Source: Bradyrhizobium sp. BRP22
GTDB lineage: Bacteria; Pseudomonadota; Alphaproteobacteria; Rhizobiales; Xanthobacteraceae
Direction: 5' to 3'
Length of the DNA: 64,000 bases
NCBI RefSeq assembly: GCF_020194175.1
Contig: NZ_JADYVX010000007.1
Coordinates: 1 to 64,000 of the forward strand
Part shown: in pieces, positions 1 through 64,000 of the stretch
How the letters are laid out: every line of letters starts with the position of its first letter
How positions within the stretch are numbered: position 1 is the first letter of the stretch
The notes under the pieces: generated by a model
Database searches by the model: none
What the model saw: only the letters and a program-made list of their open reading frames with translations
What the model was told of the DNA's origin: nothing
Translations under genes and position numbers: made by a program

Positions 1-63
1 CATAATCTTCGACCCGTGCAGGTAGAAGGCTGACCTGATCCCGGCTGACGCCGGTCTTGAACC

Positions 64-87
64 TACGATTCGTCATACCGAATCGTA
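64..87. other. Inverted repeat (hairpin) at window start
   Basis: Arms TACGATTCG and CGAATCGTA are perfectly complementary (9 bp) around a 6-base loop. No T-run follows on either strand, so a rho-independent terminator is not clear. It could be an operator or the tail of a gene lying left of the window. Confidence 0.4.
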
Positions 88-159
88 CACTCGTTCCTAC
101 AAAAAGCTCAGATTCTTACCCAGTCTCGAAGCGCAATCCGGGGCCGCTCGTGAGGCGGA

Positions 160-200
160 TGTAGTTTTCCCGGGTTGCGCTTCGCTCCACCCGGGCTACA
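160..200. repeat. Short palindromic intergenic repeat (CCCGGGT type)
   Basis: Nested arms TGTAG/CTACA and CCCGGGT/ACCCGGG enclose a loop rich in GCGCTTCGC. A second, shorter piece of the same sequence type (GAAGCGCAATCCGGGG) lies just before it. The element sits 12 bases past the end of the hydrolase gene. Such elements are, from general knowledge, common in Bradyrhizobium genomes. Confidence 0.55.
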
Positions 201-212
201 GGACCCGCAACG

Positions 213-860
213 TCAGCGCACGTTGGCGAGGCGCATGTCGAGATAGCCGGTGACCGTTTCCATCAACGGTTCGAGCTTGCCGTCGAAGAAATGGTTGGCG
301 CCGGGGATGACCTGCTGATCGATCACGATGCCCTTTTGCGTCTTCAATTTCTCGACCAGCGTGTTGACGTCCTTGGCCGGCACCACGGCATCCTTGTCGC
401 CATGCACGATCAGGCCGGAGGACGGGCAGGGCGCCAGGAACGAGAAGTCATAGAGATTGGCGGGTGGCGCGATCGAGATGAAGCCCTCGACCTCGGGCCG
501 GCGCATCAAAAGCTGCATGCCGATCCAGGCGCCGAACGAGAAGCCCGCGACCCAGCAGGCGCGCGCTTCCGGGTTAATGCTCTGCGCCCAGTCGAGCGCG
601 GACGCAGCATCGGACAATTCGCCGGTGCCGTGATCGAACGAGCCCTGGCTGCGACCGACTCCGCGGAAGTTGAAGCGCAGCACTGAGAAGCCACGATGCG
701 CGAAGGCATAGTAGCACTGGTAGACGATCTGGTGATTCATCGTGCCGTGAAACTGCGGGTGCGGATGCAGGATCATGGCGATCGGCGCGTTCTTCTGCTT
801 GGCCGGGTGGTAACGGCCTTCGAGACGGCCCGCCGGGCCGTTGAAAATAACTTCAGGCAT
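213..860 (-). CDS. Alpha/beta hydrolase, COG2945-like
   Basis: A 215-residue cytoplasmic serine hydrolase of the alpha/beta fold. The nucleophile elbow GFSFG places Ser at about residue 108; an acidic segment HGDKDAVVP (about 153-161) and GANHFF near residue 200 supply the likely Asp and His. The early HPHPQFHG stretch is typical of the COG2945 group of small uncharacterised hydrolases. The start at 860 is chosen because AAGGGA lies about 6 bases upstream; a longer frame to 911 has no comparable site. The substrate cannot be told from the sequence. It is divergent from the Fe-S operon and separated from it by about 350 bases. Confidence 0.75.
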   Translation of the reverse strand: MPEVIFNGPAGRLEGRYHPAKQKNAPIAMILHPHPQFHGTMNHQIVYQCYYAFAHRGFSVLRFNFRGVGRSQGSFDHGTGELSDAASALDWAQSINPEARACWVAGFSFGAWIGMQLLMRRPEVEGFISIAPPANLYDFSFLAPCPSSGLIVHGDKDAVVPAKDVNTLVEKLKTQKGIVIDQQVIPGANHFFDGKLEPLMETVTGYLDMRLANVR

Positions 861-1209
861 CCGTGATCCCTTGAGTGATCCTACGCTTGACCATTGGTTG
901 GCGCTGGGCAATCAACCGAGTTGTGCTGACTTTATCGGCCCCCGGCAGACAAAGTGGCTGGATTACCGCGATCGGCGTCGTCAGGCGGCTTCCCGCGAAC
1001 GAACGGCGCCTCGGTTGGTTTTGAGGCCCGCGTTCTAGCATGAGGCGAGGGGCAAAAAGCAAGCATCTTGAACATCGCCAAGCGTGTTCAATGCGTTAGC
1101 TGGTGATTGCGGGCGTCATCGCAGTTACCAACTGGCATAACGCCGGCAAGACTCGAGTGAAGATTGCAGGCAAGAGGCTGGAAGACGTATTTAGGTATTA
1201 TATTACCTC
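861..1209. promoter_or_regulatory. Divergent intergenic region, hydrolase / suf operon
   Basis: This 349-base stretch separates the divergent hydrolase and cysteine desulfurase genes and must hold both promoters. No convincing ORF is seen on either strand. The only clear structural element is the near-palindrome at 1193-1208 next to the desulfurase start. A TATTAT sequence at 1196-1201 could serve as a -10 box, but no good -35 lies 16-18 bases before it. Confidence 0.5.
1193..1208. promoter_or_regulatory. Candidate operator overlapping the suf operon start
   Basis: The 16-base sequence AGGTATTATATTACCT has perfect 5-bp arms (AGGTA/TACCT) and only one mismatched pair inside. It ends one base before the ATG of the first suf-operon gene and contains a possible -10 box (TATTAT). 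A bound regulator would block RNA polymerase or the ribosome start. Fe-S operons of alphaproteobacteria are usually controlled by Rrf2-family regulators (IscR/RirA type) or Fur/Irr; which one would bind here is not known from the sequence. Confidence 0.45.
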
Positions 1210-2364
1210 ATGAAGGGCCGAGTCTATCTCGACTGGAATGCGACCACGCCGCTTCGCCCTGAGGCGAAGGCGGCAATGGCGGCGGCATGGGAATTGTGCG
1301 GCAATCCGTCCTCTGTGCATGCCGAGGGGCGGCAGGCGCGGCGCCTGGTCGAGGACGCGAGGAGCGCGATTGCAGCGGCGGTTGGTGGCAGGGCGCAGGA
1401 CGTGGTGTTTGCCTCCGGTGGCACGGAAGCGAACGCGCTGGCGTTGACGCCGGGGATGCGACGCGGCGGCGGTGCGCCTGTCCAGCGGCTGCTGGTGTCG
1501 GCGATCGAGCATGCATCGGTGCTATCGGGGGGACGCTTTGCGGCCGAGGCCATCGAGACTGTCGCCGTGACGCCGTCTGGCGTGCTCGACCTTGATCACC
1601 TCCGCGGCAAGCTCGCTGACGGCCCGCCGGCGCTGGTGTCGGTCATGCTTGCCAACAACGAGACCGGCGCGTTGCAGCCGGTCTCGGAGGCGGCCGAAAT
1701 CGTTCATGCCGCCGGCGGCCTGCTCCACGTCGATGCGATCCAGGCGTTCGGAAAGATGCCGTTCGATCTGCAGTCATTGCAGGCGGATCTGGTGACGCTG
1801 TCCGCGCACAAGATCGGCGGTCCCAAGGGCGTCGGGGCCGTGGTTCTGGCTGACGGCATGGAGGGGCTCGAACCCCTGCTGCGGGGCGGCGGCCAGGAAC
1901 TGGGACGCCGTGCCGGTACCGAGAATGTTGCCGGCATCTCGGCCTTTGGCGTGGCTGCCAAGGTCGCGATGGCCAGCCTTTCGAACGATATGACTCGGGT
2001 GAAGGCCCTGAGGGACCGGCTTGAGGCCGGCCTGAGGGAGATTGGTGGTATTATTGTATTCTCCGACGGTATGCCGCGGCTGCCGAACACGACGTTGTTC
2101 ACCGCGCCCGGTTTGAAGGCCGAGACAGCCGTGATCGGGTTCGATCTGGCCGGTATCGCTGTATCCTCGGGTTCCGCCTGTTCCTCGGGAAAGGTCCAGC
2201 CCTCGCATGTGCTGGCCGCCATGGGGTTCCAGCCGGACCTCGCCCAGGGAGCAGTGCGGCTTAGTCTTGGCTGGTCTACATCGCCAACAGATATAGATTT
2301 GACCGTAAAGGCTTGGCTAACGCTCGCCAATACCTTACTTAGAGGGGGACGAAACACAGCTTGA
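1210..2364 (+). CDS. Cysteine desulfurase, NifS/IscS type (first gene of suf operon)
   Basis: A 384-residue class V aminotransferase-fold PLP enzyme that takes sulfur from cysteine for Fe-S cluster assembly. It begins with the NifS-like YLDWNATTP motif, has the PLP lysine in SAHKIGGPKG (Lys201), the ASGGTEAN segment (about 69-75), and the persulfide cysteine in SSGSACSSGK (Cys324). The short Cys loop and length fit group I (NifS/IscS) desulfurases, unlike the SufS enzyme encoded downstream, so the operon has two desulfurases. The ATG has no strong ribosome binding site; AGG lies about 15 bases upstream, inside the candidate operator, and a leaderless message is possible. Confidence 0.9.
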   Translation: MKGRVYLDWNATTPLRPEAKAAMAAAWELCGNPSSVHAEGRQARRLVEDARSAIAAAVGGRAQDVVFASGGTEANALALTPGMRRGGGAPVQRLLVSAIEHASVLSGGRFAAEAIETVAVTPSGVLDLDHLRGKLADGPPALVSVMLANNETGALQPVSEAAEIVHAAGGLLHVDAIQAFGKMPFDLQSLQADLVTLSAHKIGGPKGVGAVVLADGMEGLEPLLRGGGQELGRRAGTENVAGISAFGVAAKVAMASLSNDMTRVKALRDRLEAGLREIGGIIVFSDGMPRLPNTTLFTAPGLKAETAVIGFDLAGIAVSSGSACSSGKVQPSHVLAAMGFQPDLAQGAVRLSLGWSTSPTDIDLTVKAWLTLANTLLRGGRNTA

Positions 2365-2457
2365 ACGGTTCTAAGCGGGTTTTTCGTCCACTAAGCAACC
2401 GTACCACTCTTTAGAACTGATCCACCGCGGTCCTTGAAACCGCGAGCGGAGGATTGA

Positions 2458-3954
2458 ATGCCTGCTGTACAGGAGACGGTCGACCGTGTCCGACGGATCG
2501 ACGTCGATCAGTATCGATATGGGTTCGAGACGCTTATCGAGTCCGAAAAGGCCCCCAAGGGGCTCTCGGAAGATATCGTCCGCTTCATCTCAGAGAAAAA
2601 GAACGAGCCGGCCTGGATGCTGGAATGGCGCCTGGAGGCGTATCGCCGCTGGCTGACCATGACCGAGCCGACCTGGGCGCGCGTCAACTATCCCAAGATC
2701 GACTACCAGGACCTCTATTATTACGCGGCGCCGAAGCCGAAGAAGACGCTGTCGTCGATCGACGAGATCGATCCGGAGATTCTCAAGACCTACGAGAAGC
2801 TCGGCATTCCCTTGCGCGAAGTCGCGATCCTCGAGGGCGTCGAGCCGCCTCCGGGCGGAGAGCCGTCGGAGCAGCGCAAGATCGCCGTCGACGCGGTGTT
2901 CGACTCGGTGTCGGTGGCGACCACCTTCCAGAAGGAACTGAAGAAGGCCGGCGTGATCTTCATGCCGATCTCTGAGGCGATCCGCGAGCATCCTGAACTC
3001 GTGCGGAAGTATCTCGGCAGCGTGGTGCCGACCTCGGATAACTTCTTTGCAACGTTGAACTCGGCAGTGTTCTCCGACGGCTCGTTCGTCTACGTGCCGC
3101 CGGGCGTGCGCTGTCCGATGGAATTGTCGACCTATTTCCGCATCAACGAGCGCAACACCGGCCAGTTCGAGCGCACGTTGATCATCGCCGACAAGGGCTC
3201 CTATGTGAGCTACCTCGAAGGCTGCACCGCGCCGCAGCGCGACGAGAATCAGTTGCATGCCGCGGTCGTCGAGCTCGTCGCGCTCGATGACGCCGAGATC
3301 AAATATTCGACGGTGCAGAACTGGTATCCCGGCAACTCCGAAGGCAAGGGCGGCATCTACAATTTCGTCACCAAGCGTGGCGACTGCCGCGGCAACCATT
3401 CGAAGATCTCCTGGACCCAGGTCGAGACCGGATCTGCGATCACCTGGAAATATCCAAGCTGCATCCTGCGCGGCGACAATTCGCGCGGCGAATTCTATTC
3501 GATCGCGATCTCGAACGGTTACCAGCAGGTCGACAGCGGCACCAAGATGCTCCATCTCGGCAAGAACACTTCGAGCCGGATCATCTCCAAGGGCATCGCC
3601 GCCGGCAAGTCGCAGAACACCTATCGCGGCCTCGTCACCGCGCACCGCAAAGCCACCGGCGCGCGCAACTATACCGCCTGCGACTCGCTCCTGATCGGCG
3701 ACAAGTGCGGCGCGCACACCGTGCCCTACGTCGAGGCGAAGAACTCGTCGGCGACGTTCGAGCACGAGGCGACGACCTCGAAGATCTCCGAGGACGTGCT
3801 GTTCTACTGTACTCAGCGCGGGCTGAGCCAGGAGGAAGCGGTCGGCCTCGTCGTCAACGGCTTCGTCAAGGACGTGCTGCAGCAGCTCCCGATGGAGTTC
3901 GCGGTCGAGGCGCAGAAGCTGATCTCGATCTCGCTCGAAGGTTCGGTTGGATAA
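2458..3954 (+). CDS. sufB: Fe-S cluster assembly protein SufB
   Basis: A 498-residue SufB, the scaffold subunit of the SufBCD complex on which Fe-S clusters are built. Typical blocks are visible: [33 protein letters not shown], the SYLEGCTAP motif and the C-terminal SISLEGSVG. It starts with ATG behind a good GGAGG site about 8 bases upstream. The 93-base gap after the desulfurase holds no gene and could carry a secondary promoter, but the same-strand order indicates one operon. Length and sequence blocks match the family; no oddity seen. Confidence 0.95.
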
Positions 3955-4015
3955 TCCTCATCCTTCGCAGGCCTGCCGTAGCGGCGCCTTAAGGATGCTA
4001 CCTAGGAAAACTGTA

Positions 4016-4768
<753 letters not shown>

Positions 4769-4786
4769 GCCTGAACGGAATTCGTG

Positions 4787-6112
4787 ATGAACGTCGTGTT
4801 GGCAAAAACCGATACCGGACGCGCGGTGAGCAGCAGCTTTGCGCTCGCACGCGAGCGGTTGCCTGGCTCGGGCAAGGTCGCCGAGCAAAGGCGGCAGGCC
4901 TTTGAGGCCTTTGAGCGTGCGGGCCTCCCGCACCGCCGGATCGAGGATTGGAAATATACCGATCTGCGCGTCCTGATGCGCGAAGTGTTGCCGCTGGCGG
5001 CAGCACCGGACACGGCGGCGCTGTCGCGCGCGGAAACCGCGCTCAAGCTGCACGCTATCGAACGCACGCGCCGTCTGGTGCTGGTCGACGGCGTGTTCGC
5101 GCCAAAACTTTCCGACCTTGGCAAGTCCGAGAAGGGCCTGTCCGTTCGCACGCTGCGCGAAGTGCTGGAGGCTGGAGACGGCGCGCTGCAGAGCGAGTTG
5201 CTGGCGTCGGATAACTCCAATCCCATGATCGCGCTGAACACGGCGATGGCGACCGATGGCGTCGTGATCGAGATTGCCAACGGCACCGTGCTCGAGCAAC
5301 CGCTCCACGTGGTCCATGTCGCGAGCGCGACTACACCGGCTGCGACGTTCACCCGTTCGCTGCTCCGGATCGGACGCGATGTGGCCGCGACGCTGGTGGA
5401 AAGTTTTGTCGCCGCCGAGGGCGCAAAGGCGTATCAGACCTACGACTCCCTGATCGTTTCGCTCGACGATAACGCGCGGCTTGATCATCTCCGTCTGGTC
5501 GAGGACGGACTGGAAGCCTTCAACATCGCTTCCGCGGCGGTGACGCTCGGCGCGCATGCGCAGCTCAACACGTTTGGCATGGTGTCGGGCGCAAGCGTCA
5601 GCCGCTATCAGCCGACCATCGTGTTCGCAGGCGAGGGCGCCCGGGTCGACACCAATGGCGTCAACCTGATCAAGGGCCGCCAGCACGCCGACACCACGCT
5701 GTTCATGGATCACGCGGTGCCGAACTGCGCCAGCCGCGAGGTGTTCCGCGCCGTGATCGACGATCGCGCTCACTCGGTGTTCCAGGGCCGCATCATCGTC
5801 CGTCCCGATGCGCAGAAAACCGACGCCAAGATGATGACGCGGGCGCTGCTGCTGTCCGATGAGGCCGAGGCCGACAACAAGCCCGAGCTCGAGATTTTCG
5901 CCGACGACGTGACCTGCGGTCATGGCGCCACCACCGGTGCGCTGGACGAAAGCCTCTTGTTCTATCTGCGCGCGCGCGGCCTTCCCGAGAAGGAAGCGCA
6001 GGCGTTGCTGATCCAGGCCTTTGTCGGAGAGGCCATCGAATCCATCACGAGCGATTCGTTGCGCGAGCATGTGATCGCGGCGGCACGGCGCTGGCTGGAG
6101 GCAAGGGGATGA
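4787..6112 (+). CDS. sufD: Fe-S cluster assembly protein SufD
   Basis: A protein of about 441 residues related to SufB; with SufB and SufC it forms the scaffold complex. Recognisable blocks include PHRRIEDWKYTDLR near the N-terminus and, near the C-terminus, CGHGATTGALDESLLFYLRARG, a hallmark of SufD (given here as family knowledge). A GTG three bases before the chosen ATG could also start translation. The stop codon overlaps the sufS start in an ATGA junction, which points to translational coupling. Confidence 0.95.
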   Translation: MNVVLAKTDTGRAVSSSFALARERLPGSGKVAEQRRQAFEAFERAGLPHRRIEDWKYTDLRVLMREVLPLAAAPDTAALSRAETALKLHAIERTRRLVLVDGVFAPKLSDLGKSEKGLSVRTLREVLEAGDGALQSELLASDNSNPMIALNTAMATDGVVIEIANGTVLEQPLHVVHVASATTPAATFTRSLLRIGRDVAATLVESFVAAEGAKAYQTYDSLIVSLDDNARLDHLRLVEDGLEAFNIASAAVTLGAHAQLNTFGMVSGASVSRYQPTIVFAGEGARVDTNGVNLIKGRQHADTTLFMDHAVPNCASREVFRAVIDDRAHSVFQGRIIVRPDAQKTDAKMMTRALLLSDEAEADNKPELEIFADDVTCGHGATTGALDESLLFYLRARGLPEKEAQALLIQAFVGEAIESITSDSLREHVIAAARRWLEARG

Positions 6113-7356
6113 GCATGCATCCGGCGGTCGCCAACGGCGCTTACGATATCGCGCGGGTGCGTGAAGACTTTCCGGCGCTGGCGCTGCAGATCTACGGCAA
6201 GCCGCTGGTCTATCTCGACAACGCGGCCTCCGCGCAGAAGCCGAACGCGGTTCTCGACCGTATGGCCGAAGCCTACAAGACCGAATACGCCAATGTGCAC
6301 CGCGGACTGCACTACCTCGCCAATGCCGCGACCGAGGCTTACGAAGGCGCCCGCACCAAGGTGGCGCAGTTCGTCAACGCCCGGCGCACCGAGGAGATCA
6401 TCTTCACCCGCAACGTCACCGAGGCGATCAACCTGGTCGCATCGTCATGGGGCGAACCCAATATCGGGCCGGGCGACGAGATCGTGCTCTCGATCATGGA
6501 GCACCATTCCAACATCGTGCCCTGGCACTTCCTGCGGGAGCGGCATGGCGCCGTCATCAAATGGGCGCCGGTCGATGACGACGGCAATTTCCTGATCGAG
6601 GAATTTGAGAAGCTGCTCTCGCCGCGTACCAAGCTGGTCGCGATCACGCAGATGTCGAACGCGCTCGGCACGCTGGTCCCGATCAAGGACGTCGTCAGGA
6701 TCGCGCATGACCGCGGCATTCCGGTGCTGGTCGACGGCGCGCAGGGCGCGGTGCATCTGCCGATCGATGTCCAGGACCTCGACTGCGATTTCTATGCCTT
6801 CACCGGCCACAAGGTTTACGGGCCGACCGGCATCGGCGCGCTCTATGCCAAGCATGAGCTGCTGGTCGCGATGCGGCCGTATAACGGCGGCGGCGAGATG
6901 ATCCGCGAGGTCGCAAAGGACTGGGTCACCTATGGCGACCCGCCGCACAAATTCGAGGCCGGAACTCCGCCGATCGTGCAGGCGATCGGGCTGGGGGCCG
7001 CGATCGATTACGTCAATTCGATCGGCAAGGAGCGCATCGCCGCCCATGAACACGGCCTGGTCACCTATGCCCAGGAACGCCTGCGCGAGATCAATTCGCT
7101 GCGGCTGATCGGCACCGCGCGCGAGAAGGGGCCGGTGATCTCCTTCGAGATGAAGGGCGCCCATCCCCATGATGTCGCCACCGTGATCGACCGCCAGGGC
7201 ATTGCGGTGCGCGCCGGCACCCACTGCGTGATGCCGCTCTTAGAGCGGTTCAATGTCACTGCCACCTGCCGGGCCTCGTTCGGCATGTATAATACGAAAG
7301 AAGAGGTCGACCATCTGGCGCAAGCCTTGATCAAGGCCGGGGAATTGTTCGCATGA
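6109..7356 (+). CDS. sufS: Cysteine desulfurase SufS
   Basis: A 415-residue group II cysteine desulfurase that supplies sulfur to the SufBCD scaffold. The PLP lysine lies in FTGHKVYGPTGIG and the catalytic cysteine in RAGTHCVMPLLERF (Cys373), in the position and context expected for SufS. The start overlaps the sufD stop (ATGA) with GGAGGCAAGGGG just upstream, and its own stop overlaps the sufT start in the same way. It is the second desulfurase of the operon; no sufE is present within the cluster, so its sulfur-acceptor partner must be encoded elsewhere or replaced. Confidence 0.95.
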   Translation: MSMHPAVANGAYDIARVREDFPALALQIYGKPLVYLDNAASAQKPNAVLDRMAEAYKTEYANVHRGLHYLANAATEAYEGARTKVAQFVNARRTEEIIFTRNVTEAINLVASSWGEPNIGPGDEIVLSIMEHHSNIVPWHFLRERHGAVIKWAPVDDDGNFLIEEFEKLLSPRTKLVAITQMSNALGTLVPIKDVVRIAHDRGIPVLVDGAQGAVHLPIDVQDLDCDFYAFTGHKVYGPTGIGALYAKHELLVAMRPYNGGGEMIREVAKDWVTYGDPPHKFEAGTPPIVQAIGLGAAIDYVNSIGKERIAAHEHGLVTYAQERLREINSLRLIGTAREKGPVISFEMKGAHPHDVATVIDRQGIAVRAGTHCVMPLLERFNVTATCRASFGMYNTKEEVDHLAQALIKAGELFA

Positions 7357-7727
7357 CCGAGACAGCCGAAGACGTCAAAACCGCCCATGTGGAGACGAAC
7401 TCCGCCTTGCCGCCGGAGGAGACCGAGCGTCTGAGCCAGGAGATCGTGGCGGCGCTGAAGACGGTGTTCGACCCGGAAATTCCGGCTGACATCTATGAGC
7501 TCGGATTGATCTACAAGGTCGATCTCAAGGACGACCGCGGCGTTGATGTGGTGATGACGCTGACCACGCCGAACTGCCCGGCCGCCGGCGAGTTGCCGAC
7601 CATGGTGGAGAATGCGCTGGCCAGCGTTCCAGGCGTTGGCGTCGTCAACGTCAACATAGTCTGGGAGCCGGCCTGGACGCCGGACCGGATGAGCGACGAG
7701 GCCCGCCTCGTGCTCAACATGTGGTGA
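7353..7727 (+). CDS. sufT: SUF accessory protein SufT (DUF59/MIP18 family)
   Basis: A 124-residue protein with a DUF59 (MIP18) domain filling most of its length: the blocks VFDPEIPADIYELGLIYKV and TLTTPNCPAAGELP with its conserved Cys are typical. Such proteins help in Fe-S cluster maturation or transfer in the cytoplasm. The start overlaps the sufS stop (ATGA), so the two are probably translated together. The first 25 residues are variable and polar. The short segment EPAWTPDRMSDEAR near the end is characteristic of SufT/PaaD-like proteins; location in the operon favours SufT. Confidence 0.9.
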   Translation: MTETAEDVKTAHVETNSALPPEETERLSQEIVAALKTVFDPEIPADIYELGLIYKVDLKDDRGVDVVMTLTTPNCPAAGELPTMVENALASVPGVGVVNVNIVWEPAWTPDRMSDEARLVLNMW

Positions 7728-7733
7728 GGTTCG

Positions 7734-8147
7734 TTGCCCAAGCTATCCGGTGTCATCGAGACCGCGCTTTATGTCGATGATCTCGACCGCGCGCGTGCGT
7801 TCTACACCGATGTGCTTGGTCTTGTGCCTCTGACCAGCGATTCGCGGTTTTTGGCCTTCGACGTGGGAGGCCGTAACGTGCTGCTGCTGTTTCAACGCGG
7901 CGCCACGCTCGAGACGGTCCATTTGCCCGGCGGCACCATTCCGCCGCACGACGGCAACGGCCCGATCCACGCGGCCTTTGCCATCGCAGCCGACGAGTTG
8001 CCGGCCTGGGAAAAACGGCTGGGCGAGCACGACATCGCGATCGAAGGCAGGACCGATTGGCCGCGCGGCGGCAAGAGCATCTACTTCCGCGATCCGGACC
8101 GGCACCTACTTGAATTGGTCACACCGGGAGTATGGGCGATCTACTAA
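7734..8147 (+). CDS. VOC (glyoxalase-fold) protein
   Basis: A 137-residue vicinal-oxygen-chelate domain protein. It shows the paired beta-alpha pattern of the family: an N-terminal ETALYVDDLDRARAFYTDVLGL block and a C-terminal YFRDPDRHLLELVTPG block with the metal-ligand type Glu. The start is TTG, six bases past the sufT stop, with GGTGAGG upstream; no ATG gives a full domain. Placement inside the suf operon, before sufA, suggests co-transcription, but the substrate is unknown. A role in glyoxal detoxification or another VOC reaction is equally possible. Confidence 0.8.
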   Translation: MPKLSGVIETALYVDDLDRARAFYTDVLGLVPLTSDSRFLAFDVGGRNVLLLFQRGATLETVHLPGGTIPPHDGNGPIHAAFAIAADELPAWEKRLGEHDIAIEGRTDWPRGGKSIYFRDPDRHLLELVTPGVWAIY

Positions 8148-8184
8148 AGCGCGATGAGATGAGGATGAACCAACATCGCGCTTT
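8146..8184. terminator. Hairpin after the VOC gene (possible terminator)
   Basis: Arms AAAGCGCGATG and CATCGCGCTTT form an 11-bp stem with a 17-base loop, starting inside the VOC stop codon. The T-run on the plus strand is short (CTTTAGGTTATTGTTT). It may end or attenuate transcription of the suf operon before sufA, or it may be part of a mobile palindromic repeat. Confidence 0.4.
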
Positions 8185-8196
8185 AGGTTATTGTTT

Positions 8197-8244
8197 GAGC
8201 ATGATCTTTTCGGAAACCGCTTCACACTTTTCCGGATCATGCTC
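8197..8244. repeat. Palindromic repeat of the GAGCATGAT...ATCATGCTC type
   Basis: Nine-base outer arms GAGCATGAT/ATCATGCTC and an inner CGGAAA/TTTCCG pair make a long, nearly continuous hairpin. It is a single copy in this window. It lies between the VOC gene and sufA. From general knowledge this sequence type is dispersed in Bradyrhizobium chromosomes. Confidence 0.6.
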
Positions 8245-8388
8245 TAGCAATGGTTCGGAAACGTGAGACGATTTTCCGGACAAGTTCTGGGCCACGTTGG
8301 AACATGAGACCTTCACAGCCGGAATTTCGTTGTTATTTTTAGAGCTAACAGACTTCGCCGCCGTGCGGCGGCAAGGAGATCCACTGCA

Positions 8389-8778
8389 ATGGATACCATC
8401 GCACCAGTTGCCAAGCCGAAGCCGCGGCCGCGCCCGCAGGTGATGAAGCTGACCGACGCCGCGGCCGCGCGGATCACGGAACTGACCAGGCGCGCCGATT
8501 CGGAGATCGTCGGCCTACGCGTCGGCATCAAGAATGGCGGCTGCGCCGGACAATCCTATACGGTCGAATACGCCCACGAGATCCGGCCGACCGACGAGGT
8601 GGTCGAGGACAAAGGCGTGAAGATCCTGGTCGACCCCAAGGCAGTGCTGTTCCTGCTCGGCACCGAGATGGACTACAAGGCCGACAAGATGCAGGCGCAG
8701 TTCATCTTCAACAACCCGAACCAGGTTTCCGCCTGCGGCTGCGGCGAGTCGGTGCAGCTCACGCCGGCGAAGGTGTAA
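8389..8778 (+). CDS. sufA: Fe-S carrier protein, SufA/IscA (HesB) family
   Basis: A 129-residue A-type carrier that accepts clusters from the SufBCD scaffold and passes them on to client proteins. The three cluster-binding cysteines are all present: Cys52 in NGGCAGQSY, and Cys116 and Cys118 in the C-terminal SACGCGES motif, with the usual spacing. The first 18 residues form a Pro/Lys-rich tail (PKPRPRPQV) not needed for the fold. A good GGAG site lies about 9 bases before the ATG. Two palindromic elements separate it from the rest of the operon, so it may also have its own promoter. Confidence 0.9.
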   Translation: MDTIAPVAKPKPRPRPQVMKLTDAAAARITELTRRADSEIVGLRVGIKNGGCAGQSYTVEYAHEIRPTDEVVEDKGVKILVDPKAVLFLLGTEMDYKADKMQAQFIFNNPNQVSACGCGESVQLTPAKV

Positions 8779-8799
8779 GCCTCTCGCCAAATGCACCGA

Positions 8800-8896
8800 C
8801 CTCATCCTGAGAGCGCGTAGCGCGTCTCGAAGGATGGCCACGGGCGGGATCGAGGCCTCATGGCGAGACGCCGCTGCGCGGCTCCTCACCATGAGG
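8800..8896. repeat. CCTCATCCTGAG...CCATGAGG repeat, copy 1
   Basis: One of three copies of a roughly 100-base element (others at 9364-9468 and 31354-31458). Shared blocks are CCTCATCCTGAG, GTCTCGAAGGATGGC, GGCCTCATGG, GAGACGCCGCTGCGCG and CTCACCATGAGG. Internal GTCTCG/CGAGAC arms can pair. It lies between sufA and the TfoX-like gene. Confidence 0.75.
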
Positions 8897-8921
8897 GGCT
8901 AACGTCTGTGGCTGGGGCGCC

Positions 8922-9374
8922 ATGATGGACCGCGAATTCCTGATCGATCTGTTTGCGGATTTCGGCCCGGTCACCATCCGCCGCATGTTCTCCGGCTATG
9001 GCATCTCCGCCGACGGCACCAACTTCGCATTATCGTTGCGCGCCGGGCTTTATTTCCGCGCCGACGAAGAGACCATTCCGCGGTTTGAAGCGGAAGGATC
9101 GAAGCCGTTCCAATATCAGACAAGCACCAGAACCGTCACGGTGAACTCCTACTGGCAGTTGCCGGCGCGGCTGTTCGACGATTCCGAAGAACTGGCGCAG
9201 TGGGCGCGGGCCGCGCTCGCCGCCGCGCAGCGCGCCGCCTCGCGCAAGCGGCCGAGACGGAAGAAGGCGGCGAAGGAGTCGGCCAAGAAGGGCGCGGGTA
9301 AGAAGCGCGTGGCAAAAAAGAAAGTGGCGAAGAAGGCCAAACAGAAATCGCCACAAAGAAAGTCCTCATCCTGA
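8922..9374 (+). CDS. TfoX N-terminal domain protein with Lys-rich tail
   Basis: A 150-residue cytoplasmic protein. Residues 5-100 match the TfoX N-terminal domain (DLFADFGPVTIRRMFSGYGI, and the FRADEETIPRFEAEGSKPF block). From about residue 108 the chain becomes a Lys/Arg/Ala tail like histone H1 (KKAAKESAKKGAGKKRVAKK), suggesting DNA or RNA contact. The true start may be either of two consecutive ATGs. The last codons and the TGA stop lie inside repeat copy 2 (from 9364), so the repeat has defined the present C-terminus. TfoX proteins are tied to competence in gammaproteobacteria; that role is not implied here. Confidence 0.75.
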   Translation: MMDREFLIDLFADFGPVTIRRMFSGYGISADGTNFALSLRAGLYFRADEETIPRFEAEGSKPFQYQTSTRTVTVNSYWQLPARLFDDSEELAQWARAALAAAQRAASRKRPRRKKAAKESAKKGAGKKRVAKKKVAKKAKQKSPQRKSSS

Positions 9375-9468
9375 GGAGGCCGCATAGCGGCCGTCTCGAA
9401 GGATGGCCGCGGGCGAGATAGGGGCCTCATGGTTCGAGACGGCGCTTGCGCGCCTCCTCACCATGAGG
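9364..9468. repeat. CCTCATCCTGAG...CCATGAGG repeat, copy 2
   Basis: Second copy of the roughly 100-base element, with perfect 8-bp internal arms GTCTCGAA and TTCGAGAC. Its first 11 bases are coding: they supply the final serines and the stop codon of the TfoX-like protein. The other end lies 27 bases from the diguanylate cyclase stop codon. Confidence 0.75.
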
Positions 9469-9495
9469 AGCGGGCGCGGAGCGCGTTCGCAAGCA

Positions 9496-10563
9496 TCAAG
9501 CCACGCGGCTGCGGATTTCGGCGGTGTATTCGGGGTCGACTTCGCAGACCACGCGGTTGCGGCCGGCGCGCTTGGCGGCGTAGAGGCAGGCATCCGCACG
9601 CTCGATCAGCGCATCGGTGTCGTCGCCCGGCTTCAGCATGGAGACGCCGACCGAGATGGTGACGCGGCCGAGGATCTCGCCGGTGGACTTCTTCTTCAAT
9701 TCCTTCGCCATCACGGCGCGGCGGATGTGGTCGGCGACCGTCAGCGCCTGGCGCAGCGCGGTGTTGGGCAGTACGACCGCAAATTCCTCGCCGCCATAGC
9801 GCGCGGTGATGTCCTGGCCCTTGATGGTCTGTTTCAGGGACATGCCGACCAGCCGCAGCACCTGGTCGCCGGTGAGATGGCCGTAGGAATCGTTGAACGA
9901 TTTGAAATGGTCGATGTCGAACATCAGGAGCGACAGCGGCTCTTCATTGGCGATCGCGGTCTGCACCGCCATCTCGATCGAGCGGTCGAAATATTTGCGG
10001 TTGCCGAGCCCGGTCAGCGGATCGGTCAGGCTTTCGGCGCGGATCGCCTCCAGGCTGTGCTGGAGATTGCTGATCTCGGTCTTTGACAGCGCCAGGCGGC
10101 TCTCCAGCGCCTTGTTGGTTTCGCGCATCTCGCGGGTCGACTTCACGAGCTGCTCGATGATCGGCTTGAACTGGTCGCGGTTCTTTGCGGCAGCGAGCTT
10201 TTCGCTGGCGCCGCTCAGGCTGGCGTCATAGCTCGCGGACATGGCGAGGGCATCCGAGATCAACGTCACGACATCGTCGATCTCGCCGATGACGCGTGCG
10301 CCGACCTTGTCGATGCGGTCCGATGTCTTGATGTGCGAGAGATAGGTCTCGTAGATCTGCTCGAGATCGGCTTCGCTCAGCCTGCCATTGCGCGCCAGAG
10401 TCTCGTTGATGATCTTGTTGAGCGGAGCGTTATATCCGGTCGCGTACACGTACCAGATTTCATAATTGCGGGGGACTGCGGTCTGTCGGAGCGACCTGAT
10501 CTGGCCAAGCGCAACCTCGGCAAAAGCCATCGTGCGTTCGTGTTCGTCCAGCAGCTTGACCAC
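9496..10563 (-). CDS. Diguanylate cyclase (GGDEF)
   Basis: A 355-residue soluble protein that would make cyclic di-GMP from GTP. Residues 1-125 are helical and of unknown fold, 125-175 look like a coiled coil, and the GGDEF domain starts at SLTDPLTGLGNRKYFD (about 178). The active-site loop is GGEEF (257-261), compatible with activity. The product-inhibition site five residues upstream, normally RxxD, reads KGQD (248-251), so feedback inhibition may be weakened. Start is GTG with GGGGA upstream. No membrane segment is present. A PilZ effector gene lies elsewhere in the window (57.75 kb). Confidence 0.85.
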   Translation of the reverse strand: MVKLLDEHERTMAFAEVALGQIRSLRQTAVPRNYEIWYVYATGYNAPLNKIINETLARNGRLSEADLEQIYETYLSHIKTSDRIDKVGARVIGEIDDVVTLISDALAMSASYDASLSGASEKLAAAKNRDQFKPIIEQLVKSTREMRETNKALESRLALSKTEISNLQHSLEAIRAESLTDPLTGLGNRKYFDRSIEMAVQTAIANEEPLSLLMFDIDHFKSFNDSYGHLTGDQVLRLVGMSLKQTIKGQDITARYGGEEFAVVLPNTALRQALTVADHIRRAVMAKELKKKSTGEILGRVTISVGVSMLKPGDDTDALIERADACLYAAKRAGRNRVVCEVDPEYTAEIRSRVA

Positions 10564-10737
10564 TGATCAAGTCCCCAATGCCGAGCCGCGCTGCCCAGCC
10601 GCAATGACTAAAATTATCGTTGTCACGCTAATGGAGGATAATGAACGCCCCGTAAACACTACAATTGCACGGTTCGTGCCGATGATCCTGACGCAAGAAT
10701 CAGCGGCGTGAAAAAAAGAGCCGGGCCAAGAGATTAG

Positions 10738-10764
10738 AGCGTCGGCTTGATTTGAGCCGACGCT
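10738..10764. terminator. Hairpin downstream of the DEAD-box gene
   Basis: Perfect 10-bp arms AGCGTCGGCT and AGCCGACGCT with a 7-base loop, 11 bases past the helicase stop on the minus strand. The immediate 3' flank on that strand is CTAATCTC; a run of seven T occurs about 15 bases further on. It may terminate the helicase message or be a palindromic repeat. Confidence 0.45.
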
Positions 10765-10775
10765 GCCGGAAAGCG

Positions 10776-12191
10776 CTAGACGCGAGCGCGTACGGGGCGC
10801 AGCAGAAACGCGGGGAGATGCGAGTGATCGGCCGGCTCTGAGTCGACGTCGCGCGGCGTGTGTCGCGGCTCCGGACGTCCGATCGAAGGCACGCGCGGGC
10901 TAGCGGCGGCCTGCGGCTGCGCATTGCCGTTGCGGCCTTCGCGACCATGGCCGTGACGCGGCTCGCGTTCGCGCCGCGAATTGCGGCCACTGCGCTCGCG
11001 CGAACCATCGCGCCGTCGTGCCTCACGTGGCTGCTCGTCCGTCTCGCTCGCATCCGATTGAACCGTGAAGTCACCTTCGGCGCGTGGGATCGGCTGACCG
11101 ATCAGCTTCTCGATCGCGGCGACCGACTTGGTATCGAGCGAGGTGACGATCGAGATTGCGGTACCGGTGCGGCCCGCGCGGCCGGTGCGGCCGATGCGGT
11201 GAACATAGTCGTCGGGATGGTGCGGGACGTCGAAATTGAAGACGTGGCTGACGGCGGGAATGTCGAGACCGCGGGCGGCAACGTCGGAGGCGACCAGGAG
11301 CGGTAATTCGCCCTTGCGGAATTGATCGAGCGCCGCCATGCGGGCGCTCTGATCCATATCGCCGTGCAGCGCGCCGACGCTGAAGCCGTGCTTCTGGAGC
11401 GATTTGTGAAGAATGGCGACTTCACGCTTGCGATTGCAGAAGATAATCGCGTTGTTGAGGTCTTTGGCGTCGCGCAGCAGGCGGCGGAGGATCTCGCGCT
11501 TCTGGTGCGGCTCACGCCCGGCGGGCACCTGCGACTGCGTAACTGTGACGGCGGTGGTCGCCGGCTTGGAGACTTCAACCCTGACGGGGTTGTGGAGGAA
11601 GGTATCGGTGACGCGCCGGATTTCCGGCGGCATGGTGGCGGTAAAGAACAGCGTCTGCCGGGTGAAGGGCACCAGCTTGCAAATGCGTTCGATATCGGGG
11701 ATGAAGCCCATGTCCAGCATGCGGTCCGCTTCATCGATCACCAGCAGTTCGACGCCGGTGAGCAATAGTCCGCCGCGCTCGGTATGGTCGAGCAGCCGGC
11801 CGGGGGTTGCGATCAGGACATCGACGCCACGGGTCAGTTTGCTGTCCTGGTCGCCGAACGAGACGCCGCCGATCAGGAGCGCCACGTTGAGTTTCTGGCC
11901 GGCGCCATAGCGGTCGAAGTTTTCCTTCACCTGGGCGGCGAGCTCACGCGTTGGCTCCAGGATCAGGGTCCGCGGCATCCGTGCCCGCGCTCGGCCTTTC
12001 TCAAGGATGGTGAGCATCGGAAGCACGAAGGCGGCGGTCTTGCCGGTGCCGGTCTGCGCGATGCCGAGGACATCGCGGCGGGCCAGAACGTGGGGGATCG
12101 CCTGTTCCTGGATGGGCGTGGGATTGGTGTATCCGGAGGCCGCTACGGCGGCCAAGACCTTGTCGGAAAGGCCAAGATTGGAAAAAGACAT
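10776..12191 (-). CDS. DEAD-box RNA helicase, RhlE-like
   Basis: A 471-residue ATP-dependent RNA helicase. Visible motifs: Q motif region (GYTNPTPIQEQAIP), motif I AQTGTGKT (45-52), Ib TPGRLLDH, motif II DEAD (153-156), motif III TAT in FFTATMP, and motif VI HRIGRTGRAGR. The last 90 residues are a disordered Arg/Gly/Glu-rich tail, as in RhlE/CsdA-type proteins acting on ribosome assembly or mRNA decay. Start at 12191 (MSFSNLGL) is the family start and has AGAGG upstream; the frame open to 12398 is not needed. Likely useful in the cold, though no cold-box is recognised. Confidence 0.92.
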   Translation of the reverse strand: MSFSNLGLSDKVLAAVAASGYTNPTPIQEQAIPHVLARRDVLGIAQTGTGKTAAFVLPMLTILEKGRARARMPRTLILEPTRELAAQVKENFDRYGAGQKLNVALLIGGVSFGDQDSKLTRGVDVLIATPGRLLDHTERGGLLLTGVELLVIDEADRMLDMGFIPDIERICKLVPFTRQTLFFTATMPPEIRRVTDTFLHNPVRVEVSKPATTAVTVTQSQVPAGREPHQKREILRRLLRDAKDLNNAIIFCNRKREVAILHKSLQKHGFSVGALHGDMDQSARMAALDQFRKGELPLLVASDVAARGLDIPAVSHVFNFDVPHHPDDYVHRIGRTGRAGRTGTAISIVTSLDTKSVAAIEKLIGQPIPRAEGDFTVQSDASETDEQPREARRRDGSRERSGRNSRREREPRHGHGREGRNGNAQPQAAASPRVPSIGRPEPRHTPRDVDSEPADHSHLPAFLLRPVRARV

Positions 12192-12564
12192 TGAGCCTCT
12201 TGTCGACACCGCCGTTCGGAATCGAAGGTAAAAAGGCTGGTCGCGTTTCGCCCCGAAACGGCGTTGCTTCTCAAAAAAGCTCGGGGGCTCTGACTGACGC
12301 TGACGGGCGGCAAACTCAGGGAATCGCGTTTCGATCCAAGGCCGCGTTGCCCGGAACATAGGTTCGAAATCGCCAAAGTCAATCTGGGAACCGCCCAAAT
12401 GACCGAAAAAGCTTAATGTTTTCGCACAAATAACGGGCGAGCTGTCATTTGGCCGTCACATGCGGGACCGTATTGGTCGGCGAATGAAAGGTCATACACT
12501 GAACCGGTTGGGGCGGTGTATCGACTACGCCATCGACGGTCGCTTGGTGAGACGGGGGCAGAGG

Positions 12565-14058
12565 ATGGCTGGCTTGCTTTCGAGAGTTCTGAGGGTGGCA
12601 GGCATTGCCCTGGCATCGGTCACTCTCGCCATGCCGGCGCAGGCCGAAAAGCGCGTGGCGCTGGTGGTCGGCAACAACGACTACAAATACGTCCCAAAGC
12701 TGCAGAAGGCGGTCAACGACGCCCGCACCATGGGTGACACGCTGAAGCAACTCGGCTTCTCCGTGATGATTGCCGAGAACCAGAACCGGCAGCAATTCTC
12801 CGAGACGCTGCTCGCCTTCGACAAGGCGATCGAACCCGGCGACACCGCATTCTTCTTCTACGCCGGCCATGGCTTCGAGATCGCCGGCCAGAATTTCCTG
12901 CTGCCGACCGATGTGCCGGCTGCGACCGAGGGCCAGGAGGAATTGGTGCGCGACGCATCCGTCCTCGCTGACCGCATCGTCGAGCGCCTGCAGAACAAGA
13001 AGGCGCGCACCTCGATCCTGGTGTTCGACGCTTGCCGCAACAATCCGTTCGAGCGGCCGGGAACGCGCGCGGTCGCCGGCGGCGGCGGGCTTGCGCCGAT
13101 GACGCAATTGCCGGAGGGCGTGTTCTCGGTGTTCTCGGCCGGCCCGCGCCAGACCGCGCTCGATCGCCTGTCGAACGACGACGCCAATCCTAATTCGGTG
13201 TTCACCCGTACCTTCGCCAAGGAGCTGCTGCAGCCCGGCAGGAATCTGGTGCAGGTCGCCCAGCACACGCGGCGCCTGGTCAGCGAGGCGGCCGAGACCA
13301 TCAGGCACAAGCAGATCCCGGTCTATTTCGACCAGATGGTCGACGACGTATTCCTGAACGGTATGGCGAAAGGGCCGGATGCGGGGCCTGCCGAGGCTCC
13401 GCAGAAGCTTGCGGCGTTGCCGCCGGTCTCGGTGCCGCGAATCCCAAAGGAGGATTCCGTCAATGCGCCGATCGCGAGTTTCTCGCGCCATAATGGCGGC
13501 TGGACGGTGGTGTTCTCGATCGCGGACCCTGCGCTCGGGATTTCCTGGCGGATGGGCGACGGCGGCAATTTCCGCGAGACCGGGTTCATCGACACGCTCG
13601 ATCCGCGCACCCGCAAGCGGATGCCCAATCCTTCGATCGAGCTGCCGGCCGATGCGCAGGCCGGCACCATCCAGGTCCGCTACGTCGATACGGCAGGCGA
13701 GATGCAGGGACCGTTTCCGATCCGGTTCGACCCCGAAGCAGCCTTGATCCGCGACCAGCGCAAGATCCTCGACATGACCGCAACGAGCTGGCTGTCGTTC
13801 CGCGAGTTCAACGGGCTCCTGATCTATTACACCCATCTGATGTCTTATCGCTGCGCGATCCGCGAGGCGCGTGTCGGCATCGACAGTGCGGTGCCGGACA
13901 AGGTGCTGAAAATGCCGCCCTGCGATCCCCGCGATCCCAGTGTGATCCCGCACGAGGCGCAGCCCTATCTGAAGCTGGCGCCGCAGACCAAGTCGGTCTC
14001 GGTGGAGCTGACCTATCGCGACGGTAGCGTGTCGGAGATCAAGACGTTCCGGCGCTAG
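12565..14058 (+). CDS. Exported caspase-like (peptidase C14) protein
   Basis: A 497-residue protein with a signal peptide (residues 1-27, cut after AQA) followed by a caspase/metacaspase p20 domain. The block RVALVVGNNDYKYVPKL starts the domain; the catalytic pair is His102 in FFFYAGHGF and Cys157 in LVFDACRNNPF. Residues from about 300 onward form a second domain of no clear family, with a YRDGSVSEIK end. Export to the periplasm is unlike eukaryotic caspases. Start is the ATG at 12565 with GGGGGCAGAGG upstream. Its TAG stop forms the left edge of a palindromic repeat. Substrate unknown. Confidence 0.85.
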   Translation: MAGLLSRVLRVAGIALASVTLAMPAQAEKRVALVVGNNDYKYVPKLQKAVNDARTMGDTLKQLGFSVMIAENQNRQQFSETLLAFDKAIEPGDTAFFFYAGHGFEIAGQNFLLPTDVPAATEGQEELVRDASVLADRIVERLQNKKARTSILVFDACRNNPFERPGTRAVAGGGGLAPMTQLPEGVFSVFSAGPRQTALDRLSNDDANPNSVFTRTFAKELLQPGRNLVQVAQHTRRLVSEAAETIRHKQIPVYFDQMVDDVFLNGMAKGPDAGPAEAPQKLAALPPVSVPRIPKEDSVNAPIASFSRHNGGWTVVFSIADPALGISWRMGDGGNFRETGFIDTLDPRTRKRMPNPSIELPADAQAGTIQVRYVDTAGEMQGPFPIRFDPEAALIRDQRKILDMTATSWLSFREFNGLLIYYTHLMSYRCAIREARVGIDSAVPDKVLKMPPCDPRDPSVIPHEAQPYLKLAPQTKSVSVELTYRDGSVSEIKTFRR

Positions 14059-14156
14059 AACATTTTCGGTTCTGATTGAATCAGAACCGAAGCTCTAGAT
14101 TCTTGTTGGGTTTTCTTCACGCGAACCGGTATACACTTCGCTCGAAAACGCTCTAG
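14059..14156. repeat. TTCGGTTCTGATT palindrome family, copy A (full length)
   Basis: The left half contains a 27-base perfect palindrome at 14065-14091 (13-bp arms TTCGGTTCTGATT/AATCAGAACCGAA around one G). The right half reads CTCTAGATTCTTGTT, TTCACGCGAACCGGTAT, CACTTCGCTCGAAAACGCTCTAG. Related copies or fragments are at 45048, 45762, 56885 and 58005. It starts directly after the TAG stop of the caspase-like gene. Confidence 0.75.
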
Positions 14157-14220
14157 TCATCTCGCCTGTTGGACCGGCGCTACAATTCCGGCCGAGCATC
14201 GAAGTCTCGACGAGGACATC

Positions 14221-15471
14221 ATGACCGCCAAGGTGATGCAGCACCCGTCAGCCCGCAGGATGAAAGTGCACTGCTGCATCGTCGGCGGCGGGCCGGCGGG
14301 CATGATGCTCGGTTATCTCCTGGGCCGCGCCGGCATCGACGTCGTGGTGCTGGAGAAGCACGCCGACTTCTTCCGCGATTTTCGCGGCGACACCGTGCAT
14401 CCCTCGACCTTGCAGGTCATGGACGAACTCGGCTTGATCGACGGCTTCCTCAAGCTGCCGCACCAGCAATTGCAAAAGCTCGACGGGATGTTCGGCGGCG
14501 CAAAGGTGCGGATCGCCGATCTCTCTCGCGTCGGCGCAAAATACCCGTTCATCGCTTTGATGCCGCAATGGGACTTTCTCAACTTCCTGCGCGAGAGCGG
14601 CAAGCGTTTCGCCTCGCTGCAGGTGCTGATGAGCACGGAGGCGACCGACCTGATCCGCGACGGTGAAGCGGTCGCGGGCGTGAGGGCCGAGGCACCGGAG
14701 GGTACGCTCGACATCGAGGCTGATCTGACGATTGCCTGCGATGGCCGTCATTCGACGGTGCGCGAGCGTGCCGGACTTGCGGTCGAGGAGATCGGGGCGC
14801 CGATGGACGTGTTGTGGTTCCGCGTCGGGCGGCGGCCGGACGAGAGCGAGAACCTGTTCGCGCGCGTCGAGCCCGGCAAGATGATGGTCACCTTCGATCG
14901 CGGCGATTACTGGCAATGCGCCTATGTCATCGCCAAGGGGCAATACGATGCGGTGAAGGCGAGGGGACTGGCCGCGCTGCTGGACGACGTGGTGCGGCTG
15001 GCGCCGATCCTGAAGTCCGGCATCTCCGACGTCAGAAGCTGGGACGACGTGAAGCTCCTGACGGTTGCGATCAATCGCCTGAAGCGCTGGACGCTGCCGG
15101 GGCTGCTCTGCATCGGCGACGCCGCGCATGCGATGTCGCCGGTCGGCGGTGTCGGCGTCAATCTCGCGGTGCAGGATGCGGTCGCGACCGCCAATCTGCT
15201 CGCGGCGCGGCTTGCGGGCGGATGTCCGACCGAGGACGAACTCGACGCCGTGCGAAAGCGGCGCGAGTTTCCGATGAAGATGACGCAGCGGATGCAGGTC
15301 ATCGTGCAGAACAGGATCATCAGCAGCGCATTGGGGCCAGCCAACCAGCCGCTCAAGGTCCCGCTCGTGGTACGGCTGATCACGGCCGTACCCTGGTTGC
15401 AGGGCATCACCGCGCGCTTCGTCGGAATCGGCGTGCGACCCGAACATGTGCAGTCGCCGGCGCTCTCCTGA
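14221..15471 (+). CDS. FAD-dependent aromatic-ring type monooxygenase
   Basis: A 416-residue flavoprotein of the p-hydroxybenzoate hydroxylase/UbiH fold, expected to hydroxylate an aromatic or polyketide-like substrate with NAD(P)H and oxygen. The dinucleotide motif GGGPAGMMLG lies at about residues 22-31 with the Glu of VVVLEKH closing it; the DG motif is CDGRHSTVR and the FAD motif is GDAAHAMSPVGGVGVNLA. GAGGA is placed about 5 bases before the ATG. It stands alone between a repeat and a convergent SDR gene. Ubiquinone biosynthesis is possible, but the sequence is closer to catabolic oxygenases; substrate not determined. Confidence 0.8.
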   Translation: MTAKVMQHPSARRMKVHCCIVGGGPAGMMLGYLLGRAGIDVVVLEKHADFFRDFRGDTVHPSTLQVMDELGLIDGFLKLPHQQLQKLDGMFGGAKVRIADLSRVGAKYPFIALMPQWDFLNFLRESGKRFASLQVLMSTEATDLIRDGEAVAGVRAEAPEGTLDIEADLTIACDGRHSTVRERAGLAVEEIGAPMDVLWFRVGRRPDESENLFARVEPGKMMVTFDRGDYWQCAYVIAKGQYDAVKARGLAALLDDVVRLAPILKSGISDVRSWDDVKLLTVAINRLKRWTLPGLLCIGDAAHAMSPVGGVGVNLAVQDAVATANLLAARLAGGCPTEDELDAVRKRREFPMKMTQRMQVIVQNRIISSALGPANQPLKVPLVVRLITAVPWLQGITARFVGIGVRPEHVQSPALS

Positions 15472-15476
15472 AGGAT

Positions 15477-16247
15477 TCAGCCCATGATCGAATAGCCGCC
15501 GTCGACGGGGATGGCGGTGCCGGTGACGAAATCAGAAGCCGGCGAGGCAAGGAAGACCGCGATCCCCGACAGATCGCCGCTATCGCCCCAGCGCGCCGCC
15601 GGCGTGCGCGCCAGCACCCGCTCATGCAGCCCGGCGATCTCGCTGCGGGCGCGCCGGGTCAGGTCGGTGTCGATCCAGCCGGGCAGGATCGCGTTGACCT
15701 GGACGTTGTCGGGCGCCCAGGCGCAGGCACAGGCGCGCGTGAACTGCACGATGCCGCCTTTGCTCGCGGCGTAGGCCGGCGCGAAGCCGGCGCCGAAGAT
15801 CGACATCATCGAGCCGATATTGATGATCTTGCCGCCGCCGGCCTCTTTCATCGCCGGATGGACCGCCTGCGAGCACAGGAACGCGCTGGTGAGATTGGTC
15901 GAGATCACGCTGTCCCATTCGCTGACATCGAGCGCATGCGGCGGCTTGCGGATATTGATGCCGGCGTTGTTGACGAGGATATCGATCCGACCGAGCTCGC
16001 CTTTGACGCGCGCTACCATATCGGCGACGGCTTTGCCGTCGGTGACGTCGGCGGCCACTGCAATGGTCTTCCCGCCGCGCTGTCCGAGTTCAGCGGCCGC
16101 GGCTGCCGATTTCGCCTCGTTGCGGCCGACGACGGCGATCGCAGCACCAGCGTCCGCCAGTCCGCGTGCCATCCCAAGCCCGATTCCACCATTGCCGCCG
16201 GTGACGATCGCAACCTTGCCCGTAAGGTCGAAGAGGGACGTTCCCAT
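15477..16247 (-). CDS. SDR oxidoreductase (KduD/gluconate dehydrogenase-like)
   Basis: A 256-residue classical short-chain dehydrogenase. It shows the cofactor motif VTGGNGGIGLG near residue 15, the NNAG motif, the catalytic Ser/Tyr/Lys with YAASKGG, and PGWIDTDLT after the substrate loop. The C-terminus DFVTGTAIPVDGGYSIMG is standard. The family includes 2-deoxy-D-gluconate 3-dehydrogenases and other sugar or steroid dehydrogenases; which one cannot be settled. The start at 16247 gives the normal N-terminus (MGTSLFDLTGK); a longer frame to 16340 adds 31 atypical residues. It ends only five bases from the stop of the convergent FAD monooxygenase. Confidence 0.85.
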   Translation of the reverse strand: MGTSLFDLTGKVAIVTGGNGGIGLGMARGLADAGAAIAVVGRNEAKSAAAAAELGQRGGKTIAVAADVTDGKAVADMVARVKGELGRIDILVNNAGINIRKPPHALDVSEWDSVISTNLTSAFLCSQAVHPAMKEAGGGKIINIGSMMSIFGAGFAPAYAASKGGIVQFTRACACAWAPDNVQVNAILPGWIDTDLTRRARSEIAGLHERVLARTPAARWGDSGDLSGIAVFLASPASDFVTGTAIPVDGGYSIMG

Positions 16248-16360
16248 TGGTGTGTTCCGCTTCTGTTGAGCTTGGGGGAAGATGCCGACTTGGGCGAGCC
16301 TTTGCCAGACCCGGATGTCGCAGACCTGTCCGTGTTGCAACGAGCGCCAGCCGCAGACGC

Positions 16361-16386
16361 AAAAAAGCCCCGGACAATGCCGGGGC
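16361..16386 (-). terminator. Rho-independent terminator of the omp gene
   Basis: On the minus strand the stem GCCCCGG/CCGGGGC (7 bp, 6-base loop) is followed by six T. It lies 25 bases past the stop of the outer membrane protein gene, as expected for its terminator. Confidence 0.85.
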
Positions 16387-16410
16387 TTCCGCCTGCCATT
16401 TTAGCAGAGA

Positions 16411-17190
16411 TCAGTACCTGCCGCCGACCGGAGCGCCCCAGTTGAAGCGGTAGACGATCGAGGTGCTGATGGTCTGCACCCAGGGCTTGAAGGTCGTCGA
16501 AACTCCCGTCGGCGCACCGAGGAACGACTCCGGCAGGGAGATACGGTCGTAGAACGCGGAGCGGTATTCGGTCTTCATGAACCAGCCGGGCGCGCTGATG
16601 CCGAAGATATCGAGGTTATTCTCGACGCCACCACCGACGAACCAGCCATCGCGACGGAACGAATCAGTGGTCACCCCGGTCGGGTTCCCGGCCAAGTCGT
16701 TCATGGAAGTGCCCGACCATTCGGAGCCTGAATAGCCGCCGTTGACGTAGGAGTAGACATTCGGCGCAACGAGATAGCCGAGGCGCACACCAGCCGCATA
16801 GCTGGTCCGGAGCTTCACGCGTCCTTCAATGTCGTTGATCGGATCGGTCAGCGAGCCGCGGAGGCTGCCAAACTGGCCGTCGGCGAACACGCCGGCAACC
16901 CAGCGGCCGCTGAACTGCCAGTCGTAGCCGATACCAACGGTACCGAACCAGCCATCGCCGCCGAGCCGCGTGTCGCGCGACAGGGGAATCTGGCCAACGG
17001 TGGTCTCAACATTGCTGTCGGCGTCCCACAAACCGCCGCCGCCACCGCCGAAGATGTAGAAGCCCGTCCAGTTGTAAACCGGCGCAACCGGCGGCGGCGC
17101 CTTCGTATACGGCCGAGCGCCAAGATCGGCCGCCGAGGCCGACCCCGTCAGTGCTGCAACCGTGGCCACAGCGAGCGCCAATTTCTTCAT
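16411..17190 (-). CDS. Outer membrane beta-barrel protein, Omp25/Omp31 family
   Basis: A 259-residue outer membrane protein. The signal peptide (residues 1-20) ends in SASA. After it comes the family hallmark: a Pro-rich linker (KAPPPVAPVYNWTGFYIF) leading into glycine-rich beta strands. The C-terminus alternates hydrophobic residues and ends IVYRFNWGAPVGGRY, consistent with a barrel. GGGGAT precedes the ATG at 17190; a longer frame to 17256 lacks a signal peptide. A strong terminator follows. In rhizobia such proteins are abundant 8-stranded barrels; no specific ligand is known. Confidence 0.88.
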   Translation of the reverse strand: MKKLALAVATVAALTGSASAADLGARPYTKAPPPVAPVYNWTGFYIFGGGGGGLWDADSNVETTVGQIPLSRDTRLGGDGWFGTVGIGYDWQFSGRWVAGVFADGQFGSLRGSLTDPINDIEGRVKLRTSYAAGVRLGYLVAPNVYSYVNGGYSGSEWSGTSMNDLAGNPTGVTTDSFRRDGWFVGGGVENNLDIFGISAPGWFMKTEYRSAFYDRISLPESFLGAPTGVSTTFKPWVQTISTSIVYRFNWGAPVGGRY

Positions 17191-17407
17191 ATCCAATCCC
17201 CAACTTGCTAGACGAACGCCTGACGGCTGCGTCGATTCCATTCCGTAGCTGCACAAACTATAGCTGTTTCAACCGGGAATGCTGTTGCGGGACAGGCACA
17301 CTTACCTGAAAACGCTCCGGTGAATTGTTGGCCGAAGCGCCTTGGTGCTACGGTACCGGACCAAAATCCGCCGCATGTACAGAGGGTTAAGGCTGGAGGG
17401 CTGGCGA

Positions 17408-19465
17408 TTAGACGTCTAGCATGTCGTCGCTGGCGAATTCCGCCTTGTCGGAAATGAAGGCGAACCGCGCCTCCGCCTTGGTGCCCATCAATCGCTCGAC
17501 CGAGTCGGCAGTGCCCTCGCGGTCGTCGGCAAGCAGAACGACCCGCAGCAGGGTACGCTTGGCCGGGTCCATGGTGGTTTCCTTGAGCTGGGCCGGCATC
17601 ATCTCGCCAAGGCCTTTGAAGCGGCTGATCTCGACCTTGGCGTTGGCATTGAACTCGCTCTTGATCAGCGTATCCCTGTGCGCGTCGTCGCGGGCATAGA
17701 CCGATTTGGAGCCGTGGGTGAGCTTGTAGAGCGGCGGCACCGCCAGATAGAGGTGCCCTTCGTCGATCAGCCGCGGCATCTGACGGTAGAAGAAGGTGAT
17801 CAGCAGCGATGCGATATGGGCGCCGTCGACGTCGGCGTCCGTCATGATGATGATGCGCTGATAGCGCAGATCCTCTTCGCGGTAGTGTGCACCGGTGCCG
17901 CAGCCGATCGCCTGCACGAGATCGCTGAGCTGGACATTGCCCATCAGCTTGTCCTTGCCGGCAGAGGCGACGTTGAGGATCTTGCCGCGCAGGGGCAGCA
18001 CGGCCTGCAGCTTGCGATCGCGCGCCTGCTTGGCGCTGCCGCCGGCCGAGTCGCCCTCGACGATGAAGAGTTCGGAGCCAGCAAGTCCGGCGTCGGTGCA
18101 ATCGGCGAGCTTGCCGGGCAGGCGGGCCTTCTTGCCCGCAGTCTTGCGCGCAACCTCTTTCTCCTGGCGGCGGCGCAGCCGTTCCTCGGCGCGCTCGATC
18201 ACGAAATCGAGCAGCCTGTTGGCCTGCACCGGATTGCCCGACAGCCAGTGGTCGAACGGATCCTTGATTGCCTGCTCGACGATGCGCTGGGCCTCCGCCG
18301 TGGCCAGCCGGTCCTTGGTCTGGCCCTGGAATTCGGGCTCACGCACGAACACGCTGAGCATCACCGCGGCGCCGACCATGACGTCTTCCGACGTTACCGG
18401 CGCAGCCCGCTTGCCCTGGCCGACACGTTCGGCATGGTCCTTCAGGCCGCGCAGCAGCGCGCTGCGCATGCCTGATTCATGGGTGCCGCCATCGGGAGTC
18501 GGAACGGTGTTGCAGTAGGAGGAGAGGAAGCCATCGGCATCCGCCGTCCACGCCACCGCCCATTCGCAGGCGCCATGGGCGCCATTGCGGCCCGACTTGC
18601 CCGAGAAGATGTCCGGATGCACCAGCGTGTCGGCGTGGATCGCGGCGGCGAGGTAATCCTTCAGGCCGCCGGGGAAGTGGAAGGTCGCTTCGGCTGGAAC
18701 GTCCTCGACGCCCTTCAGCAGTTCCTCGTCGCAATGCCAACGGATTTCGACACCGCCGAACAGGTACGCCTTCGAGCGCGTCATCTTGAACAGGCGCTGC
18801 GGCTTGAACGTGGCCTTGCCGCCGAAAATATCAGTATCGGGCTTGAAGCGGATGCGCGTGCCGCGGCGGTTATTGACCTTGCCGAGGTCTTCCAGCTTGC
18901 CCTTGGGATGGCCACGCTCGAACGTCATGCGATGGAGCTTCTGGCCGCGCGCGACCTCGACCTCGAGCTGTGAGGAGAGGGCGTTGACCACGGAAATACC
19001 GACGCCGTGCAGGCCGCCCGAGGTCTCGTAGACCTTGGAGTCGAACTTGCCGCCCGAGTGCAGCGTGCACATGATCACTTCGAGCGCCGATTTCTTCGGG
19101 AATTTCGGGTGGGGATCGACCGGGATGCCGCGGCCGTTGTCGGTGACCGTCAGGAAGCCGTCGGCGGTCAATTCGACCTCGATGAAGGTGGCGTGCCCCG
19201 CCAGCGCCTCGTCCATCGAGTTGTCGATGACTTCGGCGAACAGGTGGTGCAGTGCCTTTTCGTCGGTGCCGCCGATATACATGCCGGGCCGCCGGCGGAC
19301 CGGCTCCAGCCCCTCGAGCACCTCGATATCGGCAGCGGTATAGTCAGCCTCACCGGAACCCGATCGCGCAGCGACCTTCAACGGCGCCCGGCCCTTGGAC
19401 GCAGCGCCCGCGAAGAGATCATCATTGGATTTGGTTTTTGCAGCGGACTTCAGTGATTTGGACAT
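17408..19465 (-). CDS. parE: DNA topoisomerase IV subunit B (ParE)
   Basis: A 685-residue type II topoisomerase ATPase subunit, which with ParC unlinks daughter chromosomes. GHKL-ATPase motifs are seen (EVIDNSMDEA, VTDNGRGIP, TSGGLHGVGISVVNALS), and the TOPRIM domain carries EGDSAGGSA and DADVDGAHI. Length (about 680, not about 800) and the missing inserted domain separate ParE from GyrB. A 40-residue low-complexity N-terminal tail precedes the conserved YTAADIEVLEGLEPVRRRPGMYIGG block, which is cited here only in part. parC is not in the window. Confidence 0.95.
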   Translation of the reverse strand: MSKSLKSAAKTKSNDDLFAGAASKGRAPLKVAARSGSGEADYTAADIEVLEGLEPVRRRPGMYIGGTDEKALHHLFAEVIDNSMDEALAGHATFIEVELTADGFLTVTDNGRGIPVDPHPKFPKKSALEVIMCTLHSGGKFDSKVYETSGGLHGVGISVVNALSSQLEVEVARGQKLHRMTFERGHPKGKLEDLGKVNNRRGTRIRFKPDTDIFGGKATFKPQRLFKMTRSKAYLFGGVEIRWHCDEELLKGVEDVPAEATFHFPGGLKDYLAAAIHADTLVHPDIFSGKSGRNGAHGACEWAVAWTADADGFLSSYCNTVPTPDGGTHESGMRSALLRGLKDHAERVGQGKRAAPVTSEDVMVGAAVMLSVFVREPEFQGQTKDRLATAEAQRIVEQAIKDPFDHWLSGNPVQANRLLDFVIERAEERLRRRQEKEVARKTAGKKARLPGKLADCTDAGLAGSELFIVEGDSAGGSAKQARDRKLQAVLPLRGKILNVASAGKDKLMGNVQLSDLVQAIGCGTGAHYREEDLRYQRIIIMTDADVDGAHIASLLITFFYRQMPRLIDEGHLYLAVPPLYKLTHGSKSVYARDDAHRDTLIKSEFNANAKVEISRFKGLGEMMPAQLKETTMDPAKRTLLRVVLLADDREGTADSVERLMGTKAEARFAFISDKAEFASDDMLDV

Positions 19466-19534
19466 GGCTCTTCATAGATTGCGCGAACAGCGCGCAGCGA
19501 ATCAGTCAACCTGACTATGCCACGGATAGGCTTA

Positions 19535-19583
19535 AAAAGTGACCGCCGGGCAGCAGCAATCGCTGCCTTCGCCCGGCGGTCAC
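19535..19583 (-). terminator. Rho-independent terminator of the small oxidase-like gene
   Basis: Perfect 13-bp arms GTGACCGCCGGGC and GCCCGGCGGTCAC, with a smaller CAGC/GCTG pair in the loop, followed on the minus strand by TTTTTAAGCC. It lies 22 bases past the stop of the 19605-19973 gene and isolates it from parE. Confidence 0.85.
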
Positions 19584-19604
19584 AGGAAATATGGGGATCC
19601 TCAA

Positions 19605-19973
19605 TCAGGCACGCGAGGTGCGGAACACGATGAGGGCAAACAGCGCCATGGAGGCAATCACCATGAATGATCCCACAATTGGCGCGATCTCGAACGAGGA
19701 TCCCTTCAGAAGCACGATGGCGACGCCGGCGGGGAATAGGATCGCGCCGAAAATGTGCAGCCAGCCCTGGATTCGAGCCAGCATTGTGGTCCCGGCCGCT
19801 GGAATCAGGTGGTAGTAGAGCCCAAACAGGAACAAAAGCACTCCGCCGACGAGGTTCAGGTGCGCATGCGCAGGTGCCAGGATGAAGTTTTGCTGGATAC
19901 CCATGGCAATTCCACCGAGCATTCCGAGCAGAAGAACGACCGCACTGACGCACATCATCAACGATCCAATCAT
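19605..19973 (-). CDS. Small heme-copper-oxidase-subunit-I-like membrane protein
   Basis: A 122-residue inner membrane protein with about four transmembrane helices. It resembles an isolated fragment of heme-copper oxidase or NorB-like subunit I: APAHAHLNLVGG (His36, His38), LYYHLIPAAG (His55) and WLHIFG (His73) recall the heme-ligand helices. It is far too short to be a full oxidase subunit. Translation most likely starts at the ATG at 19973, with GAGG 7 bases upstream, and not at the TTG one codon earlier. A strong terminator follows. No other oxidase subunit is nearby; function unknown. Confidence 0.65.
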   Translation of the reverse strand: MIGSLMMCVSAVVLLLGMLGGIAMGIQQNFILAPAHAHLNLVGGVLLFLFGLYYHLIPAAGTTMLARIQGWLHIFGAILFPAGVAIVLLKGSSFEIAPIVGSFMVIASMALFALIVFRTSRA

Positions 19974-20153
19974 CAAAAAACCTCGTCTTTACAGGAAAAA
20001 ACCGGTCCGGCCCTGGGCCGGAACTGAAATCACGCCCCTTCCTGCGGCTTTGTGACTTGATTGTCATGCAAGGGGCTGGCTTACCTGTCCTTAGGCTATG
20101 AGCCCGCAGAAAGGTTCAAGCCATCTGAGCGGGGCGGGGAAGGCGTTCACTAC

Positions 20154-20684
20154 ATGGAAGAATTTGCGCGTGCCGTGGCCGATTTCGTGCGCCACCACCA
20201 GGTTTGGGCCGCGCCAATCGTGCTCGTGCTGGCGTTCGGCGAGTCGCTCGCCTTCATTTCGCTGCTGATCCCGGCGTGGGGCGCGCTGGTCGGGATCGGC
20301 GCGCTGATCGGGGTAAGCGGCATCAGCTTCTGGCCGGTCTGGATTGCCGGTGGCATCGGCGCGGCGCTCGGCGACTGGGTCTCCTATTGGTTCGGCTACC
20401 GCTACAAGGAGAAGGTCGCGCAGATGTGGCCGCTGTCGTGCTACCCGGACATCCTGGAGCGCGGCGAGGCTTTCGTGCGCAAGTGGGGCGTGCCCAGCAT
20501 TTTCATCGGGCGCTTCTTCGGACCCCTGCGCGCCTCGGTTCCGCTCGCGGCCGGTATTTTCGAAATGTCATATTGGCAATTCCAGATCGCCAATTTCGTC
20601 TCGGCGCTGGTCTGGTCGGCCGTGCTGCTGCTGTTTGGAGACGTGATGGCGCATGTCGCCGAATGGTTGTGGCGATCGGTGTGA
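20154..20684 (+). CDS. DedA family membrane protein
   Basis: A 176-residue inner membrane protein of the DedA/SNARE-associated (VTT) family, which in other bacteria acts in lipid-carrier recycling and envelope homeostasis. Characteristic parts: FGESLAFISLLIPAWGALVGIG, the GDWVSYWFGYRY loop, and the GRFFGPLRASVPLAAGIFEM motif with its conserved Arg residues. Four to five hydrophobic helices are apparent. The ATG at 20154 has GGGGAAGG upstream; 31 extra residues upstream in frame are not typical of the family. It is transcribed alone or with the following metallohydrolase. Confidence 0.85.
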   Translation: MEEFARAVADFVRHHQVWAAPIVLVLAFGESLAFISLLIPAWGALVGIGALIGVSGISFWPVWIAGGIGAALGDWVSYWFGYRYKEKVAQMWPLSCYPDILERGEAFVRKWGVPSIFIGRFFGPLRASVPLAAGIFEMSYWQFQIANFVSALVWSAVLLLFGDVMAHVAEWLWRSV

Positions 20685-20809
20685 GCGGTGGAATAAGCGC
20701 TTGAGGTGGGGGTTAGCCCCGACGGTACCGGGCGCTCCATTCCGGTAGATCGGTCTTGCAGGAGGCCAACGCGGAAATACCGCGGTCATCGTTTCACTGG
20801 GAGAGCATC

Positions 20810-21793
20810 ATGGAAATGACACGTCGTCACGCCCTTGCGGGCGCAGCCGCCATTGCTGCCGCGCCGCTGTTGCCGAACATTCCCGCACAGGCTGCGGCGC
20901 CACTTGCGGACAAGCAGGCGCCAAGCTTCTACCGCTACAAGGTCGGTGACACCCAAGTCACCGTGGTGTCCGACGGCAAGAACGTCTTCAAGCTGGAAGA
21001 CTCCTTCATCATCAATGCGAAGAAAGAGGAGGTGAACGAGGCACTGGAAAAGGCATTCCTGCCGCGCGATGTGTTCACGATCCATTTCGCCCCGCTCGTG
21101 ATCAACGCCGGCGGTAAGCTCATCGTGCTCGACACCGGCAATGGCCCCACGGCGAAAGCCAACAGCAAGGGTGCCAACGGATTGTTCATCGACCACATGA
21201 CCGCGGCGGGATTCGATCCCAAGGCGGTCGACATGGTCGTGATCTCCCACTTCCACGGCGATCATGTGAACGGGTTGCTGACAGCGGACGGCACCCCGGC
21301 ATTTCCGAACGCCGAGGTGCTGGTGCCGGCGGTGGAATGGAAGTTCTGGATGGATGACGGCGAGATGAGCCGCGCCTCAGCCGGGCGGATGCAGAACCTT
21401 TTCAAGAACAACCGCAGCATCTTCGAGGCGAGCCTTAAGGTGACGCCCTACGAGTGGGGCAAGGAGGTCGCGCCGGGATTGCTCGCGGTCGAGACTCCCG
21501 GCCATACGCCGGGTCACACTTCTTACGTGCTGTCGTCGGGATCTGGAAAAGTCTTCATCCAGTCCGACGTCACCAACAATCCGAATCCGTTCGCGACCAA
21601 TCCGGGCTGGCACGCGTTCTTCGACCAGGACGCTGCCATGGCCGAAAAGACCCGTCGCCGGGTCTATGACATGGTGGCCGCCGAGAAGCTGCAACTGCAG
21701 GGCTTCCACTATCCGTTCCCCGGGCTCGCCAATATTGAGAAGGACGGCAATGGCTACCGGGTGATCCCGGCGCCGTGGAATCCAGTGATCTGA
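20810..21793 (+). CDS. Tat-exported MBL-fold metallohydrolase
   Basis: A 327-residue metallo-beta-lactamase-fold hydrolase. The N-terminus MTRRHALAGAAAIAAAPL is a twin-arginine signal (RRHALAG) with an AQAA cleavage region near residue 30, so the enzyme probably folds in the cytoplasm with metal and is exported. The metal motif SHFHGDHVNG and the later ETPGHTPGHTSY supply the dinuclear-site ligands. GGAG is present about 6 bases before the ATG at 20810. The group is similar to quorum-quenching lactonases and methyl parathion hydrolases, but substrate cannot be set from the sequence. Confidence 0.85.
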   Translation: MEMTRRHALAGAAAIAAAPLLPNIPAQAAAPLADKQAPSFYRYKVGDTQVTVVSDGKNVFKLEDSFIINAKKEEVNEALEKAFLPRDVFTIHFAPLVINAGGKLIVLDTGNGPTAKANSKGANGLFIDHMTAAGFDPKAVDMVVISHFHGDHVNGLLTADGTPAFPNAEVLVPAVEWKFWMDDGEMSRASAGRMQNLFKNNRSIFEASLKVTPYEWGKEVAPGLLAVETPGHTPGHTSYVLSSGSGKVFIQSDVTNNPNPFATNPGWHAFFDQDAAMAEKTRRRVYDMVAAEKLQLQGFHYPFPGLANIEKDGNGYRVIPAPWNPVI

Positions 21794-22122
21794 ACCGCTT
21801 TCAGCATCCCGGAGCGCGCACCGTCAGCGCGCGAATCCGGAAAGCCGGGAGGTTGTGGCGCGACGTTCCGGGTTCGATGCTTCCGCGTTGCCCGGAATGA
21901 CGGCGTTCGTATCTTGACGCGCGCCGTTCGCGACCCTATAGCCTCGTCCATGATCCTCATCGCGACCAATTCCATCGCCCGTCGCCGCCGCGCTTGCGCG
22001 GTATGGGCGGTCGTCTGCGTTTAAGATCATCGCCTCTGCCGCCGGATTACTTCCCGCGGCATCTTTCCTCGAAAAAGAAACGCGGTCGGTCTGGCGGCTC
22101 CTAGCTACCTCCGGAGTTCGAC
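21794..22122. other. Intergenic stretch without a gene
   Basis: These 329 bases between the metallohydrolase and the PaiB-like gene carry no ORF with a plausible start or protein-like composition. A GC-rich segment at the left resembles scattered pieces of intergenic repeats. A promoter for the PaiB-like gene is expected in the right third but no consensus was recognised. Confidence 0.4.
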
Positions 22123-22788
22123 ATGTATACGCCACCGCCGTTCAAGCCCGACCGCGCCGCAAGTCTCGCCTTTGCGGAAGCGCGCGGGTTCGGCCTTGTG
22201 TGCGCCTGGGACGGCGCCAAGCCGATCGCCTCGCCGCTGCCGTTCTACCTGTCCTACGCGGCGGACGGAACGCCGCGCGCGACCTTTCATCTCGCCCGTC
22301 ACAATCCGCTGGTAAAGCTTGCGGGGACTTTGTCCTGGCTGCTGGCCGTCACCGGAGCGGATGCCTATGTGTCGGCGGACTGGTATGTTTCGCCGGATCA
22401 AGTGCCGACCTGGCTCTATCAGGCCGTGCACCTGACCGGTCCGGTGCGGCCGCTGTCGGATCATGAGCTGGCAGTGCAGATCGATACGCTCAGCGCCAAG
22501 TACGAGAATAGGCTATTGCCGAAGAAGCCGTGGACGTCGGCGAAGATGACCGCGGCGCGGCTGGAGGCGATGAAGAAGGCAATCGTGGGCCTTGAGATGA
22601 CGGTTGAAGAGGTTGAGGGCAGCTTCAAGCTCAACCAGCATAAATCCGAAACCGACTACGCGGCGGTGGCGGGCGCGCTCGCCTCGCGGACCGATGCAGG
22701 GGCGCAGCAGATTGCAGATCTGATGCGGGAAGCGCGACCCGACGCCTTTGCAAGTGAAACGAACAAGCTCGAAAGGAGCGAGCCATGA
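22123..22788 (+). CDS. FMN-binding PaiB-family protein
   Basis: A 221-residue protein of the PaiB/FMN-binding negative transcriptional regulator family. It has the typical N-terminus ([10 protein letters not shown]), a split-barrel flavin-binding body with HLARHNPL and [10 protein letters not shown], and a [12 protein letters not shown] block. In Bacillus, PaiB affects sporulation and protease genes, yet the fold alone indicates FMN binding, so the regulator label is weak. GGAG lies 7 bases before the ATG. Its stop overlaps the start of argC (ATGA), indicating co-translation with an arginine gene, a link without an obvious explanation. Confidence 0.8.
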
Positions 22789-23765
22789 GCCTCTCGGACG
22801 TCAAGCAATCCCCGACTGTCGGTAGCTCCGCCAGGCCTGCCGTGTTCGTCGACGGTGCCAGCGGAACAACGGGCCTCGGCATCAACGAGCGGCTTCGGCT
22901 GCAGAACGACGTGATGGTGAAGAGCATCGCCGAAGACAAGCGCAAGGACGCAGGCGCCAAGCGCGCGCTGATGGAGGAGGTGGATCTCGTGATCCTCTGC
23001 CTGCCGGACGATGCCGCGAAGGAGACTGTTGCGCTGATCGACAGCATGGGCGCGGCGGCCCCCCATGTGCTCGATGCCTCGACGGCGTTTCGGGTCGCCA
23101 GCGACTGGGCTTACGGCTTTCCCGAGCTCGCGCCGGATCAGGCGGAGAAGATCCGGGCGGCGCGGAAGGTCTCCAACCCCGGCTGCTATCCGACCGGCGC
23201 GATCGCGCTGCTCCGGCCGCTGGTCGACGCCGGCCTCCTGCCTGCGGATTATCCGGTCACGGTCAACGCCGTCAGCGGCTATTCCGGTGGTGGAAAGTCG
23301 ATGATCGCAAGCTTCGAGGACGGCACGGCGCCGGCGTTCGAACTCTATGGTCTCGGTTTCGAGCACAAGCACGTGCCGGAGATGCAGCTTTACTCAAGGC
23401 TGACACGGCGGCCGATCTTCATACCGTCGGTGGGCAACTACCGGCAGGGCATGCTGGTGTCGGTGCCGCTGCAGCTCGAGACATTGCCAGGCAAGCCCGG
23501 CGTGGCTGACCTGCACTCGGCATTGGCGAAACGCTACGCTGGCAGCCGCTATGTCTCCGTCATGCCGCTGGAGAACGAGGCCGCCAGGAGCGGGCGGATC
23601 GAGCCCGAGGCGTTGAACGAGACCAACATGCTCGAGCTGTATGTCTTTGGCAGCGACAAGCACCATCAGGCGGTGCTGGTCGCACGTCTCGACAACCTGG
23701 GCAAAGGCGCCTCAGGCGCGGCGGTGCAGAACATGCGGCTGATGCTGGGGCTGCCCGACAAGTAG
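22785..23765 (+). CDS. argC: N-acetyl-gamma-glutamyl-phosphate reductase, ArgC type 2
   Basis: A 326-residue NADPH-dependent enzyme of arginine biosynthesis that reduces N-acetylglutamyl phosphate to the semialdehyde. The dinucleotide motif is [11 protein letters not shown], the catalytic cysteine lies in [10 protein letters not shown], and the conserved FEHKHVPEM and [11 protein letters not shown] blocks are present. The length near 320 and the sequence style fit the shorter type 2 ArgC of alphaproteobacteria. AAGGAG precedes the ATG, which overlaps the upstream stop. A 14-bp hairpin follows the gene. Confidence 0.9.
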
Positions 23766-23782
23766 CACCGACGATTTATGGC

Positions 23783-23815
23783 CCATCATGGCCGGGCTGA
23801 TCCCGGCCATGATGG
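23783..23815. repeat. Perfect 14-bp hairpin between convergent genes
   Basis: Arms CCATCATGGCCGGG and CCCGGCCATGATGG with loop CTGAT. It lies between the convergent argC and MAPEG genes. No T-run follows on either strand. The sequence matches a palindrome type widespread in Bradyrhizobium (family knowledge), so it is called a repeat, but it may stop transcription both ways. Confidence 0.65.
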
Positions 23816-23828
23816 CGTGCAGGGTTGC

Positions 23829-24227
23829 TCAGAACGCCCTGAAGATCGCGAGGGCTAGCACGGCCTGCGCAAGGAAGCCGATGACGAAGGCGAGGGTGCG
23901 GAACACCGGCAGGCCGAGCGTGTAGACGATCAGGTGCGCGACGCGCGACCAGAAATAGACCGCACAGGCGAGCACGGTCCATGTGCTGGAATAGTCGATT
24001 GCGTTGAGGATTAGGACCAGCGGCGCGAAGACGATAAGGTTCTCGACCGCATTGTCGTGCGCGAACATCAGCCGGTTTGCCCAGTCGGCCTGGGCCTTGT
24101 CGTTGCGCGAGGGGTTGGCCATCGCGCCGGCGAGGCCGCGGGTCTGGCAGCGGTTGATCATGTAGGGGATCCACAATACGCCGGTCAGAATCACCGTCAG
24201 CGTCAGCCAGAACAGTTCACGCGTCAT
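23829..24227 (-). CDS. MAPEG family membrane protein
   Basis: A 132-residue inner membrane protein with four hydrophobic helices of the MAPEG (membrane-associated eicosanoid/glutathione metabolism) superfamily. The block NRLMFAHDNAVENLIVFAPL corresponds to the conserved N-x-x-E-N motif, and VYFWSRVAHLIVYTLG to the third-helix R-x-x-H-x-x-x-Y pattern. Bacterial members often have glutathione transferase activity, but many are uncharacterised. GAGGGG stands about 5 bases before the ATG. It reads toward argC and is separated from the phaC gene by 75 bases on the same strand. Confidence 0.8.
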   Translation of the reverse strand: MTRELFWLTLTVILTGVLWIPYMINRCQTRGLAGAMANPSRNDKAQADWANRLMFAHDNAVENLIVFAPLVLILNAIDYSSTWTVLACAVYFWSRVAHLIVYTLGLPVFRTLAFVIGFLAQAVLALAIFRAF

Positions 24228-24302
24228 TGGTTTCCCCTCGGTTGATCTGCGTCCCGTCGACGAGACGGGACGCTCGCTTATACCGAAGCGGCGCGCATCG
24301 CG

Positions 24303-26108
24303 CTACGCGCGCACCCGGACATAGCTGCCAGGGGCCTCTTCGATCGGCGGCAGCGCCTCCGAACCGACGGTGCGCGCCGGGACTTTCTCGGCATCGATGC
24401 TTTCCAGCCATTCGCGCCAATCGGGCCACCACGATCCCTTGTGCTCCCTGGCGCTCTTCAGCCAGTTGGAAAGCTTGGCGTCCTTGATGTTGTCGTTGGT
24501 CCAGTACTGGTACTTGTTGGCCGCCGGCGGATTGACCACGCCGGCGATATGGCCGGAGCCGGACAGCACATATTTCACCGGTCCGCCGAAGAACTGCGAG
24601 CCGTACAGCACCGATTCCGCCGGCGCGATGTGGTCCTCGCGGGTCGCGAGATTGTAGACCGGCACCTTCACCTTGGAGAGATCGAGCAGCGTGTTGTCCA
24701 GCACCATGCTGCCGGAGGAAAGCCGGTTCTCCAGGTAGCAGTTGCGCAGGTAATAGGAATGGTTCGCCGCCGGCATCCGCGTCGCATCGGAGTTCCAGTG
24801 CAAGAGGTCGAACGAGGCGGGCGGCTGCCCCTTCAGATAGTTGCTGACGACATAGTTCCAGATCAGATCGTTCGAGCGCAGCATGTTGAAGGCCATCGCC
24901 ATCTTGCTGCCCTCGAGCACGCCCCGCTGCTCCATGTCGCGCTCGAGCGCGGAGATCTGGTCCTCGTCGACGAACACCAGCAGGTCGCCGGCATGGGTGA
25001 AGTCGACCTGCGCGGCGAAGAAGGTGGCCGACGTGGCGCGCACGCGGCGCTTCTCGGCGAGCCAGGCGAGCGTCGCGGCGAGCAGGGTGCCACCCACGCA
25101 ATAGCCGACGGTGTGAACCTTCATCTCGCCCGTGACCTTCTCGATGACGTCCATCGCGGTCAGCGGTCCTTCGGTCATGTAGTCGGCGAAGCTCTTCTTG
25201 CCGAGCTCGCGATCCGGATTGACCCAGGAGATCACGAATACGGTCAGCCCCTGGTCGACGCACCATTTGATGAAGGACTTCTCGGGCCTGAGATCGAGGA
25301 TGTAGTACTTGTTGATCCAGGGCGGCACGATCAGGAGCGGCGTGCGCAGCACCATCTCCGTGGTCGGCGAATACTGGATCAACTGCATCAAATCGTTTTG
25401 ATAGATCACCTTGCCCGGCGTCGTCGCCATGTTGACGCCGACCGCGAGGTTGGTCGGGTCGGACTGGCGGATCCGCAGTGTGCCATGGCCCGCCTCGATG
25501 TCCTCCGCCAGCATCTTCATGCCGCGAACGAGGTTGTCGCCGTTCGTCTCCATGGTGGTGCGCAGCACTTCCGGATTGGTCAGAACGAAATTCGACGGCG
25601 CCAGCGCGTTGGTGATCTGCTGCACGTAGAATTCGGCCTTCTTGCGGGTGTGCGGATCGACGCCCTCGGCGTTGCGCACCAGGTCCTGCGCCCATTGCGT
25701 GGTGAGCAGATAGAGCTGCAGGATGAAATCGAAGAACTGGTTCGATCGCCATTCCGGGTCGGCGAAGCGCTTGTCGCGCGGTGCCGGATCGATCGCAGGC
25801 TTCGCCTCCTGACCGGCCATGCGGCGCGCGGCCGAGCCGAACAGGTCGAGATACGCCTTGCCGAGCCTGGTCTGGAGTTCGGCGGCCCGGTCCTGGTCCG
25901 CGAGCCAGTATTCGGCGACCGCGGTGAAGGTCTTGATCACCTCGGCGAACTCGCCTCCAGCCTTGTCCTTGATGTCAGCGCCCTCGCGCGGCTTCAGATA
26001 GGCTGCAAGCGCCTGGCCGGAGCTCTCCAGCGCACGCGCAATGTTCATCGCAAAGGCTTCGCCGTCGAATTTCTTCGCGGCCTGGGTTTCGATGGTAACG
26101 TCGCTCAT
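24303..26108 (-). CDS. phaC: Class I polyhydroxyalkanoate synthase (PhaC)
   Basis: A 601-residue PHA synthase that polymerises hydroxyacyl-CoA into storage granules. The lipase-like box is VGYCVGGTL with the catalytic Cys; the other catalytic residues lie in TREDHIAPAES (Asp) and GSGHIAGVVNPP (His). The N-terminal domain and overall length fit class I (short-chain) synthases. The start at MSDVTIET is chosen on family grounds; no strong ribosome site is seen there or at the upstream in-frame ATG at 26144. No phaA, phaB or phasin gene is adjacent. A candidate PhaR-type palindrome lies 83 bases upstream. Confidence 0.93.
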   Translation of the reverse strand: MSDVTIETQAAKKFDGEAFAMNIARALESSGQALAAYLKPREGADIKDKAGGEFAEVIKTFTAVAEYWLADQDRAAELQTRLGKAYLDLFGSAARRMAGQEAKPAIDPAPRDKRFADPEWRSNQFFDFILQLYLLTTQWAQDLVRNAEGVDPHTRKKAEFYVQQITNALAPSNFVLTNPEVLRTTMETNGDNLVRGMKMLAEDIEAGHGTLRIRQSDPTNLAVGVNMATTPGKVIYQNDLMQLIQYSPTTEMVLRTPLLIVPPWINKYYILDLRPEKSFIKWCVDQGLTVFVISWVNPDRELGKKSFADYMTEGPLTAMDVIEKVTGEMKVHTVGYCVGGTLLAATLAWLAEKRRVRATSATFFAAQVDFTHAGDLLVFVDEDQISALERDMEQRGVLEGSKMAMAFNMLRSNDLIWNYVVSNYLKGQPPASFDLLHWNSDATRMPAANHSYYLRNCYLENRLSSGSMVLDNTLLDLSKVKVPVYNLATREDHIAPAESVLYGSQFFGGPVKYVLSGSGHIAGVVNPPAANKYQYWTNDNIKDAKLSNWLKSAREHKGSWWPDWREWLESIDAEKVPARTVGSEALPPIEEAPGSYVRVRA

Positions 26109-26190
26109 GCAATCGACACTATCGCTTCGGTTCTCCCGCGTCATCGCGCGGTGCAGTAACGACGATGTAGGATTTCTCTAGGCTTTCGCA

Positions 26191-26207
26191 TTGTTGCACT
26201 GCGACAA
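26191..26207. promoter_or_regulatory. Candidate operator upstream of phaC (TTGTTGCACTGCGACAA)
   Basis: The 17-base sequence is an interrupted palindrome with 14 of 17 positions symmetric. TGC-rich palindromes of this type bind PhaR, the PHA-granule-sensing repressor, in other alphaproteobacteria. A related half (TTGTCGCTGCAA) occurs near 26326. The link to PhaR is an inference from the sequence and the neighbouring gene. Confidence 0.35.
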
Positions 26208-26384
26208 ATTCCTCCCAGTTCCGACACATTGAAGCCGCATCAATCGGATTTGCTGTTCACGGCTTAATCGTTTCGGGCGACAATGGTTTGAACCGGTTGG
26301 GACGGGGCCGCCGCAACCAGACGATTTGTCGCTGCAAGGCTCGTACCAGTGATTAGTTACCGGCAAGTGGGGACTTCCGGACGT

Positions 26385-26669
26385 ATGCGTATCGATCGAA
26401 TGACAAGGCTGCTCGCGGCCGGCGCGCTGCTGGCATCGGCGTTTGCCCTTGGCGGATGCTCCACGTCCATCGCAGATCTTCCCGGCGTCGGGGTCCCCGC
26501 CGATGCCCCGGCGCGTCCCAAGGAAGCGGGCGGCTATCTGCCGGTGCACGACATGCCACCGGATCGTGAAGAGGCGCCGATGAAGCCGGCGGAGCAGGCC
26601 AAGATCGAGGCCGAACTGAAGGCTGCGCGCGACCGCCAGGCTGCGACCGCACAAAACGCCGGCAAGTGA
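26385..26669 (+). CDS. Small lipoprotein of unknown function
   Basis: A 94-residue protein with a lipoprotein signal: the hydrophobic stretch MTRLLAAGALLASAFALGGC ends in a lipobox with Cys at about residue 25. The mature part is short and Pro/Ala/Glu-rich (VPADAPARPKEAGGYLPVHD, then a charged helical end). GGGGA lies about 12 bases before the ATG at 26385; an in-frame ATG at 26400 is possible. Similar small lipoproteins are annotated as hypothetical in related genomes. It is divergent from phaC and followed by the aminotransferase gene. Confidence 0.65.
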   Translation: MRIDRMTRLLAAGALLASAFALGGCSTSIADLPGVGVPADAPARPKEAGGYLPVHDMPPDREEAPMKPAEQAKIEAELKAARDRQAATAQNAGK

Positions 26670-26882
26670 AGTGGCCGCTAGCTAATCGCTGGCGCTGCCA
26701 CCGCTACATGCTAAAAGAGCCTCAATTCAACCGCATATCCGGTCGCCGAGCCCAGATTTTGCGTCTGGAAACGCCCTAAGTCATTGATTGGGCGTAATTT
26801 CCGGCCCAAACCGGGTTTGGTTTCGGCAAGGCGCGCAAATCATCGCGCGATTCTGTCGTGCCGGTCGTCGGAGCAGGGTCCC

Positions 26883-28103
26883 ATGGAAGAATTTTATCGC
26901 ATTCGCCGTCTGCCGCCCTACGTCTTCGAGAAGGTCAACCAGGCCAAGGCAGCCGCGCGCAATGCCGGGGCCGACATCATCGATATGGGCATGGGCAACC
27001 CGGACCTGCCGACGCCGGCCCATGTGATCGAGAAGCTCAAGGAAACCCTCGGCAAGCCGCGGACCGACCGCTATTCGGCTTCGCGCGGCATCAACGGCCT
27101 TCGCAAGGCGCAGGCTGCGTATTACGCGCGGCGGTTCGGCGTGAAGCTCAACCCGGACACCCAGGTGGTGGCGACGCTGGGCTCGAAGGAGGGCTTTGCC
27201 AATGTGGCGCAGGCGATCACCGCGCCCGGCGATGTCATCCTGTGCCCCAACCCGAGCTATCCGATCCATGCCTTCGGCTTCCTGATGGCGGGCGGGGTGA
27301 TCCGCTCGGTGCCGTCGGAACCGACGCCGCAATTCTTCGAGGCGGTGGAACGCGCGATCATCCATTCGATCCCGAAGCCGCTTGCGCTCGTGGTCTGTTA
27401 TCCCTCCAATCCGACGGCCTATGTCGCCGATCTCGACTTCTACAGGGATCTCGTCGCGTTCGCGAAGAAGCACGAGATTTTCATCCTGTCGGATCTCGCT
27501 TACGCCGAAGTTTATTTCGACGACAACAATCCGCCGCCGTCGGTGCTGCAGGTGCCGGGCGCGATGGACGTCACCGTCGAATTCACCTCGATGTCGAAGA
27601 CCTATTCGATGGCCGGCTGGCGCATGGGCTTTGCAGTCGGCAACGAGCGCATCATCGCAGCGCTGGCGCGGGTGAAGTCCTATCTCGACTACGGCGCCTT
27701 CACGCCGATCCAGGTGGCCGCGACCGCAGCGCTGAACGGGCCAGACGACTGTATCCGCGAGATGCGCGAGACCTATCGCCGGCGGCGTGACACGCTGGTG
27801 GAAGCGTTCGGCCGCGCCGGCTGGGAGATCCCGCCGCCGCAAGCTTCGATGTTCGCCTGGGCGCCGCTGCCGAAAGCATTCGAGGATGTCGGCAGCATGC
27901 AGTTCGCTACCCTCTTGGTGGAGAAATCAGGCGTCGTGGTGTCGCCCGGCGTTGCCTTCGGTGAGCACGGCGAAGGTTTTGTCCGCATCGCGATGGTGGA
28001 AAACGAGCAACGTATCCGCCAGGCCGCGCGCGGCGTGCGCCGCTTCCTTGAAAGCGGCATCGAAACGTTGCACAACGTGGTTCCTCTCGCCAACCGGCGT
28101 TAA
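26883..28103 (+). CDS. PLP aminotransferase, AlaC / LL-DAP aminotransferase-like
   Basis: A 406-residue fold-type I aminotransferase. Motifs: DIIDMGMGNPDLPTP at the N-terminus, YSASRGINGLRKA, CYPSNPT with the Asn that contacts PLP, the lysine in SMSKTYSMAGWRMG, and the Arg end VRIAMVENEQRIRQA. This group includes alanine transaminase AlaC and LL-diaminopimelate aminotransferases. The gene ends 23 bases before homoserine dehydrogenase, so a role in the aspartate-family pathway is likely. The start at 26883 (MEEFYRIRRLPPYVF) is the family start with an AGGG site upstream. Confidence 0.85.
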   Translation: MEEFYRIRRLPPYVFEKVNQAKAAARNAGADIIDMGMGNPDLPTPAHVIEKLKETLGKPRTDRYSASRGINGLRKAQAAYYARRFGVKLNPDTQVVATLGSKEGFANVAQAITAPGDVILCPNPSYPIHAFGFLMAGGVIRSVPSEPTPQFFEAVERAIIHSIPKPLALVVCYPSNPTAYVADLDFYRDLVAFAKKHEIFILSDLAYAEVYFDDNNPPPSVLQVPGAMDVTVEFTSMSKTYSMAGWRMGFAVGNERIIAALARVKSYLDYGAFTPIQVAATAALNGPDDCIREMRETYRRRRDTLVEAFGRAGWEIPPPQASMFAWAPLPKAFEDVGSMQFATLLVEKSGVVVSPGVAFGEHGEGFVRIAMVENEQRIRQAARGVRRFLESGIETLHNVVPLANRR

Positions 28104-28126
28104 TCTCCTCGGCAGGTTTGTTCTCG

Positions 28127-29446
28127 ATGGTTGCACCGCTGAAAGTGGGCATAGCGGGGCTTGGCACCGTTGGTGCCGAAGTCGTCCGCCTGATTGAGCA
28201 ACAGGGAACGACCTTGGCGGCGCGCAGCGGTCGTGGCGTCCGCGTTGTCGCAGTCACCGCGCGGTCGAAGGCGAAGAAGCGCGGGCTCGATTTGCGCGGC
28301 ATCGACTGGGTCGAAAGCCCGCAGGCGCTGGCCGAGGATTCCAATGTCGACTGCTTCGTCGAATTGATGGGCGGCGCCGATGATCCCGCCTTCTCGGCGA
28401 TCGAGACCGCGCTGAAGGCCGGCAAGTCGGTGGTGACGGCCAACAAGGCGCTGATCGCCAAGCATGGACTGCGGCTCGCCAAGGCCGCCGAGCAGCATGG
28501 TGGCGCACTGAATTTCGAGGCCGCGGTCGGCGCGGCCATTCCCGTGATCAAGACGCTGCGCGAGGGGCTCTCCGGCACCAGCGTCAACCGCGTCTACGGC
28601 ATCCTCAACGGCACCTGCAATTACATCCTGACGCGGATGGAGCAGGAGGGATTGTCGTTCGAGGAATGTTTGAAGGACGCGCAGCGGCTCGGTTATGCCG
28701 AAGCCAATCCGTCGTTCGATGTCGACGGGCACGATACCGCGCAAAAGCTTGCGATCCTGGCGAGCCTCGCCTTCGGCACCAAGGTCGCGCAAACCGCGGT
28801 CTATGTCGAAGGCATTTCCTCGATCACGCCCGAGGATCTGCGTGCGGCGGAGGAACTCGGATATCGCGTCAAGCTGCTCGGCGTTGCCGTGCGAACCGCA
28901 AAGGGCATCGAGCAGCGCGTGCATCCGACCATGGTGCCGAAATCTTCGTCGATTGCCCAAGTCATGGGCGTCACCAATGCGGTGACGATCGACGGCGAGG
29001 GCATTCCGCCGATCACTCTGGTCGGACCGGGCGCGGGCGGGGCGGCGACTGCGTCCGCCGTGGTTGCCGATATCGCCGACGTGGCGCGCGGCATCCGCGC
29101 AACGCCGTTCGGCCGGCCGGTCGACAGCCTACGCGCGACGACCAAGGCGCCGATGGAGCGCCATGAGGGCGGCTATTACATCCGCCTTCTGGCCCGTGAT
29201 CACGCCGGCACCGCCGCAACCATCGCAACGCGGCTCGCGGAACAGAAGATTTCGCTGGAATCGATCGTGCAGCGCCACCGCAATGGCAGCGATGTTAACG
29301 GTTCGGCCAAAAAAGCTTCACCGGTTCCGGTCATTCTGATTACCTATGCGACCAATGAAGACGCGGTTCATCGGGCGCTCAAGGCCGTGCAGCGCGACAG
29401 GGTCATCAGTGGTCGCCCACAGGTGATACGAATTGAGAAAAATTAG
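28127..29446 (+). CDS. hom: Homoserine dehydrogenase
   Basis: A 439-residue enzyme reducing aspartate semialdehyde to homoserine on the way to threonine and methionine. NAD(P)-binding motif GIAGLGTVGAEVV at residues about 8-20, the catalytic region with NGTCNYILTRM and SFDVDGHDTAQKL, and a C-terminal ACT domain (about 350-430, starting at YYIRLLARDHAGTAATIA) that normally senses threonine. The ATG at 28127 follows an AGG; a TTG three codons earlier is an alternative. It is transcribed with the preceding aminotransferase and followed by glpX. Confidence 0.93.
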   Translation: MVAPLKVGIAGLGTVGAEVVRLIEQQGTTLAARSGRGVRVVAVTARSKAKKRGLDLRGIDWVESPQALAEDSNVDCFVELMGGADDPAFSAIETALKAGKSVVTANKALIAKHGLRLAKAAEQHGGALNFEAAVGAAIPVIKTLREGLSGTSVNRVYGILNGTCNYILTRMEQEGLSFEECLKDAQRLGYAEANPSFDVDGHDTAQKLAILASLAFGTKVAQTAVYVEGISSITPEDLRAAEELGYRVKLLGVAVRTAKGIEQRVHPTMVPKSSSIAQVMGVTNAVTIDGEGIPPITLVGPGAGGAATASAVVADIADVARGIRATPFGRPVDSLRATTKAPMERHEGGYYIRLLARDHAGTAATIATRLAEQKISLESIVQRHRNGSDVNGSAKKASPVPVILITYATNEDAVHRALKAVQRDRVISGRPQVIRIEKN

Positions 29447-29521
29447 TGTGCGATAGCGAACGCCTTCTACGTTAAATGATTGAATGCGGGCGAGGGGCCC
29501 GAAGGCTGAAGGAGTGTTGAG

Positions 29522-30520
29522 ATGTCGACCCATATTTCCGTCCCGCCGCAGCTCTTGCTCGAGCGCATCCTCACGCTCGAAATCGTGCGGGTCACGGAGC
29601 GGGCGGCGGTGTCGGCCGCGCGGTTGCGCGGCCACGGCCAGGAGAAGGCGGCCGACCAGGCCGCGGTCGACGCGATGCGCCGCGAACTCAACAAATTGCC
29701 GATCGAGGGCACGGTCGTGATCGGCGAGGGCGAGCGCGATGAAGCGCCGATGCTGTTCATCGGGGAGAAGGTCGGGCTCAATGCCGGCCCGCAGGTCGAT
29801 ATCGCCGTTGATCCGCTGGAAGGCACCACGCTCTGCGCCAAGAACATGCCGGGCGCGATCGCGACCATGGCGATGGCCGATGGCGGCACGCTGCTGCACG
29901 CGCCTGACGTCTACATGGAGAAGATCGCGATCGGTCCAGGCTACGACAAGAACGTCATCGAGCTCGATGCGTCGCCCGCCGACAACATCCAGCGGCTGGC
30001 CAAGGCCAAGGGCGTGCCGGCATCGGCGATCACGGCGCTGGTGCTCGACCGTCCGCGCCATGCCGACATCATCGCGAGCATCCGCTCGACCGGCGCCGCC
30101 GTGCGCCTGATCACCGACGGCGACGTCGCCGGCGTGATCCATACCACCAACCCGGACGAGACCGGCGTCGACATCTACATGGGCACCGGCGGTGCGCCCG
30201 AGGGCGTGCTGGCGGCTGCCGCGCTGCGCTGCATCGGCGGCCAGATGCAGTGCCGCCTCATCCTCGACAGCGACGAGAAGCGCGAGCGCGCGCAGAAGAT
30301 GGGCATCACCGATCCGAAGATGATCTACGGCATCGAGGACATGGCGCGCGGCGATTGCCTGTTCGCCGCCACCGGCGTCACCACCGGCTCGCTGCTCACA
30401 GGCGTCAAGTTCAAGAAGAACACGATCGAGACCGAGACGGTGGTGATGCGCTCGGTCACCGGCACCGTGCGCTACATCAAGGCGGAGCACCGCCAGCTCG
30501 AGAAGTTTCATCTCGACTGA
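29522..30520 (+). CDS. glpX: Fructose-1,6-bisphosphatase class II (GlpX)
   Basis: A 332-residue metal-dependent phosphatase of gluconeogenesis and the Calvin cycle, converting fructose 1,6-bisphosphate to fructose 6-phosphate. Signature blocks are GEGERDEAPMLFIGEKVG and DPLEGTTLCAKN, and the TDGDVAGVI and GTGGAPEGVLAAA loops. AAGGAG is well placed before the ATG. The order hom-glpX is common in alphaproteobacteria. A perfect 12-bp hairpin follows the stop. Confidence 0.93.
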   Translation: MSTHISVPPQLLLERILTLEIVRVTERAAVSAARLRGHGQEKAADQAAVDAMRRELNKLPIEGTVVIGEGERDEAPMLFIGEKVGLNAGPQVDIAVDPLEGTTLCAKNMPGAIATMAMADGGTLLHAPDVYMEKIAIGPGYDKNVIELDASPADNIQRLAKAKGVPASAITALVLDRPRHADIIASIRSTGAAVRLITDGDVAGVIHTTNPDETGVDIYMGTGGAPEGVLAAAALRCIGGQMQCRLILDSDEKRERAQKMGITDPKMIYGIEDMARGDCLFAATGVTTGSLLTGVKFKKNTIETETVVMRSVTGTVRYIKAEHRQLEKFHLD

Positions 30521-30528
30521 GATGGCCT

Positions 30529-30556
30529 GCAGGATGCGCCTTGAGGCGCATCCTGC
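30529..30556. terminator. Strong hairpin between glpX and the dehalogenase gene
   Basis: Perfect 12-bp arms GCAGGATGCGCC/GGCGCATCCTGC with loop TTGA, eight bases past the glpX stop. The 3' flank is AACGACAACAACAA with no T-run, so it could protect the glpX message end or lower expression of the next gene, and not act as a classical terminator. Confidence 0.5.
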
Positions 30557-30585
30557 AACGACAACAACAAGAACGGGAGGCGAGC

Positions 30586-31305
30586 ATGGCCGATCTTTCG
30601 GCGGTCAAGGCGCTGGTGTTCGACGTGTTCGGTACCGTCGTCGACTGGCGCACCAGCCTGATCAACGACTTCACGAAGTGGTCGAAGACGCGCGGCATCG
30701 AAGCCGACTGGACCGCCCTCGTTGACGGCTGGCGTGCAGTCTACGTCGCCTCGATGGACGAGGTGCGCAAACATCCCGAGCGCGGCTATGTCATCCTCGA
30801 TGTGCTGCACCGCCGCTCGCTGGAGAAGCTGGTCGAGCAGCACGGGATCAAGGGATTGACCGACGCCGACCTGCAGTACCTGACCACGGGCTGGCACCGC
30901 CTGCATCCGTGGCCCGACAGCGTGGCGGGGCTGACGCGGCTGAAGACGAAATACATCATCTCGCCGCTCTCGAACGGCAACGTCGCGCTGTTGACCAACA
31001 TGGCGAAGTTCGCGGGGTTACCCTGGGACCTCGTCATGTCGGCCGAATTGTTCGAGCACTACAAGCCGGATTCTGAGACCTATCTCGGCGCCGCGAAATT
31101 GCTGTGCCTGCCACCGGAGCAGGTGATGATGGTCGCCGCGCACAATGGCGACCTCAAGCATGCGCAACAGAACGGCCTGAAGACCGCCTTTGTGGCGCGT
31201 CCGACCGAATACGGCCCGCTGCAGAAAGTCGACTTCGAAGCGACCGGCAACTGGGACATCGTCGCCAAGGATTTCGGCGCGATTGCGGATCGTATGGGCT
31301 GTTAG
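30586..31305 (+). CDS. Haloacid dehalogenase type II (HAD superfamily)
   Basis: A 239-residue HAD hydrolase. Motif I is VFDVFGTVVDW with the nucleophile Asp13, motif II is SPLSNGN, motif III includes the Lys of EHYKPDSETYLGAA, and motif IV region is MVAAHNGDLKHAQQNG. The pattern of D-V-F-G-T-V-V-D-W and the later YGP segment fits L-2-haloacid dehalogenases, which release halide from 2-haloalkanoic acids; many such proteins may act on other small substrates. GGGAGG precedes the ATG at 30586. It lies 65 bases after glpX on the same strand, beyond a hairpin. Confidence 0.85.
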   Translation: MADLSAVKALVFDVFGTVVDWRTSLINDFTKWSKTRGIEADWTALVDGWRAVYVASMDEVRKHPERGYVILDVLHRRSLEKLVEQHGIKGLTDADLQYLTTGWHRLHPWPDSVAGLTRLKTKYIISPLSNGNVALLTNMAKFAGLPWDLVMSAELFEHYKPDSETYLGAAKLLCLPPEQVMMVAAHNGDLKHAQQNGLKTAFVARPTEYGPLQKVDFEATGNWDIVAKDFGAIADRMGC

Positions 31306-31353
31306 CTGAGCAGTTCGTCGCGAAAAGCCAAGACGAGCGCCACACAGAAGGTC

Positions 31354-31458
31354 CGCACCCTGAGGAGCGGCCCTCGGGCCGCGTCTCGAAGGATGGCTGC
31401 AGGTGATATCGGGGCCTCATGGTTCGAGACGCCGCTGCGCGGCTCTTCGCCATGAGGG
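31354..31458. repeat. CCTCATCCTGAG...CCATGAGG repeat, copy 3
   Basis: Third copy of the element at 8800 and 9364. Conserved blocks include CACCCTGAGGAGCG, GCGTCTCGAAGGATGGCTGC, GGGGCCTCATGGTTCGAGAC, GCCGCTGCGCGGCT and CGCCATGAGG. It lies between two convergent genes, ending 21 bases from the stop of the MCP-like gene. Confidence 0.75.
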
Positions 31459-31479
31459 GACAACACCCAGCACTTCGGC

Positions 31480-32574
31480 TTAAGAAGCAGCCCCGCAAAG
31501 AATGACGCCGTACCAGCCGAGACCCCTGTAGGTCTCGTAGCCCGGCGTGGCGTGGAAGGCGACCAGCGCGCCGGAGCGGTCCTGGTAGAAGCCGCTGCGC
31601 TGGCCGCCCAGCGAGAGCGAGACGTGCTCGGTCAGAAGACCTTTTCGGTCCGACGCCGCGATCACCCGGAAATTGGAATCGATCAGGAGCACGCGCGCTC
31701 TATCGGCCGCGCCGACGCGAATGCCCTGGACGATGGCGCGCGCCTGCGGCTCCCAGTCGAAATGGATCGCGAGCACGCCGGTCGGTTTGCCGTGAGCCTT
31801 GCCGCCTTCGCGGACGCTGGCGCAATAGGTTGCGACTTGGGCGTTGCCAAGCAGCGGCTGGCACTCGATGTCGCCGGCGACATAGTCGTCGCCCGAGCGC
31901 AGATCGCGCGCCTGGCGAAACCATTTGGTCGTCGCAACATTCTGACCGATCACCTTGAAGCGATCGGCGCGCCCGTTGGCGATCACATTGCCCTCGAGGT
32001 CGCAGAGCCAGAGATCGAGATAGACGGTGTAGGCGGAAAGGATCACGGCGAGCCGCTCGGACGCGTGCGCCACCACCGCCGGCTCAGGCGACGCGGCGCA
32101 GTCGATGACGGCGGAATCGGTCGCCCACCAGCGCACGTCGCAGGTCCGTTCGTAGAGATTGCGGTCGATCAGCTCGATCGCGTTCAGCGACAGATCCACC
32201 ATGCGCTCGCCGCGCGAGCGGTCGGTCATGCGTTCGATCGAGCTCATGAGGCTGCCGGTCCGCCTGGTTAGCTGCGTCTCGAGCTCGCGGGCGATGGTCT
32301 CGACCTGCTGGCCGACGCCGCGCACCTCCTGCGCCACCACAGCGAAGCCGGCGCCTTGCGCGCCGGCGCGCGAACTCTCGATCAGCGCGTTCAGCGCCAG
32401 CATCTTCATCTGGTTGGTGATCTTCTGGATCGATCTTGTCTTCTCGCAGGCGATCTGGTTGACCTCTGCGGTCAGCCGCGCGATCAGGGCCGAAATATCG
32501 GATTCATCATCGACGTCAGGCGAGAGCGCCGATTCGTTCGCGACTGATTTCGCGCGCGCAAGCGCGATGGACAT
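31480..32574 (-). CDS. Soluble MCP-like sensor with C-terminal Cache-type region
   Basis: A 364-residue protein with no transmembrane segment. The N-terminal 120 residues contain the hairpin tip of a methyl-accepting chemotaxis signalling domain (MKMLALNALIESSRAG, GFAVVAQEVRGVG). The C-terminal half (about 155-360) looks like a Cache/dCACHE sensory domain: DLWLCDLEGNVIANGRAD, WFRQARDLRSGDDYVAGDI and GVLAIHFDWEPQA. In ordinary chemoreceptors the sensor precedes the signalling domain, so the order is reversed and the signalling domain is shortened. It could be a cytoplasmic sensor that joins receptor arrays. Ligand unknown. Confidence 0.75.
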   Translation of the reverse strand: MSIALARAKSVANESALSPDVDDESDISALIARLTAEVNQIACEKTRSIQKITNQMKMLALNALIESSRAGAQGAGFAVVAQEVRGVGQQVETIARELETQLTRRTGSLMSSIERMTDRSRGERMVDLSLNAIELIDRNLYERTCDVRWWATDSAVIDCAASPEPAVVAHASERLAVILSAYTVYLDLWLCDLEGNVIANGRADRFKVIGQNVATTKWFRQARDLRSGDDYVAGDIECQPLLGNAQVATYCASVREGGKAHGKPTGVLAIHFDWEPQARAIVQGIRVGAADRARVLLIDSNFRVIAASDRKGLLTEHVSLSLGGQRSGFYQDRSGALVAFHATPGYETYRGLGWYGVILCGAAS

Positions 32575-32936
32575 CGGCGGACTTCCCCTGCGTTATGCCT
32601 TTGACCGCTTGCAGCGGACCGGACGGAACCAAAAAATCGCACATTAAACACACGCCCAATTTCGGGGATTTGCGCTAACGTCGGCTTAATTTTCCGAAAT
32701 TGCTACCTATGTAGGACTGCACTTTATTTCGGCATTCCGCTGTTTCCCGCTGTGAATCCTCCTCCAAATACCAACCGACGAAGGCGTCAGCACGCCTCCA
32801 AAACGAATCCGCGTCCTCCGTATCCTGCGAAAAGTGGGCAAAACCACCTGGTAGCGCTTCGCGATTGCCCGCTCAGGGTCAAGGATGGGAGCGCTGATTC
32901 GCGCATCCGCCAGTGCTGCTCGTCGTCGGGACCGTT
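32575..32936. promoter_or_regulatory. Divergent intergenic region, MCP-like gene / recJ
   Basis: These 362 bases lie between divergently read genes. The middle (about 32640-32720) is AT-richer than its surroundings and is the likely promoter zone. A short CCTATGTAGG palindrome is at about 32706. No ORF of coding character was seen. Promoter boxes were not assigned with confidence. Confidence 0.4.
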
Positions 32937-34778
32937 ATGACGCTTCACACCGCCATCCTGCCCGTGGAGATGCCGCCGGCCTTTCTCGGCGTGGCGCGCT
33001 CGCTCACCGGCAAGTTCTGGCGCGACCGCCTGGACGCGCGGGGTGCGGCACGGGCGCTCGCGATCGTGCAGCGCCATCAACTGCCGGAAATGCTGGCGCG
33101 CCTGCTCGCGGGCCGCGACGTCGCGATCGATGACGTGCCGGATTTCCTCGATCCGACCATCCGCAAACTGATGCCGGATCCCTTCACCGTGACCGCAATG
33201 GAAGCGGCGGCGAAGCGGATCGCGGATGCGGCGATGCGCAACGAGAAGGTCGCGATCTTCGGCGATTACGACGTCGACGGCGCGACCTCGGCGGCGCTGC
33301 TCGCCTGGCATTTGCGGCATTGTGGACTCGATCCGCTGATCCACATTCCCGATCGCCTGTTCGAGGGCTACGGCCCGAACACGGAAGCCGTGCGTGCGCT
33401 GGCGGCCAAGGGGGCGACGCTCCTTGTGACGGTTGATTGCGGCACCACGAGCCTGGAGCCGCTCGCGGAGGCGCGGCGGCTCGGCATGTCCGTGGTCGTC
33501 ATCGATCACCATCAATGCGGCGAGGTGCTGCCCGAGGTCGACGCGCTGGTCAATCCGAACCGGCTCGACGATCTCTCCGGTCTTGGCCATCTCGCGGCCG
33601 TCGGCCTCGTGCTGGTGACCCTGGTCGCCGTGAATCGGGACTTGCGCCAGCGCGGTTTCTGGACATCGGAAATGCCCGAGCCGGACCTGCTCGGCATGCT
33701 GCATCACGTCGCGCTTGGGACGGTGGCCGACGTCGCGCCGCTGATCGGGCTCAACCGCGCCCTCGTCGCCAAGGGGCTGATCGCGCTGCGCAGGCGCGAC
33801 CATGTCGGGCACACCGCGCTGATGGATGTGGCCCGGCTCAACGGCCCGCCGGAGGCCTGGCACCTCGGCTTCATGCTGGGGCCGCGCATCAATGCCGGCG
33901 GGCGGATCGGCCGCGCCGATCTCGGCGTGCGGCTGCTGCTGGAAGGCGACACCTCGGAGGCGGCACGGATCGCGGCCGAGCTTGATCGTCTCAACAGCGA
34001 GCGGCGCGTCATCGAACAGGCGGCCGAAGCGCAGGCCGAGGCGGAGGCGCTGGCCGCGCTCGGGCTGGAGGACAAGGGCTCCGTCATCGTCACCGCCGCC
34101 GAGGGCTGGCATCCCGGTGTCGTCGGTCTTGTGGCCTCGCGTCTCAAGGAGAAGTTTGGCAGGCCGGCCTTTGCCGTCGCGCTTGAGCCGGGCGGCATCG
34201 GCACCGGCTCGGGCCGCTCGATCGGCGGCGTCGATCTCGGCAAAGCGGTGCGGCAGGCGGTGGCGGATGGTTTGTTGCTGAAGGGCGGCGGCCACGCGAT
34301 GGCTGCGGGCGTGACGCTGCGCAGGGAGAAGCTTGCGGAGTTCCGCGCCTATCTGGAAAGCGTGCTCGCCGCCGACGTCGCCAATTCGCGCCACGAGCAT
34401 GAATTGTTCATCGACGGCGCGGTGAGCGCACGCGCCGTGACGGTGGAGTTTGCGGCGATGCTGAACCGCGCCGGCCCGTTCGGTGCCGGCAATCCGGAGC
34501 CGGTGATCGCGCTGCCGGCGCACCAGCTCGTCTACGCCGACGAAGTCGGGCAGGCGCACTTGCGCCTGCGCTTCAAGTCGGGCGACGGCTCGATCGTGAA
34601 CGGCATGGCGTTCCGTTCGGTCGGCCAAAAGCTCGGCAATGCGCTGATACAGAACCGCGGCCAGCCGCTCCATGTCGCAGGCTCGCTCGCGATCGACCGT
34701 TGGCAAGGCAGCGAACGTGTGCAATTGCGTGTGCTCGACGTCGCGGTCCCCGACCAGGGGCCCGCGGTCATCAGATAA
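32937..34778 (+). CDS. recJ: Single-stranded-DNA-specific exonuclease RecJ
   Basis: A 613-residue 5'-3' single-strand exonuclease for recombination and mismatch repair. DHH-family motifs: IFGDYDVDGATSAALL (motif I), VTVDCGTTS (motif II) and VVIDHHQCGE (DHH, motif III), followed by the LALGTVADVAPL-like region and the C-terminal DHHA1 domain with KGGGHAMAAGVTL. The ATG at 32937 gives the normal start; the ribosome site is weak. It is followed after 20 bases by an SDR gene on the same strand. Confidence 0.93.
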   Translation: MTLHTAILPVEMPPAFLGVARSLTGKFWRDRLDARGAARALAIVQRHQLPEMLARLLAGRDVAIDDVPDFLDPTIRKLMPDPFTVTAMEAAAKRIADAAMRNEKVAIFGDYDVDGATSAALLAWHLRHCGLDPLIHIPDRLFEGYGPNTEAVRALAAKGATLLVTVDCGTTSLEPLAEARRLGMSVVVIDHHQCGEVLPEVDALVNPNRLDDLSGLGHLAAVGLVLVTLVAVNRDLRQRGFWTSEMPEPDLLGMLHHVALGTVADVAPLIGLNRALVAKGLIALRRRDHVGHTALMDVARLNGPPEAWHLGFMLGPRINAGGRIGRADLGVRLLLEGDTSEAARIAAELDRLNSERRVIEQAAEAQAEAEALAALGLEDKGSVIVTAAEGWHPGVVGLVASRLKEKFGRPAFAVALEPGGIGTGSGRSIGGVDLGKAVRQAVADGLLLKGGGHAMAAGVTLRREKLAEFRAYLESVLAADVANSRHEHELFIDGAVSARAVTVEFAAMLNRAGPFGAGNPEPVIALPAHQLVYADEVGQAHLRLRFKSGDGSIVNGMAFRSVGQKLGNALIQNRGQPLHVAGSLAIDRWQGSERVQLRVLDVAVPDQGPAVIR

Positions 34779-34798
34779 GAAAACAGTCGGGAGAGCAC

Positions 34799-35608
34799 AT
34801 GGCAGGACAGGTTGAAGGCAAGGTGGCTTTGGTCACCGGCGGCGCCTCGGGTATTGGCGCGGCGGTGGCCGAATTGTTGGCGCAGGAGGGCGCCACGGTT
34901 GTGGCGACCGATATCGACGAACTCAGGGGACCGGAACTGGTCGCCGGCATCAACAAGGCCGGCGGCAAAGCGGTGTTTCTGCAGCAGGACGTGACCAGCG
35001 AGGCGCGCTGGGCGGACATCATCGCGGAGATCGACAAGCGTTTCGGCCGGCTCGATGTGCTGGTCTCCAACGCCGGCATCGGCATCTCCGTGCCCTCGAT
35101 TGTGGACATGACGTTCGCCGACTGGCGCCGGCAGACGTCCATCAATCTCGACGGCGTTTTCCTCTCTGTGAAATATTCCCTGCCGCTGATGCGGAAAACC
35201 GGCGGTGGGTCCGTGATCATGATGTCCTCGCTTGCGGGCCTTCGCGGCGCGGCCGGATTGGCTGGCTATTGCGCGACCAAGGGCGGCGTGCGGCTGTTTG
35301 CGAAAGCGGTCGCGATGGAGTGCGCCGCTGCAGATGACGGTATCCGCGTCAACTCTGTGCATCCTGGCATCATCGACACGCCGATCTGGGGCAAGATTCC
35401 GACGGAGGCGACTGGCAGAGGGGCGAACGCGCCGATCGACCCGGAAGAGCGAGCGAAGCTCGCAACACCGCTCGCCCGCGCTGGTCAGGCGGCGGAGATC
35501 GCCAGCGGCGTGCTTTACCTGGCCTCCGATGCGTCACGCTACGTGACGGGGACTGAGCTCGTCATCGACGGCGGCATGAATGCGGGTGCTGTCGCGCGCA
35601 AGGCGTGA
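34799..35608 (+). CDS. SDR family oxidoreductase
   Basis: A 269-residue classical short-chain dehydrogenase. Cofactor motif TGGASGIGAAVA, Asp of VATDIDEL suggesting NAD over NADP, NAG in VSNAGIG, and the Ser-Tyr-Lys set MMSSLAG / GYCATKGG. The C-terminal YVTGTELVIDGGMNAGA is typical. Similar proteins include cyclohexanol and 3-alpha/20-beta-hydroxysteroid dehydrogenases; the true substrate is unknown. GGGAGAG lies 5 bases before the ATG at 34799. It follows recJ closely but is unlikely to share a function with it. Confidence 0.85.
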   Translation: MAGQVEGKVALVTGGASGIGAAVAELLAQEGATVVATDIDELRGPELVAGINKAGGKAVFLQQDVTSEARWADIIAEIDKRFGRLDVLVSNAGIGISVPSIVDMTFADWRRQTSINLDGVFLSVKYSLPLMRKTGGGSVIMMSSLAGLRGAAGLAGYCATKGGVRLFAKAVAMECAAADDGIRVNSVHPGIIDTPIWGKIPTEATGRGANAPIDPEERAKLATPLARAGQAAEIASGVLYLASDASRYVTGTELVIDGGMNAGAVARKA

Positions 35609-35615
35609 CGTTCCG

Positions 35616-35700
35616 CGTCATTGCGAGCGTAGCGAAGCAACCCATCTCTCAACTCGTGGCGACGTGGATTGCTTCGTCGCTGTCGCTCCTCGCAATGACG
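35616..35700. repeat. CGTCATTGCGAG...CTCGCAATGACG palindromic repeat
   Basis: Outer arms of 12 bp (CGTCATTGCGAG/CTCGCAATGACG) enclose second-level complementary parts (GCGAAGCAA and TTGCTTCG). The 85-base element fits a repeat common in Bradyrhizobium (family knowledge). It lies between the SDR stop (8 bases away) and the stop of the convergent transglycosylase gene (6 bases away), so it fills the gap almost exactly. Confidence 0.75.
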
Positions 35701-35705
35701 ATGTG

Positions 35706-36935
35706 TCAATTGCCCTGCCGCAGCCGCGCCAGCACCTTCAGTCCGCCGTAACCATCCGCGGGCAATAGCCCCATCTTGGTCTGATAATCCCGGATCGCCT
35801 TCATCGTATCGTTGCCGACGCGGCCGTCGGTGCCGCCGGTATCGAAGCCGGCCTTGGTGAGCCGCGTCTGCATCTCCTGCACCTCGGCCAGCGTCAGCGC
35901 GCGTTCCGAGCCGGGGAAGGGATGAATGAACGGCGGAGCGCCCAGAATGCGGTCGCCGAGATGGCAGATCGCCAGCGCATAGTTCATCGAGGGATTGTAG
36001 CTGCGCACGGCATAGAAATTCGGCCCCAGCAGGAAGGCGGGGCCGCCTGCGACCGGAATCCATAGCTGCGCCGATGCATTCGGCTGCGGGAACGGCTGGC
36101 CGTCGGCGCGGGTGACGCCGGCACTGGCCCACGCCGCGTAGCTGCGGCTGCCGCTTGTGCCGCCGCTGGCGCGCACCTCGTAACCCCAATGCTCGCCGCG
36201 GTGATATTTGCCGCGGTTGACGAGGTATTTCGCGGTCGACCCGAGTGCATCGTCCGGCCGGCCGAATGGCGAGACCTTGCCGTCGCGGTCATAGTCGAAG
36301 CCGACATTGAGCCACACTTCCGGCATCCACTGCGAATGTCCCATCGCGCCGGCCCAGGAGCCGCGCATCTCCTCCGGCGTACTCCAGCCGCGGTCGACGA
36401 TCCTGAGCGCGTTGATCAGCTCGGTCTCCCAATAGGCCTTGCGGCGCGGCTCGTTCCAGGCGAGCGCGGCGAGTGCGGGGAATACCGGCTTCATGTGGTT
36501 CTGCTGCACCAGGGGATCGCCATAGGCGGACTCGACGCCCCACAAGGCCAGCAGCGTGCCGCGTTCGACGCCAAAATCCTTTTCGATCCGCGCAAACAGC
36601 GCCTCGTTCTTCTTGAGCGCCTCGCGGCCATTGATGATGCGCCAGTCGGAGACGCGGCGGTTGATGTACTGCCAGATCTGCTCGTTGAATTCCGGCTGCT
36701 TCTGCATTTGCCGGAACACGCTCATGTCGGGCTCGATACGGCCCATCACGCGCGTCCAGGTCGCCTCCGAAATTCCCTTGGCGAGCGCGCGGGCGCGGAA
36801 ATTGTCGCGCCACTGGTCGAAGCCCGCTGGCGCCGCGAACGCGGCCAGCGGACAGGTGAGCAGGCCACCGGCCGCGATGCCGCCCTGCAGGAAAGTCCGG
36901 CGGGTAGGGGATGTCAGGGAATCAAGCTGCTTCAT
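35706..36935 (-). CDS. Lytic murein transglycosylase, MltB type, Tat-exported
   Basis: A 409-residue periplasmic enzyme cutting peptidoglycan glycan strands. The N-terminus carries a twin-arginine signal (SPTRRTFLQGGIAAGG) cut near AFAAP. The SLT_2 (MltB) domain occupies about 40-330 with the catalytic Glu in LWGVESAYGDP and the conserved GSWAGAMGHSQWMP. The C-terminal 60 residues are a peptidoglycan-binding domain (LTKAGFDTGGTDGRVGNDT). Export through Tat is uncommon for MltB but known in rhizobia. Confidence 0.9.
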   Translation of the reverse strand: MKQLDSLTSPTRRTFLQGGIAAGGLLTCPLAAFAAPAGFDQWRDNFRARALAKGISEATWTRVMGRIEPDMSVFRQMQKQPEFNEQIWQYINRRVSDWRIINGREALKKNEALFARIEKDFGVERGTLLALWGVESAYGDPLVQQNHMKPVFPALAALAWNEPRRKAYWETELINALRIVDRGWSTPEEMRGSWAGAMGHSQWMPEVWLNVGFDYDRDGKVSPFGRPDDALGSTAKYLVNRGKYHRGEHWGYEVRASGGTSGSRSYAAWASAGVTRADGQPFPQPNASAQLWIPVAGGPAFLLGPNFYAVRSYNPSMNYALAICHLGDRILGAPPFIHPFPGSERALTLAEVQEMQTRLTKAGFDTGGTDGRVGNDTMKAIRDYQTKMGLLPADGYGGLKVLARLRQGN

Positions 36936-36990
36936 GATCTCAGTCTAACGGCGCGGCCCGTGCACACCAAAGGCCACGACGCCGCGGGAA

Positions 36991-37575
36991 CTAGCTATCC
37001 TGCAGGTCTGTGGCGATTTTGGACAGCCAGCGGCGCACGATCAGTTCCGCTTTAGGGTTGAGCCCGTCGGCCAGCCGCCGGTCCACGGCGTGAGCGTGGC
37101 GTCGGCATTTTTCCAGAATCGCTGTTCCGCGCCTGGTCAGCGTCCATTGCAGGACGCGGCCATGGACCGGATGCGGTGTCTTCCGGATCGCGCCGTCGCG
37201 CTCGAGATTGCGGATGATGACGCCGACCGTCTGCGGCGTCAGCAGCGCCACCCGCGCGAGATCGGCGCCGGACAGCCCGGGGTAGGCGCGCAGCATCGTC
37301 AGCACCACGAATTGCGGCGGGGTGACCCCGAGCGTTCCCAGCGCCCGTTCCATCGTCAGTCGCGTCGCAGCCTGCGCCTGCCGCAGGAGATAGGCGAGGT
37401 AGCCCTGTTCGCCGCGCTTGCCCTGGCCGGGCGGCGGCGGATGGATCATCGCGAGCGCAGGATTTTCCGCGGCCGTTTTCCGGTTGCGAGCCGGACTTTT
37501 CGAGTTTCCGCCTTGTCGTTTCTTGCGGGCCGTGACCGATTTCCTGCCGGTGGACCGTGATGCCTTGCGCGACAT
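36991..37575 (-). CDS. MarR family transcriptional regulator
   Basis: A 194-residue winged-helix repressor. Residues about 55-190 are the MarR domain: TPPQFVVLTMLRAYPGLSGADLARVALLTPQTVGVIIRNLERDG is the recognition region, cited in parts (LARVALLTPQTVGVIIRNLE). The first 45 residues are an unusual Lys/Arg/Ser-rich extension that may strengthen DNA contact. It is divergent from the AhpD-like gene, with only 51 bases between the starts, so the two probably share an operator; a pair of direct repeats lies there. An inducer cannot be named. Confidence 0.88.
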   Translation of the reverse strand: MSRKASRSTGRKSVTARKKRQGGNSKSPARNRKTAAENPALAMIHPPPPGQGKRGEQGYLAYLLRQAQAATRLTMERALGTLGVTPPQFVVLTMLRAYPGLSGADLARVALLTPQTVGVIIRNLERDGAIRKTPHPVHGRVLQWTLTRRGTAILEKCRRHAHAVDRRLADGLNPKAELIVRRWLSKIATDLQDS

Positions 37576-37581
37576 ATCAGT

Positions 37582-37610
37582 ACTCTTATAATATCTGAGA
37601 ACTCTTATAA
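37582..37610. promoter_or_regulatory. Direct repeats ACTCTTATAA in the marR/ahpD-like divergent promoter
   Basis: Two exact copies of ACTCTTATAA start at 37582 and 37601, 19 bases apart, within the 51-base gap between divergent starts. The TTATAA cores could be operator half-sites or -10 boxes facing either way. The second copy is also flanked by ACTC/GAGT. The MarR protein encoded next door is the likely ligand (inference). Confidence 0.45.
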
Positions 37611-37626
37611 CACGAGTGAGAAGCCG

Positions 37627-38109
37627 ATGTCATACGCGAGAAGCGAATACGCCGACTTTCAGAAGCTGGCACCCGATGTCTACGATGCCGTGCGGGCGCT
37701 GGGCCAGATGGCGGCCAAGGCCGGGCTCGACAAGCAACTGCTCGAACTGGTCAAGCTGCGCGCCTCGCAGATCAACGGCTGTGCCTTCTGCGTGCAGTTT
37801 CACATCCTGCAGGCCGAGAGCCTCGGCATACCCGCCGACAAGCTCAACCTCGTCGTGGTCTGGCGCGAGGCTCCGCAGTTCTCGAGCCGCGACCGCGCCG
37901 CGTTGGCGTGGACCGAAGCCCTCACGAAACCGGGCGATGGAGTGAGTGATGAGGTATATGACGAAGCGCGCGCGGAATTCTCCGAGCAGGAATTGAGCTA
38001 TCTCACCTCGGCGATTGCGGCGATCAATGTCTGGAACAGGTATGGCGTCGCCTATCGCTGGACGCCACCGGCGCGGAAGCCGTCACCGGTCGGCGCCACT
38101 GCGTCGTGA
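37627..38109 (+). CDS. Carboxymuconolactone decarboxylase / AhpD-like protein
   Basis: A 160-residue protein of the AhpD-like fold. The key motif is NGCAFCVQFHILQA with a CxxC pair and following His, as in alkylhydroperoxidase AhpD proteins that reduce peroxides; the second half contains AALAWTEALTKPGDGVSDEVYDE cited in part (ALAWTEALT). Divergent transcription from a MarR gene suggests control by a small oxidant or organic compound, as with OhrR-type systems. The ATG at 37627 follows AGAAG. A cupin gene lies about 50 bases downstream on the same strand. Confidence 0.85.
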   Translation: MSYARSEYADFQKLAPDVYDAVRALGQMAAKAGLDKQLLELVKLRASQINGCAFCVQFHILQAESLGIPADKLNLVVVWREAPQFSSRDRAALAWTEALTKPGDGVSDEVYDEARAEFSEQELSYLTSAIAAINVWNRYGVAYRWTPPARKPSPVGATAS

Positions 38110-38160
38110 GTCCGGAGGGCAGAGGGGACGAATAACGTCTGTCTCCAAAAGGAGAGCAAC

Positions 38161-38658
38161 ATGGCATCAGTGCTGGCGACAGCTCCTTTCGCGCCGACGC
38201 GGCCGATCTCGCTCGCGGTCATTGCGGGTCTTGCCTGTGCCCTGGTCGCTGCGAAGACATTGCCGGCGGCGATGGACGCGGTATCCGGAGCCATCGCGCC
38301 GCTTTGCGCGAACGCCGCCGAGGGATCGCCGCTCGACAAGGTCGAGCCGATTGGCTCGTACGCGCTGCCAAACGTGCCGGGCAAACGAGTGACCATCGTG
38401 CGCGTGTTCTACGGCCCCGGAGGTTTCACGCGTGCGCATCGGCATGCCGGTTCGGTGACGGCCTATATCACCAAGGGCGAAATTCGTTCGCAGCTCGGCG
38501 GCGGACCGCTCGAGACGTTCAAGGTCGGCCAATCCTTCTTCGAGCCGCCGGGCTCGACGCACCTGGTTTCGGCCAATGCCAGCAACACGGAGCCTGCAGA
38601 GTTGATCGCGGTGTTCGTCGCCGACGAGGGCGCGCAGCTCACGACGTTTCTCGAGTAG
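38161..38658 (+). CDS. Cupin-domain protein with N-terminal hydrophobic segment
   Basis: A 165-residue protein. Residues 15-32 are hydrophobic (ISLAVIAGLACALVAA) and could be a signal anchor. The cupin barrel (about 60-160) has the metal-type motif FTRAHRHAGSVTAYITKGEI and the second motif FEPPGSTHLVSANAS. The pattern resembles exported cupins found near AhpD-like genes. AAAAGGAGAG is well placed upstream. It likely forms an operon with the AhpD-like gene, and so may share control by the MarR protein. Ligand and reaction are unknown. Confidence 0.8.
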   Translation: MASVLATAPFAPTRPISLAVIAGLACALVAAKTLPAAMDAVSGAIAPLCANAAEGSPLDKVEPIGSYALPNVPGKRVTIVRVFYGPGGFTRAHRHAGSVTAYITKGEIRSQLGGGPLETFKVGQSFFEPPGSTHLVSANASNTEPAELIAVFVADEGAQLTTFLE

Positions 38659-40236
38659 CTAATTGCCGCCGCCTTCCTGCGGATCGAGGCGTTGGATCAC
38701 ATCCTCCGGCTGCGCGTGCGCCACCGCGGCGGCTGCTGGTGGTTCGGGGCCGATCTCGCGGCCGCGGCCGCGGATCAGGCGTTCGTAGGCGGAGACCAGC
38801 GTGGTGTAGGGATTGACCCAGAGCCAGCCGTCGCGTGTGAACACCTGCACGTCGAAATGCAGGTGGCGGGTGGTGCCGTTCGGATGATCGAGATAGTTCG
38901 AGACCACGCCGATCTTTTCGCCTTCGGTGACGCGTCGCCCGTTGAGAAGGCCGTCGGCGTCCATCGCCGACGGGTTCATATGCATATAGCGGAAGCGAAT
39001 ATGCTCGGTCTGGGTGTTGACCTGCAGCGTTGCGCCTTGCTGGCCCGGCGAGCGGATTACGACGCCATCGCGCACTGCGACGACCGCCTGCCGCTTGGGA
39101 TCACAGGGCTCGCCCTCTTTGTTGGGCGGGCAGGCGCCCGGGCGGATATCCTGCCCCTGGTGGCCAAAGCCAGTGGCGCACTGGCCGACTTCGAAACTGC
39201 GCGCCTCGCAAAAATTGTCCTGCCAGGGATATTGGTCGGCGCGCCTGCCGAAGGATTGCGAATGGACGAAAGCGGGCGCCTTCGCCAGTGGAAAGCGGAT
39301 CTGCGAATAGGCAGTCAGGTCGGTGCGGCCGGCCTGTTTACGGTAGCCGCTGTTGGCAACGATGTCGCCGCTCGGCCGGTAGGTGAAATCGGGTGAAGCG
39401 GTGGCCGGCCGCTCGGCGCTGATGGAGGCGATGTCCCGGCGCACCCGCGCGGGTTGGCCGCCGGTGACGCGCAGCGCTTTCAGGAAGCGCTCGGCAACCG
39501 GATAGGCTTCGCGGCAGGCCAGTCGCCGCAGCCGTGGCACGCTGTCGAGGCAGTGGATCGAGACCACATAGGGTACGCCGAAGCGGGTGAAGGCATAGCG
39601 CACATAGCCTTCGCGGATGACGCGTCGAATATCCGGATACTGTGCCGAAAGCGATTTGACCGGCTCACCCTTGCCGCCGAGCCGGTCGTTGAGATCATAG
39701 AGCAGCAGCGAGCCGGTAATATGTACCTCGACCGGTCTCGCGAAAGTCCGCTCCGGCATTTCGCCCGCACCCGGTTCGAGTGCGAACATCGCGTCATAAC
39801 CGGCGGCTCCGGCATGGAAGAGATCGGCCGGGCGGAAGTCGGCCTGATAGCGTGACACGGATAGGCTCTGAGACGCGCTGCCCTGTCGTGCCTCCAGATA
39901 GCTTGCGGTATCGAACGGCAACAGCACCGGGATTGGGCTGCGGCCGATGCCTGGGAATAGCTGCGAGGTGATCGCATTCAATTGCACCAGCGCGGGCCTC
40001 GATCGCGGATCGTAGGAAGGCACGCGGCGCTGGCTGGCAAAGCTGAAGTTCGCGGCGATCGACGGCTGGGTGTTGATCTCGGCGCGAAGCTGATCGAGCA
40101 CGGCGCGCCATTCGACGCGCACGGCTGAGATCGAAGGGGTACGGAATTCGTCGGCGGAAGCGGCGAGGGGGCTGGCAAGGAACGACGCGAAAGCTGCCAG
40201 CCAGAATGCGACAAAGCGGACAGCTTTCCCTTTCAA
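38659..40236 (-). CDS. Exported M23 family metallopeptidase (LytM domain)
   Basis: A 525-residue periplasmic protein. The signal peptide is residues 1-28 (cut after AASA). The middle is of unknown fold. The LytM/M23 domain near residues 345-490 has the zinc motifs FGHQGQDIRPG (H-x-x-x-D) and HLHFDVQ (H-x-H). Active M23 enzymes cut peptidoglycan cross-links; the set of ligands appears complete here. Cys residues around FGHQGQD and CPPNKEGEPCD suggest disulfides. The start is TTG with GGGGGG upstream. It ends at the cupin stop, convergent. Confidence 0.85.
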   Translation of the reverse strand: MKGKAVRFVAFWLAAFASFLASPLAASADEFRTPSISAVRVEWRAVLDQLRAEINTQPSIAANFSFASQRRVPSYDPRSRPALVQLNAITSQLFPGIGRSPIPVLLPFDTASYLEARQGSASQSLSVSRYQADFRPADLFHAGAAGYDAMFALEPGAGEMPERTFARPVEVHITGSLLLYDLNDRLGGKGEPVKSLSAQYPDIRRVIREGYVRYAFTRFGVPYVVSIHCLDSVPRLRRLACREAYPVAERFLKALRVTGGQPARVRRDIASISAERPATASPDFTYRPSGDIVANSGYRKQAGRTDLTAYSQIRFPLAKAPAFVHSQSFGRRADQYPWQDNFCEARSFEVGQCATGFGHQGQDIRPGACPPNKEGEPCDPKRQAVVAVRDGVVIRSPGQQGATLQVNTQTEHIRFRYMHMNPSAMDADGLLNGRRVTEGEKIGVVSNYLDHPNGTTRHLHFDVQVFTRDGWLWVNPYTTLVSAYERLIRGRGREIGPEPPAAAAVAHAQPEDVIQRLDPQEGGGN

Positions 40237-40276
40237 CGCGTCGCCCCCCGGCGCGGCACCCCCTTAATCCGATCGG

Positions 40277-40843
40277 CTAATCCTTTGCGCGTTCGACGTA
40301 GGAGCCGTCTTCGGTCATCACCACGATGCGCGTGCCGGTGCTGATGTGCGGCGGCACGGCGGTGCGAACGCCGTTCGAGAGGACGGCAGGCTTGTAGGAG
40401 GAGGAGGCGGTCTGGCCCTTCGTCACCGGCTCGGTCTCGACGACCTCAAGCGTGGCGCGCTGAGGCAACTGGATCGCCACCGGATTGCCGTCATGCATCG
40501 AGAGCTTCACGGTCATGTTTTCCTGCAGGTACGGCGCGGACGAGCCGACGATGTCCTTCGGAACCTGGACCTGGTCGTAGGTCTCGCCATTCATGAAGTG
40601 GAAGCCGTCGGCGTCCTCGTAGAGGTAGTTGAAGTTGCGATCCTCAACTGTTGCCTTCTCGACCTGGTCGGTGGTCTTGTAGCGTTCCGAGACCTTCACG
40701 CCGTCGCCGATGCGACGCATTTCGATCTGGCTGACCGGGGTTCCCTTGCCGGGATGGATGTTTTCGGCGGATAGCACCACATAGAGCCTGCCATCCTGCT
40801 CGATGACGTTGCCCTTGCGGATAGAACTGGCGATGACTTTCAA
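40277..40843 (-). CDS. efp: Translation elongation factor P
   Basis: A 188-residue EF-P, which relieves ribosome stalling at polyproline stretches. Three OB-type domains are recognisable, and the modification loop is HPGKGTP with Lys33 as the site of beta-lysylation. The C-terminal [19 protein letters not shown] is standard. The start codon is TTG with AGGAAA 6 bases upstream. The genes for the two modification enzymes, epmA and epmB, follow on the opposite strand, so the whole EF-P pathway except the hydroxylase is grouped here. Confidence 0.95.
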
Positions 40844-41240
40844 AGCGGTTTTCCTGAATGGTTAGGCCGCCGGCTCAGCTCGGCTGATGCGCTCGGCGGC
40901 CTGGCGGGCAGTTTCGGGCTGCAACATACTGATTTGCTGTCGCGATGCCAGCCTTTTGCGGCCGGTTCTGCCAGGTTGCTGACAGGTGTGGCGCCGGCCA
41001 CGCCCTGTCAACCACGCGTAAGGTACGGAATCTGCACGAGCTTGACGTCGGGAGGACGAAGCCGCAGACGGGAGGGCGATCCGCCGGCAAACTGGACCTC
41101 CCTGCAGGTGAGATTCAGGGTGAGTCACGTAAGAAGACGTGTAGAAATCAAGTGATTTCAATGGTTTTTGCTGAGATTCTCAACTTGCTGCTCGATCACC
41201 GGAAGTGCCATATGAAGCGGCGTTCGGTGGTGGTGCGTTC
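40844..41240. promoter_or_regulatory. Divergent intergenic region efp / epmA
   Basis: The 397-base region must contain promoters for efp (leftward) and epmA-epmB (rightward). No coding ORF is supported. At 41144-41159 lies a 16-base palindrome GAAATCAAGTGATTTC (7-bp arms), 82 bases before epmA, a candidate operator. GC content falls near 41130-41200, in keeping with a promoter there. Confidence 0.45.
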
Positions 41241-42293
41241 ATGATCGGCGTCGATCGGCCATCGCCCTGGTGGACGCCCTTGCGGCATGCCGACAGACGG
41301 CCGTTTCTTGCGGCGCGCAGCGCGGTGACGAGGGCGGTGCGAACCTGGTTCGAGAAGCGGGGATTTTCGGAGGTCGAGACCGGCGTCCTGCAGATTTCGC
41401 CCGGCAACGAGACCCATCTGCATGCGCCACGCACGGAGCTGACGCGTGCCGATGGCAGCCGCGTGCAGCGCTACCTGCGGACGTCACCCGAGTTTGCCTG
41501 CAAGAAACTGCTGGCCGCGGGTGAAACCAAGATCTTCGAGTTCGCCCGCGTCTTCCGCGACCGCGAGCGCGGTGACCTCCATTTGCCCGAGTTCACCATG
41601 CTGGAATGGTATCGCGCCAATGATGACATCGACGCCATAGTGACCGACACCCTTTTGGTCATCGCCGAGGCAGCGCACGCGACCGGCATCGGGCGATTCT
41701 CGTTCCGCGGCAAGACCGCCGATCCCAATGCGTTGCCTGAAGAGCTGACGGTCGCGTCCGCCTTTGAGCGCTTTGCCGGGATCGATCTGTTGGCCACCAT
41801 CGTTGACGGCGAGGGCGACCGTGGGGCGCTTGCGAATGCAGCCCGGGAACGGGTACGAATCGCCGAGGATGACACCTGGTCGGATATTTTCAGCAAGGTT
41901 CTGGTGGAGCATGTCGAGCCCCATCTCGGACAGGGGCGCCTGACCGTGCTGTCCGACTATCCGATCCCGGAAGCGGCGCTGGCGCGCGCAGATCCGTCCG
42001 ATCCTGATGTCGCCGAGCGGTTCGAGGTCTATGCCTGCGGCGTCGAACTCGCCAACGGATTCGGCGAATTGACCGATGCCGCCGAGCAGCGCCGTCGCTT
42101 CGCCGCGGCCATGGACGAGAAAGAGCGCCGCTACGGCGAGCGCTATCCGCTGGATGAGGACTTCATTGCGGCCGTCGGCGCGATGCCGGAGGCGAGCGGG
42201 GTGGCGCTCGGCTTCGACCGGCTGGTGATGCTGGCAAGCGGGGCGCCAAGGATCGATCAGGTGGTCTGGACGCCGCCAGCAGGAGAGACATGA
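41241..42293 (+). CDS. epmA: EF-P--lysine lysyltransferase EpmA (GenX/PoxA)
   Basis: A 350-residue class II lysyl-tRNA-synthetase-like enzyme without the tRNA anticodon domain; it attaches beta-lysine to EF-P. Class II motifs are present: motif 2 region ARVFRDRERGDLHLPEFTMLEW (cited in part: FRDRERGDLHLPEFTM), ANGFGELTDA, and motif 3 GVALGFDRLVML. Length and lack of the N-terminal OB domain separate it from LysS. The ATG at 41241 is preferred over an in-frame start 36 bases upstream. Its stop overlaps the epmB start (ATGA). Confidence 0.93.
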   Translation: MIGVDRPSPWWTPLRHADRRPFLAARSAVTRAVRTWFEKRGFSEVETGVLQISPGNETHLHAPRTELTRADGSRVQRYLRTSPEFACKKLLAAGETKIFEFARVFRDRERGDLHLPEFTMLEWYRANDDIDAIVTDTLLVIAEAAHATGIGRFSFRGKTADPNALPEELTVASAFERFAGIDLLATIVDGEGDRGALANAARERVRIAEDDTWSDIFSKVLVEHVEPHLGQGRLTVLSDYPIPEAALARADPSDPDVAERFEVYACGVELANGFGELTDAAEQRRRFAAAMDEKERRYGERYPLDEDFIAAVGAMPEASGVALGFDRLVMLASGAPRIDQVVWTPPAGET

Positions 42294-43381
42294 ACCGGAT
42301 CGACCGAAAGCTGACCGCAACGCTACGTCAGCCCGCCGAACTGATCGAGCGCGGCCTGGCGCCAGAGGCGGCGCTTGCCGATCTCGAACAGGTCGCCGCG
42401 CGCTATGCGATCGCGGTGACGCCCGACGTCGCGGCGCTGATCGACCCGGACGATCCGAACGATCCGATCGCGCGGCAGTTCATCCCCGCCGCGGGCGAAC
42501 TTGTCACGCGACCCGGCGAGAACGCCGATCCGATCGGCGATGACGCGCATTCGCCTGTTCCCGGCATTGTGCACCGCTATCCAGACCGGGTGCTGTTCAA
42601 GCTCGTGCATGTCTGCGCGGTCTATTGCCGGTTTTGCTTCCGCCGCGAGATGGTCGGACCGGGCAAGGCGACCGCGCTGTCGGAAGATGCCTATCGCGAT
42701 GCGCTTTCCTATATCCGCTCACGTCCGGAGATCTGGGAGGTGATCCTGACCGGCGGCGATCCATTGATGTTGTCGCCGCGGAGATTGACCGAGATCATGG
42801 CCGACATCGCGGCTATCGATCACGTCAAGATTGTCCGCCTGCACACGCGCGTGCCGGTGGCCGATCCGGCGCGCGTCAGTCCGGAGATGACCCGCGCGCT
42901 GCGCGTGGACGGCACGACGACCTGGATCGCGATCCACGCCAATCATCCGCGCGAACTGACGCCCGAGGCGCGTGCCGCTTGCGCGCGGCTCGCAGATGCC
43001 GGCATTCCCCTGGTGAGCCAGACCGTGCTGCTCAAGGGCGTCAACGATGATGCCGCCACATTGGAGGCCTTGATGCGAGCGTTTGTCGAATGCCGGATCA
43101 AGCCCTACTACCTGCACCACGGCGATCTAGCGCCCGGCACCGCGCATCTGCGCACGAGCATCGAAGCTGGTCAGGAGCTGATGCGGTCGTTGCGGGGCCG
43201 CGTTTCCGGCCTGTGCCAGCCCGATTACGTGCTCGATATTCCGGGCGGCCATGGCAAGGCGCCGATCGGGCCGCGCTATTTGTCGCAGGAGAATCCCAGA
43301 CGACGTGAAGGAACTAACGAAACACGCTATCGTATCGTCGATTATTGCGGTGACGTGCATCTCTATCCACCTAAGGTGTGA
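42290..43381 (+). CDS. epmB: EF-P (R)-beta-lysine 2,3-aminomutase EpmB
   Basis: A 363-residue radical-SAM, PLP-dependent mutase that turns L-lysine into beta-lysine for EF-P modification. The CxxxCxxC iron-sulfur motif is CAVYCRFC (Cys109, 113, 116). The TGGDPLMLS block binds SAM, and the C-terminal GLCQPDYVLDIPGGHGKAP includes PLP-lysine-region features. AGGAGAG precedes the ATG, which overlaps the epmA stop. Shorter than the clostridial lysine 2,3-aminomutases, as usual for EpmB. The enzyme needs a 4Fe-4S cluster, as made by the suf system. Confidence 0.93.
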   Translation: MNRIDRKLTATLRQPAELIERGLAPEAALADLEQVAARYAIAVTPDVAALIDPDDPNDPIARQFIPAAGELVTRPGENADPIGDDAHSPVPGIVHRYPDRVLFKLVHVCAVYCRFCFRREMVGPGKATALSEDAYRDALSYIRSRPEIWEVILTGGDPLMLSPRRLTEIMADIAAIDHVKIVRLHTRVPVADPARVSPEMTRALRVDGTTTWIAIHANHPRELTPEARAACARLADAGIPLVSQTVLLKGVNDDAATLEALMRAFVECRIKPYYLHHGDLAPGTAHLRTSIEAGQELMRSLRGRVSGLCQPDYVLDIPGGHGKAPIGPRYLSQENPRRREGTNETRYRIVDYCGDVHLYPPKV

Positions 43382-43450
43382 TCCGGAGGTGCATCAACAT
43401 CGACGGTGCGGAACCGGTGCGGTAGAGTGTTGAAAGGCAGGAGAATCAGG

Positions 43451-43702
43451 ATGCGGAAAACAATCTTGTCGATGGCACTTGTGACCCTGATCGGTGCGCC
43501 TGCCTTTGCGCAGGGCGGGACTTCGACAGTGCCGAAAAGCAGCCCCGAAGTCAGGCCAATTCCGGAAGCACCGATCGGCCACCGTCAGCCGCGCCGCTCG
43601 GAGGTGCCGAGCGAGAGCAATATCAGCGATCCGAACAATCCCGTGAACAAGGAAGACGCGGCCCTCGATCGCAAGATCAAGAGTATCTGCAGGGGTTGCT
43701 GA
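43451..43702 (+). CDS. Small exported protein of unknown function
   Basis: An 83-residue protein with a clear signal peptide (MRKTILSMALVTLIGAPAFA, about 20 residues). The mature part is polar, Pro/Ser/Asn-rich (VPSESNISDPNNPVNKED) and ends in ICRGC, a pair of cysteines separated by two residues. The ATG at 43451 has AGGAG about 9 bases upstream. No family is recognised. It follows epmB by 69 bases on the same strand, and is convergent with the DAHP synthase gene. Confidence 0.65.
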   Translation: MRKTILSMALVTLIGAPAFAQGGTSTVPKSSPEVRPIPEAPIGHRQPRRSEVPSESNISDPNNPVNKEDAALDRKIKSICRGC

Positions 43703-43750
43703 GCGAGCCGCCGGGCGCCGCGACGCCCAGCGTCACGTATCTGCGAGCGC

Positions 43751-44836
43751 CTAGGCCAACAATTCCCGGACATCGCGGCATTGCTCCTTGCGCCGCCCCT
43801 CGACCGCATCGGCGAGCACATTCAGCGCGGACACTGTCGTGTTCCAGTCGATGCAGCCATCGGTGATGCTCTGCCCGTAGGTGAGCGCGACCCCCGGCAC
43901 CACATCCTGCCGCCCGGCGACCAGGTTGCTCTCGATCATCACGCCCATGATGCGCATCTCGCCGCCGGAAACCTGGCCGGCGATGTCGGCAACGACCAGC
44001 GGCTGGTTTTCCGGCTTCTTGCTGCTGTTGGCGTGGCTGGTGTCGATCATCATGCGCTGATTGACGCCTGAACGCGCCAGCTCGCCTGCGGCGGCATCGA
44101 CGCTCGCCGCATCGTAGTTCGGCGTGCGGCCGCCGCGCAGGATGATGTGGCAATCCTCGTTGCCGCTGGTCGCCGCGATCGCCGAGCGCCCGCCCTTCGT
44201 CACCGCCATGAAATGGTGCGGGTGCGAGGCCGATTTCACCGCGTCGGCGGCGATGCGCACATTGCCGTCGGTGCCGTTCTTGAAGCCGACCGGACAGGAG
44301 AGGCCGGAGGCAAGCTCGCGGTGGATCTGGCTCTCGGTCGTGCGCGCCCCGATCGCGGCCCAGCTGACGAGATCGGCGATATATTGCGGTGTCGTCATGT
44401 CAAGGAATTCGGCGCCGGCCGGCAGGCCGAGATTGTTGACGGCGGACAGCACGCTGCGGGCGAGCCGCAGGCCCTTGTTGATGTCGAAACTGCCGTCAAG
44501 GTTGGGATCGTTGATCAGCCCCTTCCAGCCGACAGTGGTGCGCGGCTTCTCGAAATAGATCCGCATCACGATCTCGAGGCGGTCGGACAGCGTCTCGCGC
44601 AAGGTGGCGAGGCGCTCGGCGTAATCGATGGCCGCTTCGGGATCGTGCACGGAGCAGGGGCCGACGACGACCAGCAGGCGGTCGTCCTTGCCGTTCAGGA
44701 TGGCATGGATGGCGTTGCGCGCCGCCATCACCACTCGCGTCGCCGTCAGGGTGCGCGGGACCTCGCGCATTACCTCTTCGGGCGTACTCAGCTCTTTCAG
44801 TTCTCTAATGCGAAGATCGTCAGTGGTACTCAACAC
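43751..44836 (-). CDS. 3-deoxy-7-phosphoheptulonate (DAHP) synthase, class I
   Basis: A 361-residue class I (AroF/G/H type) DAHP synthase, joining phosphoenolpyruvate and erythrose 4-phosphate in the first step of the shikimate pathway. Motifs: VVVGPCSVHDPEAAIDYA, MRIYFEKPRTTVGWKGL, GARTTESQIHRELASGL, GFKNGTDGN and the metal-binding DTSHANSSK. The GTG at 44836 is chosen because AAAGGAG lies 6 bases upstream; the frame is open further, but those codons overlap an attenuator. Expression is probably set by the aromatic leader peptide and terminator just upstream. Which aromatic acid inhibits the enzyme is not visible. Confidence 0.92.
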   Translation of the reverse strand: MLSTTDDLRIRELKELSTPEEVMREVPRTLTATRVVMAARNAIHAILNGKDDRLLVVVGPCSVHDPEAAIDYAERLATLRETLSDRLEIVMRIYFEKPRTTVGWKGLINDPNLDGSFDINKGLRLARSVLSAVNNLGLPAGAEFLDMTTPQYIADLVSWAAIGARTTESQIHRELASGLSCPVGFKNGTDGNVRIAADAVKSASHPHHFMAVTKGGRSAIAATSGNEDCHIILRGGRTPNYDAASVDAAAGELARSGVNQRMMIDTSHANSSKKPENQPLVVADIAGQVSGGEMRIMGVMIESNLVAGRQDVVPGVALTYGQSITDGCIDWNTTVSALNVLADAVEGRRKEQCRDVRELLA

Positions 44837-44872
44837 GGCGGGCTCCTTTGATTTTTGAACCTGCCGGCCAAC

Positions 44873-44897
44873 AAAAAAGCCGCCAGGTCTGGCGGCT
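44873..44897 (-). terminator. Attenuator terminator upstream of DAHP synthase
   Basis: On the minus strand AGCCGCCA and TGGCGGCT (8 bp) with a 4-base loop are followed by six T; the T-run ends 37 bases before the GTG start. The 5' arm can instead pair with an upstream segment (44945-44953) in the leader ORF, forming an antiterminator. This is the 3:4 hairpin of the attenuator. Confidence 0.85.
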
Positions 44898-44922
44898 GTT
44901 CGGACGTCTTGCTGCAATTTCA

Positions 44923-45003
44923 CTAAATTGAGCGCGATCCTCCCGCCGCCAGCGAGCTGTCGTAGCTAAAGTACCAAAAATAGCTGGTGGCGACGTTGAT
45001 CAT
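44923..45003 (-). CDS. Aromatic leader peptide of DAHP synthase
   Basis: A 26-codon ORF from ATG (45001-45003) to TAG (44923-44925). Codons 7-14 read Ser-Tyr-Phe-Trp-Tyr-Phe-Ser-Tyr, that is six aromatic codons in a run of eight, covering all three aromatic amino acids. Codons 5-7 (GCCACCAGC) can pair with codons 17-20 (GCTGGCGGC) with one mismatch (1:2 hairpin), and the latter can pair over 8 bases with the terminator 5' arm (2:3). A ribosome stalled at codons 8-14 would free segment 2 and allow read-through. Only 7 bases separate the -10 box from the ATG, and no ribosome binding site is seen, so the ORF is probably leaderless. Confidence 0.85.
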   Translation of the reverse strand: MINVATSYFWYFSYDSSLAAGGSRSI

Positions 45004-45010
45004 GGTCCGG

Positions 45011-45039
45011 TCTATAGCGGAACGATTCCGCCTTGTCAC
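45011..45039 (-). promoter_or_regulatory. Promoter of the DAHP synthase leader
   Basis: On the minus strand GTGACA (45034-45039) and TATAGA (45011-45016) are spaced by exactly 17 bases, close to the TTGACA-17-TATAAT consensus. Transcription is expected to begin about 7 bases on, at or next to the A of the leader ATG at 45003. Confidence 0.7.
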
Positions 45040-45047
45040 CTCCAAAG

Positions 45048-45143
45048 ATTCGGTTCTGATTCAATCCTAACCGAATCTTCAGTTCTTGTTTTGACGCGTT
45101 TTCGTCACGCGAACCGGTATCCACTTCGCTCGAAACCGCTCTA
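45048..45143. repeat. TTCGGTTCTGATT palindrome family, copy B (full length)
   Basis: The left palindrome (GATTCGGTTCTGATTCAATC, then CTAACCGAATC) is less perfect than in copy A, with a TC in place of AG. The right half (TTCACGCGAACCGGTATCC-like, then ACTTCGCTCGAAACCGCTCTA) is well kept. It fills the gap between the leader promoter and the stop codon of the HdeD-like gene, two bases away. Confidence 0.75.
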
Positions 45144-45145
45144 AA

Positions 45146-45724
45146 TCACGGGTCGGTGCTGTGCGCGGCGAGCGCGATGCCGATCAGCGTGGCTCCGCCG
45201 AACAGGAGATTGAGCCCGACCAGCAGGCCAAGCGCCCATTCCGCCGAGCCGGGCAGGCCCGCGATGATGATGAAGGCGATCAGGATGTCCATCAGCCCCG
45301 CGATCAACAGCCACGACCAGCGTCCGGTCAATTCGCGCCGATGCTCCAGCGCGTACATGATGGTGGCGACACCCTCGGCGACGAAATAGGCGCCGACCAC
45401 GATGGTCAGCGTCAGCACCCCCTGCATCGGCCGGGCCAGCAACAGCAGACCGGCGAGCACGGCGAGCGCCGCCGAGATCAGCGACCACCAGAAGCCCGGC
45501 ATCTCGCGCGCCCAGTAGGTGACGATCAGTCCGCCGATGCCGGAGATCAGGAATAGCCAGCCGAGGAAGATGGTCACCGCGAGGCTGGCGAAGGTCGGAA
45601 CGATCATCGCGGCGAGGCCCAGAACCGCGAGCAGGATGCCCTCGAACAGGAAGGCCTTCCAATGCGCCTTCACGGCGGCGTTCACTTCGGACTGAAGTTT
45701 GTCGAGATTGTCTGGAAGGGTCAT
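45146..45724 (-). CDS. HdeD/DUF308 family membrane protein
   Basis: A 192-residue inner membrane protein with six predicted helices (GILLAVLGLAAMIVP, IFLGWLFLISGIGGLIV, ALAVLAGLLLL and others). The repeated two-helix pattern with FLGWLFLISGI and GAYFVAEGV fits the DUF308/HdeD group, linked in E. coli to acid resistance at high cell density; the role in rhizobia is unknown. The ATG at 45724 has GGAGAG upstream. The stop lies two bases from a palindromic repeat. Confidence 0.85.
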   Translation of the reverse strand: MTLPDNLDKLQSEVNAAVKAHWKAFLFEGILLAVLGLAAMIVPTFASLAVTIFLGWLFLISGIGGLIVTYWAREMPGFWWSLISAALAVLAGLLLLARPMQGVLTLTIVVGAYFVAEGVATIMYALEHRRELTGRWSWLLIAGLMDILIAFIIIAGLPGSAEWALGLLVGLNLLFGGATLIGIALAAHSTDP

Positions 45725-45761
45725 CGCAGCTCTCCGGGCAGGCACGTGATTGCACGCAATC

Positions 45762-45792
45762 CTAGAGCATATTCGGTTCTGACTATATCAGA
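45762..45792. repeat. TTCGGTTCTGATT family, fragment C
   Basis: Only the left part of the element is present: CTAGAGCATATTCGGTTCTGACTATATCAGAT. It lies just before the TAA of the PrsW-like gene on the minus strand (stop 45793-45795). Confidence 0.6.
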
Positions 45793-46830
45793 TTAGCCCG
45801 GTCCCGGCGCCGACGAAAAGCCCTCCGATGTCGTGCGAATTCGATTTCGCCCGAAGATGTAGATCGCGGTGGTCGCGATCAGCAGTGCGATGCCGACCAC
45901 GATCGAAATCGCCGCGACCGGGACCAGGATCGCCGCCGGATTGTGCTCGGGATTGATCAGCCAGCGACGGAACGAGGTGAGCACGAAGGCGAGCCCCAGA
46001 AAGCTGGCGCCGCCGCCGAGGACGAAGACGGCCCACATCCGCCGCAACTGGCTCAGCCGTTCGCGCGCGAGCGCGGTGCGCGGGGCATGATGGCGGCCGA
46101 CCCGGTAGACCAGGCGGATGGCGAAGCCGATCGAGCTGAACCCGATCAGGACGCTTGCCGAGCCCAGGATCATCCGGAGCGTGGAGCCGAGATCGCCGCC
46201 GCGCTGCAGCGTCAGGAGCGGGAAGTCGAACGCGGCATGCAGCAGGACCGGGGCGAGCAGCACCATGGCCCAGCTCGAGAACCGCGCCCAGGCGCGGTTC
46301 TTTCGGTGTGCGCCGAGCGCGGTGCCGGAGCGCGCGATTGCGACATAGGCGCCGGCGATGATGCCGAGCGCACCGTGAAACGGTACGGTGAGCACGCTGC
46401 GCAGCACGGCGAGCGCGCGCCACATCTCGGCATGCTGGACGAGGTAGGCGAGGTTCTCGTAAGCGGCGAAACCGAGCCCCGCGGCCGCGCCATAGACCAC
46501 CGGGTCCATCGGGTCGGCGGAGGCCCGGCGCCGCGACGACACCGCGATGATCACCGCGATCTTCACGATCTCCTCGGGGACCGCGACGCCGAACAGCGAG
46601 CGCAGCGCCAGCGTCATCCAGGGGTTTTCCGGTATCGCCAGCAATGCATTGAACGGCGCGCGCACCAGCCCGAGCAGCGAGATGCTGGCCGCGCCGAGAA
46701 TGAAAGCGAGCCAGACCTGCGCCGGCGGACCCGGGCGTTCATCGGCGGCGATGACGAGCCAGAGCATCAGAAGCGCCGGCGCAATGGCGGCGGCACCGAT
46801 GACGGTTGGGAGCGACTCGAGCAACAGCAT
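45793..46830 (-). CDS. PrsW-like intramembrane metalloprotease family protein
   Basis: A protein of about 345 residues with eight or more hydrophobic helices. The PrsW signature motifs are seen: VPEEIVKIAV (the EE pair), GLGFAAYENLAYL (E-N), FHGALGIIAGAY, and LLHAAFDFPLL (H-x-x-x-D). In Bacillus PrsW cuts an anti-sigma factor, but no sigma/anti-sigma pair is nearby. The start at 46830 gives MLLLESLPTVIG; a longer in-frame ATG at 46890 is possible, and neither has a clear ribosome site. The C-terminal 120 residues add three helices beyond the protease core. Confidence 0.75.
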   Translation of the reverse strand: MLLLESLPTVIGAAAIAPALLMLWLVIAADERPGPPAQVWLAFILGAASISLLGLVRAPFNALLAIPENPWMTLALRSLFGVAVPEEIVKIAVIIAVSSRRRASADPMDPVVYGAAAGLGFAAYENLAYLVQHAEMWRALAVLRSVLTVPFHGALGIIAGAYVAIARSGTALGAHRKNRAWARFSSWAMVLLAPVLLHAAFDFPLLTLQRGGDLGSTLRMILGSASVLIGFSSIGFAIRLVYRVGRHHAPRTALARERLSQLRRMWAVFVLGGGASFLGLAFVLTSFRRWLINPEHNPAAILVPVAAISIVVGIALLIATTAIYIFGRNRIRTTSEGFSSAPGPG

Positions 46831-47061
46831 CTGCAGGCAATCAAACCAGGTACGAATGAGGAAAATGGCCGCAAAGCCGGCCCTTGGCAAGGCAACGTAA
46901 CCGCTTTGCGAAGAGTTCGGCGCGCCGCATTCACGGCTTTTTGTCGCATTGCAGCGCCCGCCATTCTCGGCGTCGTCGGGCCCCGGGGTCCAGCGGCCCT
47001 AGGATGGTTAGAGCGAAAGCGCGCCCGCAATGACGGAGAGTGAGGAGTCCGTGGTGCGCGT

Positions 47062-48294
47062 TCACCGCAGCAGCAAGCGCCGGCAGGTCTCGACGAACAC
47101 CTTTGCTCCCGTGACGATGTCGGCGTCGTCGGTGTTCTCGCTCCAGTGATGGCTGATGCCGCCGATCGAGGGGACGAACAGCATGCCTGATGGCATGATG
47201 GTGGCCAGCATCTGGGCGTCATGGCCGGCGCCGCTTGGCATCCGGATCGACTTGCCGTCGGCAACGCGCGCGCTCGCAGCTTCGATCGCCTCCTGGAACG
47301 CGGCATCCATCATCGCCGGCGCGCCGGTGCGGATGCGCTCGACCTCGACGCTGCAGCGGCCTCCCGCGGTGACCTCTGCTGCCATGCGGCGCAGATGCGC
47401 CTCCAGGCGTTCGATCACGCTCACATCGTCGTCGCGCATCTGGAACAGCATTTCGGCGCGGCCCGGAATGATGCTGGGCGCGCCGGGGTCGAGTGTGATG
47501 CGGCCGGTGGTCCATACCGTGCGCGGGCCGCACAGGGCAGGGAAGCTGTCATCGATCGCGACGCAGAATTTGGCGAGCGCAAGCCCGGCATCGCGGCGGA
47601 TCGCCATCCGCGTGGTGCCGGCATGGTTCTGCTCCCCGGTGAACGTGATGCGATACTGCCAGATGCCGACGATGGAGGTGACGACCCCGATCTTGAGGCC
47701 GCTGTCTTCGAGCGTCCTGCCTTGCTCGATATGGGCTTCGAGATATCCGATGTGCCGCCCGCGTTCGGCGGTGACGCGCGGACGGCCCGCAAGGCCGACG
47801 CTCTCGAGCGCTTCGCGCATAGGACGGCCGTTGCTGCGGTCGCGCGCGGCATCGATCTCCGCCTCCGTCAAGGCGCCGACATAGGAGCGGCTGCCGAGGA
47901 AATGGCCGAAATGTCCTTCCTCATCGCACCAGGCGGCAACCTCGACGGCACCGTTGATGTTCGCGTTGGGATTGATGACGCGGGCGGCCTCGAGTGCGTA
48001 GACGACGCCGAGCGGTCCATCGAGCCACCCTGCGAAATTCTGACTTTCGAGATGCGAGCCCGCCAGAAGTTTCGGGCCAGGCTTTGCGCTGGTGCCGAGA
48101 ATGTTGCCGATGCCGTCGATCGTGGGGGCGAGGCCGGCTGCCGGGAGCCTGGCGGCAAGCCACTCAATCGAGCGCATATGCGGTTCCGAAAACGTCGGCT
48201 TGTGCACGCCCGTCTTGTAGGCGCCGATGGCGCGGAGCGCATTGAGATCGGCGAGCACGCGTGCGCCGTCGACGGCGAGATTTGGATCAGGCAT
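47062..48294 (-). CDS. M20-family amidohydrolase (hydantoinase/carbamoylase type)
   Basis: A 410-residue zinc or manganese amidase related to N-carbamoyl-L-amino-acid hydrolases, ureidoglycolate amidohydrolase and allantoate amidohydrolases. Metal-site motifs: LLAGSHLESQNFAGWLDGPLGV (cited to 22 in family; here GSHLESQNFAGWLDG), CDEEGHFGHFLGS, YLEAHIEQGRTLE and the C-terminal GISHHWSENTD. The usual acidic SHLDTV/GG Asp is replaced by Glu-Ser at one point (HLESQ). The start at 48294 (MPDPNLAVDG) is the family start. A role in purine or hydantoin breakdown is possible. Confidence 0.82.
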   Translation of the reverse strand: MPDPNLAVDGARVLADLNALRAIGAYKTGVHKPTFSEPHMRSIEWLAARLPAAGLAPTIDGIGNILGTSAKPGPKLLAGSHLESQNFAGWLDGPLGVVYALEAARVINPNANINGAVEVAAWCDEEGHFGHFLGSRSYVGALTEAEIDAARDRSNGRPMREALESVGLAGRPRVTAERGRHIGYLEAHIEQGRTLEDSGLKIGVVTSIVGIWQYRITFTGEQNHAGTTRMAIRRDAGLALAKFCVAIDDSFPALCGPRTVWTTGRITLDPGAPSIIPGRAEMLFQMRDDDVSVIERLEAHLRRMAAEVTAGGRCSVEVERIRTGAPAMMDAAFQEAIEAASARVADGKSIRMPSGAGHDAQMLATIMPSGMLFVPSIGGISHHWSENTDDADIVTGAKVFVETCRRLLLR

Positions 48295-48544
48295 GGGTAT
48301 GCGTCCGTGGGATGGTTGCTTCCATCCAGACTCGCATACAGCGCGCGGCAGGGAAAGCCGGCTTCTGTCGGTGCGCGGCTTCCGTCGGCTCGGACGAGGG
48401 CCACCCTCTGGTCTGCGCCGCCAGAACGCATAAATGACAGATTGGTGAAGCCAACTTTGATTTGGCGCAAGCCGGGACAATCCTTACTTGCCTTCAATGC
48501 GCTCAGCCCCATCAGACGGGCAACAAAAAATCGGGGAAACGGCC

Positions 48545-48781
48545 GTGGGCGAGATCACTCACTTTGTCGCCATGCCATTCGACCTGACCGAGGATGGCCT
48601 CGTCGCCGGCGAGCCCTTCAAATGCGCGAGCCCTGCGGCGGCGATCGAGCGCGCAAAAGGCTTTTGGCAGGTCCTGGGCCATGCCGGTGCCGTGGCGTTC
48701 GTCCGCGTCGGCTATCCGGAATCGACGACGACGGTGCTGCGCGCGTTCGGCAATGTGCCGGACGACTTGTTGCGCAGCTAG
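48545..48781 (+). CDS. Small hypothetical protein
   Basis: A 78-residue protein starting at GTG with GGGGAAA upstream (an in-frame TTG at 48488 would add 19 residues). It has a compact alpha/beta look: ITHFVAMPFDLTEDGLV, an Ala-rich helix (SPAAAIERAKGFWQVLG), then a strand AVAFVRVGYPEST and an acidic end. No named family is recognised, but the composition is clearly coding. It stands alone, divergent from the M20 hydrolase. Confidence 0.6.
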   Translation: MGEITHFVAMPFDLTEDGLVAGEPFKCASPAAAIERAKGFWQVLGHAGAVAFVRVGYPESTTTVLRAFGNVPDDLLRS

Positions 48782-48782
48782 A

Positions 48783-49060
48783 TCAGCCACCCAAACGCGC
48801 GGCGCAGGTACGCTCGGGCATCCTTTCCACGGGTGTTCCGTGGGCCATCGTCACCTTTTCGGCAGGCCAGGCGAGAATCTGTTCCAGGGATTTTTCGCGC
48901 GGCGCGGCGGTTGGTAAAGGCCACACGAAACTTGCGCGGGCACCGATGGCTCGGGCCCTACCATGAGGTCGAGCTTCGCGATCATCGCCCGCCAGCATGG
49001 CCGATCCAACTGGTACCGACGGACAGTCAGCCGTCGCAGCCTGTGCAGCTTCAGGCGCAA
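48783..49060 (-). pseudogene. Remnant of an MBL-fold (DUF4336-like) gene, frameshifted
   Basis: On the minus strand, pieces in three frames line up as one C-terminal domain: YQLDRPCWRAMIAKLDLMVG then SVPAQ in one frame, FRVAFTNRRAAR in a second, and EKSLEQILAWPAEKVTMAHG in a third. The order and the final V-x-M-A-H-G motif recall DUF4336-type metallohydrolases. Two frameshifts (near 48934 and 48898) and the missing N-terminal part show decay. It is read opposite to the multicopper oxidase pseudogene next door. Family assignment is from memory of conserved patterns. Confidence 0.45.
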
Positions 49061-49196
49061 TCTCGCTTATCGGCTCCCGATAAGGCTTTCTGTCCCGAGC
49101 ATCAATTTCTTTTGTTTCCAGCGGTGTCGTGCCTGGCTGTCTCCGGACACACCATTGGTGCTAGTTCAGCATCCGTACCCGCAACGGGAGTGTGCG

Positions 49197-50633
49197 ATGG
49201 CAAAGCTCGGTCGACACGAAGAAAGCCGCACGCAACCGCTGCTCAGTCGCAGGGCGCTGCTTCGCAGCGCTCAAGCCGGCGCGTTCTCGCTTGTGGCGGC
49301 CCGAACCATGCCGCTTGCGCGCGCTCAGACGTCGTCGCCGAATGAGCCGGCCGACTACAAGATCCGGATCGCCCCGACGTCGCTGGAAATCGGACCCGGG
49401 AGGGTGATCAAGACCACCGCCTACAACGGGACCGTCCCCGGTCCGCCGCTACGCCTGAAGGAAGGACGACCGGTCCGGATCGATGTCACCAACGATTCAG
49501 GATACCCCAACCTGATCCACTCGCACGGCCTGATGATTCCTTCGCTTCAGGACGGCGCAGCCGAAGAAGGCTCGCCGATCATCGAGCCGGGAAAGTCGCT
49601 GACATATTCGTACATTCCCAAGCCTTTCGGGACGCGCTGGTATCACAGCCACGCGATGGCGATGACCGATCTCGCCAAGAGCACCTATTCGGGCGAGTTC
49701 GGTTTTATGATCGTCGAGCCTGCTGCTGGCGATCCCGGCGGCTACGATCGCGAAGTACTGCTTGCCGCCCATCACTGGGAAGGTCACTGGGTCAGCATGC
49801 AGGATATCAGGAAGGGACCTCCACCGGACAACGGCCTCGAAGTCATGTAGCACGCCGCCACCTTGGGCGATCGCATGCTCGGCCACGGCGAGCCGATCCG
49901 GGTGCGCGAAGGCGAGCGCGTGCTGTTTCGCGTGCTCAACGCGAGCGGCAACATGGGTATCTCGCTCGCGCTGTCAGGGCATCGCTTCAAAGTCCTGGCG
50001 CTCGACGGCAATCCCGTTCCGACGCCGGCAACGGTCGATGTATTGAAACTTGACGTGGCCGAACGGGCCGACGTGATCGTCGAGATGAACAATCCCGGAA
50101 TCTGGGTGTTCGGCTCGACGGATGACGAAGACCGCAACATGGGGATGGGCGTGGTGGTCGAGTATGCCAATCGAGGCGGTGAGCCGACCTGGTCAGCGTC
50201 CGTCAATTCCAGATGGGATTACACCGTCTTCGGTCGGCCGGGCGCAACTGCCGCGGCTCCGGACGAAACGATCAGCCTCAAATTCGAGAAGGTCCCGGGC
50301 GGACGCGGCGGGTACAATCGGTGGACCATCAACGGCAAGTCGTGGCCCGACACAAATCCCTTGTTCTCGGTCGAGCAAGGCAAGCGGTATCGCCTACTTC
50401 TGAACAACAACAGCGGTGACGAGCATCCGGTGCACCTCCACCGGCACTCCTTCGAGATCACGAAGGTCGGCGACAAGCCGACGTCCGGTGTGATCAAGGA
50501 CACGATCAGCCTGCCTCGCTTTTCGACGGCCGAGATCGATTTCGCGGCCGACGACCCCGGGCCGACCTTCTTCCACTGTCATCACCAGGACCATATGGAC
50601 GAAGGCTTCGCGGGACTGATCACGTATGGATGA
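49197..50633 (+). pseudogene. Multicopper oxidase interrupted by an in-frame TAG
   Basis: The full frame would encode about 478 residues with a twin-arginine signal (LSRRALLRSAQAGAFSLVAA). All four copper motifs are intact: HSHGLM, WYHSHAMAM, HPVHLHRHSF and FHCHHQDHM. One TAG at 49848-49850 (codon 218) breaks the frame; both halves stay in the same reading frame, so a single base change explains it, probably from a Tyr codon (TAT/TAC). GGGAG precedes the ATG at 49197. The enzyme would oxidise phenols or metals in the periplasm. As it stands it would yield only the first cupredoxin domain plus a fragment. Confidence 0.88.
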
Positions 50634-50789
50634 CAACGTCTTTGCCGTGGTCCGCAGCCTCCGCCGAATCGCGGCGACCTAAAACGGGCAGGGGCGCAGC
50701 GCGCATGAAACATGATCCAAATTTAAGGTGACGCGCCGGTGCAGCGGGTTACTTTCGCTGTACATGGTTCGATCATCCGGGGCCGCGGA

Positions 50790-51563
50790 ATGGGACGTTT
50801 TGCAACGACAGTTGATCTCTATGAACAATTCCGGCCGCCATATCCCGTCGCGTTCTTCGGTGAGGTCGCCCATCGCCTGGCGCTTACCAAGCGGCATGCC
50901 CTGATCGATCTCGGCACCGGGCCCGGCCTGCTTGCGCTCGGCTTTGCTGATTATGTCGGACGCATCGTCGCCGTCGATCCCGAGCCGAACATGCTGGCGG
51001 TGGCGCGACAGGCGGCCAAGCGGGCCGGTCGGGACGTGACGCTGATCAAAAGCAGGGCGGAGGACTTGCCTGATAGTATCGGGCACTTCGATCTCGTGAC
51101 GATCGGACGAGCGCTGCACTGGTTGGACGAGAGCACCTTGGGCCCGCTGTTCGAACGGCTGGTGGCGCCGGATGGCGTCGTCGCCATATGCGCGTCCTCC
51201 TCCGCGACCGACGGGCGCAATGCGTGGCTCGAGGAATACGCCGCTGCGCGGCGCGACTGGTCGGAGAAGAAACTATGGTCGGAGTCGCGCTCGGGTCAGC
51301 GCGCGCAACGCGAGCTTTCCTCCGTCTTGCAAGGCACGACATTCGAGGCCGCCGAGGTGATCCGGGTCGAGAGCGTGAACGAAACCACTGTGGCCGACCT
51401 GGCGCAACGCGTGCTGACTTTCTCGTCATCCTCGCCGGCCGCCTTGGGCGAGAAGGTCGAGCCGATGCTGCGCGATGTCGAGGCGCGTTTGATGCCGATG
51501 AGCCGGGACGGCGCGCTCACCGAATTCGTTGTTTCAACCGCGCAGATCGCACGCCGTCGGTAG
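50790..51563 (+). CDS. Class I SAM-dependent methyltransferase
   Basis: A 257-residue methyltransferase with the Rossmann-like SAM fold. Motif I is LIDLGTGPGLLALGFADYV, motif II has the acidic residue of VAVDPEPNMLAVARQ, and a following LVTIGRALHWLDE matches the post-II region of the UbiE/BioC-like Methyltransf_11 group. The substrate is unknown. The ATG at 50790 (MGRFATTVDLYEQFRPPYP) fits the usual N-terminus; the ribosome site (GGGGCC) is modest, and the open frame extends 51 bases upstream. Not part of an obvious operon. Confidence 0.8.
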   Translation: MGRFATTVDLYEQFRPPYPVAFFGEVAHRLALTKRHALIDLGTGPGLLALGFADYVGRIVAVDPEPNMLAVARQAAKRAGRDVTLIKSRAEDLPDSIGHFDLVTIGRALHWLDESTLGPLFERLVAPDGVVAICASSSATDGRNAWLEEYAAARRDWSEKKLWSESRSGQRAQRELSSVLQGTTFEAAEVIRVESVNETTVADLAQRVLTFSSSSPAALGEKVEPMLRDVEARLMPMSRDGALTEFVVSTAQIARRR

Positions 51564-51730
51564 GAAGGGGCTGGGCTCGAAGCTAACCTCCCAGCGGCTG
51601 GCACATTCTTCCCGGCGACCCGCATAGTCGCTTGGTCATCTTTTGGCTCCAATCAATGAGCATCTAATTAGAACGATTTGTTAGCCATTCTGCTCTTAGC
51701 TCCCAGCATCAGTTGCGTCAGGTCATTGTC

Positions 51731-52069
51731 ATGCGCCATGTTCGGAACCACGCCTGCCGGATCGCCATCCTGCTTCTTCCGCTCGCGCTTGGCGCCTGCG
51801 CGCAATATGGCGCGATGAACATGTCAGCTTCGACCGGACCGAGAGCGTTTGCCTGGGACGGAGCGGGAGAGGATCCGAACCAGCCGCGGCGAACGCCCAC
51901 GCGCTCAGCGAAGGTAGCTCAGGCGATCGAGCCATCCGAAGCGGCGCAAGAGGTGTCGGACGAAGATGCCGATCGCAAGCTCGCCCGCAAGCTCGTGATC
52001 TGCAAAGGCTGCATCAAGCCGGTCGAGACAGCCGAGCGGCCGGACGGATCGCGCCTCGCCAGTCGCTGA
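51731..52069 (+). CDS. Small putative lipoprotein
   Basis: A 112-residue protein with a lipoprotein signal: IAILLLPLALGAC ends in a good lipobox (L-G-A-C). The mature chain is Pro/Arg/Asp-rich (GEDPNQPRRTPTRSAKVAQA) and contains a CxxC near its C-terminus (KLVICKGCIKPVETAE). No family is recognised. The start at 51731 has a weak AGG upstream; a TTG at 51713 is an alternative. It stands between a methyltransferase and the broken autotransporter. Confidence 0.6.
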   Translation: MRHVRNHACRIAILLLPLALGACAQYGAMNMSASTGPRAFAWDGAGEDPNQPRRTPTRSAKVAQAIEPSEAAQEVSDEDADRKLARKLVICKGCIKPVETAERPDGSRLASR

Positions 52070-52311
52070 TCCCGGCGTGATGCGCGCGTGCGCATTGCGC
52101 GCGGCGGTTGGTTGCTGATCCGTTAATTCGATCGCGCTCACGTTGCGCGGAGAGCACACTGCTCCTTGTTCCGCTTGGCACAATATGCGCGTTCGTTGAC
52201 CGGATTGACGTGAGTCATTTAGCATAACAATCGATAACATTTCGCAATCCGCGAACGCAGGTGGGAATACAACCTGTCATCGCGGTGCGGGGCATCAGGG
52301 GCTGAGGCACG

Positions 52312-55240
52312 ATGCGCGAATGCATTGGGGCTGTGCTGATCCGATCGCAGTCGGATCACACAGAAGGCATGACTCCGCATCGGACTCGACCATCTTCCGC
52401 GCGCAAACGAACTGAATTCCGTCGCTTGTTGCTGATGAGCGTCTCGGTGGCGGCGCTATCGGCGCTGTTGCCGCGATCAGCGGCGGCTCAAATGTGGACC
52501 GGTGCCACAAGCTCGGACTGGATGACGGGCTCAAACTGGGACAGTGGAACAGTCCCGGCCGGCACTTCAGTCAACATTAGTTCGACTTCGCCGAACCCAA
52601 CTATCCTCGGCGTCGCCGGTGCGGTCACCGCCACGACAACGAACATTGGCGTTGCCGTGAACACTGGAAGATCGGGCAACCTGACGATTCAGAACGGCAG
52701 CACGCTCACGAGCAATGGCGCCACCCTTCGAATTGGCCAGGGCATAGGAGGCACCGGCATCGCTACGGTAACGGGAGCCGGATCGCGGTGGAATATGTCC
52801 AGCTCCCAGATGGTCGTCGGCTACGCCGGCACCGGTACACTCAACATCGAGAACGGAGCGACCGTCGTCGCTCAAGGTGGAATCAGGCTCGGGAACAACG
52901 CCGGAAGTTCCGGCACGCTCAACATCAGCAGGGGCGGTATCCTCGAGACGACGGGGATAAGCTTCGGCAGTGGAACGCGGCAGATGAATTTCGACAGCGC
53001 CATTGTCCGAGCGTTGGCCACCAGCTCGGCCTTTTTTGGCTCAGCAATGAACCAAACCAATATTGCCGCGGGCGGACTGACAGTTGATACCAACGGCTTC
53101 GCGGTCCGCGCGCTCGGATTCAGCGGCGTCGGCGGGTTGACCAAGATCGGCGCAGGGACCTTCACGCTGGGTGCCAACAACTCCTATACAGGCGCAACGG
53201 TGATCCAGCAGGGCACACTTGCGCTGGCGGGCCCCGCAAGCTCTGCCACTGATGCCCTCGCCAATTCGAGCCGGGTGGTCGCGAACGCAACGTTCGATAT
53301 TTCAGCCATCAGCGACGCCGGCTCGCATATTCAGAGCCTGGCAGGAAGCGGCATCGTCACGCTTGGCGCAAAGAACCTGATCATCACAAATGCGAACGAC
53401 ACGTTTGCCGGAGCCATCAGCGGGACTGGCGGGCTGACGATCACTGGCGGCACGCAGACGCTGACCGGCGTCAACACCTACAGCGGCGGGACCACGGTGA
53501 CCGGCGGCACGCTGCAGATCGGCAACGGCGGCACTTCGGGCAGCATCATCGGCAATGTGGCCAACAACGGCACGCTGGCCTTCAACCGGTCCGACCAATT
53601 GGATTTCGCGGGAACGGTCACCGGCAGTGGCCTGATCCGGCAGATCGGCAGCGGCGTGACCAACCTCGGCGCTGACAATTCGGCTTTCACCGGCACGACC
53701 TCGGTCGAAGCCGGCACGCTTGCGGTCAACAGCGTTCTCGGGGGCACGCTCAATGTCCTGTCTGCCGGACGGCTGCAGGGCATCGGCACGGTCGGCGCCA
53801 CAACGAATGCCGGCGTGATCGCTCCCGGCAATTCGATCGGCACGTTGACGGTCGCGGGCAATTACACCGGCAACGGCGGCGCTCTGGAGCTTGAAACCGT
53901 GCTGGGCGGCGATGCCTCGGCGACGGATCGCCTCGTGGTCACCGGAAATACGGCAGGCGCGACGACCGTGCGTGTGCTGAATCGCGGCGGCCCCGGTGCG
54001 CAGACGGTCGAAGGCATCAAGGTGATCGACGTCGCCGGCGCCTCGAACGGCACCTTTGCGCTGCAGGGCGATTACGTGCTGCAGGGCCAGCAGGCGATCG
54101 TCGCCGGCGCCTACGCCTACACGCTGCAGAAGAACGGCGTCAGCACGCCGACGGATGGCGACTGGTACTGCGTTCAAGTCTCGTCAATCCGCCGGCAGCG
54201 CCGTCCGGCGGCGCGCCGCCGCCTGCGGCCCCGGCGGGACCGCTCTACCAGGCGGGCGTTCCTCTCTACGAGAATTATGGGCAGGTGCTGCTTGGCATGA
54301 ACCAGGCGCCGAGCCTGCAGCAGCGCGTCGGCAACCGCTACTGGGGCGGCGGCGAGGCGATGGCGCGCGCCGGCATCGACACGGCGCAGACCGCGGACGG
54401 TTCGTGGACGCAGTCGGCGTTCTGGGGCCGCATCGAGGGCGGTCAGGCGAAGTTGCAGCCCTCGAACACGACGGGCTCGACCTACGATGCCGACGAGCTG
54501 AAAGCGCAGACCGGCCTTGACGGCGTTGCGCTCGAGAACGACCGCGGCCGCTTGATCGTCGGCCTCACCGCGCAATATGGCTGACCAATGCCTATGTCAG
54601 CTCGTTCTTCGGCAACGGCCGCATCCGCGCCGAGGGAACGGGCGTCGGCGCAACCGCGACCTGGTACGGCCATGACGGCTTCTATGTCGATGGTCAGGCG
54701 CAGACCATGTTCTACCACAGCGACCTGTCATCGGTGCTGGCGGGCAGCATGACGCATGGCAATGAGGGCTTTGGCTATACGTTCAGCGTCGAAGGCGGCA
54801 AGCGGATCGCGGTCGGCAACGGCTTCTGGCTGGCGCCGCAGGCGCAGCTTTCCTATTCGAAGGTCGACTTCGACGCCTTCGCCGATCGCTTCGGCGCGCT
54901 GGTTGCGCTCGGCAATGCCGACAGCCTGCTCGGCCGCGTCGGGCTGTCGCTCAATCATCAGAATATCTGGAACGACGGCTCCGGTATCGTCCGCTCCGAC
55001 ATCTACGCGATCGGCAATCTGCACTACGAGGTCCTCAACGGCACCAGGATCGATGTCGCCGGCATCGGCTTCGCCAATGCCAACGGCCGGCTGTGGGGCA
55101 GCATCGGCGGCGGCGGCACCTATAGCTGGGCGAGCGGCCGCTACGCGGTGTTCGGCGAGGTCACCTATCGCGCGAGCCTCGAGAACGCCGCCGAGAACCA
55201 CAGCTACAAGGGCACCGGCGGCTTCCGCATCGTCTGGTGA
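52312..55240 (+). pseudogene. Autotransporter gene with two frameshifts
   Basis: Three frames join into one type V autotransporter of about 975 codons. Frame 1 (52312-54168): signal peptide (LLLMSVSVAALSALLPRSAAA), then a beta-helix passenger with autotransporter-associated strand repeats (TLGANNSYTGATVIQQGTL, TLTGVNTYSGGTTVTGGTL). Frame 2 (54169-54580): Pro-rich linker and barrel start. Frame 3 (54581-55240): rest of the barrel, ending in the expected aromatic GGFRIVW. Each join is restored by adding one C: TACTG should be TACCTG at 54168, and GGCTG should be GGCCTG at 54581. GAGG lies 5 bases before the ATG at 52312. Confidence 0.88.
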
Positions 55241-55424
55241 TCGGCGACATTTGGATTGCTGGGGCGCCGGGTTGTTCCGGGAGCATGTCGCGGCTGCCTG
55301 CCACAGTCTCAGGCAAGTCAGCCGCGCTATTGTGAGCTGACTGTAATCTTCGTCTCTCTGGTATTGGCCACCCCGGCGACCATATTTCGATTGAACCCAG
55401 TTAGGCGAAGGGCGGAGGAGATTA

Positions 55425-55592
55425 ATGGCCGACGCTGTGGAACTTCGGACGCGGGCGGAAATGTTCGCGCGACGCGCGGAGGAGGCGAAGGATCCGATCT
55501 CGCGGGCGCACTATCGGGAGATGGCGGCGCACTATCGAACGCTGGCCGTCGAACACCAGCGCGTCCACAACGAGGAATCGGCCGAGCACTAG
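55425..55592 (+). CDS. Short hypothetical protein (55 residues)
   Basis: A 55-residue ORF with a strong GGAGGAG site 4 bases before the ATG. It is highly charged and helical: MADAVELRTRAEMFARRAEE followed by KDPISRAHYREMAAHYRTLA. Similar short Ala/Arg/Glu helical proteins are common and unnamed in Bradyrhizobium. It may act as a small RNA- or protein-binding helix; no function is claimed. It lies between the autotransporter pseudogene and the Crp/Fnr gene. Confidence 0.6.
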   Translation: MADAVELRTRAEMFARRAEEAKDPISRAHYREMAAHYRTLAVEHQRVHNEESAEH

Positions 55593-55860
55593 GTGGTTGC
55601 TCGTACGATGCAGCTTTCAACCGAAACAGGACATATCGCGCGGCTCCGCGGGACGGATCATAGGCGGTGCTGTAGCGCTCAACGACTTGCATGGGTGCCA
55701 GGCCGAAGGCAGATCCCGCGCAGCCGGCCCGTTGCAGCTTACGGAACTATGACTCGCTAACCGCCGGAAGGAGGCGTAGGCTTTTACCATTGCCGCTGAG
55801 GGGCAAAGGGCGACAACTCTCACGCGTCTATCGCAAATGGACCCGCCCCGGGTTTGCAAA

Positions 55861-56571
55861 ATGCCCAGCGAAATGATGATCCGCAGGCTGCGGGTCAATT
55901 CCAAATTGAGCGAGGATGATGTTTCCGCACTTCGCTCCATGCGTGTTCAGGTCAAAGAATTTGCGGAGGAAACGGTTGTCGTCCATGAGGGTGAACGCGC
56001 CACGCATTGTTGCGTGATCCTGAGCGGCTTTGCCTATCGCGCCAAGGTGGCGGAGAACGGCAAGCGACAGATCCTGTCGTTCCATCCCGCAGGCGATATG
56101 CCCGACCTGCAGGGCCTTTTCCTGGATCGAATGGATCATGACATTGTGACGCTGTCGCGGGCGCGTCTCGGCTTCATCGAGCATCGCGCCGTCCACCAGC
56201 TCATCGAAGCACGGCCGTCGATCGTGCAGGCGCTTTGGCGCGAAACGCTGGTGGACGCGGCTGTCTTCAGGGAGTGGATCGTAAGCCTGGGCACCAGAAC
56301 GGCCGCCGGACGCATGGCCCATCTCATCGCCGAACTCCGCCAGCGGCTGACCGCAATCGGGCTGGCGGCCGACGACGAGTTCGAATTTCCGATCACGCAA
56401 TCGAGGCTCGCGGAAGCGCTTGGGCTAAGCGCCGTACATGTCAACCGGGTGCTGCAGTCCTTTCGTGCGGAGGGCGTGCTCGACATTCAAAAGAACATGG
56501 TGAAGCTGAGCGACATCGAGAAGCTCGTGGAGATCGGAGGATTCAACGACACTTATCTGCATCAGCAGTAA
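55861..56571 (+). CDS. Crp/Fnr family transcriptional regulator
   Basis: A 236-residue regulator: a cyclic-nucleotide-binding-like beta roll (about 20-130; EETVVVHEGERATHCCVILSG) followed by a dimer helix and a winged helix with ITQSRLAEALGLSAVHVNRV. FNR-type iron-sulfur cysteines are absent, and the residues typical of cAMP binding are not evident, so the signal is unknown. The start is not certain: the ATG at 55861 (MPSEMMIRRL) looks right, one at 55837 adds eight residues, and neither has a strong ribosome site. The group often controls stress genes; the DUF6894-like gene follows directly. Confidence 0.85.
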   Translation: MPSEMMIRRLRVNSKLSEDDVSALRSMRVQVKEFAEETVVVHEGERATHCCVILSGFAYRAKVAENGKRQILSFHPAGDMPDLQGLFLDRMDHDIVTLSRARLGFIEHRAVHQLIEARPSIVQALWRETLVDAAVFREWIVSLGTRTAAGRMAHLIAELRQRLTAIGLAADDEFEFPITQSRLAEALGLSAVHVNRVLQSFRAEGVLDIQKNMVKLSDIEKLVEIGGFNDTYLHQQ

Positions 56572-56613
56572 GGCTTTTGCGGAACGAGAGGGGTTGGCTC
56601 GCGTTGGCGCAAA

Positions 56614-56886
56614 ATGCACACCTATCAGTTTCACATTGGCGGGCCGCGACCCTTCCACGACGTCGAGGGCATGGATCTGCCTGATGCTGGAACCGCGTGG
56701 GGAGAAGCTCTGCGACTGGTGCGCGATATCGAGGGATGGCTGCAACCGGGCGATGCCTGGTCGCTGGACGTGGTCGAAGACGGCACGACGATCTTCCACA
56801 TCACGCTTGCGACTGCCGATTGCGGCTCGGGCGCGGGTAGCGCTTCCGCCAAGCGTCTCGACCAGCGCCTGTTCGGTTCCCGTTGA
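56614..56886 (+). CDS. DUF6894-like small protein
   Basis: A 90-residue protein with the pattern of a small family common in Bradyrhizobium: an N-terminal YQFHIGGPRPFHDVEGMDL strand region, an Ala-rich helix (AGTAWGEALRLVRDIEG), and a final strand pair (WSLDVVEDGTTIFHITLAT). Function is unknown; members are often seen near stress regulators. It lies 42 bases past the Crp/Fnr gene on the same strand. The stop codon (56884-56886) falls inside a partial palindromic repeat. Confidence 0.6.
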   Translation: MHTYQFHIGGPRPFHDVEGMDLPDAGTAWGEALRLVRDIEGWLQPGDAWSLDVVEDGTTIFHITLATADCGSGAGSASAKRLDQRLFGSR

Positions 56887-56940
56887 ATCAGAACCCAATC
56901 TCTAGATTCTTGTTTGACGCGTTTCTTCACGCAAACCGGT
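56885..56940. repeat. TTCGGTTCTGATT family, fragment D (right part)
   Basis: It begins within the GAATCAGAACC arm and keeps CTCTAGATTCTTGTTTGACGCG and TTCTTCACGCAAACCGGT. The left arm of the palindrome is lost; the coding end of the DUF6894-like gene lies there instead. The gene's stop codon overlaps the first bases of the fragment. Confidence 0.6.
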
Positions 56941-57104
56941 GGGCCTAACTGCTCCCACGCCGCTTCTGTTCACGAGTGCACAGTCTGAACGACGGGAGGA
57001 GTCCGTCTCAGATGTGAGACCCGGAAATCAGGAATCACATGGGTTATTGCAAAAGCTCTCCGTCATGGGAATGCTCGCAGCATCTCGCAGGGGAGGGGTA
57101 GCCA

Positions 57105-57314
57105 ATGCGACGTCCATGCGGGCCTCTGATGTCCGAGGCGCATTTTTATCTCAACAGCAGCAGCCTGTCCGATCTTCAGCGCGAAGTGACGGCGCTGTTT
57201 GCCCTTCGCAAGCGCGTCGCGGATGCCGAGCTGGCAGCGATGCGCCGCGCACACGAGGTCCGCGCCGCGGTCGACCGGCGCGTTCCGCCTCGCGGCAGAC
57301 GCAAGCACCATTGA
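57105..57314 (+). CDS. Short hypothetical protein
   Basis: A 69-residue ORF with GGGAGGGG 6 bases before the ATG at 57105 (an inner ATG at 57129 would give 61 residues). After a short start it is helical: LSDLQREVTALFALRKRVADAELAAMRRAH, cited in part (DLQREVTALFALRKRVADA), ending in a very basic tail (PPRGRRKHH). No family is recognised. It could be a small nucleic-acid-binding protein, but the evidence is only composition and a strong ribosome site. Confidence 0.5.
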   Translation: MRRPCGPLMSEAHFYLNSSSLSDLQREVTALFALRKRVADAELAAMRRAHEVRAAVDRRVPPRGRRKHH

Positions 57315-57449
57315 TCTCGATCACTACGCGGCGGTTCGCCGGCGGCGTCCCGGACAGGCCGAGCTTGCGCGGCGGAGGCAGGATCGTGGCGTGGCGCCGA
57401 TCTGACTTCAGCGGTGGGGCAGCAGACTGGCCACCTGCTGGGGCAGGGA

Positions 57450-57524
57450 TGGCGCTCCCTAGCGGAATCGAACCGCTCTCTCCACCGTGAAAGGGTGGCG
57501 TCCTGACCGATAGACGAAGGGAGC
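57450..57524 (-). tRNA. tRNA-Glu (UUC)
   Basis: On the minus strand the acceptor arms GCTCCCT/AGGGAGC, anticodon stem CCACC/GGTGG with loop CTTTCAC (anticodon TTC at 57489-57491), and T-arm GCGGTTCGATTCCGC fold properly. Discriminator G and a genome-encoded CCA follow (57450-57453). The length of 75 bases with CCA fits tRNA-Glu. No other tRNA is nearby. Confidence 0.95.
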
Positions 57525-57749
57525 AAAAACAATCCGCAAATCAGCACGTTAGGCGCAGGATATGCCGGATCGGCCGCCGACGGCTAATGGCGGCGACGGA
57601 GCGAACGTATAGTGGTGATTGGATGGGGGGGCAAGCCGCAGAACGGCCCTTTTTGCACCCATCCCCGGATGACCTCGTACAGGGCCGATACCGAAAAACC
57701 ACGGCTATTCCGCAACGCTTTGTAAAGCCTGATGCCATAGGCCTCGGCC

Positions 57750-58007
57750 ATGGCGTTCAACGGCAAGAAGCGCGAGCCGCGCAAATCGATGCACCAGCCC
57801 GGCTGGATCACGCTGGAAGGCGGATTCGCCGCGCGGCCGTGCGTGGTGCAGGACATGTCAGCGACCGGCGCCAAGGTTACGATCGACGACCCGAACACGC
57901 TGCCCGGCAAATTGCGCCTGGCGCTCTCGCGCGACACGCGCAGCGGATGGCCCTGCGAGGTGGTGTGGCGCCGCGGCAAGACCGTGGGCGTCAAGTTCGT
58001 GGGCTAG
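57750..58007 (+). CDS. PilZ domain protein (c-di-GMP effector)
   Basis: An 85-residue protein that is almost entirely a PilZ domain. The c-di-GMP-binding N-terminal arginines appear as KKREPRKSM (R-x-x-R) and the second motif as QDMSATGAKV (D-x-S-x-x-G). The VGVKFVG end closes the barrel. So it is probably a stand-alone c-di-GMP receptor, maybe for motility or polysaccharide; a diguanylate cyclase is encoded at 9.5 kb. The TAG stop forms the first bases of a palindromic repeat. Confidence 0.85.
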   Translation: MAFNGKKREPRKSMHQPGWITLEGGFAARPCVVQDMSATGAKVTIDDPNTLPGKLRLALSRDTRSGWPCEVVWRRGKTVGVKFVG

Positions 58008-58045
58008 AGCATTTTGGTTCCGATTGAAATCAGAACCGAAAATGC
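58005..58045. repeat. TTCGGTTCTGATT family, copy E (palindrome part)
   Basis: It runs TAGAGCATTTTGGTTCCGATT, then GAAATCAGAACCGAAAATGC. The palindrome is imperfect in this copy. The first three bases are the PilZ stop codon. The element ends 14 bases before the start of the next small gene, inside its leader. Confidence 0.65.
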
Positions 58046-58058
58046 GATAGAAGGCCGG

Positions 58059-58304
58059 ATGCGAAAGGTGCTGATCCTCATCGTCGCGCTGCTGCCGGCC
58101 ATCGCGCTCGCAGAGCAGCCGAAGCGACCGAAATCCGGCAAGGCAACGGCTTCCACAAAGTCGCTTCCGATGAAGAGAGCGGGGCGGCCTGGTGCGTGCG
58201 CAGAGTACGGTGCGGGCTTCGTCAAGATCGAGGGCTCCGACACCTGCATCAAGATCGGCGGCGCCATCGATATTGGCGGCGGGGTCGCGATCGGCGGGCG
58301 CTAA
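58059..58304 (+). CDS. Small exported protein with a porin-like N-terminal motif
   Basis: An 81-residue protein with a signal peptide (MRKVLILIVALLPAIALA). Its C-terminal half, CAEYGAGFVKIEGSDTCIKI then GGAIDIGGGVAIGG, is much like the start of mature alphaproteobacterial porins (C-x-x-Y-G-x-G-F-x-x-I-x-G-x-D-T-C-x-K-x-G-G), but the barrel is absent and the chain stops. AAGG lies about 5 bases before the ATG. It could be a porin relic that kept its own ORF, or a short secreted peptide that uses the disulfide loop. Confidence 0.6.
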   Translation: MRKVLILIVALLPAIALAEQPKRPKSGKATASTKSLPMKRAGRPGACAEYGAGFVKIEGSDTCIKIGGAIDIGGGVAIGGR

Positions 58305-58309
58305 AATAC

Positions 58310-58951
58310 TCACGACATCGGCGGCGCCAGGAATTGCACGAAGCCCGGGCGCGTGGAGATCTCGGCAAACCAGCGCTCGAGATTGGACAGGCTCGGCTTG
58401 GTGACGCCCTCGACGCCGAACCAGCGTCGCGCAAAAGCGCCGATCGCAATGTCGGCGATGGTGAACTGCTCGCCCTCGATGAAGCGCCGGCTTGCCAATT
58501 GCGCATCGGCGATCCGCCACACCTCGGCTTCCGCATCGGCGTCGTTCTGGATCGCAACCATGTCGCGCTTCTCCGGCGGCGTGCGCACCAGCCCCCAGAA
58601 CACCGGACGGTCGACCGGCTGCAGCGTCGACAGCGTCCAGTCGAGCCAGCGATCGACACCGGCGCGCTGGCGCGGCGCGGCCGGATAGATCGGCGAGCCC
58701 TCGCCATAGGCGAGGCAGAGATAGCGCATGATCGAATTGGATTCCCACAGCACGTAGCTGCCGTCGACCAGCGTCGGCACGCGGCCATTGGGGTTCATCG
58801 CGAGATAGTCAGGCTGGTCGTTCTTGCCGAACTGCATGCCGGCGTCGATGCGGTGATAGGGCAGTTCGAGCTCGCTGAGGCACCACAGCACTTTGTGCAC
58901 GTTGACCGAGTTGGCCCGGCCCCAAACCGTGAGTTGATATTTTTCCGCCAC
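58310..58951 (-). CDS. Glutathione S-transferase family protein
   Basis: A 213-residue GST. The thioredoxin-like N-terminal domain has YQLTVWGRANSVNVHKVLW with Ser/Asn near the usual catalytic site, NPNGRVPTLVDG with the cis-Pro, and WESNSIMRYL (Glu-Ser for glutathione). The helical C-terminal domain contains FTIADIAIGAF. The GTG at 58951 is preferred, since GGGAGAG lies 6 bases upstream; an ATG at 58966 overlaps that site. It is convergent with the small porin-like gene and ends five bases from its stop. Substrate unknown. Confidence 0.85.
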   Translation of the reverse strand: MAEKYQLTVWGRANSVNVHKVLWCLSELELPYHRIDAGMQFGKNDQPDYLAMNPNGRVPTLVDGSYVLWESNSIMRYLCLAYGEGSPIYPAAPRQRAGVDRWLDWTLSTLQPVDRPVFWGLVRTPPEKRDMVAIQNDADAEAEVWRIADAQLASRRFIEGEQFTIADIAIGAFARRWFGVEGVTKPSLSNLERWFAEISTRPGFVQFLAPPMS

Positions 58952-59084
58952 GCGTTTCTCTCCCATCCCTTGCTGCTCGTGTCGACGGCGGAATAGCAGA
59001 AAGCGCGATCGTGATCATCCCGGACAAACAAAAAATCAGGCCCGCCGAGCGGCACCTGATTTTGTTGTCATGGCTCGCGTGGGA

Positions 59085-59165
59085 TCAACGGCCGAAGAAC
59101 AGCCACAACAGGATGATCACCGGGATCGGCACGCCAAGCAGCCACAGCAAGAGTCCTCTTGCCAT
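59085..59165 (-). CDS. Tiny membrane protein (26 residues)
   Basis: A 26-codon ORF with a very strong GGAGGAGG site 6 bases before the ATG (cat at 59163-59165). The product is almost one hydrophobic helix: MARGLLLWLLGVPIPVIILL followed by WLFFGR. The central GVPIP kink and charged ends suggest a stand-alone membrane peptide. It lies between the GST and glyoxalase genes on the same strand. It is short enough to be missed by usual gene finders. Confidence 0.6.
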   Translation of the reverse strand: MARGLLLWLLGVPIPVIILLWLFFGR

Positions 59166-59275
59166 CGTTTCCTCCTCCATTCGTGTCGGTGGGGAAACGC
59201 GCGACCCAGAGGCTCGTTCCGCTATGGATCGCGGCGCTTATGCTGTGACCGCGCACGCGCGGCGCCTGCGCGAGG

Positions 59276-59728
59276 TTACCAGTGGCCGGTGTTCGGCATC
59301 GACAGCCACGGCTCGGCCGGCGGCTTCGGATCGCCCTTCTGCAACAGCTCGATCGAGTGCAGATCCGGCGAGCGAATGAATGCCATGTTGCCGTCGCGCG
59401 GCGGGCGGTTGATGGTGATGCCGAGCTTCATCAGCCGATCGCAGGTTGCGTAGATGTCGTCGACCTCGTAGGCGAGGTGACCGAAGTAGCGGTCCTCGCC
59501 ATACTTTTCCTCGTCCCAATTGTAGGTGAGTTCGACCAGCGGCGCGCCGCGCGTGCTCGGCAGGTTCTTCAACTGGTCGATATCCTCGGGCGCGCACAGG
59601 AACACCAGCGTGAAGCGACCCTTCTCGCTCTCGGTCCGGCGCACTTCCTTCAGCCCCAGCGCGTCCTGATAGAATTTCATCGCGGTGTCGAGATTGCGCA
59701 CGCGCAGCATGGTGTGGAGATAACGCAT
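59276..59728 (-). CDS. gloA: Glyoxalase I (lactoylglutathione lyase)
   Basis: A 150-residue VOC-fold enzyme. It begins MRYLHTMLRVRNLDTAMKFY and contains a metal-ligand His near the start, VELTYNWDEEKYGEDRYFGH, HLAYEVDDIYATC, and the C-terminal HSIELLQKG with the catalytic Glu. This is the standard glyoxalase I layout, for turning the methylglyoxal-glutathione adduct to S-lactoylglutathione in the cytoplasm. The gene lies near a GST, also glutathione dependent. The C-terminal 20 residues (PPAEPWLSMPNTGHW) are a longer tail than in E. coli GloA. Confidence 0.9.
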   Translation of the reverse strand: MRYLHTMLRVRNLDTAMKFYQDALGLKEVRRTESEKGRFTLVFLCAPEDIDQLKNLPSTRGAPLVELTYNWDEEKYGEDRYFGHLAYEVDDIYATCDRLMKLGITINRPPRDGNMAFIRSPDLHSIELLQKGDPKPPAEPWLSMPNTGHW

Positions 59729-59871
59729 GATGTTGGCTCCCTCTGGGATTTTGTAGCGTCTGGTTTTGGGCGGTTCGCGAGACTAGATATCAGAAAAGGC
59801 TGCGGAGGGCAGGGTGTCGGACGGGCTCCCGGGTAACAAACTGGAAACACGGGCTATGCCAGGGTGAGGCC

Positions 59872-60063
59872 ATGGATGGCGTCGTCCCATACCTGCTCGA
59901 ACTGGTCGCCGGGTTGCTCGGTCGCGCGGGGCGCCGACTGGAGCGCATGCCTGACCGGGACTTCTCGCAGGCCACCACGCTGCAAAAGATCGGCCGCCTC
60001 ACGCTCTGTTTTCTCGTTCTTGTCGGACTCGGCGGCCCGCTGATCTGGTGGGTATTCCGTTAG
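59872..60063 (+). CDS. Small membrane protein (63 residues)
   Basis: A 63-residue ORF with AGGG about 7 bases before the ATG. The N-terminal half is amphipathic (PYLLELVAGLLGRAGRRLE) and the C-terminal third is a transmembrane helix (LTLCFLVLVGLGGPLIWWVF) ending in a single Arg. No family is recognised. It stands alone between the glyoxalase I gene (divergent) and the next small ORF. The clear single helix supports coding. Confidence 0.55.
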   Translation: MDGVVPYLLELVAGLLGRAGRRLERMPDRDFSQATTLQKIGRLTLCFLVLVGLGGPLIWWVFR

Positions 60064-60187
60064 CGAGACGCAAGTCTCGGGAGCGGAATTCATTAAGTAA
60101 ACTCAGCGACACATGGTCGTGAGTCTCCGGCTTGTGAGTGGCGGGAGAGAGTGCTCCGACTATTTTGGCGCGCGGAGAGAGACCGCG

Positions 60188-60400
60188 ATGCCATACAGCC
60201 CTGAACTCATCCAGACCATGCGTGCCGCGTTGGAAGCGGTCATGTCGAAGATTCCCGCCGATCAATCCGTGTTCGGCGTCAAGGCAGCGGTAGCCGAATC
60301 GATCCTGAAGGCCGCGGCCCACGGCCAAACGTCCTTCGATGGCCTCGTCGCGTCAGCGTCCGCCCAGGTGCAGTCGATCATCGCCATGCTGTCGTCGTGA
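60188..60400 (+). CDS. Small hypothetical protein (70 residues)
   Basis: A 70-residue helical protein starting MPYSPELIQTMRAALEAVMS and ending in AQVQSIIAMLSS, with GGAGAGA upstream of the ATG at 60188. The repeated I-x-x-M-x-x-A-L spacing and Ala-rich helices are protein-like. Homologous short proteins are frequent in Bradyrhizobium and have no named function. It is followed by a region with several hairpins. Confidence 0.6.
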   Translation: MPYSPELIQTMRAALEAVMSKIPADQSVFGVKAAVAESILKAAAHGQTSFDGLVASASAQVQSIIAMLSS

Positions 60401-60430
60401 GCGACGCTGGTGAAGTCCGAAAAGGGAAAA

Positions 60431-60671
60431 CCCCGCGCGTGGGGGCACGGGGCTTTCAGGCTGACGGACTGGGGATTCAGGGCGCGAGCCGCCAGCTTCA
60501 CTCTGGAACTTAAGGTTGAATTTTCAAAAAGCAACAGCGTCGCCTAGAGGAGTATGTTCTCCGGGCGACGCTGCCGCGAAATACTGGGCCCTGAAATCCC
60601 CAGTTCCGTTGTGTCGATCGACATAGGAAACAGGTTCAAAAAGAAAACCCCGCGACGGGGGCATCGCGGGG
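60431..60671 (-). ncRNA. Candidate structured non-coding RNA
   Basis: Between two terminator-like hairpins (60431-60456 and 60648-60671) lies a nested structure: outer arms CTGGGGATTCAGGG (60470-60483) and CCCTGAAATCCCCAG (60589-60603), and an inner 9-bp hairpin AGCGTCGCC/GGCGACGCT (60536-60572) with GGAG/CTCC inside. On the minus strand each outer hairpin ends in GGGGTTTT, and the inner one in GTTGCTTTTTG, which favours that strand. No ORF fits. The RNA family is not recognised; the boundaries are estimates. Confidence 0.4.
60648..60671 (-). terminator. Hairpin with T-tract (minus strand)
   Basis: Arms CCCCGCGA/TCGCGGGG (8 bp, 8-base loop). On the minus strand the stem is followed by TTTTCTTTTTG, a good terminator; on the plus strand by CTTCTTTA, weaker. 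It marks the right edge of the structured region. Confidence 0.65.
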
Positions 60672-60732
60672 CTTCTTTAGCCGGCAGGTGGCAGGGGGAG
60701 TGTCCTGCCGGCACTTCCTGATGCTCATTCAA

Positions 60733-61071
60733 TTCGCGAGGACCGGAAGCGTTCCCACGCTGCGATGGCCTGATGTTTCCGCTCTCACCTCTTTACACAA
60801 GCATTTGAGCCGGCATCGCATTCGCATGCCGCCGTGCGCACCTGTGGATTGCTGCGCAGCAAGATCACGAAGTCGTTTCAGAAAAGCCGGTGCGGCGGCC
60901 TGTGGATTTGCTGCGGATAACCGGCCAGAGGCGGCGATGACGATCCGCGCGGGGCTACGTCCTAACGATCCGTTTCGGCGCGGCCGATAACGCTATTCAG
61001 TTAGGTTAAGAGCAGGATCGTGTTGCGATCACCGGAGGTTGCGCATAGGGAACAGGTGCGGAACCCGAGCC
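60733..61071. other. Intergenic stretch without a supported gene
   Basis: These 339 bases hold no ORF with a believable start and composition. Two copies of CCTGTGGATT (60841 and 60899), 58 bases apart, are each followed by GCTGCG after zero or one extra base. They partly match a DnaA box but are not perfect. Nothing else was recognised. Confidence 0.4.
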
Positions 61072-61260
61072 ATGATGGTCCCTTCGTTTCACAATGCAGA
61101 CAGGCCGACGCACCGGCGCGTAATGGTGGTGGGGCTGTTGTTTTGCCTCGCCTTCGTCGCCATCAGCTTTTCGCTGCGGCCGCAGGTGGACGATGGGCGC
61201 GTGCTGGTGAAGGCCGACCGGCTGGTGCGCACCGCGGGTGAGCCGCGGAAGGCGAACTAA
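61072..61260 (+). CDS. Small single-helix membrane protein
   Basis: A 62-residue ORF (second ATG one codon later). After a His/Arg-rich start (FHNADRPTHRR) comes one transmembrane helix (VMVVGLLFCLAFVAISFSL) and a polar tail (VLVKADRLVRTAGEPRKAN). The ribosome site is weak. Its TAA stop overlaps the TAG stop of the convergent 37-residue gene. Coding is supported by the clean helix and charge pattern; no family known. Confidence 0.5.
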   Translation: MMVPSFHNADRPTHRRVMVVGLLFCLAFVAISFSLRPQVDDGRVLVKADRLVRTAGEPRKAN

Positions 61261-61370
61261 CGGGAGTCCTGCTCCGGCAACTTGCCGCTCGACGAACGGT
61301 GATACATCGCGATGGCGACGAACCCGCCATAGCCGATGATGTTGATCAGAATTTCCAGCCAGACCGGCAT
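61257..61370 (-). CDS. Tiny membrane protein (37 residues)
   Basis: A 37-residue ORF on the minus strand with AAGGGG 7 bases before the ATG at 61370. One hydrophobic helix (MPVWLEILINIIGYGGFVAI) is followed by a polar tail (YHRSSSGKLPEQDSR). A start two codons earlier is possible. Stop codons of this gene and the convergent membrane-protein gene overlap by two bases. It is too short for normal gene calling; function unknown. Confidence 0.5.
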   Translation of the reverse strand: MPVWLEILINIIGYGGFVAIAMYHRSSSGKLPEQDSR

Positions 61371-61597
61371 GGCCATACCCCTTCTGCGCCATAATACGCG
61401 CAGAGGTCGCGTTTTGTTCCTGCGCCCGATCCATGGGTGATCCGGCCGGCTTGCATGGCTCCTTGCATGGCTCGAAGACATGGCCTCGCGCTCTTGTGGC
61501 GTGACCAAGCCGGCCCCTTGCGGCAACATTCCTGCCAGATGCAACCAATTGGCGCTTTTTGCGTTAGAGCGCCGGATGAAGGTACGAGGAGGCGAGG

Positions 61598-61966
61598 ATG
61601 AAGAAGGCACTCGCAGTTTTGGCCACGGTCGCCACGCTCGGCGCGACCACGATGAGTTCGCCGGCCGAGGCATACTGGCGCGGCGGCGGTTGGGGCTGGC
61701 GCGGCGCCGGTCCAGGCTTGGCATTCGGCCTGGCCGCAGGCGCGCTCATTGCGGGCGCGGCTGCAGCGTCCAGCCCTTACTATTATGGGTACGGGCCGGG
61801 CTACTACGGCGGCTATTACCCGGCTTACTACCCGCGCTATCGGTACTACGGCGGTTACCCGGCCTATTACGGCGGTTACGGGTATCGCCGCTACTACGGC
61901 GGTGGCCCCTACGCCTACTGGGGCGGCCCCTATTATCGGCGGGCCTACTGGCGACCGTACTGGTAA
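61598..61966 (+). CDS. Exported Gly/Tyr-rich repetitive protein
   Basis: A 122-residue protein with a signal peptide (MKKALAVLATVATLGATTMS, cut near AEA). Residues 26-60 are Gly/Trp/Ala-rich with a hydrophobic glycine zipper (GLAFGLAAGALIAGAAAA); the rest is low-complexity tyrosine and glycine (GYGPGYYGGYYPAYYPRY, with YYGG repeats). Such proteins probably lie in the envelope and may be cross-linked or form coatings; this is a guess from composition. A strong two-way terminator follows. Confidence 0.7.
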   Translation: MKKALAVLATVATLGATTMSSPAEAYWRGGGWGWRGAGPGLAFGLAAGALIAGAAAASSPYYYGYGPGYYGGYYPAYYPRYRYYGGYPAYYGGYGYRRYYGGGPYAYWGGPYYRRAYWRPYW

Positions 61967-61967
61967 C

Positions 61968-62002
61968 AAAAAGGCCCGGGGCGATGCGCCCCGGGCCTTT
62001 TT
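61968..62002. terminator. Bidirectional rho-independent terminator
   Basis: Arms GGCCCGGGGCG and CGCCCCGGGCC (11 bp, loop ATG), flanked by AAAAA on the left and TTTTT on the right. It lies between the convergent Gly/Tyr-rich gene and the coiled-coil gene and can serve both. Confidence 0.9.
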
Positions 62003-62025
62003 GATTCCCTCTATGCTGCGAGCTC

Positions 62026-62211
62026 TTAATCGGCCTCGATCGGCTCCCGCTGATAGCCGTGCCAGGCGGTGCCGAGCGTGGCGTCGTAATATTCATGGCG
62101 CTCGCGTTCGAACTTTTGCTGGGTCGCCTTGAAGCTCGCAATGCGAGCGGCGATCTCTTCACGTTCACGCGCAAGCCGCTCTTCCTTCTCGGTCATGGCG
62201 TTTTCGGTCAT
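62026..62211 (-). CDS. Small coiled-coil protein
   Basis: A 61-residue protein, almost all charged helix: TEKEERLAREREEIAARIAS followed by KATQQKFERERHEYYD shows heptad spacing, and a short end (AWHGYQREPIEAD). No family is recognised. An ATG five codons inside the frame (MTEKEERL) is an alternative start. It reads toward a shared terminator. Confidence 0.6.
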   Translation of the reverse strand: MTENAMTEKEERLAREREEIAARIASFKATQQKFERERHEYYDATLGTAWHGYQREPIEAD

Positions 62212-62407
62212 GGCCTATCCCTGTGGTCGGATGTCATCCGGCTGAATTCGCCTTCCCATTGGGGCGCCAATGGGGAGGAGCCGGTGCAGGATTGTGGTCA
62301 GATGATGGGCGGCGAAGGCGGTGGATAAAGCGCCCGCGCTGCTTGTCGCCTTTCCGCGGCACCGCTAGCCAAAAAAGGAAACTCCAAAGGCGAAACTAGG
62401 GAGCCCG

Positions 62408-62656
62408 TTGATAGCAAAGATCGATCTGGATTCACTGAGCATCGAAGAGCTCGCAAGCTTGCGCGAGCAGGCGACCGACAAGCTGTTCGAGAAGGTCGCC
62501 GCGCGTCGCGCCGAGCTCGAAGCGGAATTGGAGCAGCTTGCCAAATACGGCAAGCCGGCGAAGAAGTCCGACACCGCTCCCATCGCGAAGGCGAAGAAGA
62601 GCGACGAGGTCAGGGAGTCGAAAGAGGCGAAGGAGCCGGTCGCCAAGGCGGCATGA
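62408..62656 (+). CDS. Truncated H-NS/HvrA-like protein with Lys-rich tail
   Basis: An 82-residue protein starting at TTG with AGGGAG 5 bases upstream. Residues 1-48 (AKIDLDSLSIEELASLREQA, then a coiled helix) resemble the N-terminal oligomerisation domain of H-NS-like proteins such as HvrA. The usual C-terminal DNA-binding motif (the G-R-G-R/K-P pattern after an aromatic-rich loop) is missing; instead there is a Lys/Ala/Glu tail (PAKKSDTAPIAKAKKSDEV). It may act with full-length H-NS proteins or bind DNA loosely by its tail. The stop codon lies in the first unit of a 14-base tandem repeat. Confidence 0.6.
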   Translation: MIAKIDLDSLSIEELASLREQATDKLFEKVAARRAELEAELEQLAKYGKPAKKSDTAPIAKAKKSDEVRESKEAKEPVAKAA

Positions 62657-62695
62657 CAAAGGCGGCGTGACAAAGGCGGCGTGATAAAGGTGGCG
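62654..62695. repeat. 14-base tandem repeat (three units)
   Basis: The unit TGACAAAGGCGGCG occurs twice exactly and once as TGATAAAGGTGGCG. A related block (CCAAGGCGGCA) lies just before, inside the coding end of the H-NS-like gene. The first TGA is that gene's stop codon. Confidence 0.8.
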
Positions 62696-62778
62696 TGGTG
62701 CCTGGCATAACTACAGGCGCATCCCCTCGCTGCGAATGGCCGTGCTATACTGCGCGCGGCCAACTCGGACTTTCTCAC

Positions 62779-63537
62779 GTGATTGCAAAAGATCTGCACA
62801 GCGGCGTCGAAGCGCTCGGCAATTTGATCGCCGAGGCGTCCATCATCGTTCCCTTCACCGGTGCCGGCATTTCGACCGAGAGCGGGATTCCCGACTTCCG
62901 CTCGCCCGGCGGACTGTGGACGCGTAACCGGCCAATTCCTTTCGACGAGTTCGTTGCAAGCTCCGACGTGCGCGACGAAGCCTGGCGTCGACGCTTTGCG
63001 ATGGAGCCGACCTTTGCGGCGGCGAAGCCTGGGCGCGGGCATCGCGCGCTCGCCTCGCTGTATCGCGCGGGGAAGGTTCCGGCGATCGTCACCCAGAACA
63101 TCGACAATCTGCATCAGATGAGCGGCTTCAAATCGGATCATGTGGTCGAGCTGCATGGCAACACGACCTATGCCCGCTGCATCGGTTGCGGCAGGGCGTA
63201 TGAGTTGCCGTGGGTGAAGCAGCGCTTTGATGAGAGCGGCGCGCCCGATTGCACCGATTGCGGCGATCCCATCAAGGCAGCAACCATCTCGTTCGGCCAG
63301 GCGATGCCGGAGGACGCGATGCGACGTGCGACGGAACTTGCGCAGCACTGCGACCTGTTCCTTGCGATCGGATCTTCGCTGGTGGTGTGGCCCGCGGCAG
63401 GATTTCCGATGATGGCCAAGAACTGCGGTGCCAAGCTTGTGATCATCAACAACGAGCCGACCGAACAGGACGATATTGCGGATCTCGTGATCCGGCACGA
63501 CATCGGCGAGACGCTTGGGCCGTTTGTGAGCAATTGA
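62779..63537 (+). CDS. NAD-dependent protein deacylase (sirtuin)
   Basis: A protein of about 252 residues of the Sir2 family, removing acyl groups from lysines with NAD. Motifs: FTGAGISTESGIPDFRSPGG, TQNIDNLHQMSG, the catalytic His in VELHGNTTYARC, and the zinc site CIGC...CTDC. The start is uncertain: the GTG at 62779 gives a family-like N-terminus (VIAKDLHSGVEALGNLIAEA) but has no ribosome site; a GTG at 62695 would add 28 atypical residues and lies by the tandem repeat. The Ala-Tyr-Arg signature of CobB-type desuccinylases is not evident. Confidence 0.88.
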   Translation: MIAKDLHSGVEALGNLIAEASIIVPFTGAGISTESGIPDFRSPGGLWTRNRPIPFDEFVASSDVRDEAWRRRFAMEPTFAAAKPGRGHRALASLYRAGKVPAIVTQNIDNLHQMSGFKSDHVVELHGNTTYARCIGCGRAYELPWVKQRFDESGAPDCTDCGDPIKAATISFGQAMPEDAMRRATELAQHCDLFLAIGSSLVVWPAAGFPMMAKNCGAKLVIINNEPTEQDDIADLVIRHDIGETLGPFVSN

Positions 63538-63732
63538 TGCTCAATTGATTCGCGGTTGTGCAAGCCTGTTCATAGTTCCCGCCGGATTCGTTTTTTATCT
63601 ATGCGCCGCAAGCGGGAGTGTTATCTTTTGATTCGAGATTCGCGCGCGTCGTCATGAGCGGTCGTGCAACAAGCGCTGGTTAGGTACCGTCGCAGAGAGA
63701 CGGATTGCAGATGATGTGTGGGGTCCGGGGTC

Positions 63733-64000
63733 ATGGGGTCGGACGGATTTGAGTCCAAGAAGCTCGGCGGGCCGCCATCGGGCGGCGCCGGGCAGGGCAG
63801 GCTTGGGCCAGGTGAATATTCGGATAGAGCGCCGCGCGATCCAGTGGCGGACGCCTTCTCCGGTCTTGGCGATGCTGCGGCCAGCCTCGTCGAGATTTCC
63901 GGCGTCATCAAATGGTTCGATGCCTCGAAAGGCTACGGCTTCGTCGTTCCCGACAATGGATGGCCGGACGTGCTTTTGCACGTCACCGTGCTCAGGCGCG
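63733..64000 (+). CDS. Cold-shock domain protein (cut by window end)
   Basis: The frame opens at ATG 63733 with GGGG upstream and stays open to the end of the window (89 residues seen). The first 57 residues form a Gly/Pro-rich and acidic leader (GGPPSGGAGQGRLGPGEYS), then a cold-shock domain begins with ISGVIKWFDASKGYGFVVPD, including RNP1 (K-G-Y-G-F-V). In alphaproteobacteria such proteins often have two cold-shock domains, so more may follow. Role: single-stranded RNA/DNA binding. The 195 bases before it have no gene and probably carry the promoter and leader. Confidence 0.8.
   Translation, partial: MGSDGFESKKLGGPPSGGAGQGRLGPGEYSDRAPRDPVADAFSGLGDAAASLVEISGVIKWFDASKGYGFVVPDNGWPDVLLHVTVLRR

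Follow-up and report, generated by a model that had tools for sequence, protein, structure and literature searches.

In the window analysed here, the whole 64,000-nucleotide stretch of DNA from Bradyrhizobium sp. BRP22, the type I DAHP synthase gene is preceded by a conserved leader region that very probably acts on it as a ribosome-mediated transcription attenuator; we assign this reading a probability of roughly 0.9. As part of the same reading, the attenuator would sense the charging of tRNA-Phe and tRNA-Tyr and, in most species, of tRNA-Trp as well. An earlier note, made from the letters of the window, had proposed classical ribosome-dependent attenuator logic at this place. That proposal proves right in essence: leader, terminator and antiterminator core are all conserved.

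All elements of the locus lie on the minus strand, in the order HdeD-like gene, promoter-like pair, leader ORF, intrinsic terminator and type I DAHP synthase gene. The HdeD-like gene (45745-45146; 70 bits, below the cutoff of 189) is followed by a -35-like GTGACA (45039-45034), a consensus match read directly in the sequence, and by a -10-like CTATAG (45017-45012) that ends 8 nt before the leader ATG. The leader ORF, MINVATSYFWYFSYDSSLAAGGSRSI, occupies 45003-44923 (26 codons and a TAG stop) and is probably leaderless; six of its codons 8-14 (44982-44962; Y F W Y F S Y), the putative regulatory codons, are aromatic. Segment 1 (44994-44983), a possible protector partner of segment 2, can pair in two registers. 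Segment 2 (44952-44935) has its core at 44952-44945, within the ORF at codons 18-20, and a weaker predicted extension to 44935. Segment 3 (44906-44889) comprises the 5′ arm of the terminator (44897-44890) and upstream bases that extend the 2:3 helix, while segment 4 (44885-44878) is the terminator 3′ arm, which pairs with 44897-44890; with the U-run (44878-44873), the whole terminator spans 44897-44873. A Shine-Dalgarno-like AAGGAG, likewise read directly (44848-44843), precedes the DAHP synthase gene (44836-43751; GTG start, 361 aa). The gene matches TIGR00034 (aroFGH) with 521.3 bits against a cutoff of 173.2, which confirms the earlier naming of the downstream gene, and its closest named relatives are from Bradyrhizobium (94-95% identity). 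A single copy was found in its own genome, where one type II DAHP synthase gene was found as well. The earlier description of a 26-codon leader with six aromatics in codons 8-14 could be read off directly at 45003-44923, and the coordinates and pairings given with it are correct apart from one A.C mismatch in the 1:2 helix.

The surroundings of the locus yielded some observations of their own. Just upstream of the promoter-like pair, positions 45060-45150 form a dispersed repeat, present at at least 40 places in the same genome, itself included; these best 40 of 160 candidates all have at least 88% identity. Convergent with the DAHP synthase gene is a pair of plus-strand genes (41205-43381, with a 4-base overlap) encoding an EpmA-like EF-P lysine aminoacylase and a KamA-like aminomutase; the latter scores above cutoff with TIGR03822, and the EpmB model stays below its own cutoff. 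A riboswitch, a T-box or another described RNA family was also considered and set aside, the Rfam search of 42000-48000 having returned no family over threshold and a sole sub-threshold match, to RNAI (24.7 bits against 47).

Among 180 loci with a type I DAHP synthase gene (80 from named records and 100 from genomes, the window's own included), 178 have the leader ORF, and the positives carry 13 family labels. A script found 177 of these leaders, and one more (L164), whose locus has an altered GPCS motif, was recognized by eye; of the two loci without a counted leader, L170 starts inside the terminator at a contig end and L176 is eroded. These loci are partly non-independent, many being close relatives or apparently one genome twice, and the 177 scripted leaders fall into 122 different ORFs, or 151 different sequences when leader and terminator are taken together. 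As the terminator and the antiterminator core are kept too, the comparison with relatives that had been suggested as a check came out in favour of the attenuator. At L176 a degraded leader (ARFYPRS) with two aromatic codons left stands beside a DAHP synthase gene whose reading frame contains a TGA, and gene and leader may be decaying together. Another locus (L054), from a record titled Frankia sp. RB7, has a Bradyrhizobium-type gene and leader and is probably mislabelled.

Such conservation bears directly on the most sceptical reading, in which the hairpin is an ordinary terminator of the upstream gene and the aromatic ORF arose by chance. GC-rich hairpins are common and one single-sequence 2:3 match is not rare, but the leader recurs at nearly every locus (178/180), a promoter-like pair lies between the upstream gene and the leader, and type II genes have no such ORF (0/28). 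Moreover, six aromatics in eight codons occurred in 0 of 3000 dinucleotide shuffles of the 470-nt upstream region (ATG ORFs of 15-34 codons), and five in 4 of 3000 shuffles of the same region. We consider a chance origin exceedingly improbable. Folding of the 167-nt leader gave z = -2.69.

The composition of the leaders points to the amino acids that the attenuator would sense. Both Phe and Tyr occur in all 177 scripted leaders and Trp in 169, with means per leader of 2.29 Phe, 2.69 Tyr and 0.96 Trp; the eight Trp-free leaders are L166, L168, L172, L173, L174, L175, L177 and L178. Of the Tyr, Phe and Trp codons that the earlier note read as a joint sensor, those for Phe and Tyr are therefore constant, but Trp is optional. 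The best eight codons contain six aromatics in 116 leaders, five in 46, seven in 8 and four in 7, and there are 55 distinct densest 8-mers among the 177 leaders, in which F, Y and W swap for one another. Because the class of residue is kept while its order is fairly free, a readout of tRNA charging fits better than a fixed arrest sequence.

The same data weigh on the rival idea of a nascent-chain arrest peptide, with which free aromatic amino acids or another ligand, not tRNA charging, would stall the ribosome. TnaC is an arrest peptide of this kind, stalling the ribosome in response to a ligand. The motif WYFSY does recur in many leaders, and several codons near it are almost invariant in Bradyrhizobium-type leaders. 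However, it is composition that is kept and not order, as in YYFGFFGY, YFFYYFSY, RFYRFYGY, YASRFYSY and TYFALAYF; furthermore, shortage of the ligand would have to cause stalling for such a device to make metabolic sense. We rate an arrest peptide as very improbable, and continue with a tRNA-charging attenuator.

Codon choice within the leaders shows a strong bias of its own. Phe is encoded by TTT in 336 of 405 leader codons (83%), compared with 38 of 936 (4%) in the genes behind the leaders, whose codons were counted from the GPCS motif onward; in the diverse set of 38 leaders, TTT accounts for 72 of 102 Phe codons. The Tyr codon TAT is without such a difference (229/477 in leaders and 400/890 in the downstream genes). 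In bacteria, a single tRNA generally decodes both Phe codons. A theory that, in the available passages of its source, ascribes codon bias in attenuators to selective charging of isoacceptors (PMC1183508) would thus not apply to the TTT bias. Slow wobble decoding, an unstructured stall zone and polymerase pausing are our guesses at its origin.

Conservation, together with a few compensatory changes, supports the predicted 3:4 and 2:3 helices. The terminator helix of 8 pairs (44897-44890 and 44885-44878) closes a 4-nt loop and runs into the U-run, in agreement with the earlier description of a 3:4 hairpin followed by T residues, and hairpin arms before a U-run are found in 151 of 151 distinct sequences. 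An alignment of 38 of the 177 sequences, chosen at less than 88% identity (A1), has 97.0% of 3:4 cells paired and 8 doubly changed cells, each matched by 0 of 500 shuffles; stricter counts are no better than shuffles (2 doubly changed pairs, 121/500; 6 pair types, 118/500). Segment 2 (44952-44945) pairs with 44896-44889 over a perfect 8 bp in this leader. Across A1, 85.4% of 2:3 cells are paired (0/500 shuffles) and 4 are doubly changed (5/500), and again the stricter counts do not exceed shuffles (2 doubly changed pairs, 82/500; 4 pair types, 500/500); all these comparisons are to be read with the caution that related sequences without structure can still beat such shuffles. Since the outermost C-G pair of this window's 2:3 helix is unpaired in 28 of 38 sequences, the class-wide core is GGCGG with CCGCC. 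The 2:3 helix of the earlier note thus stands here with its 8 perfect pairs, but that length is special to the lineage and the class-wide core has 5 bp.

Two pairs of loci carry matched changes in this core. In L166 and L169, segment 2 has changed from GGCGG to AGCGG together with segment 3 from CCGCC to CCGCT, and in L123 and L124 segment 2 has changed from GGCGG to GGCAG together with segment 3 from CCGCC to CTGCC. Because segment 4 is unchanged in all four, the paired changes follow 2:3 and not 3:4. Partner swaps among the 38 sequences point the same way when segment 3 is taken with its 12-nt extension, the own partner binding more strongly in 28 of 38 (p = 0.00026); the segment 3 arm alone gives no significant result (22/38, p = 0.06). 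The own partner is better in 38 of 38 for 3:4, and in 20 of 38 for the negative control 2:4 (p = 0.89). Ranked against shuffled strands, the own 2:3 helix falls within the lowest 5% in 23 of 38 sequences and the own 1:2 helix in 11 of 38. A single-sequence test of 2:3 at 147 loci, whose terminator finder missed 20 of 167 loci through its loop and tail limits, found that a mean of 7.5% of shuffles do as well (1/50 for this leader). As a single-sequence 2:3 match in such GC-rich DNA is only modestly unusual, the weight of the argument rests on conservation.

The putative 1:2 protector is weakly supported. In this leader 44991-44983 can pair with 44953-44945 at 8 of 9 positions, so the 1:2 hairpin claimed earlier does exist on paper, but it contains the A.C mismatch and is the weakest part across relatives. 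With fixed columns, 59% of 1:2 cells are paired, 45 of 500 shuffles are as good and a slide of +3 is equally good; a register-free partner swap favours the own partner in 27 of 38 (p = 0.008). The minimum-energy full-length fold of this leader contains 1:2 and 3:4, the former in another register (44994-44988 with 44951-44945, 7 pairs).

Put together, these parts suggest the following mechanism. Transcription would begin on the leader AUG or right beside it, and translation of the leader would proceed without a Shine-Dalgarno sequence. With aromatic tRNAs charged, the ribosome would clear codons 8-14 and move onto segment 2 (codons 18-20); segment 3, then free, would pair with segment 4, and transcription would terminate near 44873 to give a leader RNA of about 131 nt. 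With aromatic tRNAs short, the ribosome would stall on codons 8-14 and leave segment 2 exposed; a 2:3 helix would then form ahead of the synthesis of segment 4, and transcription would read through into the DAHP synthase gene. Within this scheme the start site is our inference, as are the actual stopping or readthrough of transcription and the effect of each amino acid.

The geometry of the leaders agrees with such a switch. A short motif search places the segment 2 core within the leader ORF in 177 of 177 cases, and in the commonest layout it lies 11 nt past the last aromatic codon (123/151) and 20 nt before the stop (134/151). Since segment 2 is part of the ORF, it would stay free while a ribosome is held at the aromatic codons and be covered once that ribosome advances. 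We folded transcripts up to the terminator loop under an assumed ribosome mask of 28 nt, and the modelled state of segment 3 depends on ribosome position. For this leader, the probability that segment 3 is sequestered is 0.87 with the A site at codons 8-12, 0.77 at codon 13 and 0.85 at codon 14, and it falls to 0.08-0.09 once the ribosome sits over segment 2, at codons 18-20. For the 38 diverse sequences, the average is 0.71 at the first aromatic codons and 0.20 at the lowest point after clearing, against 0.55 and 0.41 for nulls encoding the same peptides. The drop is larger than the average of eight nulls in every one of the 38 sequences, and larger than that of each single null in 21 of 38. 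There are species in which a ribosome on the last aromatic codons is over segment 2 already.

The model also has its limits. Among the 151 sequences, a ribosome before the aromatic codons gives 0.75 and one on them 0.73, any place before segment 2 being equivalent, while the mean is 0.58 with no ribosome and 0.44 with a ribosome at the stop codon; the aromatic position exceeds the former in 112 of 151 and the latter in 129 of 151. For this leader the ribosome-free value is already 0.86, and 2:3 may re-form with the ribosome at the stop codon (0.66). The main off-switch is therefore probably the movement of the ribosome onto segment 2. Ribosome-free sequestration ranges from 0.02 to 0.89 over the diverse set and is high here although the full-length fold contains 1:2, which argues that 1:2 is not part of the conserved core and that timing matters.

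At 166 of 177 loci, 7-9 nt separate the leader ATG from the end of a GTGACA/CTATAT-like pair spaced by 16 nt, a figure for which the choice among several in-frame ATGs was helped by promoter score. Without promoter-guided choice, the geometry fits 140 of 167 loci, and at a further 19 of 167 the pair is 14 nt away, as expected for another AUG 6 nt upstream. The pair in the window (45039-45012), which the earlier note does not mention, is absent from the output of a stricter promoter scan. Shine-Dalgarno-like 4-mers precede 9 of 177 leader starts, compared with 114 of 177 DAHP synthase starts. The promoter-like pair would put the start of transcription at or next to the leader AUG, and this spacing together with the missing Shine-Dalgarno suggests a leaderless start. 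As far as sequence alone can tell, the putative promoter lies before the leader and would not start transcription downstream of it, an arrangement that the earlier note had named as contrary to an attenuator. Precedents are known from rhizobia: transcription of rnTrpL in S. meliloti starts at the AUG, according to the available parts of one report (PMC10117765), and start-site mapping in B. japonicum placed 192 starts exactly at start codons, according to those of another (PMC4842269).

The element is tied closely to one isoenzyme. In the window's own genome, a covariance model of the element (R1) found one strong site (E 2.2e-25), the next reaching E 0.03, among the best 150 of 5462 candidates; a weak full-length match there (C131, L185; E 0.1) has no aromatic small ORF. 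At least 69 of 150 genomes of the order contain a match at E up to 0.01 (stricter filters, best 22 candidates per genome). Among the matches listed, all 16 at E < 1e-14 precede type I DAHP synthase genes, and most weaker matches in the order cover just the 3′ part of the model. The type I enzyme itself is patchy, being found in at least 44 of 296 genomes of the family (E up to 1e-3), at least 59 of 397 of the order (E up to 1e-100) and at least 14 of 385 of the class (E up to 1e-60), in genome sets that overlap and with few best candidates scored per genome. The type II enzyme was found in 55 of 61 genomes, including all seven known type I carriers among them (G000, G024, G300, G310, G318, G344 and G350). 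At type II loci, no ATG ORF with at least four aromatics in eight codons was seen (0/28; the best 30 minus L260 and L269), and the type II gene of the window's own genome has no aromatic leader, with at most 3 aromatics in 8 codons. Thus, in the genomes seen, it is the second isoenzyme that carries the switch.

This linkage is also what tells against a reading in which the main product is the terminated RNA, the peptide or both, acting in trans, with control of the downstream gene secondary. The layout is that of rnTrpL, a leaderless ORF combined with an attenuator in the available text of the reports on it (PMC10117765, PMC7298713), and codons 21-26 of Bradyrhizobium-type leaders are also highly conserved. 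Nevertheless, the element keeps to a single gene: the strongest R1 matches listed from the 150 genomes, 16 in number, all stand before type I genes. We find a primarily trans-acting role slightly harder to credit even than an arrest peptide, and keep control of the adjacent gene as the preferred reading.

A separate aromatic leader was noticed elsewhere. At L202:1498-1660 and L216-L245 (family f41 of the order), a short ATG ORF stands before a tyrS copy (TIGR00234) and contains three to four aromatic codons in a row, most of them for Tyr (YFYY, VYYY, VYYF). At least four aromatics in 8 codons are present at 25 of 29 loci and VYYY at the other 4 (L220 left out), and a GCCGC...GGCGGCTTTT hairpin occurs at 21 of 29. 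Most of the genomes concerned carry a second tyrS. By its sequence, the element resembles an attenuator that would let Tyr control a gene for tyrosyl-tRNA synthetase.

These findings point to a candidate switch at the first step of aromatic synthesis, in Bradyrhizobium as in other Alphaproteobacteria, placed on the patchy type I enzyme and not on the more widespread type II enzyme. An attenuator of this kind should give rise to a short terminated RNA and to a peptide of 23-28 residues, and the leaders are a natural data set on multi-amino-acid sensing by attenuators and on synonymous codon preference. A broader and rather doubtful conjecture is that an old cassette of the class has been kept with an accessory type I enzyme as a pooled sensor of aromatic tRNA charging, that the released leaderless mRNA of about 130 nt or its peptide also acts in trans, and that the TTT preference is a second, codon-level principle of tuning. 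If this were true, the preference would mark tuning through slow wobble decoding or polymerase pausing.

The E. coli attenuators pheL-pheA and trpL-trp respond to one amino acid each, have a Shine-Dalgarno site and place segment 2 at or after the stop codon. In the leaders described here, by contrast, the ORF itself contains the segment 2 core, in most cases with 20 nt left to the stop (134/151). The classical 1:2/2:3/3:4 logic is the same, going by the available passages of a review (PMC11802643). In a full-text literature search, a description of this leader in Alphaproteobacteria was not found among the matches listed; Vitreschak et al. (2004) could already list it. Attenuation on DAHP synthase as such is already known or proposed in Corynebacterium and Acholeplasma. 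The aroR-aroF system of C. glutamicum, in the portions available of two sources, similarly has an aromatic leader before a DAHP synthase gene and regulates it by ribosome-stalling attenuation with a Phe-Tyr-Phe leader peptide (PMC11802643, PMC4046766). However, it belongs to an actinobacterium and, in the review's available text, responds to limitation for Phe and not Tyr, and its Phe-Tyr-Phe compares with at least five aromatics in eight codons, usually with Trp, in 170 of 177 leaders here. The uORFC-13-1 motif before Acholeplasma aroF likewise combines a predicted uORF with an adjacent terminator before DAHP synthase and was suggested to be a Phe sensor; attenuation had earlier been proposed for E. 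coli aroF too, as the available part of that report notes (PMC8632094). By its description there, which is what the leader was compared with, uORFC-13-1 differs in having a ribosome binding site and a U-run that encodes at least one Phe, and it is restricted to 24 sequences from Acholeplasma and environmental samples. Closest in setting are the rhizobial trpL/rnTrpL leaders of S. meliloti and B. japonicum (peTrpL), alphaproteobacterial leaderless ORFs with regulatory codons in an attenuator; in the text available (PMC10117765, PMC7298713), these have Trp codons only and stand before trpE(G), and B. japonicum peTrpL, with two Trp, has no resemblance by eye to the leader here. Set against these systems, the features particular to the type I DAHP synthase leader are its probable leaderless start, the predicted joint sensing of Phe and Tyr, usually with Trp, the in-frame segment 2, the TTT bias and the near-perfect linkage to one isoenzyme.
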